A DNA stretch of 28,721 nt from a virus. Shown piece after piece: positions 1-28,721 of this stretch (within the stretch, counting starts at the first letter, position 1; the number at the start of each line of letters is the position of its first letter). Both the position numbers and the translations under genes were made by a program. Under the pieces are notes generated by a model that made no database searches, had not been told where the DNA came from, and saw only the letters and a list, made by a program, of their open reading frames with translations. Location: the IMG/VR virus record IMGVR_UViG_3300031227_000293, positions 1-28,721 of that record; one strand, 5' to 3'.

Positions 1-866
1 GAGATGCTGTCGCTCAGTGTGACGGTGAAGCCGGGGTTATTGACGTAGACCTGACCGCTGAGACCGAGTAGCTGGTTGATGGTCAGTGCAGCCGGGGTGT
101 CGGGCGTCACATAACCGAGGGCGTGGATGCCTACCATGTTCTGGATATCGTGCTTGACATCCTGTCGGGAGTAGATGTTGTAAACACCACCCGCCGTGAT
201 GTCGTCCGTGGTCAGCATGTGGATTCTCTGGAAGTTGATATAGTCAGTCAGCACACCAACCGTGAATACGTTCGCCTTGACGTGGTTTCCGGTGATGCCC
301 CAGGCGATGGGGTTGGTGGTTGTCCCCTGGACGTGGTCGAGCCCCTTGTTGGCTACGTCGCCAATCAGGATGGGGTCGAAGTGGACCTTGACTGCGATGA
401 CGCCGCTTCCACCTGCGACTACGCTACCGAGCGCATAACCGAACGGTACCTGGACTACGCTGTTGCTGATTTTGCTAATCTCAGCATCGCCAGTTCCGTC
501 GCCATCCGCGACTCCGGGGAGTGCCCCGGCACGGATATAGAGTCTGTCGCCGGCTTCAATGGCACGGTCGCCATCGTCGTCCTCGGCATAGACGGTCAGG
601 TTCCAGATTCCCTCGGTGTCAAGGGCAATCAGGTCAGAGGTGGCTGATGCACTCTTGAAGGCTACCCCGACGGCCAAGCCGTAGGTAGTAGGTACCCCCG
701 CGTCGCAAATTATACAGGGGTCGCCTTTATCAACGAATCCATCAGCATGTTTGGGATGGATGAGCTCGTTGTCCTTCATCGTGATGTGTCGGCCTTCATA
801 GGTACTGGATACTTCGGTACCGGCATCCAGTGAACCGGTGTATACTCCTGCTGTAACTCCTGGCAT
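1..866 (-). CDS. Capsid/decoration-type structural protein, DUF2190-like (3' end off window)
   Basis: The frame is open from ATG at 866 to the left edge (288 codons), so the C-terminus is missing. An AAGGAGG site at 875-881 sits 8 bases before the ATG and fixes the start. Residues 1-170 look like the DUF2190 phage capsid-stabilising fold: a Gly/Val-rich beta protein with a VDKGDPCIICDAG stretch and the ending VPFGYALGSVVAGGSGVIAV. The rest, with TDDITAGGVYNIYSRQD, is an extra domain beyond the roughly 110 residues usual for DUF2190. It could be the major capsid protein itself or a decoration-capsid fusion. It follows the protease/scaffold gene directly, which is where a capsid gene is expected. 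The virion role is inferred from position and fold resemblance. No similarity search was possible. Confidence 0.75.
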   Translation of the reverse strand, partial: MPGVTAGVYTGSLDAGTEVSSTYEGRHITMKDNELIHPKHADGFVDKGDPCIICDAGVPTTYGLAVGVAFKSASATSDLIALDTEGIWNLTVYAEDDDGDRAIEAGDRLYIRAGALPGVADGDGTGDAEISKISNSVVQVPFGYALGSVVAGGSGVIAVKVHFDPILIGDVANKGLDHVQGTTTNPIAWGITGNHVKANVFTVGVLTDYINFQRIHMLTTDDITAGGVYNIYSRQDVKHDIQNMVGIHALGYVTPDTPAALTINQLLGLSGQVYVNNPGFTVTLSDSI

Positions 867-915
867 TTCAAATGCCTCCTTAATTTATTCTTGGCGGACT
901 AGCGGTCAGGAACCG

Positions 916-2868
916 CTATACTGCCTTCCCGGCCATCTTATCGAGAGCCTTGTCCAGCTTCTCTTTGACCTTGGTCTGGTCCTCCTTGCTCGGCCCGGGT
1001 CCGAGTCCCCTGATTTTGCCTGCCTCGGTAATATTGGCGATATAGGCTACCTCGGACTTGATGGCCTCCTCAATCCCCTCCGCCGTCTCATCGTCCTTGT
1101 GGGCCTCGATGAGTTTATCCTTGGCCGCCTGGGGAAGTTCGGCCTTATCGACCGCTTCCTTAATGGCTGCCTGTGCGGCTTCCTTTACCTTGGCCTTCTC
1201 GGCCGCCACCGCCGCTTCCTTCATGTCAGTGTTTTCCTTGGTGAGGGTCTCGTTCAAACCCTCTAACTCTGTGATTCGCGCTTCTGCGTCCATCTTCGCT
1301 TTGACCTCCAGGTTTATTTGTTCTCTTATGGTTGTCTCAATCGCTTCTACCAGGTCTGGCCGAGCCTCGCGTAGCGTTGCCAGATCAATGAGATCAGCGT
1401 CAACGACCGAATCGGTGGCGCTCTCCCGCAGTCCAGCTTGCCCGCCGGCGCCGGCTTCTGTGACGAAGTCGACTGATTGGAATGTCGATTTAACCAGCCC
1501 CTCAACAAGGACTGTCTTGTGCCCCTCGATTGTCTGGTTCGTTCCCTTGCCCACGGCGTTGATTGACGTCCCGAGGTGCTGTAGGTCCCCTTGCTCGTGG
1601 AGGTTCTGTATCTTTTCCTTCAGCCACCCAGCGTTAATATGGGCGATGCCGACGGCGTTGCCCGCCTCGGACACCCTGCACTCTGTCAGTGTAGCCACCC
1701 AGTCCTTGATTGACCGCTCGGGGCGAGCGTTCTCCTCGGCCTCGGTCGGGTGGTCGGCGTACATCTTTGACCCTTCAAATATCACCCCCGCGTCCTGAAT
1801 AGCCTGCTCGGAGTAGAACCGGCCGAAGGAGGTGTTAAACCCCGGGGCGATTATCCGGACAGGGACGATGCCATTCGCTATCCCCGAACTGGTTACCTCA
1901 GCGATATCTATCTCACAGGACTCCTGGACCCTTGCCCGGGTCTCGTCGGAGTCGCGCACCCACTTGGGTATATCATCGATGCCGAGCTTCCTGTATTCAG
2001 CCCGTATCCGCTGCTTAACTGCTGGCAGCGATTCCTTGGTGACAACGACCTTCTGCCCTCGCAGCCCTCCCGGACTTAATGCCGCAGCGGCCTTACCAAG
2101 TTGAGACTTGGTTATCTTCCCGCTTGCGTCCTCCCAGAGTCGCAGGTCCCAACTCGAGGGGTTTACACTATCCGGGGTATAGGCAAATGCAGTTATCGGG
2201 TATTGCTGCCCTTCTATGGTCTTCACGGGTGCCGACTCATTGAGCTTGGCTATCACCTCATCAGCTTCTTTAAGTAGAGGCTCGGCGGTCTCCTCGGTCA
2301 AATCCGCTTTCTCTAACAAATCCAAAAGATTGTCGAGGGACTTCCGAGCCTCGGGAACATCCTCGCGCTCAGCGACTACGGTGGTCAGCTGCTCTATCTT
2401 CTTCTCCACAGCCTCGGCTACCACGTTATAAACCGTCTGCGGTAGTACCAGTTCAGCCTCGCCGAATACGACCTTCCCCTTCCGGTCGATAACGTATGAT
2501 ATCCGGTAGTTCTTCCCCTTCACCTCATAGACAAGTTCGTCCGGCCAGATATCCCTTATATACGGGCCGTCCATCGTATTGCCCACGGCCAAGGATTGAG
2601 TCACCGCTCCCTGGAGTAGTGTCCGTCTATCCTGGTCGCTCATAGCTTCTTTGGTAGCAGTCTTCACGTTGGCCTCCTTGGCGGCCCACTGGCCGTTCTC
2701 GTTCTTTTTGTATTTCCGTTCTACGGCCGCCCAGGCGGTAGCGTGAGCCTTCCCCTCGCTCTTGGCGTCCGTGTATGCGCTATTAAATGCTGCCATGTAT
2801 ATTTCCTTTGCAGGTTTTGGCAGGTGCTTTGTGCTGTCCGGCAGTCCGGCTATTGTCTTATATGGCAT
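916..2868 (-). CDS. ChaB domain - prohead protease - scaffold fusion
   Basis: This 650-residue protein has several parts. Residues 1-65 match ChaB, with MPYKTIAGLP at the start and AHATAWAAVERKYKK further on. Residues 225-305 resemble a short domain often found next to phage proteases. Residues 325-480 look like a capsid-maturation protease, with KMYADHP (candidate catalytic His373), LGTSINAVG (candidate Ser435) and the closing block SVDFVTEAGAGG. Residues 530-610 form an Ala/Glu/Lys-rich coiled coil expected of a scaffold. Protease and scaffold are often fused in HK97-type phages and are cleaved during head maturation. ChaB in front is less usual. The frame also has an ATG at 2880, but GGAGG at 2874-2878 lies between the two ATGs, so 2868 is the better start. 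It sits between the MuF-like and capsid genes. Confidence 0.85.
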   Translation of the reverse strand: MPYKTIAGLPDSTKHLPKPAKEIYMAAFNSAYTDAKSEGKAHATAWAAVERKYKKNENGQWAAKEANVKTATKEAMSDQDRRTLLQGAVTQSLAVGNTMDGPYIRDIWPDELVYEVKGKNYRISYVIDRKGKVVFGEAELVLPQTVYNVVAEAVEKKIEQLTTVVAEREDVPEARKSLDNLLDLLEKADLTEETAEPLLKEADEVIAKLNESAPVKTIEGQQYPITAFAYTPDSVNPSSWDLRLWEDASGKITKSQLGKAAAALSPGGLRGQKVVVTKESLPAVKQRIRAEYRKLGIDDIPKWVRDSDETRARVQESCEIDIAEVTSSGIANGIVPVRIIAPGFNTSFGRFYSEQAIQDAGVIFEGSKMYADHPTEAEENARPERSIKDWVATLTECRVSEAGNAVGIAHINAGWLKEKIQNLHEQGDLQHLGTSINAVGKGTNQTIEGHKTVLVEGLVKSTFQSVDFVTEAGAGGQAGLRESATDSVVDADLIDLATLREARPDLVEAIETTIREQINLEVKAKMDAEARITELEGLNETLTKENTDMKEAAVAAEKAKVKEAAQAAIKEAVDKAELPQAAKDKLIEAHKDDETAEGIEEAIKSEVAYIANITEAGKIRGLGPGPSKEDQTKVKEKLDKALDKMAGKAV

Positions 2869-2949
2869 TTCCGCCTCCATTAAAAAACCGACATAGCTTA
2901 TTACAGCCTAGTCGGTTCTTCCGTTTGGGCTTATTACTCTATTTAGTTG

Positions 2950-3114
2950 TTAATCCAGTTTCACCGTCTCTTCTATCGTTGCCGTAGTCGGCTGCCCATT
3001 CCTTATCTGTACCCTAATAGTACCATAATCAATCGGCCAGTCCACCTTCTCCAGTTCTCTTTTCAATTCCTGATTCCTGTCATCCTGTATTTGTAATCTG
3101 TCAGTGTCAGACAT
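2950..3114 (-). CDS. DUF2292 (YezD-like) small protein
   Basis: This 54-residue protein has a charged N-terminal helix followed by IDYGTIRVQIRNG and ATIEETVKL. That pattern of YG, alternating beta residues, an N-G turn and IE is the DUF2292/YezD fold. The function of the family is unknown. The ATG at 3114 shares one base with the TAA stop of the MuF-like gene (TAATG) and is preceded by AGGAGT. A longer reading that starts upstream would run into the end of the MuF gene and has no ribosome site. It lies inside the head operon, so a role in head assembly is possible but unproven. Confidence 0.75.
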   Translation of the reverse strand: MSDTDRLQIQDDRNQELKRELEKVDWPIDYGTIRVQIRNGQPTTATIEETVKLD

Positions 3115-4049
3115 TATACTCCTACTCCGGTCGGCTCCGGTGCATCCATAATCTCGGGCACCAGCGAGCACCTGCAGTTGGGGTGCTGCGGAGGCCTGCC
3201 CACTCCACCGGGGAATGTGGCGCCGATTGGTATAACCCCAGCACCCTCATTAGCCTGGCATTCCTCGCTGACTTCATCGTCTCCCGCTGTGGACCAGCTC
3301 TTGCCAGCCACACCTAATCGGTCGTAAGTCTGCAGGCTTGCTTCGCTCATAGCGTTATTGAGTTCGGTAGTGGCTATCAGGTGAGCCCTCCCTTCGGTTA
3401 TATTAGCCATGCTAGAGACCTCAGAGCGTATTCTCCGGGCCAGTCTGGCGGTGGAGTCGCCCGCTCGGGCGCCCCTGGAGAGTGTCCCGGCCAGTCTCTT
3501 CCTGGTCTCCTCGTTTATCTTGGTCACCATCTCCGCCGCTCTGGAGTTCATCCAGCGGACAGCGTTATCATCTATTAGTCCGAATGTCGGCTGGAGGTTG
3601 AATATCTCGTGAGCCTGGTTCGCCCCGAGGATGAATCCCTTCTCGATGTTAGGCCGTAGTGTGGAGTCCAGTCTCTGGGTCATCCCTTCAGTGACGTTGG
3701 CTGCTATTCTCATGGCATCATCGTCCGGGGGGGCCGCCTCCTTAACTACGCCGTGAGTGTCCAGGTACCCGGGCAGGTCTTTATACGGTATGTTTCGCCC
3801 TAGCTGACGGAAGTATAAACTCATCTGTCTCGCAAACCTTCTCTGGAGCTTCTTTGCCTTCAGGCTGTCGATTCCCGGTTGCCTTCCCCTGACCGCTTCC
3901 AGTAGTTCCTGGAGTGCCCACTGCAGGGGGGTTATCTCGGAGTGCGAATGGTCTCTGGTCAATTCCGACCTCTCCAGTACCTGCACAGTCGCGGCATTTA
4001 CGACTAGCGAGCCCGGCCTTGTCGAGTTCAATAAATCCTTTACCGTCAC
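3114..4049 (-). CDS. MuF / SPP1 gp7-like head morphogenesis protein
   Basis: This 311-residue protein belongs to the phage Mu F family of minor head proteins, which bind near the portal and are packaged inside the head. Evidence is the C-terminal half: GRAHLIATTELNNAMSEA, then KSWSTAGDDEVSEEC and the diagnostic zinc-binding-like ending RPPQHPNCRCSLVP. The first half is helical and basic. The GTG at 4049 overlaps the portal stop by four bases (GTGA) and has AGAGGTG eight bases upstream, which favours translational coupling. A second possible start is TTG at 3962, with GGAGAGG six bases before it. The choice matters because a zinc-motif frame (3781-4080) covers this whole N-terminal region in another frame. 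Confidence 0.9.
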   Translation of the reverse strand: MTVKDLLNSTRPGSLVVNAATVQVLERSELTRDHSHSEITPLQWALQELLEAVRGRQPGIDSLKAKKLQRRFARQMSLYFRQLGRNIPYKDLPGYLDTHGVVKEAAPPDDDAMRIAANVTEGMTQRLDSTLRPNIEKGFILGANQAHEIFNLQPTFGLIDDNAVRWMNSRAAEMVTKINEETRKRLAGTLSRGARAGDSTARLARRIRSEVSSMANITEGRAHLIATTELNNAMSEASLQTYDRLGVAGKSWSTAGDDEVSEECQANEGAGVIPIGATFPGGVGRPPQHPNCRCSLVPEIMDAPEPTGVGV

Positions 4050-4080
4050 AGTGAGAGCACCTCTGTTTTATTATGTCCAT
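3781..4080 (-). CDS. DnaJ-type double zinc-knuckle small protein overlapping MuF
   Basis: The first 40 of 99 residues contain two CxxCxGxG motifs, CSHCDGKG and CRDCAGTG, the pattern of the DnaJ cysteine-rich zinc domain and of many small phage zinc proteins. The ATG at 4080 has a very strong ribosome site, AAGGAGG, six bases upstream, inside the end of the portal gene. The tail of the protein after about residue 45 is Gly/Pro/Lys-rich and looks like a by-product of the overlapping MuF frame. It overlaps the portal by 35 bases and the MuF gene by 269. Either a short functional zinc protein runs on into shadow sequence, or a frameshift joins the zinc part to MuF. The run of six C at about 3926-3931 on this strand is a candidate slip or error site. 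Confidence 0.5.
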   Translation of the reverse strand: MDIIKQRCSHCDGKGFIELDKAGLASRKCRDCAGTGEVGIDQRPFALRDNPPAVGTPGTTGSGQGKATGNRQPEGKEAPEKVCETDEFILPSARAKHTV

Positions 4081-5548
4081 TATTCCCCTCCTTCAGTATC
4101 TTAGTGAGTTCTTTCAATCCCTTGGTGAGTTTAACCGAGGCTGATTCTATTGGTTCCTTGTTGGCCAGCACCTCGTCCGGATTATTAATCCCCAAGGTGG
4201 TAAGTATCAGTTTACGCAGCGGGTCACCGTCCAGTTCCGGCATGGCATTGATGACCTCGATTATTACTTTAATCTTCTCGTTCGAGTCCTTCTCGACGAT
4301 CGGAGGGAAGTCGATATCGACGAAACGTTTTACCTCGGCCACCCCATTCTTAACCATGACGTAGTCGAATATATTATCATACACGTCAGCCCACAGCTGC
4401 TGGTATGCCTCGAACTGGACTCGCATCGGCCGTTCCATGGCCGTCGCGGTTGCTAATCGGAAGGCTTCGCCGGCGCCGAAGTAATGAGGGAACACGCCGA
4501 CTGCCGAGCCGAATATCTGCAATAACATATTTGCGTCGACCTGGGCAGCGCTGGCGCCCGTCTCAGTCTTGATAGGTGAAAGGTTGTATCCCTCGTTCTC
4601 CACGAACGTCCCTCCTGGGGCGGACGGTGGGTTGGTCTCGCCGGAGCCTGTGGCAAGAGTGGACCTCCAGTCGTTCCGGACTGCGCTCACCTGCGCGGCC
4701 GAGCCCTTTATCTTGGCCTTCCATGCGAAGCGTGCCATGGCTTGAGTGATGGATGCTCTGGCCTCTAGGAACTTGCGATGCGCCTTGGCCCAGTCCATCC
4801 CGGAGAACAATAAGGAAACGCCTCGGACACCTAGACTGTTGAATGGGACGTGGTAGATTACGCCTTCCGCGGTCTTCCCTTTCGGTGACCCGCCGTAATC
4901 AGGCCATTCCCCGGTCCTGTCCGCTCCTTCGACAGACCAGTCCAGGTAGTATTGATCCTGTGTCTTGCCCTGAGCAGTAGTCCATTGCCGTCTGTAGAGG
5001 CGCTTGGTCTCTACGTCGTCAGGGTCTGTTATAATCTCGGTTATCTCGAGCGGGTCGATTCGGCGTAGCTTACACACGCCTGCAGCCTCGAATATTATAA
5101 AGAATATCTCGCCGTCGACGAGGAGTTGGTCAGATGATTTGCGCTGACCCTGGTTCGAGAGGATTGGTTCGTTCACCGGGGCCACCCAGAAGTCATGTAG
5201 TGTTTTCTTCGCCGTCTCGTCCTCCGCTGTCCAGGCTATCCCGCGGCCCAGTGCGTAGTCGGTCCATATCCGCACGGCTTGCTTGCTCAGCGGATCCCGG
5301 GTGAAGTACGCTCTTGCTCTACGGACGGAGTACATTCTGGTCATATCGGGGAGTCCGGACTGCTCGTTGAGTCCGAGCTTCATCCATCCTGCATCATCCC
5401 TGGCGAGTTCGAGTTCGGCGGTCCCGATACCGGCTTCGCGGAGGACCTCCTGTAATGCCTGGGAATAAATAACGCCCTCATCACCGGGGGCGTTGGCTTG
5501 CTTTATCATATCCTGGAGTACGCTTTCTGGAAGCCAGAAATCAGACAT
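4046..5548 (-). CDS. Phage portal protein
   Basis: This 500-residue protein forms the dodecameric ring through which DNA enters the capsid. Recognisable parts are the N-terminal helical stretch with FTRDPLSKQAVRIWTDYALGRG, the LLVDGEIFFIIFE strand, the RRIDPLEITEII segment, and the late AEAFRLATATAMERP and QLWADVYDNIFDYV helices. Its length fits portals of the lambda/SPP1 size class. The ATG at 5548 has GAGGT in front of it. It starts 18 bases after the encoded CCA end of the tRNA, and it ends in a four-base overlap with the MuF-like gene, so the three head genes are probably translated from one message. The family is assigned from order and motif resemblance. Confidence 0.88.
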   Translation of the reverse strand: MSDFWLPESVLQDMIKQANAPGDEGVIYSQALQEVLREAGIGTAELELARDDAGWMKLGLNEQSGLPDMTRMYSVRRARAYFTRDPLSKQAVRIWTDYALGRGIAWTAEDETAKKTLHDFWVAPVNEPILSNQGQRKSSDQLLVDGEIFFIIFEAAGVCKLRRIDPLEITEIITDPDDVETKRLYRRQWTTAQGKTQDQYYLDWSVEGADRTGEWPDYGGSPKGKTAEGVIYHVPFNSLGVRGVSLLFSGMDWAKAHRKFLEARASITQAMARFAWKAKIKGSAAQVSAVRNDWRSTLATGSGETNPPSAPGGTFVENEGYNLSPIKTETGASAAQVDANMLLQIFGSAVGVFPHYFGAGEAFRLATATAMERPMRVQFEAYQQLWADVYDNIFDYVMVKNGVAEVKRFVDIDFPPIVEKDSNEKIKVIIEVINAMPELDGDPLRKLILTTLGINNPDEVLANKEPIESASVKLTKGLKELTKILKEGNNGHNKTEVLSL

Positions 5549-5566
5549 TGGTTACCTCGCATAAAT

Positions 5567-5642
5567 TGGTAGCGGAGGTGGGATTCGAACCCACGACCTC
5601 GGGATTATGAGACCCGCGAGCTTCCAACTGCTCCACTCCGCG
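5567..5642 (-). tRNA. tRNA with CAU anticodon, initiator (fMet)-like
   Basis: A complete 76-base cloverleaf folds on the minus strand with an encoded CCA. The acceptor stem has six pairs (2-71 to 7-66) and an unpaired C1/U72, the mismatch that marks bacterial initiator tRNAs. The D stem is GAGC/GCUC, giving A11:U24, also an initiator trait; elongator tRNA-Met has the opposite orientation. The T arm is GUGGG-UUCGAAU-CCCAC. The anticodon loop is CUCAUAA. The anticodon stem has the three G:C pairs at 28-30/40-42 rather than 29-31/39-41, with U31 facing U39 next to the loop, which is unusual for an initiator. It lies five bases after the terminase stop and 18 bases before the portal start. Confidence 0.93.
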
Positions 5643-5647
5643 TCTCG

Positions 5648-7090
5648 CTACCTCACAAAATCGTCCGGGTCCGGGGCTATCTGGCCCATGTCCTCGAGTG
5701 CATCGTGGACTATTATCTTCTCTGATGGCGGGGGTATCTTGCCGTAATCCCATATATCCGCTATTCCTTCTACGAATGCATCTACTATATCGTCGTGGAC
5801 TCCGGCTGGGAAGGTTGTTAGTTCCTCTAGAAATATAGCAAGCCATTCAGCCTGCTCGGGGAGGCTTACCCTTCCGGCCTCCACTATCCCCGTTATTTGA
5901 TTCGCCCTTATCTCTTTACTACCAATAGGTGTTATTGGAATTATAGGCAAACTGGTGTCTCTTGTCAAGGTTTGTATCAATGGCGTGCCTGATGCGGCGT
6001 CCTCGCATTTCAATATATTCGGTTTCCATAGTCCGAATTGTGCATTTACCTGCCGTAGTAATTCCGGGAATTCCACCTTCCCTCTCCAGATATCAAGGAC
6101 GCATATCCCCCTGGCATGCCGTCCCAAGGTCACGCAGACGCTGTAGTCGGTCTTGGCGCTCTTCTTGAAAGCGGTATCCCAGTACTGCCCTACCATCTCG
6201 AGCTGCGGGGTGTCCTTGTGTGTCGCCCACCAGTGGTCCTTGAATATGTTCCCACCCTCTTTCACCGGCCTTTGCTGGTAGAGGGAGAGCCAGTTCCGTC
6301 CCTCTTTACCACCTACCGCCTCGGCGATATCCTGGAGTGATTCCACGTCGTAGCGTTCCGGCCAGAGTGCCTGCCCTTCCTTGCGCCCGAGTTGGTCATC
6401 CAGTTCAGCTATGGCCGGCAGGTTGACGATGTCCCACTTGTCCGGCTCCCGGGAGGTTATCCGCCCGACGATATCATCGGTGTGCCATCTGGTCATGATG
6501 ATTATAATGGAAGCTCGGGGCTCGAGCCTGGTATATGCTGTGGTTTGATACCATTGGTCGACCGCCTCTCGGTAGACTGGGGAGTATGCCTCGGCGTAGT
6601 TCTTTATCGGGTCGTCGATGATGAGGAGGTTAGCGCCCTTGCCTGTTATGGGCCCTCCGACTCCGGCGGTCCACATTCCTCCCCCGCTCTTTAGTTCCCA
6701 GTGTGCGGCTGCGGAGCTGTCCATACTCACTCGGATATTAAGTTTGTCCTCGTTATCTTGGATGCCGTTCCTGGCCTTCCTCCCCCAGTAGGCTGCGAAT
6801 TGAGCCTCGTAGCTGGCGAAGATTACCTTGCTCGTCGGCCATTCATTCAAGAACCAGACGGGAGTCCAGTGGGAGCAGAGTTCGCTTTTACCATGTCTCG
6901 GAGGCAGGGTGATTATCAGGTGTATCGGGTGATCCCGCATCTCTGCTATCTTATCGGATATCAGTTCCAGGTGAGGCGCCAAGTACCACAATCCCTCAGA
7001 GAGCGTTGCCGCGCAGTCGGCGGGCTTGTCGTAGTGGTTCCCCTTGGACTGGCGGCCGAGGGCCGTTGCCATTGAGAGTTGCTGTATCAT
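5648..7090 (-). CDS. terL: Terminase large subunit (TerL)
   Basis: This 480-residue packaging motor pumps DNA into the prohead and cuts it. The ATPase has a Walker A-like LPPRHGKSE (62-70), a Walker B LLIIDDP (155-161) and a coupling motif MTRWHTDD (199-206). The nuclease is the RNase H-like fold, with WDTAFKKS (Asp304), KCEDAASG (Glu363) and VHDDIVDAF (Asp433/434) supplying the acidic triad. The layout fits the TIGR01630/Terminase_6C group. An in-frame GTG at 7108 would overlap the ParB-like gene by 17 bases without a ribosome site. The ATG at 7090 begins just after that gene's TAG and is preferred. A TerS candidate exists only about 8 kb away, at 15412-16053. Confidence 0.95.
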   Translation of the reverse strand: MIQQLSMATALGRQSKGNHYDKPADCAATLSEGLWYLAPHLELISDKIAEMRDHPIHLIITLPPRHGKSELCSHWTPVWFLNEWPTSKVIFASYEAQFAAYWGRKARNGIQDNEDKLNIRVSMDSSAAAHWELKSGGGMWTAGVGGPITGKGANLLIIDDPIKNYAEAYSPVYREAVDQWYQTTAYTRLEPRASIIIIMTRWHTDDIVGRITSREPDKWDIVNLPAIAELDDQLGRKEGQALWPERYDVESLQDIAEAVGGKEGRNWLSLYQQRPVKEGGNIFKDHWWATHKDTPQLEMVGQYWDTAFKKSAKTDYSVCVTLGRHARGICVLDIWRGKVEFPELLRQVNAQFGLWKPNILKCEDAASGTPLIQTLTRDTSLPIIPITPIGSKEIRANQITGIVEAGRVSLPEQAEWLAIFLEELTTFPAGVHDDIVDAFVEGIADIWDYGKIPPPSEKIIVHDALEDMGQIAPDPDDFVR

Positions 7091-7091
7091 G

Positions 7092-7571
7092 CTACCATTC
7101 GTATCCACATTCTGGGCATTTAGTCGTCCTACCGGAAGGAGGGTCGGGTGGTTCGGGAGGTTCCTGATGTAGTTCGTTCATCAGCGACTCTATCTCCTTC
7201 GCGTCAAATCCTGTAATCTCGATATCAAATGCACCCGTATCAATCTCCTGTAGTAAATCCTTGAGAAGAGGGAAGTCCCACTCGCCGGATATCTTATTGA
7301 GTGCGATGTTCAACGCCCTTTCCTTGGTGTCCTCCAGGTCGACGACGCTCACCTCGACCTCGGTGTCGCCCCTGGCCCGGAGGACTTTTAGCCTTTGGTG
7401 ACCTCCGACAAGATTACCACTGCGCTCGTTCCATATAAGAGGTTCGACGAGGCCGAACTCCTCGATGGACTTCTGGAGCTTCCTGTATTCCGGGTCGTCC
7501 GGCTGCAGGTCCTTGCGCGGGTTGTAGGCCGATGGCTTAATATCATCAATCGGGATTGTTCGGTTGTTCAT
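7092..7571 (-). CDS. ParB/Sulfiredoxin-fold protein
   Basis: This 159-residue protein begins with the ParB-like N-terminal domain: IDDIKPSAYNPRKD, then LQKSIEEFGLVEPLIW and the signature GNLVGGHQRLKVLRARG, followed by a helical segment typical of the phage members. The fold serves CTP-dependent DNA clamps, nucleases and sulfiredoxins. In phages it is commonly next to or fused with a DNA methylase domain, which is absent here. The protein ends in CPECGYEW, a single CxxC that could pair with another subunit to bind zinc. GGAGGCAAG precedes the ATG. It is directly upstream of the large terminase, a frequent arrangement in phages. DNA binding or nicking is inferred; no substrate can be read from the sequence. 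Confidence 0.85.
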   Translation of the reverse strand: MNNRTIPIDDIKPSAYNPRKDLQPDDPEYRKLQKSIEEFGLVEPLIWNERSGNLVGGHQRLKVLRARGDTEVEVSVVDLEDTKERALNIALNKISGEWDFPLLKDLLQEIDTGAFDIEITGFDAKEIESLMNELHQEPPEPPDPPSGRTTKCPECGYEW

Positions 7572-7589
7572 CTTGCCTCCACTAACTGC

Positions 7590-7742
7590 TTAATGCTCAT
7601 ATTGCATGAGAAACCATTTGAAGCCATCTTCTACCAGATAGCCATACATAGTCCAACCAGCCTTTAATAAGGCTATAAGTATCATACAAGAAGCCTCATC
7701 ATTGTTAAACTGCAACTGATACTTAAATCTCGGATAGGTCAT
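7590..7742 (-). CDS. Small hypothetical protein (50 aa)
   Basis: The ATG at 7742 overlaps the stop of the preceding gene by four bases (ATGA) and has a GGAGGAGT site directly upstream, so this start is preferred to a longer in-frame one at 7784 that would lie inside that gene. The product is aromatic-rich with a central hydrophobic helix (ASCMILIALLKAGWTMYGY) and an acidic-aromatic end. No family is recognised. It belongs to a run of small AT-richer accessory genes. Confidence 0.6.
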   Translation of the reverse strand: MTYPRFKYQLQFNNDEASCMILIALLKAGWTMYGYLVEDGFKWFLMQYEH

Positions 7743-8017
7743 AACTCCTCCATTAATGTATAACCCGCCTTGAGTACTGGGCAATTCTTCTCTATCTGCT
7801 CATTAGTAAGCCAATAATCACAATTAAGTTTGGGCAACTCACCCTCTACCTTCTTTACTACTCCTTGCTTGCTCAATACATCCTTGAACTCTGTTATATA
7901 ATAGTCAACAGTAGACCTATCGAACCCGTTAAGATTCTTATACGGAGTGCGGGCATCGCTAATTAGCATTGTGAAATAATCCTCTATCGTTTTATCTATC
8001 CCTTCTCTTATATCCAT
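7739..8017 (-). CDS. Hypothetical protein (92 aa)
   Basis: Product of 92 residues with a charged, mostly helical composition and no recognised domain; the middle reads DRSTVDYYITEFKDVLSKQ. A single pair of cysteines (LNCDYW and EKNCPV) is too widely spaced to call a zinc site. AAGGAGG stands seven bases before the ATG at 8017, which overlaps the previous gene by ten bases. It is AT-richer than the structural genes. Its position in an unbroken chain of overlapping genes makes it likely to be translated. Confidence 0.65.
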   Translation of the reverse strand: MDIREGIDKTIEDYFTMLISDARTPYKNLNGFDRSTVDYYITEFKDVLSKQGVVKKVEGELPKLNCDYWLTNEQIEKNCPVLKAGYTLMEEL

Positions 8018-8526
8018 CTATCCTCCTTCATTCTCGGTGCCCCATCCATGACCGCCTGGCGGTATCCCTGCCAGTATGCAGGAGAGTGCTCTTGGACTAT
8101 CCTCACCTGCCTTAGTTTATCGGACTTCTGCTGTGATTCCTCGGTCTTGTCCTTGTGCAGCCTGGAATGAGTCCGCGACTTCCCGGGCACCTCCCATTCC
8201 TTCTGCAGCATGCCCCAAGTGTTGGAACTCAGATTCCATTTACGGAGGAACTTGCGGACTAGCATCCGGTTGTAATCGGCGATTACCTCGTCCTTGTACT
8301 GGCGGGCAATCTCGACGGAGACCATAGACCGGTTGCGGCGTCCGGGGCTGTAGGGCTTCCTCCCCTTGGCTGGCTTCTTCGTCTTGGCTGGTTCGGCTTC
8401 GTTTAATACCATCTTATTCACCTTCTTTCGATATCCGCATTGCAGACAGACCCACTCGGAGCCGTCCTCGTCCGTCTCTAAGAATAAATCACCACTACAG
8501 TCGCAAGCCTTAAAGCGGATGTTCAT
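8008..8526 (-). CDS. Zinc-ribbon protein with basic, helical C-terminal part
   Basis: The first 35 residues carry four metal-ligand cysteines in a ribbon pattern: CDC near residue 8, then CLQCG about 18 residues on. A basic linker follows (KTKKPAKGRKPYSPGRRNRS), then about 100 residues with helices including MVSVEIARQYKDEVIADYNRM and WNLSSNTWGMLQKEW, which look like a helix-turn-helix region. This architecture suggests a nucleic-acid-binding protein, possibly transcriptional, but no named family is recognised. The start at 8526 overlaps the stop of the preceding gene by four bases (ATGA). Confidence 0.65.
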   Translation of the reverse strand: MNIRFKACDCSGDLFLETDEDGSEWVCLQCGYRKKVNKMVLNEAEPAKTKKPAKGRKPYSPGRRNRSMVSVEIARQYKDEVIADYNRMLVRKFLRKWNLSSNTWGMLQKEWEVPGKSRTHSRLHKDKTEESQQKSDKLRQVRIVQEHSPAYWQGYRQAVMDGAPRMKEDRWI

Positions 8527-8828
8527 GCTACCTTATCCCTATGGTAATTACGCCCTGTACACTGTCTCGGCCCTATCCTCCGATGATATGTCGCTCCAAT
8601 AAGTAGCACACCTATATGTGGCAATATTACTCTCGGAGCCGGTTGCCAATTCTTGCTCTGCTCTGCTCGGGCTATTGCCAAAAGCATCTCCTCTATTTCA
8701 TCAAGTATATCATAAGGAGGTGAGTATGTTACCCACCATGAACAACCAGTCGATGTGCTGTCGGTACTGCCACCACTATTGTCTGCCAAGGTAGAAGTAC
8801 CTGAACTGGGATATGAAGTTGGCATCAT
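8523..8828 (-). CDS. Hypothetical protein (101 aa)
   Basis: The N-terminal 30 residues are rich in Ser, Thr and Gly, followed by a helix (DILDEIEEMLLAIARAEQ) and a short hydrophobic strand pair (RVILPHIGVLLIGATYHRR). No family is recognised. Two ATG codons lie at 8828 and 8825; a purine-rich AGAGGGGGG is about 12 bases upstream, somewhat far. It is supported mainly by its four-base overlap with the zinc-ribbon gene that follows. Confidence 0.5.
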   Translation of the reverse strand: MMPTSYPSSGTSTLADNSGGSTDSTSTGCSWWVTYSPPYDILDEIEEMLLAIARAEQSKNWQPAPRVILPHIGVLLIGATYHRRIGPRQCTGRNYHRDKVA

Positions 8829-8854
8829 AATATATCGTTCCCCCCTCTAGGTTA

Positions 8855-9289
8855 TCATTCAGTCCGTAGGGTCTTAGAGTATTCCGTCTCAGCCTCTGGC
8901 ATGGTCACCTCGAAGAATCCCAGTTGGCCCCTGCACGGTATCGGGGTCTCGTACTCCACAGGGTTGACCAGGTAGAAGCCGTACATACTTTCCTCGTGCC
9001 ATGGGGAGTGTAGATTAGCGTTCTCCCCGGGGTAGCGGAAGCGGCAGTCGACGATATCTACCTCACCTATAATGGCGCTCTGTCCCCATTCCGTTAGTTC
9101 GAATAGCTTATCGAGTTCCTGCTGGTTGAAGTATACCGGGTATATTTTAGTTTCGGCCGTGTCGGGCTTCTTGCCGGCATGGACATAGATGCGGCCCCTG
9201 TAATTCGTGGGCCAAGAACGGTTCTCTACTGGCTTGAACCCGCTGGCGATTAACCATGCCCAGGGTTGTTTAATGCTCAATGCTTTCAT
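8855..9289 (-). CDS. ASCH-domain protein
   Basis: This 144-residue protein has the ASCH/PUA-like beta-barrel pattern. It opens with MKALSIKQPWAWLIASG and KPVENRSW, continues with YRGRIYVHAGKK and SAIIGEVDIVDC, and ends with PCRGQLGFFEV. ASCH domains bind RNA or modified bases, and some are amidohydrolases acting on acetylated cytidine. The opening block found here is the version common in phage and bacterial stand-alone ASCH proteins whose substrate is unknown. The ATG at 9289 shares one base with the stop of the gene before it. It sits among ParB-like and PAPS-reductase-like genes, so a role in nucleic-acid modification is possible but inferred. Confidence 0.85.
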   Translation of the reverse strand: MKALSIKQPWAWLIASGFKPVENRSWPTNYRGRIYVHAGKKPDTAETKIYPVYFNQQELDKLFELTEWGQSAIIGEVDIVDCRFRYPGENANLHSPWHEESMYGFYLVNPVEYETPIPCRGQLGFFEVTMPEAETEYSKTLRTE

Positions 9290-9443
9290 TATTCAGCTTC
9301 CCCTTTAGGCGCTCGAGTTCCTCGCTTAATGCCTGTATTATCGGTTCGTAATACTCGGCGTCGGTGTCTCGCTGGAGTGTTACCAGTTGATCCTCGACGC
9401 TGGTTATTATCTTGGTTCTCATCACTAGCGGTGGTCTCTCCAT
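9270..9443 (-). CDS. Small coiled-coil protein overlapping the zinc-finger gene
   Basis: Product of 57 residues ending in a convincing amphipathic helix, EPIIQALSEELERLKGKL. The ATG at 9443 has AAGGAGG six bases upstream, which is why the shorter form is chosen over a longer in-frame reading from 9539. The gene overlaps the end of the zinc-finger gene 9289-9618 by 155 bases in another frame and the ASCH gene by 20 bases. The tail of the zinc protein in this overlap is low-complexity, so the constrained frame here is probably this one. Confidence 0.6.
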   Translation of the reverse strand: MERPPLVMRTKIITSVEDQLVTLQRDTDAEYYEPIIQALSEELERLKGKLNNESIEH

Positions 9444-9618
9444 CTTGCTCCTCCTTAATCTCCTTGAGGTTACGTTCTTCTTCTTCCGTAAAGGTATCGG
9501 TAAATGCTTGGCAAGGTTTAGCGAACAAGTAGCCTTCACCAGTCAGGTGTATTTTCAACCCTACTAGGTCAAAACCATCTTCTTCGCAGAACGGACATTT
9601 AATCTCTCTTTTCATCAT
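9289..9618 (-). CDS. C2HC-type zinc-finger small protein with low-complexity tail
   Basis: The first 40 residues hold a finger-like motif: CPFC, then LKIHLTGEG, then PCQAF, with three cysteines and one histidine spaced as a treble-clef or C2HC knuckle. An acidic helix follows (EEEERNLKEIKEEQDG). Beyond residue 60 the sequence turns Asp/Asn/Arg-rich, with no hydrophobic core, exactly where a second well-supported frame (9270-9443) begins. Two ATG codons stand at 9618 and 9615, preceded by GGGGGAGTAGAG. The function is unknown; binding of nucleic acid is inferred from the finger. Confidence 0.6.
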   Translation of the reverse strand: MMKREIKCPFCEEDGFDLVGLKIHLTGEGYLFAKPCQAFTDTFTEEEERNLKEIKEEQDGETTASDENQDNNQRRGSTGNTPARHRRRVLRTDNTGIKRGTRAPKGEAE

Positions 9619-9620
9619 CT

Positions 9621-9908
9621 CTACTCCCCCTTTACTGTGGCTAGACTTGCAACTAACCTTTTGTAGATGGCAACCCGTCTCTTATTATAAGTGATATTTA
9701 GTTCTTGGTTTTTCTTTTGCAGACGGATACACCCCTTCATCCATCGGTCAAAATTCAAGTCTTCTTGCAAGTGTTCCTCGTACATCTTGAGACGTGCTGG
9801 GTAGCGTATGTTATTATCCTTGGAACAACAACCACACCCTACGCAAATCTCACCGTAAGAGTCGGAGTTCACACAGTCCTTAGTTACACTAAAACAAATA
9901 TTACTCAT
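9621..9908 (-). CDS. Cys-rich hypothetical protein (95 aa)
   Basis: Seven cysteines lie in the first 28 residues, including the cluster ICVGCGCCSKD, which could hold zinc or an iron-sulfur centre. The rest is a basic helical segment, with CIRLQKKNQELN and YNKRRVAIYKRLVASL. No family is recognised. The ATG at 9908 lies between two close genes; GTAGAG lies just upstream and is a modest ribosome site. AT-rich relative to the head genes. Confidence 0.6.
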   Translation of the reverse strand: MSNICFSVTKDCVNSDSYGEICVGCGCCSKDNNIRYPARLKMYEEHLQEDLNFDRWMKGCIRLQKKNQELNITYNKRRVAIYKRLVASLATVKGE

Positions 9909-9913
9909 CTCTA

Positions 9914-10438
9914 CTATACCCCCTTATCTACCGTGGCTTGGGATATAGCTTTGGCATAATTGCAATCCGGCAGTTGATTCCATAAATCCTTTGCTGCTTC
10001 CTCACCATATTGCTTGGTGTAATGCTCAAGGAATATAACCTGTATCTCATCTTCACTCAACACTTCAGGAGTGAGTGCAAGGATTTGGTCTGTAATTGCG
10101 TAACTATCAATGTTCATTCCAGCGTAGCGAGTGCCACCCCTGCATTTTTCAAGAGCATCAAATACAATATGAAACACCGCTTCCCTAGAGGGCTTGGGAG
10201 GTTCTACCATGTGAAAGTAGTTAGCAGTAGAGGGCTTATCAGGTAGACGGTAGCCAGCCTTGTTAACTACGCAATATTCAACCAACTCACTTTGAGAAAG
10301 TGCGTGAAAGAAAGAGCATTTGTAACAGTGAAGACCCTCAGTAGGAAATACACATTCCCCCTGAATATGGCATAATTTTGAAGACCCCATGATTTGCATT
10401 TTCTTTGTTTCCTCTATTGCCTGTTCTTTGTTATTCAT
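9914..10438 (-). CDS. Hypothetical protein with N-terminal Cys cluster (174 aa)
   Basis: The N-terminal third carries CHIQGEC and HCYKCSF, a four-cysteine arrangement suited to a zinc site. The remaining 120 residues are acidic and helical (REAVFHIVFDALEKCRGG, SEDEIQVIFLEHYTKQYG). No family is recognised. AAGGAGG stands seven bases before the ATG at 10438, inside the end of the preceding small gene, with which it overlaps by eight bases. The neighbours are similar Cys-containing small genes. Confidence 0.65.
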   Translation of the reverse strand: MNNKEQAIEETKKMQIMGSSKLCHIQGECVFPTEGLHCYKCSFFHALSQSELVEYCVVNKAGYRLPDKPSTANYFHMVEPPKPSREAVFHIVFDALEKCRGGTRYAGMNIDSYAITDQILALTPEVLSEDEIQVIFLEHYTKQYGEEAAKDLWNQLPDCNYAKAISQATVDKGV

Positions 10439-10607
10439 CTTTAGCCTCCTTGAATGGGATACGGATTAAATGGCACTTCGTACACACTTCCACCGGAATA
10501 TACCCTCCTGGCGGATAATAATTTGGTTCTTCTAATGTTAAAGCGACTTGAACAAAGAATCGCACTCCACCATCTTGCCTTAGCCAATCATGTTCACACA
10601 TAGTCAT
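10431..10607 (-). CDS. Mini zinc-ribbon protein (58 aa)
   Basis: A short frame runs from ATG 10607 to a TAA that overlaps the next gene. It carries MCEHDWLRQ near the start and VCTKCHLIRIP near the end. The C-x-H plus CxxC pattern separated by about 40 residues is the mini zinc-ribbon seen in many phage proteins. The ATG overlaps the stop of the gene before it by four bases (ATGA), with GGAGG about nine bases upstream. Confidence 0.75.
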   Translation of the reverse strand: MTMCEHDWLRQDGGVRFFVQVALTLEEPNYYPPGGYIPVEVCTKCHLIRIPFKEAKDE

Positions 10608-10852
10608 TCTTTAGCCTCCACGTCATCGGTAGTTACCAGCAGGCCGGTTACTGCTACCATACCGGCCTGGTCAACCTTTATATTCACCAGCGGGTACACC
10701 CTGACCGCAACGATGTTATCCATCATGATGTGAGAGACCTGGAGTTCTAAGTATCCGCCCGATTCACTCTGGTAGGCCACGGCGGAGTGGATGTGGCAGC
10801 CGGCCAACTTGGCGACATCCTCGGGGGTCTTTATCTCTAATATGCAGCTCAT
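10604..10852 (-). CDS. Hypothetical beta-rich small protein (82 aa)
   Basis: The start at ATG 10852 has GAAGGAGGAACT in front, far better than any upstream start inside the PP-loop gene. The product begins MSCILEIKTPEDVAKLAGC and continues with alternating beta segments (GGYLELQVSHIMMDNIVAVRVYPL, shown here only in part: YLELQVSHI), ending in an acidic tail. No family is recognised. It lies directly behind the PAPS-reductase-like gene. Confidence 0.65.
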   Translation of the reverse strand: MSCILEIKTPEDVAKLAGCHIHSAVAYQSESGGYLELQVSHIMMDNIVAVRVYPLVNIKVDQAGMVAVTGLLVTTDDVEAKE

Positions 10853-10862
10853 AGTTCCTCCT

Positions 10863-11648
10863 TCAGTCTCTTGCAATCCACCAGTCCCAGAGTTCCTGGC
10901 CGGTCTTTCCCGTGTGCTGCCCCTCGATTCCCTTCTCGCGCCAGCGTTCGACGATGTGGTCACATGCCCGACGCCAGTTTGCCGCTATCTTAGGCCAGTA
11001 TTCTATCTGTCTCGCCACGTCCCTGCTAAACGGGCAGAGGACGCAACCGAGCCGTTTGAAGTATCCTTCACCATACCCCTTCCTATTCTCTGGAGCGCCC
11101 TCGTCGTATAGGTAACAGTACGGCAGGTTGTTTTCACGTATGTATTGCCAGATGTCGTGATCGTCGAAGTCCACGATCGGGCGTAGCATAAACTTGCCCT
11201 TCTTTAGCTTGACGTAGCACTCCTGGCTCTTGCGCCGGGGGCTCTCGGCCCGCCGATTGCCGACCACGACGGTGCGCCCCTCGCCGCCTGCTTCCTTGAT
11301 AACCTCGCAGCACCACCTTCCTTTCCTCATGGGTAGTGCTCGCTTTGCCACCATCTTGAAAAAGCCTCGGGCGTGATAGTCCCATTGGACGTCTGGGTAG
11401 TGGTCTTTTATGAATCGCTGTACCTCCGGCGGATCAATCGGCGCCACGCTGTAGTGTGCATCGAACTTGACACCGGCCTTGACGGCCAGATCATAGATAG
11501 CCACGCTATCCTTGCCACCGCTGAATGCCAAAAAATAGCCGCCAACCGGTTCGTATGCACGAAGGAGAGCTATCGCCAGTTCTACTTTCGTTAGGTTAGG
11601 TGGTTGGTTAGGAATTTCATGGAATAATGTCTGCTGCTCGAGTGCCAT
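10863..11648 (-). CDS. PAPS-reductase-like PP-loop enzyme (CysH/DndC superfamily)
   Basis: This 261-residue protein has the PP-loop SGGKDS at 43-48, which binds the adenosine nucleotide, as in PAPS/APS reductases and ATP-dependent sulfur transferases. Two cysteine pairs, RWCCEV (113-114) and GCVLCPFSR (202, 205), are placed as in the [4Fe-4S] members of the superfamily, including DndC of DNA phosphorothioation. Other family blocks are VVGNRRAESPRR and LRPIVDFDDHDIWQYI. No DndB, DndD or DndE partner is visible here. The enzyme may make a sulfur-containing DNA or tRNA modification, or support host sulfur metabolism; this is inference. The ATG at 11648 shares one base with the stop of the RHH gene before it, so the two are coupled. 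Confidence 0.88.
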   Translation of the reverse strand: MALEQQTLFHEIPNQPPNLTKVELAIALLRAYEPVGGYFLAFSGGKDSVAIYDLAVKAGVKFDAHYSVAPIDPPEVQRFIKDHYPDVQWDYHARGFFKMVAKRALPMRKGRWCCEVIKEAGGEGRTVVVGNRRAESPRRKSQECYVKLKKGKFMLRPIVDFDDHDIWQYIRENNLPYCYLYDEGAPENRKGYGEGYFKRLGCVLCPFSRDVARQIEYWPKIAANWRRACDHIVERWREKGIEGQHTGKTGQELWDWWIARD

Positions 11649-11785
11649 TATCGTTCCCCGTTCCTCAGCTTCTGGAGTTCCTGGAGGAGCCGGATGATTA
11701 ACTTGTCGTAGGTCTCACCGAAGTTGCCCTCTGATGTGAGCTGGTCCCGGGTCTCTGTAGATATCTGGATGTTAGTCTTGGGCAT
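11648..11785 (-). CDS. Ribbon-helix-helix-like small protein (45 aa)
   Basis: This short product has the sequence pattern of an Arc/VapB-type ribbon-helix-helix DNA-binding protein: a beta strand NIQISTETRDQL, a turn with GETYDK, then a helix LIIRLLQELQKL. GGAGG stands nine bases before ATG 11785; the in-frame extension to 11902 would run through the next gene and lacks a ribosome site. It is coupled to the PAPS-reductase-like gene by a one-base overlap, so it may regulate its own operon. No toxin partner is evident. Confidence 0.65.
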   Translation of the reverse strand: MPKTNIQISTETRDQLTSEGNFGETYDKLIIRLLQELQKLRNGER

Positions 11786-11808
11786 GCCGGTTATCCTCCT
11801 CCCTTTGT

Positions 11809-12015
11809 CTATGGCCGTGCTACCGCCAGGCTCACATGCTCGGGGCAGTAGTCGTGGATGCCGAAGTTCGCCCTGCATTGCCCGCATAGAGGGGCGTCGC
11901 ATGTATGTCCTGGGGTGATTTCGTAGTCGCAGAGGAAGGGAGCGAACGCCCCGCAGACGGCGCAGCCTGGTGTCTGTACTGGCTGTTTTCCGTTCTCGCA
12001 GGTTCCGTTCGGCAT
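11809..12015 (-). CDS. Cys-rich zinc-binding small protein (68 aa)
   Basis: The product has eight cysteines and two histidines in 60 residues: CAVCGAF, FLCDY, HTCDAPLCGQCRANF and YCPEH. The arrangement resembles a cross-brace (RING or B-box-like) zinc fold. It is the first gene after the strong promoter at 12054-12082, and GAGAGG precedes the ATG at 12015. No specific family is claimed. Confidence 0.7.
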   Translation of the reverse strand: MPNGTCENGKQPVQTPGCAVCGAFAPFLCDYEITPGHTCDAPLCGQCRANFGIHDYCPEHVSLAVARP

Positions 12016-12053
12016 TCTACCTCTCCGTTGCGGTCGCTGTAACTGTCATGATT

Positions 12054-12082
12054 ATTATAATCCTTGTATGGGGATTTGTCAA
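12054..12082 (-). promoter_or_regulatory. Consensus sigma-70 promoter
   Basis: On the minus strand a perfect TTGACA (12082-12077) is separated by 17 bases from a perfect TATAAT (12059-12054). Transcription would begin near 12047 and reach the Cys-rich gene at 12015 after about 30 bases, then the PP-loop enzyme and the accessory genes behind it. It lies directly after the stop of the frameshifted small gene. Confidence 0.88.
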
Positions 12083-12100
12083 TAGCTGGCGGAGTTATTC

Positions 12101-12266
12101 TCACTTGGTGCTCCTCAGTAGGCAGTCGGGGAAGGGGCAGGTCAGGCAGTCGGCGTGGGCCTTGCATCCGGTGCCGTAGAGATACTTCCCTTTTTTAGGC
12201 TTTTGGTGACCGGGGTTGCCCCCGTTGCGTGTTCCTTCGCCTTTCCTTATAGTTGGCGTCTATCAT
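12101..12266 (-). pseudogene. Frame-disrupted Cys-rich mini protein
   Basis: From ATG 12266 a frame reads MIDANYKERRRNTQRG and then stops after 23 codons. In the +1 frame, starting at the same point, the sequence continues without a start codon into a typical phage zinc pattern: GCKAHADCLTCPFPDC, ending at TGA 12101. Removing one G from the GGGGG run near 12220-12224 would join both into a protein of about 55 residues. This is either a real frameshift, a recoding site, or a homopolymer sequencing error. Confidence 0.5.
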
Positions 12267-12342
12267 TCTGTCAGTCCTGACTATCTTCAATCCTATGTTA
12301 ATGAGTATTCATTCCGATACAACCACCGTAAAGATGAAACAC

Positions 12343-14793
12343 CTATGTTTCAGACTTTTCTGAATCGGATTCGGGTCTAACCGGCTGTGATGCCTTCCTC
12401 AGAATACTGTGAAACTCTGCATGAGTTATTCCGTAATCATCTGACTTCTTTTCTTGTTTATCAGCTAATTCCTTAATGTCCATAGATCGCCCCACATAAC
12501 TATTTATTTCCGTTTTTACTGTATTAACTTCTGTAGAATAATTATCATGTCTCTGTTGTAGTTGATTCAGATTTTTTATATCACTATCTGATAGCTTTGG
12601 AGCCTTTATTCTGATTAGTTCACTGAAAGGTAAATTGGCGCGTGCTGAACTAAGAGAGTAATTCATTATTACCCGTAGGTATCGTGGGCTTTTTAATACA
12701 GAGAGAATGTAAGCTGCCGGATAATCCCCGCTTTTGGGTTTGAACACAACATATGCTGGACTGACAAGCATACCATCTAAATATGATGGGACTACTCCGA
12801 TACTACCTATATTCACACGATAGGGATTGTACACAAGGTCACCAGCCCTTACCACTTTGTAACTCTGCGTAAAATCTGAACCGATGACCATATCAGACAA
12901 AAATACACCGTCTTGAGAGACTTTTAAGACACCCCAATATTCATCCGGTGATTCAGTTGGGTCAACTTTTTCATTCACTTCTTCAATAATGTCCGTATTG
13001 AGTTGCACTAACTCCCCTTTGATATCGGGGATATCTTCCATGTAATAGAATGGCCTGAGGTTCCAATTACCGCTATCCTCTATCGTTTTCCTGTCGATAA
13101 TATTTGCTTGCCCCTTAATTGTATTCGGCTCATCATATTCACTTAGCAACAATTTTAAATCACTATCTCCACCCTTTGGTTTTCTCTTAGTGTTCAATTC
13201 AAAACCGTCATTAAATACCACAAAATGATATATGCTCTTAAATTGTCCGCCCTTTTTGAAATAGATGATGTTTGTCTTTGTAGGGGTATAGGGCATAAAC
13301 ACACCACGAGGTAAAGAGACTATGGACAGTTTTTCTGCTCCCTTCGCTATGAGTTCCCTGGTTTGACCGATAACTCCCGTCTCATATAGGAATGTCTCCG
13401 GTACTATTACGGCAGCACGCCCGCCGGGTTTAAGAGCCTTCCAGATATGCTGAATACAAACGGAATCAGCGTTTATTGTGGGTATGTCGTAATACCCTCC
13501 GTATTTCGTTTTCTGAGAGTAAGGTATATTCGATAACACAATGTCATACTTCTCGGTGATAGGATTTGCTAAGCTATCAATCTGCTCTATATTTGAATGT
13601 CCGTCTCCAAACAGAATCATATTCATCTTGGTAATGCGAGCAGTTGATGTTATTTCTCGCCCAAATATTGTTTGCTCTCTGACTAATTTAAGAACTTCCG
13701 GTTTTGTAGTGTCCACTCGCAGGGATAGATATTTAAACGCTTCAAGCAGGAATCCGCCAGTTCCACAGAATGGGTCATAGATTGTTTCTCCGAATATCGG
13801 TTTTGCCATGTGAACCATTGTCCTGACAACGTGGCGAGGGGTGAAATATTCACCTAAATCCTTGTTTCCATGCGTAACGCTTTTTAGGAAGTATTCAAAG
13901 GCATCGCCTTTTACATCGGTGTCAGTTGCAACGAAGTTAATAGGGTCTATGCGCTCTATAATCTCTCGCAGAGTAGAGGCATTTCTTATATCAAGGTGGC
14001 TGTTAAATATATCACCGAATTTTTTGCGTAGGCGAGTCCAAACAGAATCTTGTATGAATGTTAGTAATTCATCATCCGTGTACTTATTAGGGGCAGTAAA
14101 ATCACTCCAACAGAACTTTTCTTCAATAGTGCGAGGTAACCCTCTATGCTCATTGAGCCTTTCCGATTCATCTATAAGTTTAAGGAAAAGTATCTCTGCA
14201 AATACCGAAAACCTTTCATATCCATCTCGTAAGCCTTCTTCTCTTAAGAGGTTATTAGTCTTTTTGAATATAGCAAGCAAATCTTCACGAGAGAAGTTGA
14301 TACCTTTTGGAGCAGATAGTATCTCAGCCCCTTCTTTAATGAAGCGCAAAGACATAAACTGGTCAACAAAATCCTGAAGTTCCTCACCATCAATCTTGAG
14401 GGGTCTATTTTGGTTGATGTGTTTTGCAGTTACAAATGTGTCATTAAATGCAAAGGCAAGTGGTACGCCTAACGGTTTGCCATATAAATCAATGGCTTGC
14501 CTCATAGCCTCATTTAAATCTTCGCCTGGCCTTTTCGCCTCAATGACACCAATAGGTATTTTGCCATCAGTGTCATAAAGAACATAGTCTGGTCTTTTGC
14601 CTTGAAACAAGGCATTTAGTTTATCGGTTTTTGCCTGCTCCTGCGTTACTGTGCATTTGGGGTTTTTCTCATCAAGATTCCAGCCGAGGTTTGCTAGGCG
14701 AAGGTTAATTTGGTTTCTAGTATGAGCCTCAAGGGGGGGTCTTAACATTGCCAATCCCTCACTATCTGATATATTATTAGTATCGTAATACAT
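12343..14793 (-). CDS. Single-chain restriction-modification protein: HSDR_N nuclease - N6 methylase - specificity domain
   Basis: This 816-residue protein combines three parts normally on separate Type I subunits. Residues 20-150 resemble the HsdR N-terminal PD-(D/E)XK nuclease, with RPDYVLYD (Asp69) and IGVIEAKR (Glu85, Lys87). Residues 165-560 are an HsdM-like adenine-N6 methyltransferase, with the SAM-binding DPFCGTGGF (340-348) and catalytic LSNIPYS (420-426, a variant of NPPY). Residues 610-790 resemble one HsdS half, with a target recognition region and a coiled end. No DEAD helicase/translocase domain is present, so it resembles a Type IIG-like enzyme rather than Type I. It could protect the phage against competitors or modify its own DNA. 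The gene is visibly AT-richer than its neighbours, a sign of separate acquisition. An AAGGG about nine bases before ATG 14793 is a weak ribosome site. Confidence 0.88.
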   Translation of the reverse strand: MYYDTNNISDSEGLAMLRPPLEAHTRNQINLRLANLGWNLDEKNPKCTVTQEQAKTDKLNALFQGKRPDYVLYDTDGKIPIGVIEAKRPGEDLNEAMRQAIDLYGKPLGVPLAFAFNDTFVTAKHINQNRPLKIDGEELQDFVDQFMSLRFIKEGAEILSAPKGINFSREDLLAIFKKTNNLLREEGLRDGYERFSVFAEILFLKLIDESERLNEHRGLPRTIEEKFCWSDFTAPNKYTDDELLTFIQDSVWTRLRKKFGDIFNSHLDIRNASTLREIIERIDPINFVATDTDVKGDAFEYFLKSVTHGNKDLGEYFTPRHVVRTMVHMAKPIFGETIYDPFCGTGGFLLEAFKYLSLRVDTTKPEVLKLVREQTIFGREITSTARITKMNMILFGDGHSNIEQIDSLANPITEKYDIVLSNIPYSQKTKYGGYYDIPTINADSVCIQHIWKALKPGGRAAVIVPETFLYETGVIGQTRELIAKGAEKLSIVSLPRGVFMPYTPTKTNIIYFKKGGQFKSIYHFVVFNDGFELNTKRKPKGGDSDLKLLLSEYDEPNTIKGQANIIDRKTIEDSGNWNLRPFYYMEDIPDIKGELVQLNTDIIEEVNEKVDPTESPDEYWGVLKVSQDGVFLSDMVIGSDFTQSYKVVRAGDLVYNPYRVNIGSIGVVPSYLDGMLVSPAYVVFKPKSGDYPAAYILSVLKSPRYLRVIMNYSLSSARANLPFSELIRIKAPKLSDSDIKNLNQLQQRHDNYSTEVNTVKTEINSYVGRSMDIKELADKQEKKSDDYGITHAEFHSILRKASQPVRPESDSEKSET

Positions 14794-14807
14794 GTCAATA
14801 CCCTTGA

Positions 14808-14984
14808 TTACTTGTTGTTAGGGGATACCCACCTAGCTTTATATCCAGCTGCCGGGTTGCCCCTGGGCCGGTTATGCCAGTATCCCAGACGAGTCAGCTC
14901 GTCCCTGAGTACCCTGTAAAGAGGGTGTTGCCGGGTCATGTCGCGTATTTCTTGGGTGAGTTGGTCAAGGTTTATTTTAGTCAT
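14808..14984 (-). CDS. Small hypothetical protein (58 aa)
   Basis: A short frame starts at ATG 14984, which overlaps the stop of the YopX-family gene by four bases. The product is basic and mostly helical: MTKINLDQLTQEIRDMTRQ, then LYRVLRDELTRLGYW, ending in a Gly/Pro/Arg stretch with KARWVSP. No family is recognised. It stands immediately before the restriction-modification gene. Confidence 0.7.
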   Translation of the reverse strand: MTKINLDQLTQEIRDMTRQHPLYRVLRDELTRLGYWHNRPRGNPAAGYKARWVSPNNK

Positions 14985-15358
14985 TTCAATAGTTCGGGGT
15001 TCTCATAGATGTTGCCGATGACTTCAACGACATTTTCAGGTTGAATAAAAGACATTGGGTCTTCGTTCATAGCCTGCGCTATTTCGTACCCACTATGAAC
15101 TTCGTCCCATTCAACAGTCGAAACCAGCATTTCGTCCCACCTGAACCCACCATAAGTAGCTTGTGGATATGTAACTATATACCCCTCGTATATCTCCTTG
15201 CCGTTCTTGTCTTTGAGTCCTGTGTATTGCAGCCAAATCTGTCGCTCTCTCATTTTGGTATGGAAGTGTGGGTTAGCGTTTAAGATTTCCGATAGGTTCA
15301 TGGGAGCAGACATTATTTTATCCCGCTTATCCCATGCCTTAAACTTTATCTCTTTCAT
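14981..15358 (-). CDS. YopX family protein
   Basis: This 125-residue protein matches the YopX family found in many temperate and lytic phages. Evidence is the opening MKEIKFKAWDKRDKIM, the central LQYTGLKDKNGKEIYEGYIV and the ending VIGNIYENPELL. The family forms small beta-barrels of unknown biological role. The start at 15358 has GAAGGAGG upstream. It is the first gene behind the promoter at 15386-15415, so it may be expressed independently of the TerS-like gene before it. Confidence 0.92.
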   Translation of the reverse strand: MKEIKFKAWDKRDKIMSAPMNLSEILNANPHFHTKMRERQIWLQYTGLKDKNGKEIYEGYIVTYPQATYGGFRWDEMLVSTVEWDEVHSGYEIAQAMNEDPMSFIQPENVVEVIGNIYENPELLK

Positions 15359-15385
15359 CTTATTCCTCCTTCGTTATCCTTAACT

Positions 15386-15415
15386 ATTATACGTTAAGCC
15401 TCTGCCTAATGTCAA
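15386..15415 (-). promoter_or_regulatory. Consensus sigma-70 promoter overlapping the TerS-like stop
   Basis: Minus-strand TTGACA (15415-15410) and TATAAT (15391-15386) are separated by 18 bases. The -35 shares bases with the TGA stop of the gene 15412-16053. Downstream are the YopX gene, a 58-residue protein and the restriction-modification gene. It lacks the AACGACTAC block found in the three early promoters. Confidence 0.82.
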
Positions 15416-16053
15416 CCTTTGCTCTCCAGCAGTGCCTGGACTTCCTCCATGGCGGTCGACTGTTGCTGGTCCACAAGCATGGCGAACCTTCCCTCCCGGG
15501 CCTCGGCCGTCGGGAGCTGGTTTATCTCCTTGAAGATGTGGGCTATCCTGGCTATCATCACATTGTATAGGACGGTGGTTATCTCCACCTTCAGCGTCGG
15601 TTCCCCGGCCGCTCTCAGCTCGAGGTCGGTCCCCGCTTTAGCGAGTGCTACTATCTCACCGGCTGAGAACGTCAACCTCCCGCCCGCTTTCGACGCCTCC
15701 TGGAATGTCAGCATGCCGGCCAAGGCTAAACTCTGCAGCGTCTTGCCTATCTTGCTGTGTGTCTCCAGCATCTTCCCTCTCACCTTGTCAGCGTCCTGCA
15801 GGTCCTGTTCATGCCTCCTGGTGTCCTCGGTTATGACTCTCTGCTGCCAGTCATACTTGACACTGTACCGCTCCAGCGTGTGAACCGATATCTTTAACCC
15901 CAGCATACCAGCATGATCAGCCAGTGATTTGAGGTTTCGCTCCACACCCATATCGTAGTAGATGACGAAGTATGCGTTCGCCCTGGCCTTCGTCCTTTCC
16001 AATCGGAGTCTTTGGGCCTTCTCTATTCTTTTGGTCTTAGAGTCCTTGGTCAT
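15412..16053 (-). CDS. Terminase small subunit-like DNA-binding protein
   Basis: This 213-residue protein starts with a very basic helix (KTKRIEKAQRLRLERTKARA). It contains a helix-turn-helix-like segment ending ISVHTLERYSVKYDWQQRV; this form, with WxxR after the recognition helix, is common in phage small terminase proteins, which bind packaging sites and hand DNA to TerL. The C-terminal half is helical. No closer TerS candidate exists near TerL, which is 8 kb downstream. A transposase-like HTH regulator is the alternative. The ATG at 16053 shares one base with the stop of the gene before it. Confidence 0.6.
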   Translation of the reverse strand: MTKDSKTKRIEKAQRLRLERTKARANAYFVIYYDMGVERNLKSLADHAGMLGLKISVHTLERYSVKYDWQQRVITEDTRRHEQDLQDADKVRGKMLETHSKIGKTLQSLALAGMLTFQEASKAGGRLTFSAGEIVALAKAGTDLELRAAGEPTLKVEITTVLYNVMIARIAHIFKEINQLPTAEAREGRFAMLVDQQQSTAMEEVQALLESKG

Positions 16054-16622
16054 CAGTCCACCCTTGCCATTTCAAAGCCTTGCAGTATCCAGATATTCGC
16101 AGTTTTAGGCTCTATTTCGTAAATGTCCAGCCCCTTGACGGCAAAACACTTCCAATGATGTCTTACCGTACCATCTGTGTTGTACCTGTAGATGCCAAGC
16201 AGTCCGATAAACCTGTTGTCCCTCTTGGCCTGTAAAACAAGGTCTATGGCAAAACTACTACAGTCATAAACATCCTTATCATATTCTCTATCCGGTATAC
16301 CTGTTGATTTTATGTAGTCCTTTATTTCCTGTCTGCTCTCCCAAGGGAAGAAACCAGTATCATCAGGAGGGTAGACTTCAACGATTTTAGTCTCCACCCT
16401 GACAACTTCTTTGGGAACTTCTATCTCAACTATTTCAGGAGGGAGTTCTACCAACTCAATAAGAGTAACTACCATCGGTACTTCCACCGTTTTGATTATT
16501 ACCATTGGTTCAACCCTACCGGGATCTAAGTCTTCTGGTTGTACCGTCGCCTGGTTGAAAAACGCCAGCATCACCAGCGCCGCGCAGGCAAGTATTATTG
16601 TTATCAGCCTTATATACTTCAT
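16053..16622 (-). CDS. Membrane-anchored or secreted papain/transglutaminase-like protein
   Basis: This 189-residue protein begins with a basic residue followed by a hydrophobic segment (LITIILACAALVMLAFF), a signal peptide or anchor. A Val/Glu/Pro-rich linker of about 60 residues follows. The C-terminal domain shows YDCSSFAIDLVLQA (Cys121), HHWKCFAV (His155/156) and YEIEPKT (Glu169/171), an order of Cys, His and acidic residue seen in papain-fold and transglutaminase-like cysteine peptidases. AAAGGAGG precedes the ATG at 16622. A lysis or cell-surface role is possible. Catalysis is inferred from residues alone. Confidence 0.6.
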   Translation of the reverse strand: MKYIRLITIILACAALVMLAFFNQATVQPEDLDPGRVEPMVIIKTVEVPMVVTLIELVELPPEIVEIEVPKEVVRVETKIVEVYPPDDTGFFPWESRQEIKDYIKSTGIPDREYDKDVYDCSSFAIDLVLQAKRDNRFIGLLGIYRYNTDGTVRHHWKCFAVKGLDIYEIEPKTANIWILQGFEMARVD

Positions 16623-16623
16623 A

Positions 16624-16719
16624 TCATCCTCCTTTAAGGGGAGTGGGGCTGAAGCCTACGTTGCCAGCTAAGGACACGCCTATCTTCACTTCAAGGCTCA
16701 AAGGCCACGTCACCGTCAT
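16624..16719 (-). CDS. Possible very small protein (31 aa)
   Basis: A frame from ATG 16719, with AAGGAGTG about eight bases upstream, reads 31 codons and stops at TGA just before the next gene's ATG. It includes GVSLAGNVGFSPTPLKGG. The length gives little statistical support; the ribosome site is the main evidence. Confidence 0.35.
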   Translation of the reverse strand: MTVTWPLSLEVKIGVSLAGNVGFSPTPLKGG

Positions 16720-16778
16720 GCACCCCACTCCTTGTTCGCCAGCTAGTGAATTTATAGGAGACCCTTTGCTTTTGCATC

Positions 16779-16898
16779 TCACCTGCCGTCTCCCTTTGCC
16801 CTTTCGGGTAGCTGGCTTATTGCTGGCTCGGTTCTACTCTTGTTGATAGCTAAGTCCACCGATAGTTCGCTGCCCTCTATCTTACTTGACACCAGCAC
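16779..16898 (-). CDS. Possible small protein (39 aa), start uncertain
   Basis: The frame reads from GTG 16898 to TGA 16779 and includes SSKIEGSELSVDLAINKSR, a plausible protein-like stretch. No good ribosome site precedes the GTG; the AAGGAG that exists lies 22 bases upstream at the end of the previous gene. It partly fills the gene-poor interval 16623-16915, where the only other item is an inverted repeat of GGAGTGGGG (near 16638 and 16723). Confidence 0.3.
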   Translation of the reverse strand: MLVSSKIEGSELSVDLAINKSRTEPAISQLPERAKGDGR

Positions 16899-16915
16899 TA
16901 TTCTATTGTTAAAGG

Positions 16916-17218
16916 TTATCTCCTTATCAGGAACTTGATGGCGCTGGCGGGCAGGAGAAGTTTCAGCGCGTCGTAGACATCATTGAACTCAGCGCATGCT
17001 TCCTGCCATGCCTTGAGCAGGAGGACCGCTTCCGCCTTGGTCACCTTCCGGTCCTTGAGCGCCTCGGCCGCTGTGTCAAAGAGCTCTGCGGTCGCGTGGA
17101 GAGCGTTGGCCAGTTCTCCCATGAGTTTCAGCGCCGCGTTGAACTTGCCCCAGAACGCTCCGCCGATGAGCAGCCCCAGGATTCCGATTACCACAAATAC
17201 TATGTCTTGCCATTCCAT
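16916..17218 (-). CDS. Small one-TM membrane protein, holin-like
   Basis: The first 25 residues form a transmembrane helix (IVFVVIGILGLLIGGAFW), followed by a long amphipathic helix with Ala and Leu and the acidic/basic pattern AAEALKDRKVTKAEAVLLLK. The C-terminus is basic. Such a design is shared by several phage holins and holin accessory proteins, but no specific family is claimed. GGAGG lies nine bases before ATG 17218 inside a 16-base leader that is repeated before the next upstream gene. Confidence 0.6.
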   Translation of the reverse strand: MEWQDIVFVVIGILGLLIGGAFWGKFNAALKLMGELANALHATAELFDTAAEALKDRKVTKAEAVLLLKAWQEACAEFNDVYDALKLLLPASAIKFLIRR

Positions 17219-17219
17219 G

Positions 17220-17235
17220 TGATTTCACCTCCATT
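17220..17235 (-). repeat. Repeated 16-base leader, copy 1 (copy 2 at 17499-17514)
   Basis: The minus-strand sequence AATGGAGGTGAAATCA occurs identically here and at 17499-17514, each time as the ribosome-site leader of a small gene (starts at 17218 and 17499). The repeat suggests a local duplication of the leader or selection for equal translation. Confidence 0.8.
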
Positions 17236-17241
17236 TTATTA

Positions 17242-17499
17242 CTATTCCACGACTTTGCAATGCCTTAGTTCTACCCACCGAGGTAGTTCCCCCATTCGTA
17301 TCAATAGGAGCGTTGTCATCCTATCAGTTACCCCGACGACCGTCCAGACCTTGTTTTCCATGTCGCCGTAATCCCCAACAAAACCCCGCCGCCTCATTTC
17401 TCGCCACTGAACCTCACTTACCCCCACGTCAGAAGCCTCGCCCTTTCTTGATGTTTCAAGAAATTCAACCGTGACATTGAACGGTATTAATTTCAACAT
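17242..17499 (-). CDS. Hypothetical protein (85 aa)
   Basis: The product starts with a beta strand (MLKLIPFNVTVEFLE), has a charged middle (VQWREMRRRGFVGDYGD) and ends in another beta pair (VWTVVGVTDRMTTLLLIRM). No family is recognised. GGAGG eight bases before ATG 17499 lies in the repeated leader. The neighbours are a RusA-type resolvase upstream and a one-TM protein downstream. Confidence 0.6.
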   Translation of the reverse strand: MLKLIPFNVTVEFLETSRKGEASDVGVSEVQWREMRRRGFVGDYGDMENKVWTVVGVTDRMTTLLLIRMGELPRWVELRHCKVVE

Positions 17500-17512
17500 G
17501 ATTTCACCTCCA

Positions 17513-17887
17513 TTATTCTATTTCCTCGACCGTGATTATTGTCTCGTCCCTGTCGGTATAGGTAGCCTTGACCTGACCGTACTCCAAGTGCTTGGCATCG
17601 TCAAACCGGATAACTCCGACATCAATAAGGCCGTCGGTAAATGGTTTACACGCTGCCAGCAAATTATCCAAGTCCCGGGTGCGGTTACCCTTAAGTAGAA
17701 ACTCATAGCTGATACGCGCTCTGGTCATTGGTTCAGCATTCTGCCATTGTGAAGTAGCCAGCCAGCCTATTTCTTCTCTGGCAATCTTTGATACTCCGCT
17801 TCTTACGCTCCAATGTGTAGACCTCAGATTATTAGGGTTTAACTCTGAGTACGGTAAGTGCGGAATGATTATCGTTATCTCTCTCAT
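17513..17887 (-). CDS. RusA-like Holliday junction resolvase
   Basis: This 124-residue protein has the RusA pattern: LPYSELNPNNLRSTHW near the start, the core RTRDLDNLLAACKPFTDGL with its conserved Asp and Asn residues, then GVIRFDDAKHL carrying the paired Asp. RusA enzymes cut four-way junctions as dimers and resolve recombination or packaging intermediates. The length is normal for the family. It follows the replication protein and a conserved hypothetical gene. The ATG at 17887 follows an AGGT-type weak site. Confidence 0.92.
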   Translation of the reverse strand: MREITIIIPHLPYSELNPNNLRSTHWSVRSGVSKIAREEIGWLATSQWQNAEPMTRARISYEFLLKGNRTRDLDNLLAACKPFTDGLIDVGVIRFDDAKHLEYGQVKATYTDRDETIITVEEIE

Positions 17888-17902
17888 AAAATTACCTGAA
17901 CC

Positions 17903-18325
17903 TTATTTGCTCTCTGGCAGTTGCAGACGATTTTCTATCATGATGTCAAAGAGTATCCGACCGCTGTTGTCCTGCATATAAGGCAGGAATATCTGCTCAA
18001 TGCTCACCATTTCAGTTTCAAGAATAGCCATCTGTGCCCTTACCCAATCTTTGAGTATTCTCCATGCTACTCTCACAGCCATATCACGAGGCACATTAGT
18101 CCGGACACGTTGTTTCTTTAATACAGCATGGACACGTTCAATATTTGATGGCAACTTGAATGGCAAATCTCCAAAAGAGGTAGCTACTACAAAAGCCAAT
18201 CCCACAGGCTCATTATTCTCATAATCCATAAGTATGTGCTTTGCGCCATGAGCCACCAGAATACCTTGTATCTCCCCGATTGATTTCAGTGCGGTTACTG
18301 TCGTGCTATAATTCGCTATTGGCAT
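17903..18325 (-). CDS. Conserved phage hypothetical protein (140 aa)
   Basis: The pattern is one that recurs in phages near replication genes: NYSTTV.ALKSIGEIQGIL, then a beta sheet LPFKLPSNIERVHAVL, then a helix VRVAWRILKDWVRAQMAILE, and FLPYMQ near the end. The function of the family is not known. GGGAGGGAGG precedes ATG 18325. The resemblance is from memory of the family and was not tested by search. Confidence 0.75.
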   Translation of the reverse strand: MPIANYSTTVTALKSIGEIQGILVAHGAKHILMDYENNEPVGLAFVVATSFGDLPFKLPSNIERVHAVLKKQRVRTNVPRDMAVRVAWRILKDWVRAQMAILETEMVSIEQIFLPYMQDNSGRILFDIMIENRLQLPESK

Positions 18326-18347
18326 CCCTATCCTCCCTCCCTCTTAT

Positions 18348-19193
18348 TTACCTATGCACCAAGTGGCCGTACTTTCCCTTGATATACTTGTCCGGGTCGA
18401 TTAGCGGCTTAGAGCCGTTCCGCGGGGTCTCGCCGATATCCTCGTTGACGTAGACCATCGACTTGTATTGCTGTGACTTCTCCACCTTCTTGATCCAGCA
18501 GGCAAGGATGTCTACGATCGTGAAGCCCCGGTCAAGCATTCGCTTTATGGCCTTGCCTTCCTTGCCATAATTAGGCACCGGGTCCTTGTCCGTCCTTTCA
18601 GGGAAACCGTAGTAAGCATGAATTCCTTTGAATACATCGTCTACCCTGTGGCGGGCAGGGGGCTTGTCCCCTGCAAGTGTAGTATTAATATTCTTTGGAG
18701 TAGTCTCTGTTGTAATCTCTGACGTGGTCTCTGTTACAGTTCTTTCCCTTTGGTCGATTTGGTGATTGCCCTTTGGTAAAGTAACCACTGCGAGTTGTTC
18801 ATTTGGAACTTCACCTTTGGTAAAGTTGGAATTTACACCCTCTAGTAGTGCATTGATATTAAGCCAGATATGAATCGAGGGACTCCCCTTGAACCGGTAC
18901 TTCTTTATTTCGATTAACTTTAGGTCAGATAATATCTTTGCGGCACGGTCAAACTGCTTGGGGCTTATCCGGCATTCCTCCCACCACTCGGTCCTTCCTT
19001 TGGCAAGCCACATCCTGTCTTCCTTCTCGACTCTTAACTTGGAGCCGTGTTCCCCTGGTATAAACCAGTAGATAATCTGGCTCAAGAGCAGGCCGGACAC
19101 CAGGTCACCGGCGATGTCTATATAACAACGTTTGACATCGATGGTATCCCTGCTGGCCCTTTCCCACTCATAGAACTCTTCCTTCGTCAGCAT
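18348..19193 (-). CDS. Replication initiator-like winged-helix protein
   Basis: The N-terminal 120 residues match the helix-turn-helix seen in phage replisome organisers: GDLVSGLLLSQIIYWF, then WWEECRISPKQFDRAAKIL with a winged strand LIEIKKYRFKG. A Thr/Glu-rich linker (TVTETTSEITTETTPK) separates it from a C-terminal domain (YYGFPERTDKDPVPNYGKEG, MLDRGFTIVDILACWI) similar to those in DnaD-type loaders. The probable role is origin recognition and helicase loading. It overlaps the HNH gene before it by seven bases; AGGGGGGCAG lies ahead of ATG 19193. No iteron-like origin was seen. Confidence 0.75.
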   Translation of the reverse strand: MLTKEEFYEWERASRDTIDVKRCYIDIAGDLVSGLLLSQIIYWFIPGEHGSKLRVEKEDRMWLAKGRTEWWEECRISPKQFDRAAKILSDLKLIEIKKYRFKGSPSIHIWLNINALLEGVNSNFTKGEVPNEQLAVVTLPKGNHQIDQRERTVTETTSEITTETTPKNINTTLAGDKPPARHRVDDVFKGIHAYYGFPERTDKDPVPNYGKEGKAIKRMLDRGFTIVDILACWIKKVEKSQQYKSMVYVNEDIGETPRNGSKPLIDPDKYIKGKYGHLVHR

Positions 19194-19498
19194 AATCTGC
19201 CCCCCTTCTTAAGATTGCAGGCGACGCAAGATGGCACGAGGTTTTCGATGGTATCTGGCCCGCCCTTGGATAGTGGGATAAGGTGATCGACTTGGAAGTC
19301 CTTGAATGGTTTGAGTGCCCGCCGACAGTGGTAGCATATCCCCTCGGTTTTGTCCCATACGACAGCCTTGATTTTATTCGTTATCGTCATGCGGTTGCTC
19401 GGCTCTGGGCAGATTTGCCGGGGTCGCTGTTCTGGGTGTGGTCGTCCGGTTATCCTCTCGTAATCCTCGAGAGAGTAGAATAGCTTGGAGCCCTGCAT
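19187..19498 (-). CDS. HNH endonuclease
   Basis: This 103-residue protein ends in an HNH domain: ICYHCRRAL, then VDHLIPLSKGGPDTIENLVP (His-Asn core), then SCVACNLKKGG. The two CxxC pairs bind the structural zinc and the histidine is the general base. An AAGGGGGG site precedes ATG 19498. It stands in the early region with a second HNH gene at 19705-20040. HNH proteins here may act in packaging or DNA processing, or be free-standing homing nucleases; the position does not decide. Confidence 0.92.
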   Translation of the reverse strand: MQGSKLFYSLEDYERITGRPHPEQRPRQICPEPSNRMTITNKIKAVVWDKTEGICYHCRRALKPFKDFQVDHLIPLSKGGPDTIENLVPSCVACNLKKGGRLC

Positions 19499-19502
19499 CT
19501 GG

Positions 19503-19649
19503 TTAACCCCCCTTATTATCTTTTACTATGAGCTGGGACAGATAGGCCGGCACCTTGATGCCCAGGTATGTGGCCTTCTTGGTGGCCATGTCCCAGACGC
19601 GCGGTTGGAATCGTATGCTGCGCGGGACAGCCATGGTCTGTTTGTTCAT
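19503..19649 (-). CDS. Ribbon-helix-helix-like small protein (48 aa)
   Basis: A short frame from ATG 19649 with CAAGGAGG upstream. The product shows a strand SIRFQPRVWDMATKKA, then a helix with IKVPAYLSQLIV, consistent with a ribbon-helix-helix DNA-binding protein. It is the first gene after the promoter at 19673-19701, so it may regulate that promoter. Confidence 0.7.
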   Translation of the reverse strand: MNKQTMAVPRSIRFQPRVWDMATKKATYLGIKVPAYLSQLIVKDNKGG

Positions 19650-19672
19650 ACTGTTACCTCCTTGCAGAAATT

Positions 19673-19701
19673 ATTGTAGACCTATCGTAGTCGTTTGTCA
19701 A
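19673..19701 (-). promoter_or_regulatory. Early promoter 3 of the AACGACTAC family
   Basis: TTGACA (19701-19696) and TACAAT (19678-19673) are 17 bases apart. The spacer begins AACGACTAC, as in the promoters at 20843-20872 and 22969-22998. It drives the RHH-like gene, HNH, the replication protein and RusA. The -35 begins three bases after the TAG stop of the HNH gene 19705-20040. Confidence 0.87.
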
Positions 19702-19704
19702 CCC

Positions 19705-20040
19705 CTATTCTGTCCTGTGTCCATCCGGTCCGAAGTGGCACGGCGCGCACCATATCTCAGTATTGGACCTTTCCGTCTTACCGCCTTGCGATAATGCGAT
19801 AAGGTGTACCAGCTGCAGGCACCGGAAGTCTGGGAGTTCCCCGCAGTGCTGGCAGAGGGGCTGGCCGTTCTCATCGTGAGGCCCCTCCGCTAGTAGCTGC
19901 TTCTTTAGCTTACTGCGCCGGGTCAATTCCTCTTTGCGTCTTACTTGTTGAGGGCTAGAACGGGATGTCTTCGGGGAATAAATCCTCAGTGGTGACTTTG
20001 TCTTCAGTGGCGTTTTTCTTTTCAGCGGACTCTTGCGCAT
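19705..20040 (-). CDS. HNH endonuclease (NinG-like basic N-terminus)
   Basis: The first 55 residues are strongly basic (SPLKRKTPLKTKSPLR), a tail common to phage HNH and NinG-like proteins. The HNH core reads LCQHCGELP, then LQLVHLIALSQGG, SNTEIWCAPCH and GHR. The usual D-H pair is V-H here, but the histidine is kept. The ATG at 20040 lies 86 bases inside the end of the SSB-like gene in a different frame, without a clear ribosome site; the basic tail still supports this start. Probable role in DNA processing. Confidence 0.85.
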   Translation of the reverse strand: MRKSPLKRKTPLKTKSPLRIYSPKTSRSSPQQVRRKEELTRRSKLKKQLLAEGPHDENGQPLCQHCGELPDFRCLQLVHLIALSQGGKTERSNTEIWCAPCHFGPDGHRTE

Positions 20041-20725
20041 TGATATACTCCCATGCCGTCGTTCTCATTGCAGTTGTTGCCAGGTCAATCCCCGGATACT
20101 TTGTGGCTATCTTTTCTTTAGTAAGCCCGTGCGCTTTCTTGCAGGTATTGTAGAATGTTTCAAGCCCATCGCTAACGCCATCAGATTTGGCATCGGTCTG
20201 GCCAGGTCCTGGCGGGCTGTATGCCTTTCGTGAGTCTGGAACTGGCTGGCCGATAGTGAAGTGAGCCATTGCCCAATCAAGAGCGGCATCAAAGATGGCT
20301 AGGAACTTCGGGCTACAAACTTCCCCTTCTCTAGGCGGTTCTTTTGCTAACTCAACGATCCCCATGAAACAGGTATTACATTCTCTGCTCCATCGTTCCA
20401 ACCTGTCCTTCTCGGCCCAGTCGGTCTTGCTCATGTCGCTACTCGGCCCGGGGGTTCCCTTAGAATTAAAAGATGGCTCATTCGCTGAGGCCCCTGCTGG
20501 TAGTGATATCAAGGTAAACTTCTTGAACTGGAACTGGCCCTCATGCTTCTCGTCCAGGGTGATGGACTCCGGTTCGATGACCGAGCCGTGCCGGATAACC
20601 CCCGCACCTTCCGCGAGGGTGGAGTAGGTCTTGCCGTCGGCGCTAACGATCTTATAAAGCGACCAGTCGCCGTATTGATTCGTTCCTTCCTTTAGTAGGT
20701 TGATGGTTTCTACTATGATATGCAT
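19955..20725 (-). CDS. SSB-like single-strand DNA-binding protein
   Basis: This 256-residue protein begins with a beta-rich OB-like segment (WSLYKIVSADGKTYSTLAEG, FQFKKFTLISLP), has a central Cys pair and helices, and ends LFPEDIPF. An acidic C-terminus closing in DIPF is the protein-interaction tail of bacterial SSB. The role is probably to coat single strands during replication or recombination and recruit partners. GGAGGAG precedes ATG 20725. It is the only gene directly behind the promoter 20843-20872 and its 120-base leader. No exact SSB family member is claimed. Confidence 0.7.
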   Translation of the reverse strand: MHIIVETINLLKEGTNQYGDWSLYKIVSADGKTYSTLAEGAGVIRHGSVIEPESITLDEKHEGQFQFKKFTLISLPAGASANEPSFNSKGTPGPSSDMSKTDWAEKDRLERWSRECNTCFMGIVELAKEPPREGEVCSPKFLAIFDAALDWAMAHFTIGQPVPDSRKAYSPPGPGQTDAKSDGVSDGLETFYNTCKKAHGLTKEKIATKYPGIDLATTAMRTTAWEYINAQESAEKKNATEDKVTTEDLFPEDIPF

Positions 20726-20744
20726 TGATTTCTCCTCCTTACTA

Positions 20745-20773
20745 TTGACAGATTGGTATTTCCGTTATAGAAT
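20745..20773 (+). promoter_or_regulatory. Candidate antisense promoter in the SSB leader
   Basis: On the plus strand TTGACA (20745-20750) is 17 bases from TAGAAT (20768-20773). Transcription would start near 20781 and run against the leader of the SSB-like gene, through the hairpin at 20808-20829. It is the only plausible plus-strand promoter noticed, and chance occurrence is possible. Confidence 0.35.
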
Positions 20774-20807
20774 ATTACTACATCTGGTTTCTCCTTTCAT
20801 AGGAGTC

Positions 20808-20829
20808 GGGAGGTCTGCCCTGGCCTCCC
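20808..20829. other. Leader hairpin between the promoter and the SSB-like gene
   Basis: GGGAGGTC and GGCCTCCC form an eight-pair stem (one G-T pair) around a six-base loop. In the minus-strand message it lies about 20 bases after the start site and without a T run, so it is not a terminator in that direction. In the plus direction it is followed by a mildly T-rich stretch. Confidence 0.55.
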
Positions 20830-20842
20830 TTCTCCACGTCTT

Positions 20843-20872
20843 ATTTTATCACTATTTGTAGTCGTTTGTCAA
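20843..20872 (-). promoter_or_regulatory. Early promoter 2 of the AACGACTAC family
   Basis: TTGACA (20872-20867) and TAAAAT (20848-20843) are 18 bases apart. The 15 bases TTGACAAACGACTAC, followed by AAATAGTG, are identical to promoter 1 at 22969-22998. It drives the SSB-like gene. The -35 lies directly behind the stop of the winged-helix gene 20874-21200. Confidence 0.85.
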
Positions 20873-20873
20873 C

Positions 20874-21200
20874 CTATACAAGCACTCCCTGTATCGCCTT
20901 CTCGTAATGTCTGGCCGTGTTCTTTATGATGTGTCGCCGTCTTAGAAATATCCGGACCGCCCGGCTCTGCAGGCTTTTTGAATATCGCCTGGCCTCGTCG
21001 ACGCTGGCGGGGAAGAAGTATCCTGCAGGTTCGTCGGTGACGCTGCAAACTGGGAAGTCCCCGTCGATTAGCTTCTCTATTGCCATCCGGATTGGCCGGT
21101 CGTCGTCGTAGCCAAACCGTGCAGCGAGCGTGTCAGCCTTGATGGGGTTCTTGCGGCCGGTATGCTTCAGTATTATCATCCGTAGTTCGTTCGTTTCCAT
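20874..21200 (-). CDS. Winged-helix DNA-binding protein
   Basis: This 108-residue product follows a pattern common in phage early regions: ILKHTGRKNPIKADTLAARFG (helix-turn-helix), MAIEKLIDGDFPVCS, then the wing AGYFFPASVDEARRYSKSL and a final basic helix SRAVRIFLRRR. The probable role is transcriptional control or DNA-end binding; it cannot be decided. GGAGGGTAAAG precedes ATG 21200. It overlaps the possible zinc-ribbon frame 21133-21312 by 68 bases. Confidence 0.8.
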   Translation of the reverse strand: METNELRMIILKHTGRKNPIKADTLAARFGYDDDRPIRMAIEKLIDGDFPVCSVTDEPAGYFFPASVDEARRYSKSLQSRAVRIFLRRRHIIKNTARHYEKAIQGVLV

Positions 21201-21312
21201 CTTTACCCTCCGGTGGCCCTGGGTGGCATCTCCCGCATAACCACACCTTCGGCCCCCAGTAATAGTCCCCTGGCCAGTACCAGTCGTCCCCTTGACAGGA
21301 CGGGCAGGGCAG
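21133..21312 (-). CDS. Zinc-ribbon small protein without a standard start
   Basis: An open frame carries LPCPSCQGDDWYW and VWLCGRCHPGPP, two CxxC pairs with the WLCGRCHP ending that is familiar from phage zinc ribbons. Upstream the frame has no ATG, GTG or TTG before it enters the coding region of the gene 21324-22064. CTG 21312, with AAGGAAG six bases upstream, is the best candidate start; a -1 frameshift from the preceding gene is the alternative. Confidence 0.4.
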   Translation of the reverse strand: MPCPSCQGDDWYWPGDYYWGPKVWLCGRCHPGPPEGKDGNERTTDDNTEAYRPQEPHQG

Positions 21313-21323
21313 TTCTGGCTTCC

Positions 21324-22064
21324 TTATGCCCTCGTCGCTAGATATGGTTTGTTGTAGAATCTGATGCCACCTATCGGCTTGCCATCGTGGTACTTCTTGG
21401 CTATCATTGAAAGCATAGCCTGGTCTACTATCAAGTATTCCCTCGGTACTTCTATCGGGTCAGTGATTTCAAATGTCCAGTGGTCTACCATACCGGAAGT
21501 GCCGATTGCGCCGTGTACTGCCTTCGGGGCGCTCACTGGTTCCACTTCAACGACTGACTGTGATAATTCGCCGGTGGCTTTCATTTCAGCCTGGGCCAGT
21601 TCGTTGGCTTTCCTATTGACTTCCTCTGCTAGTGCTCTAAGCCTGGCTTGCTCGGTAAGGAACGCCAGTTGCTTCCCCTTTAGTATCTGCTCGGCCCGTT
21701 CAACTGGTGCCATGATTTCTTTGTAGACAAGTTGTATGTCCTTGACAATATCTTGGTGGGGTGACAGATATTCCTTGCGTTTGGCTTCCATAGCTTTCTT
21801 ACAGGTGGCTATGCTGGCAAGGTCGCTTACCGCCAGTTTAGAGGCCTCAAGGGTGTTGATGGTCATGCTCTCGGCGTATTCCAGTAGCTTGATGGCGGTT
21901 CTCTGATGGTCCATGACCTCGGCATCACAGCCCGGGCGGTAGACCAAGTCTACCTCGGTTGCCGGTTCTACTACTTCGGGGATGTCGTTGCCGGTGGCGA
22001 TATTATCTCTTGCCCTCTGTAATCGTTCCTCTATTTGTTCTTCTATTGTCTTTTCGGGTCCCAT
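21324..22064 (-). CDS. Coiled-coil phage protein, recombination-module associated
   Basis: This 246-residue protein has a long central coiled coil (residues 80-170, with AMEAKRKEYLSPHQDIVKDI and LTEQARLRALAEEVNRKANE). Its C-terminal domain reads VDHWTFEITDPIEVPREYL, IVDQAMLSMIAKK and IGGIRFYNKP. That C-terminal block is widespread in phages beside SSB, RecT or Erf-type genes, and its function is unknown. AAAGGAGG stands four bases before ATG 22064. Its location near the SSB-like gene agrees with a replication or recombination role. The end of the gene is the possible source of a frameshifted zinc extension. Confidence 0.8.
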   Translation of the reverse strand: MGPEKTIEEQIEERLQRARDNIATGNDIPEVVEPATEVDLVYRPGCDAEVMDHQRTAIKLLEYAESMTINTLEASKLAVSDLASIATCKKAMEAKRKEYLSPHQDIVKDIQLVYKEIMAPVERAEQILKGKQLAFLTEQARLRALAEEVNRKANELAQAEMKATGELSQSVVEVEPVSAPKAVHGAIGTSGMVDHWTFEITDPIEVPREYLIVDQAMLSMIAKKYHDGKPIGGIRFYNKPYLATRA

Positions 22065-22207
22065 GCTTCCTCCTTTCCTCTATATGGTTTTCTGTAGGGC
22101 ATGCCGGCCAGCCGCCGGATAGTTACGTCGTAGGTCTCTCTTGGCTTCATCTCGCGCTCGATGCGGTCGACCGTGTCCTGGGCCAGCCGTATTACTTTGC
22201 CGTTCAT
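22043..22207 (-). CDS. RHH-like small protein (54 aa)
   Basis: The frame runs from ATG 22207, which shares one base with the stop of the preceding gene (TAATG), to TAG 22043 inside the next gene. The product shows KVIRLAQDTVDRIEREM, then ETYDVTIRRLAG, a strand-helix-helix pattern similar to the antitoxin-like RHH gene at 11648-11785. It ends in a basic stretch (YRKPYRGK). Confidence 0.65.
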   Translation of the reverse strand: MNGKVIRLAQDTVDRIEREMKPRETYDVTIRRLAGMPYRKPYRGKEEAWDPKRQ

Positions 22208-22485
22208 TATGCCGCCCCGCTGCAGAGGCCCTTCCAGTAATCCCTCATGCTGTCAGCTATCTGGCTTGACTCCTTGAGCTCGGCCAGGAATTCAGCCGCG
22301 CAGTCATCTCGGGCAGCGGCTTTGTAGGTCAGGTCTGACACCATACCGTTGCCATCCTTTAACTCTCGCCGAACGGCCTCCTGGAGGCAGCCAAAACGGC
22401 CGCAGGTTGTCGGGTTGTATCCTTCCTCGTGTGGGTAGCTTCGCCCGCAGATGGGGCAGTCCGATCTGGTCCATTCGTTGGTCAT
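22207..22485 (-). CDS. Zinc-finger small protein (92 aa)
   Basis: The N-terminus carries CPICGRSYPHEEG and TTCGRFGCLQEAVRREL, four cysteines in a treble-clef spacing. The C-terminal 50 residues are helical and acidic (DDCAAEFLAELKESSQIADS). No family is recognised beyond the zinc motif. GAGGAGGATAGT precedes ATG 22485, a strong site. It lies between the 47-residue protein upstream and an RHH-like gene downstream. Confidence 0.7.
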   Translation of the reverse strand: MTNEWTRSDCPICGRSYPHEEGYNPTTCGRFGCLQEAVRRELKDGNGMVSDLTYKAAARDDCAAEFLAELKESSQIADSMRDYWKGLCSGAA

Positions 22486-22519
22486 TACTATCCTCCTCTC
22501 CTTACTATTTTATCCTTTC

Positions 22520-22663
22520 TTAATTTCTGTTAAAGTCGCAGGGCTCTAACCATTCGACGGCTCTACCAAACTTATTCTCCAGCAGTCTATCCGCTAAGGC
22601 CGCCAACGCCAGTTCCCTAAAGACATCCTTTGCCTTGCCTTTACCTAAGAATATACAATTCAT
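22520..22663 (-). CDS. Small helical protein (47 aa)
   Basis: A frame from ATG 22663 with AAGGAGG four bases upstream. The product begins MNCIFLGKGKAKDVFREL and continues with an Ala/Leu helix (ALAALADRLLENKFGRA). No family is recognised. The strong ribosome site and position directly after a structured spacer support expression. Confidence 0.7.
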   Translation of the reverse strand: MNCIFLGKGKAKDVFRELALAALADRLLENKFGRAVEWLEPCDFNRN

Positions 22664-22690
22664 GTTTCCTCCTTCTTTCTTTAGGCTTAT

Positions 22691-22742
22691 CCGCTCACGG
22701 CACCGGGCGAGTCCTCCTCGCTCACCCGGTGAGTGTCAGCGG
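22691..22742 (-). other. Strong two-tier RNA hairpin between early genes
   Basis: On the minus strand CACCGGGTGAG (22731-22721) pairs with CTCGCCCGGTG (22711-22701), eleven pairs with one G-T, around a loop containing GAGGAGG. An outer stem CCGCT/AGCGG (22742-22738 and 22695-22691) flanks it. No T run follows, so it is not a classic terminator; a processing site, stability element or attenuator is possible. Confidence 0.75.
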
Positions 22743-22940
22743 TTAAACCATCCGCAGTATGTATCCGGCCATGCTGTGGATGTCCGTCGCTGGGCCTGTG
22801 CCTTCGATGTAAACCATGCCGCAGGTGCAGCGGGCCTTGGGGAAGCCGACCTTCCTGAGCAGTGCCTCCATCAGGGTCTCGTCATCAGGTCCGCTGGTGT
22901 TGGTATCCTTGAGGTTTAGTAGCCATTCTCGGTTATTCAT
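22743..22940 (-). CDS. Hypothetical protein (65 aa)
   Basis: First gene behind early promoter 1. The product has an N-terminal tract EWLLNLKDTNTSG, a helix DDETLMEALLRKVGF, a CTCGMVYIEG segment with one CxC, and a hydrophobic end. No family is recognised. AAGGAGG stands seven bases before ATG 22940. As the first early gene it may be highly expressed; its role is unknown. Confidence 0.7.
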   Translation of the reverse strand: MNNREWLLNLKDTNTSGPDDETLMEALLRKVGFPKARCTCGMVYIEGTGPATDIHSMAGYILRMV

Positions 22941-22968
22941 TTCGGTTCCTCCTTAACTCTCTATTAAC

Positions 22969-22998
22969 ATTGTAACACTATTTGTAGTCGTTTGTCAA
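22969..22998 (-). promoter_or_regulatory. Early promoter 1 of the AACGACTAC family
   Basis: TTGACA (22998-22993) and TACAAT (22974-22969) are 18 bases apart, with spacer AACGACTACAAATAGTGT. The block TTGACAAACGACTAC is shared with two other promoters. It drives the early operon starting with the gene at 22940 and lies 54 bases past the late-region hairpin. Confidence 0.88.
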
Positions 22999-23051
22999 GC
23001 GAATTAGCCACAGAAGCCGGCCAATATAGCGAATGTTCCTGTAAATAGTAA

Positions 23052-23078
23052 GGACCCGGGGTGATCAGTCCCGGGCCC
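23052..23078 (-). terminator. Hairpin terminator candidate at the end of the late region
   Basis: GGGCCCGGG and CCCGGGTCC form a nine-pair stem (one G-T) around a nine-base loop. In the minus direction it is followed by TTACTATTTACAGG, a weak T-rich tail. It lies between the holin-like gene and early promoter 1, which is where a late/early transcript boundary would be needed. In the plus direction it is followed by TTTT after four bases. Confidence 0.6.
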
Positions 23079-23099
23079 ATGGTTTTAAGTCGGTCGGTT

Positions 23100-23411
23100 C
23101 TACCCCGGCGCTTTGTTTCTTAGTTCTTTGGATTCCCTCTCTACAGTCTGCATGCGCTCGTCCATTCTACCACTTACATCAGCGCAGTGCAATTGGAATT
23201 TGTCTACCTTCCTGTCCATATCGGTGACGACCCTGGAGAGGTCCGTCACGTCATCCCCGATGGCCGTGACATGGGTCTGCAACGCCCCGTACTTGGCGGA
23301 TGCCTCGCTGCCGTTACGCCTCCATGTTTTTGCCAGCCCGATGCCTACGATAATGTTCCCTCCCAGGGCTACTACTACTGCCGACCCGGCCACGATTATG
23401 CTCGCTTCCAT
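23100..23411 (-). CDS. One-TM coiled-coil protein, holin or holin-associated candidate
   Basis: The first 27 residues form a hydrophobic helix (IIVAGSAVVVALGGNIIVGI), then a basic turn KTWRRNG and a long coiled coil (DLSRVVTDMDRKVDKFQL and MDERMQTVERESKELRN). Phage lysis modules often carry such small proteins beside the tail genes; the XhlA type has coiled coil first and TM last, the reverse of this. CTAGGAGG precedes ATG 23411. It is the last gene before the late-region hairpin. No endolysin is visible in this window. Confidence 0.6.
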   Translation of the reverse strand: MEASIIVAGSAVVVALGGNIIVGIGLAKTWRRNGSEASAKYGALQTHVTAIGDDVTDLSRVVTDMDRKVDKFQLHCADVSGRMDERMQTVERESKELRNKAPG

Positions 23412-23421
23412 GTCGCGCCTC

Positions 23422-23961
23422 CTAGAATATAGTGCCTATATAGAGCCACTTGATTTCACTATCTCTGGCTGGGTGCGGGTCTTTGCGTATGTTATTGTCA
23501 CCCTTAAACCACCATGCCCGTTCCTCGTGCCCTGGGTGTCCTACGAGCTGGATATCGTGGAGACGGTGCACCACAGAATAACCCGTTAGCTTGTAGACGA
23601 TTATGTTCGCCATGCCGTCATCCCACTGGTCTGCAATCCAGTTTACCATTAGACGCTGGTCCGGGGCGTTCACTCCTCGCATATATAGGTTGGAGTGGCC
23701 GTGGTCGAAGAGCGGGTCCATGGAGTTGGTGTCGGGGATCGGGCAAATCCACAGCCTCGGGTCCTCGGCGAAGGGTATATCAAGCAGGGTCTTGTCGATT
23801 CGGTGGTACCCATCTATGCTCTTGGTGATGCCTCCGGTCAGAAGCCCTATGGCATCGTTGACAATGTCGCTCGGACTCGGGCGTTCTATGGTAGTAACAC
23901 CCAGTATCCTAGTTCCCGTTGTCTGGCCGGCGCTGTTTTTTATCTCTTTTATCAAACACAT
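23422..23961 (-). CDS. Signal peptidase-like (S24/S26, Sec11-type motifs) tail-region protein
   Basis: This 179-residue protein shows the order of motifs of the LexA/signal peptidase fold: TNSMDPLFDHGHS (Ser80), then ANIIVYKLTGYSVVHRL (His132), then WFKGDNNIRKD (Asp155, Asp161) and a closing strand WLYIGTIF. The VHR motif supplies a histidine where bacterial signal peptidase I has lysine; that is the form found in ER and archaeal Sec11-type enzymes. No transmembrane helix is visible, unlike membrane signal peptidases. It starts one base after the stop of the tail adhesin. Cleavage or chaperoning of the adhesin is a plausible inference, and an inactive structural fold remains possible. Confidence 0.65.
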   Translation of the reverse strand: MCLIKEIKNSAGQTTGTRILGVTTIERPSPSDIVNDAIGLLTGGITKSIDGYHRIDKTLLDIPFAEDPRLWICPIPDTNSMDPLFDHGHSNLYMRGVNAPDQRLMVNWIADQWDDGMANIIVYKLTGYSVVHRLHDIQLVGHPGHEERAWWFKGDNNIRKDPHPARDSEIKWLYIGTIF

Positions 23962-23962
23962 A

Positions 23963-26900
23963 TTATCCCCACGTCGGAGTATTCTTTACCTCGAGTGATA
24001 GTTTCGAGACCTTAGGTATTGTAGTCATGGCTATAAACAACCCCTCGGATTGATAGCCGAACTCCGCAGCCGTAACCTCGGCCAGGGTCCACGCTACGCC
24101 GGTGTCCGGGGAGAGAGCCCAAGTGTAATCGTATGCCGCAGCACCTGCTCCTACTACATTTTGACCCCCGTAGTAATAAGTCCCATTCACCAATGCTACA
24201 GCGCGTTGGCGCAGGTTGTCCGCCCCGGTTTTCCATCCTCTCCACAGTAGTTTGACTTCCTCGATGGTGGCACTCCCGGCCGGCAGCACACCCATGGTGA
24301 ATACGTCTATCGGGCTGACCCCTATGTTCTGGCGTTCCACATAGGTGGCGTCGTTGCTGTCCGCCACGCTCTCCCAGTTGGTCGCTTCCCCGCCGACGAT
24401 AGTGTCAAATTGGATGAGCGTGCCGTCTGCCGTCGGGATGACGGTATCCGTTCTCTGTGCCGGGGTGTAGAGCTCGGTGCTGACATCGGACAGTTGCCAC
24501 TTAGTCCGGGTAGTGTTATCTGCTCCGGCCCACTCCTCTACTCCCTCGATGAAGAAGTCCTTGTCTAGTTTCGCTTCATTCAGCCTTATATTGATGCGCG
24601 TACTGATATCGTACAAAAAGGCCTTCGGGAACAGGTCCGCGGGGTCTCCCCATGGGTAGAGGTCTATCTCCTGCACTCTCAAAGAGGTGGCATTCTTATA
24701 GCGTGCCAAAATAAAACCGGCGACGATATCGGTGTTGAGGTCGGTGGTATTCAACAATCCTGTCTTTACCAGCGAGCGCTTGCCATACGTGGTCTGACTT
24801 GTGGCGTCCTCCTCGGTCTGCTCCGTCCCTCCTATCATAGTATAGCGTATCTCATTATAGAGTAATTCGCGGTCTACCGTCATCTTTAGCTTGACATACG
24901 GCATCTCGGAGAGGTCGTCCCCGAACGATGCCAGAGGTGTATCGTAAGGACTATTGCTGCGCGTGGATCGGCCGTGCCATGTCATATCTCCGTCGAAGGC
25001 TACGAATAACAATCCTATCTCCGACTCGTTCGCTTTGTTAATATGGCTAGTGGCATTGACATTAGCTTGGGCTCCGGTGGCCTGGACCGTCTCGGACCCC
25101 GGAGCGGTGTCACGGTCTGCAGCCGGCCACGCTGCCTCGTCCAGGACGTTGTCTATCCTGGTGCCGCTTAACTCTTGCGCTTCCCCGGCGTTGTTTATGT
25201 AAGTCCTAGACAGGTGCTCCATCCCATCGGTGACCGTGATGGTCATTATCGGCAATAGATTCGGTTCTGTAATCCACCCCGGAATCAACTTATCTATGAA
25301 GCCGACGAACCTCGGGTAGAGTGTGCCGTCGTAGACACGCCGTATCCTTATCTTTTTACCTGCTACCACGTATGGGTACCACGGCCCCTGCACCTTGTCC
25401 GGCCAGAAGTAGCCGTTCACGTTATGCACCACGATGTCCGCAACCCCGGTCTGCATTTTCGCCAGCTGGTTCTGCCTGCCCTTCTTGAAGTGGTACTGCA
25501 TCGCTCCCTGGGCTGCATACCCTCCGGCGGAGTTGATATCGTACCAGTCTGGAGTATCAGCCATGGCGCCGGTAGTCCAAGCTATGTCAATGAGAACAAC
25601 CGGGACGGTCTCGCCCTCTATTGAGAAGGCTATCATCACGTCCCAGCAGGCCTGTTTGGTCGCCTTGAGCCAAGCATCAGCTCTCTTTATGCTGGAAATA
25701 CGAACCTCGTCTACAATCCCATTTACGTTTTTACTGCCTGCGATATGAGAGTCGCCTATTAGTTGTTCACGACTCACAGCGTCAATAAGCCCTATCGTAC
25801 TTGCCTCTGTATCAGTTTGTACTACCGCATCAACAAACACTCTATTAGTGGCCGTATCCCATGTTCCCGCAAGGTAATAATAAGTAGCTGGGGAGAGTGA
25901 GCTATTGCCATTCGCCCATTTATCTCCCCCATCATATTGATAAAAGAACGCCTTATCGCTAACGCCCTGAATAGAGAGCAATATTCTATCCTCAAAGCTG
26001 ATAATATTTTGTTGCGCAGAACTGAAAGCGGCTATATTTACAATCGCCTCTAATGTCATGCCAGCAACAAAATCAGCTTGGGAGAATGTATCTGTGCCTA
26101 TAACTATCCTATCATCAGTAACCTCAAAGTCTTGAGCCTCGCCAACTTTACCAGTAGCCTTGATAGGCTCATTAGCAGCTTTCTTGGTGCCGTCATGGTC
26201 GTTGTTGGTACTGTCATAGACGTGGCTAGTATCTGCACCGTCAGCCATATGCCAGACCAGCTCGAAATTAGCATCCCATACGCTTTCAGCCACAACGCTA
26301 TTGGTCACCCCGACGTAGCTGGTATTATCTGCGTGGTCCGCATCGTAGTACAAATACAGCACGGTATCGACGATGGACGAGAAGAAGAAGCCGTCCCGGG
26401 CTACCCACAATATCGCCTCTTCTCCGGTGCTGTCCCACTTTTCAACTTCGACATAAAGCTCAGTTTCGCCGTCGGCCTCAGTAATGGCGAGCTTTAAGTC
26501 CTCGACCCCCAGCTCGTCGAATACTCGCGTCATGTCCTGGGCGCTGGCGCCGCAGGAAGCGGAGAGACGTATCATCAGCGGGAACCACTCGAGGGCCTCG
26601 TCGATATTATCCTTGCTGACAGTGAGCTTTATTCTATTGTCCCAGCCTGTTTTCCATGTGGCTGTCTCGGTGGCGGACGTGAGCAGGGTGTCGAAGCAGG
26701 CGTTATAACTTGCTTTTGCAAACCCCGCAGACCTGTCCGTGTCTGATAGGCGGACCTCGTCAAGTATGCCCTCAAATGTCGAGCCGGTAGCCGCGTCGTT
26801 GCCGATATCAAGGTCGCTCCCGACGTCCGTTACCCTAGTGCCGACGGGTGTGGTGCTTTCCGTTAAAGTAACGACCTCTCCGTCTACATATATTATAGGA

Positions 26901-28721
26901 TTATTCCCTACTGCTCCGTTATCATAGACAACCATGACGTGATGGTAGGTGTCTATATCAACTTCTGTGGAAGTAGTGGCCCATGTACCGTCAGCCGCGC
27001 CGTCGAAGTCATACCAGAATGTGAGTTTGACCTTGCTGGCGGCTTCGTTGGTCGTGGCGAGATACCATGCGACTTTATCGCCAATACGCCCGGCGTTCCC
27101 TTCTCCGTCGGAATTAGCGTAGATGATGGCTTCAAGTGTACCTCCAGAGTCAAAGACGTTCTGGATGCTTGATGCGTCCGTTACAGTTAAAGCATCGTCT
27201 GTGGCGTCATAATCCTGTGCCTCTCCTATTTTCCCGGTTGCTTCTAGTGGCTCATTAGCTGCCCCTTTGGTACCGTCATTATCGTTCGATGTCGAGTCTC
27301 GGGTGTGGCTAGTATCAGCACCATCCTGCATGTGGTCAACAAGGACAAAGTTAGAATCCCATACACGCTCCCCTGGAGTGCCGCCCGGCACGTCCACGAA
27401 GTAGGTATTATCATCTTTATCCGCATCGTAGTATAGATAGATTACCGTGTCGGCTGCGGAGGCAATGACCCAGTCCGCCCTTGACACCCACAGGATAGCT
27501 TCCTCATTCGTCGAGTCCCACTTCTCCACCTCTACATAAAGCTGCTGGACACCGGTTGAATCAGTGACCGCTATCTTCTGGTCCTCTACTCCGACTTCAT
27601 CAAAGACTCTGGTCAGGTCTTGCTCTGAGGCTCCGCACTTCCCTGATATCCTTATCATTACCGGGAAGTGGGTCAGGTCAGAATCTATCTTGCTGGAGTC
27701 AATGGTTAAGGCTATTCTCTGTTTCCATCCGGAGAGCCAGTCTCCGCAGAGGTTGAAAGTAGCGAGGCTATCCCACGCGCTTTCCTTCTGCGCCTTAATG
27801 AAAGCTGCCGAGCGGCCTATATCAGATATGCGTACTTCATCTATCTTACCTAGCATCCGGTTAGCGGTAGACCTGCCTATCTCTAACACGTCAGCTTGTG
27901 ACACGTTGGCGGCTAGGGTTGCCGTACCATCTGGAGACCCATGATTATAAAAGGTGACTAGCGTACCCACTCGGGTTACATCTACCGCTTGCCAGATCGC
28001 CGCCGTGATGGCGGTATCGCTTACCTCAGCGGTAGTTATTTGGAGGTAGATTTTCCCCGTAGTCTGCTCAATCAAGAGCTGCAAGCGACCAGCCTCGACG
28101 GCATCTATCTGCCCTACGATTGTCTGGTAAGTGGCGAAGTCGTCAACGTTTATCAGAGCCGAGACAGTAAAGTCAGTGAGAGGGATTACCGGGGCTGCCG
28201 TTTCGATGAAGTCGTCATTGTTATCGAATAGCTGCCCGTCTCCGATTTTACCAGTTGCCTCGATGGGTTCATTCGCCCCTAACTTTGCACCATCGTTGTC
28301 ATTAGAAGTGCTATCGTAAGTAGCGGCGTTAGATGCCCCGTCTTGCATATGTTGAACCATCAGGAAGTTGGCGTCCCACACGCTCTCGGCAACCACACTA
28401 TTCGGCACGCCCACATAGGTAGCGTTATCGTCCTGGGTAGAATCGTAGTACAGGAATATCTTGGTCGGCCTGGCAGAGTGTAGAACAAATGTGCTAGAAC
28501 TGGCCCACAGTACGGCCTCGGGGACGGTGTTATCCCATTTCTCCACCTCAACGTACATCTGTGTCGTGCCATCCTCGTCCGTTACCGCTATCTTGAGGGA
28601 GTTGGTGGTCAGCTCGTCAAAGACAACGCCCAAGTCCTGACCGTCTACACCCACGTTATGCCCGAGCTTTATCAGCACAGGGAAGTGCGTCAGGTCGCTG
28701 TCGACGTTCGTATTGTCTAGG
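23963..28721 (-). CDS. Giant tail/baseplate adhesin with three DUF2341-LamG modules (5' end off window)
   Basis: More than 1,580 residues are open to the right edge, so the N-terminus is missing. Three modules of about 330-360 residues (window edge-27750, 27747-26661, 26660-25620) each hold a DUF2341 part (LTHFPVMIRIS, YVEVEKWDS, YLYYDAD, VWDANF..VWHMADGA) and a LamG/concanavalin-like part ending in DEVRISD. These bind carbohydrate in other proteins. The C-terminal 550 residues look like a tail baseplate/minor tail family: GRQNQLAKMQTGVADIVVHN, LYPRFVGFIDKLIPGW, VTDGMEHLSRTYI, and a late DKDFFIEGVEEW, then a beta-sandwich. The protein is probably the receptor-binding tail component. The codon before the first internal methionine is not a true start. 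Confidence 0.85.
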   Translation of the reverse strand, partial: LDNTNVDSDLTHFPVLIKLGHNVGVDGQDLGVVFDELTTNSLKIAVTDEDGTTQMYVEVEKWDNTVPEAVLWASSSTFVLHSARPTKIFLYYDSTQDDNATYVGVPNSVVAESVWDANFLMVQHMQDGASNAATYDSTSNDNDGAKLGANEPIEATGKIGDGQLFDNNDDFIETAAPVIPLTDFTVSALINVDDFATYQTIVGQIDAVEAGRLQLLIEQTTGKIYLQITTAEVSDTAITAAIWQAVDVTRVGTLVTFYNHGSPDGTATLAANVSQADVLEIGRSTANRMLGKIDEVRISDIGRSAAFIKAQKESAWDSLATFNLCGDWLSGWKQRIALTIDSSKIDSDLTHFPVMIRISGKCGASEQDLTRVFDEVGVEDQKIAVTDSTGVQQLYVEVEKWDSTNEEAILWVSRADWVIASAADTVIYLYYDADKDDNTYFVDVPGGTPGERVWDSNFVLVDHMQDGADTSHTRDSTSNDNDGTKGAANEPLEATGKIGEAQDYDATDDALTVTDASSIQNVFDSGGTLEAIIYANSDGEGNAGRIGDKVAWYLATTNEAASKVKLTFWYDFDGAADGTWATTSTEVDIDTYHHVMVVYDNGAVGNNPIIYVDGEVVTLTESTTPVGTRVTDVGSDLDIGNDAATGSTFEGILDEVRLSDTDRSAGFAKASYNACFDTLLTSATETATWKTGWDNRIKLTVSKDNIDEALEWFPLMIRLSASCGASAQDMTRVFDELGVEDLKLAITEADGETELYVEVEKWDSTGEEAILWVARDGFFFSSIVDTVLYLYYDADHADNTSYVGVTNSVVAESVWDANFELVWHMADGADTSHVYDSTNNDHDGTKKAANEPIKATGKVGEAQDFEVTDDRIVIGTDTFSQADFVAGMTLEAIVNIAAFSSAQQNIISFEDRILLSIQGVSDKAFFYQYDGGDKWANGNSSLSPATYYYLAGTWDTATNRVFVDAVVQTDTEASTIGLIDAVSREQLIGDSHIAGSKNVNGIVDEVRISSIKRADAWLKATKQACWDVMIAFSIEGETVPVVLIDIAWTTGAMADTPDWYDINSAGGYAAQGAMQYHFKKGRQNQLAKMQTGVADIVVHNVNGYFWPDKVQGPWYPYVVAGKKIRIRRVYDGTLYPRFVGFIDKLIPGWITEPNLLPIMTITVTDGMEHLSRTYINNAGEAQELSGTRIDNVLDEAAWPAADRDTAPGSETVQATGAQANVNATSHINKANESEIGLLFVAFDGDMTWHGRSTRSNSPYDTPLASFGDDLSEMPYVKLKMTVDRELLYNEIRYTMIGGTEQTEEDATSQTTYGKRSLVKTGLLNTTDLNTDIVAGFILARYKNATSLRVQEIDLYPWGDPADLFPKAFLYDISTRINIRLNEAKLDKDFFIEGVEEWAGADNTTRTKWQLSDVSTELYTPAQRTDTVIPTADGTLIQFDTIVGGEATNWESVADSNDATYVERQNIGVSPIDVFTMGVLPAGSATIEEVKLLWRGWKTGADNLRQRAVALVNGTYYYGGQNVVGAGAAAYDYTWALSPDTGVAWTLAEVTAAEFGYQSEGLFIAMTTIPKVSKLSLEVKNTPTWG
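25620..28721 (-). repeat. Three tandem DUF2341-LamG coding modules
   Basis: The three modules share blocks at protein level, such as ANEPIEATGKIG, ANEPLEATGKIG and ANEPIKATGKVG, and a TSNDNDG or TNNDHDG stretch. The DNA has diverged, so the duplications are not recent. A fourth module may lie beyond the right edge. Confidence 0.85.

Follow-up and report, generated by a model that had tools for sequence, protein, structure and literature searches.

Three promoters of an uncultured phage share an operator-like 15-base block spanning the -35 element

The analysed window is the whole stretch of 28,721 nucleotides (positions 1-28,721) of the IMG/VR virus record IMGVR_UViG_3300031227_000293. It is linear and without end repeats, is likely a fragment of a phage genome, and has its main genes on the minus strand. 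Single-query searches of IMG/VR with TerL, a 246-aa protein, the helicase loader and the 48-aa RHH-like protein found no close relatives, and no close relatives of TerL were found in GTDB. The relatives recovered by TerL alignment are at best 44% identical and have hardly any other genes in common with the window. Outside the region described below, a tRNA-Met (CAT) is located between the terL and portal genes (5567-5642, minus strand), and ORF 5541-5846, which overlaps it, appears spurious.

Three gene units on the minus strand are preceded by near-consensus sigma-70-type promoters, here called P1, P2 and P3, each with a score of 11/12. P1 has its -10 element (TACAAT) at 22969-22974 behind an 18-nt spacer, with a TG extension. 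Its first gene encodes a 65-aa protein of no family (22743-22940), and the unit contains phrog_10477, annotated as an exonuclease (21324-22064). A hairpin with a T-rich tail (23052-23078, minus strand; -19.2 kcal/mol, z -3.8) is probably a terminator between the upstream gene block and P1. P2 also has a TG-extended -10 (TAAAAT, 20843-20848) and an 18-nt spacer; its first long gene encodes a 256-aa protein of no family (19955-20725), and an HNH protein (19705-20040) belongs to the same unit. In P3 the -10 (TACAAT, 19673-19678) follows a 17-nt spacer, one base shorter than in P1 and P2. The first gene of P3 encodes a 48-aa RHH-like protein (19503-19649), and the unit contains an HNH endonuclease (19187-19498), a DnaD-like helicase loader (phrog_6493, 18348-19193) and a RusA-like resolvase (phrog_34, 17513-17887). 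Two adjacent genes have an identical 16-base ribosome-binding region at their starts, AATGGAGGTGAAATCA (17220-17235 and 17499-17514, minus strand). The original prediction had grouped these promoters, with their early and replication genes, as a single regulon; the gene content fits (the phrog_6493 loader, the phrog_34 resolvase and two HNH proteins), and the three units can reasonably be taken to be early.

The leader of P2 (20843-20725, minus strand, about 110 bases) has features of its own. It contains a GGGAGG/CCTCCC hairpin and a GGAG resembling a Shine-Dalgarno sequence ahead of ATG-TAG (20783-20778), possibly a start-stop element. A plus-strand promoter-like sequence, TTGACA-17-TAGAAT (20745-20773, 11/12), faces P2 from within this leader, and may give rise to an antisense RNA or form a pair of face-to-face promoters.

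An identical 15-base sequence, TTGACAAACGACTAC, is present at all three promoters on the minus strand: box 1 at 22984-22998 (P1), box 2 at 20858-20872 (P2) and box 3 at 19687-19701 (P3). Each copy consists of the -35 element and the first nine bases of the spacer. After boxes 1 and 2 both promoters read AAATAGTG, giving a 23-nt block, TTGACAAACGACTACAAATAGTG, which extends to 22976 and 20850, respectively, and takes in the TG extension of the -10. At sites 2 and 3 the match reaches upstream over a GG (17 identical bases). Aligned on the -35, the three sites have unrelated flanks beyond the block. Box 2 starts 1 nt past the stop codon of the gene at 20874-21200, and box 3 starts just past that of the HNH gene at 19705-20040. 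The identity over the -35 and the start of the spacer, with its continuation in two of the three promoters, was thus found exactly as originally predicted. A search of the window for the 15-mer, which the prediction had proposed, returned only these three copies, each at a promoter with its -10 at 17-18 nt; none lay at a random position, and no further match was detected in the window at up to three mismatches.

Could strong promoters have come to resemble each other by coincidence? The window does contain other short repeats, but these have two copies each, and TTGACAAACGACTAC is its sole sequence of at least 12 bases with at least three copies. Nine window promoters of this class begin with TTGACA, and on this basis the chance of nine extra bases being common to three of the nine is ~2e-9 by base composition. 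Even when no promoter position was demanded, only one of 200 simulated windows (third-order Markov) had any 15-mer three times. When up to three mismatches were allowed, three matches were found, all of them exact, against 0.54 expected; a shuffle control in which 2 of 100 shuffles had three matches counts such mismatched hits and is therefore no test for exact copies. Coincidence can practically be dismissed.

Promoter spacer sequence is normally free. One explanation for its conservation is that the spacer itself improves the promoter, through a preference of the host polymerase or through a phage-modified polymerase. All three promoters are indeed strong and two have an extended -10, but the promoters at 12054 and 15386 match them in strength and have different spacers, which makes this very improbable. 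As predicted, neither of these two carries the box, with the caveat that 12082-12054 has TTGACAAA in common with it. The original prediction had offered an operator or a site contacted by a modified polymerase. Nothing found favours the second part, the promoters being near-consensus sigma-70 ones, while the first is favoured by signs of operator-like constraint (an identical -35 and spacer start, unrelated flanks, occurrence at promoters only).

A further explanation is that an early promoter was duplicated and spread as a cassette before several modules, with a spacer that no protein reads. Small exact blocks ahead of modules would suit such copying, and a possible precedent is found in L162, the nearest relative by helicase-loader alignment (57% identity), where a promoter of about 60 bases occurs twice in nearly identical form. 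In the window, however, the block ends before the -10 and reaches upstream only to the GG. P1 and P2 differ in their -10 and downstream sequence despite 23 common bases, and the leaders differ as well. Had a whole promoter been copied, its -10 would be expected to come with it, which argues for constraint on the -35 and spacer, and copied cassettes are accordingly unlikely.

The L162 promoters resemble those of the window in that several of them have bases in common over the -35, but the sequences are different (ACCCCTTGACAACC, GTAGCTAA) and two of the copies look like a duplicated promoter. Its shared block is a 14-mer, ACCCCTTGACAACC, located at three promoter-like sites, i.e. the two near-identical promoters and a third. 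The near-identical pair (L162:6800-6940 and 11510-11640) carries GTAGCTAA within the spacer and, upstream, either GTAGCTAA or GAAGCTAA. Among about 220 comparison phage loci, a repeated block of the -35 plus nine bases at promoters was found in three only (L013, L162 and L203). Such sharing is therefore no general property of strong promoters, and the L162 case indicates that the arrangement is uncommon yet recurs with other sequences. The block shared by P1, P2 and P3 is real, operator-like and very probably selected.

No literature on the 15-mer was found. In IMG/VR the exact 15-mer occurs in 46 contigs, mostly in apparent coding sequence that recurs among related contigs. A match resembling a promoter, one copy each, was seen in L030, L049 and perhaps L008 alone. 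A relaxed scan identified TTGACAATAGACTACAAATAGTCTATAAT in L140, where an HTH_26 gene and an integrase diverge on either side of it. Two perfect GACTAnnnnTAGTC palindromes lie between the HTH_26 repressor and integrase genes of this locus (L140:6102-6140), which is probably a lysogeny switch. The palindrome is matched at 9 of 10 bases by P1 and P2, and at 8 of 10 by P3.

The L140 locus raises the prospect that the box is an operator read by a Cro/CI-type (XRE) or other repressor, with the spacer palindrome GACTAnnnnTAGTC as the contact; the repressor gene would lie in phage sequence missing from the window, in a resident prophage or in the host genome. Sites 1 and 2 read GACTACAAATAGTG, which agrees with nine of the ten defined bases of the perfect, operator-like GACTACAAATAGTC that L140 has in the equivalent position behind TTGACA, and the window is likely a fragment. 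However, site 3 fits at only eight bases, and thus the half-sites are incomplete in every copy (9/10, 9/10, 8/10). The AAC between the -35 and GACTAC is also conserved although it lies outside the palindrome, and no XRE protein or integrase was detected among the window proteins scanned. The related motif GTTGACAANNGACTAC does not exceed its control in frequency, either in 299 genomes of the L142 family or in 46 of the L144 class. A repressor of this kind from elsewhere is unlikely.

L142 and L144 come from a scan of 84,980 genomes, which gave three matches, near the few expected by chance (an estimate). The L142 match lies in the promoter of a BlaI/MecI-family gene, has an inverted second copy and is identical to boxes 2 and 3 over 17 bases; the L144 match lies in the promoter of nrdR, and the L143 match in apparent coding DNA. 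The BlaI/MecI-type promoter (L142:5675-5731) carries GGTTGACAAACGACTACC and, inverted, GGTTGACAATTGACTACC, probably a double operator of the repressor. Two candidate explanations based on these matches were rejected. A host regulon was discarded because, seed genomes aside, GTTGACAANNGACTAC stood at or below the reversed control in the 299 and 46 genomes, and a BlaI/MecI operator because the motif was not found in the L142 family (299 genomes), so that L142 remains a single case. Together, L140 and L142 show that sequences of the -35/GACTAC type can sit at repressor-gene promoters; they are silent on the reader of the window box.

Candidate DNA-binding proteins are encoded inside the three units themselves. 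The main candidate is the 48-aa RHH-like protein (19503-19649, minus strand), whose gene stands directly behind P3: its start codon is at 19649 and the P3 -10 ends at 19673, 24 bases apart. The AlphaFold2 single-sequence model (mean pLDDT 68) has helices at residues 17-28 and 35-46 after an extended stretch. The assignment as RHH-like is plausible from this model, as the two helices are ordered as in RHH proteins. The phmmer hits were non-significant (NikA, E 0.78; Arc, E 1.3), neither a Pfam family match nor a significant Foldseek fold match was obtained, and no relative of the protein was found. The second candidate is the 108-aa protein at 20874-21200 (minus strand), which belongs to phrog_2113 (unknown function); its earlier winged-helix reading was not confirmed, and the predicted fold is too poor to use. 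The third is a 54-aa protein at 22043-22207 (minus strand), with a subthreshold match to DUF7557 and an RHH reading made by eye. The original choice of regulators from this same region hence stays plausible for the RHH-like helices of the first and the phrog_2113 membership of the second, but no link between these proteins and the box was found. A further RHH-like protein (PKTNIQISTETRDQLTSE...; 11648-11902, minus strand), also with a subthreshold DUF7557 match, is encoded downstream of the promoter at 12054.

Among known systems, the block is akin in kind to the operators of cluster A mycobacteriophages and to the early sequences of archaeal viruses, and is a member of neither. The immunity repressor of L5 and TipsytheTRex binds asymmetric 13-base operators whose orientation follows transcription, and some of these lie in promoter regions, where binding blocks the polymerase (PMC9283540). 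The L5 system has more than 20 sites, some of them intergenic (stoperators), and its repressor is a known protein of two domains. The window, in contrast, has three sites of a different sequence, and no known repressor. Sites outside promoters, as in the operator/stoperator system, were not found, all three boxes being at promoters, and general scans of window proteins gave no hit to an L5-type immunity repressor profile. Archaeal viruses such as SIRV2 have a conserved sequence around the promoter core that is common to the early genes within one virus, and an early DNA-binding protein, Aca8, is proposed to bring about shut-off (PMC11065993). These are, however, TATA/BRE promoters of many more genes, including anti-defence genes.

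The two promoter elements of P1, P2 and P3 are near consensus and an activator would be unneeded, which makes a repressor the natural user of the block. The preferred reading is that TTGACAAACGACTAC serves as an operator that, at three strong host-type promoters, covers the -35 together with the upstream spacer, and that a small DNA-binding protein represses all of them together; judged from sequence, its chances are about even. A small sequence-specific protein would bind the box at P1, P2 and P3 and block RNA polymerase, with the result that all three early/replication units fall silent at once. Its likeliest source would be the phage, from these same units, with the 48-aa RHH-like protein behind P3 as the first candidate. 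RHH autorepressors of the Arc and CopG type are very small proteins encoded just behind the promoter they block, and the 48-aa protein might likewise regulate itself negatively. The likeness is one of element order rather than of demonstrated homology, and the window box differs in having no clear half-sites. RHH proteins and most repressors bind repeats, and it counts against an operator that there are only three sites and that the box has no significant dyad or inverted repeat (95% of shuffles equal it).

Most likely this is a phage switch of an ordinary type, in a virus without close known relatives. A bolder form of the proposal, in which an early phage RHH protein only 48 residues long recognizes an asymmetric site of 15 bases with the -35 inside it and shuts all early and replication units at once, is distinctly improbable. 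If true, it would mean that a protein of Arc/CopG size performs the job of the L5 repressor. Through the shared block, a phage that lacks close relatives gains a testable regulon with three named small candidate regulators, and a block shared beyond the -35 is suggested as a means of finding co-regulated early genes in unannotated phage contigs.
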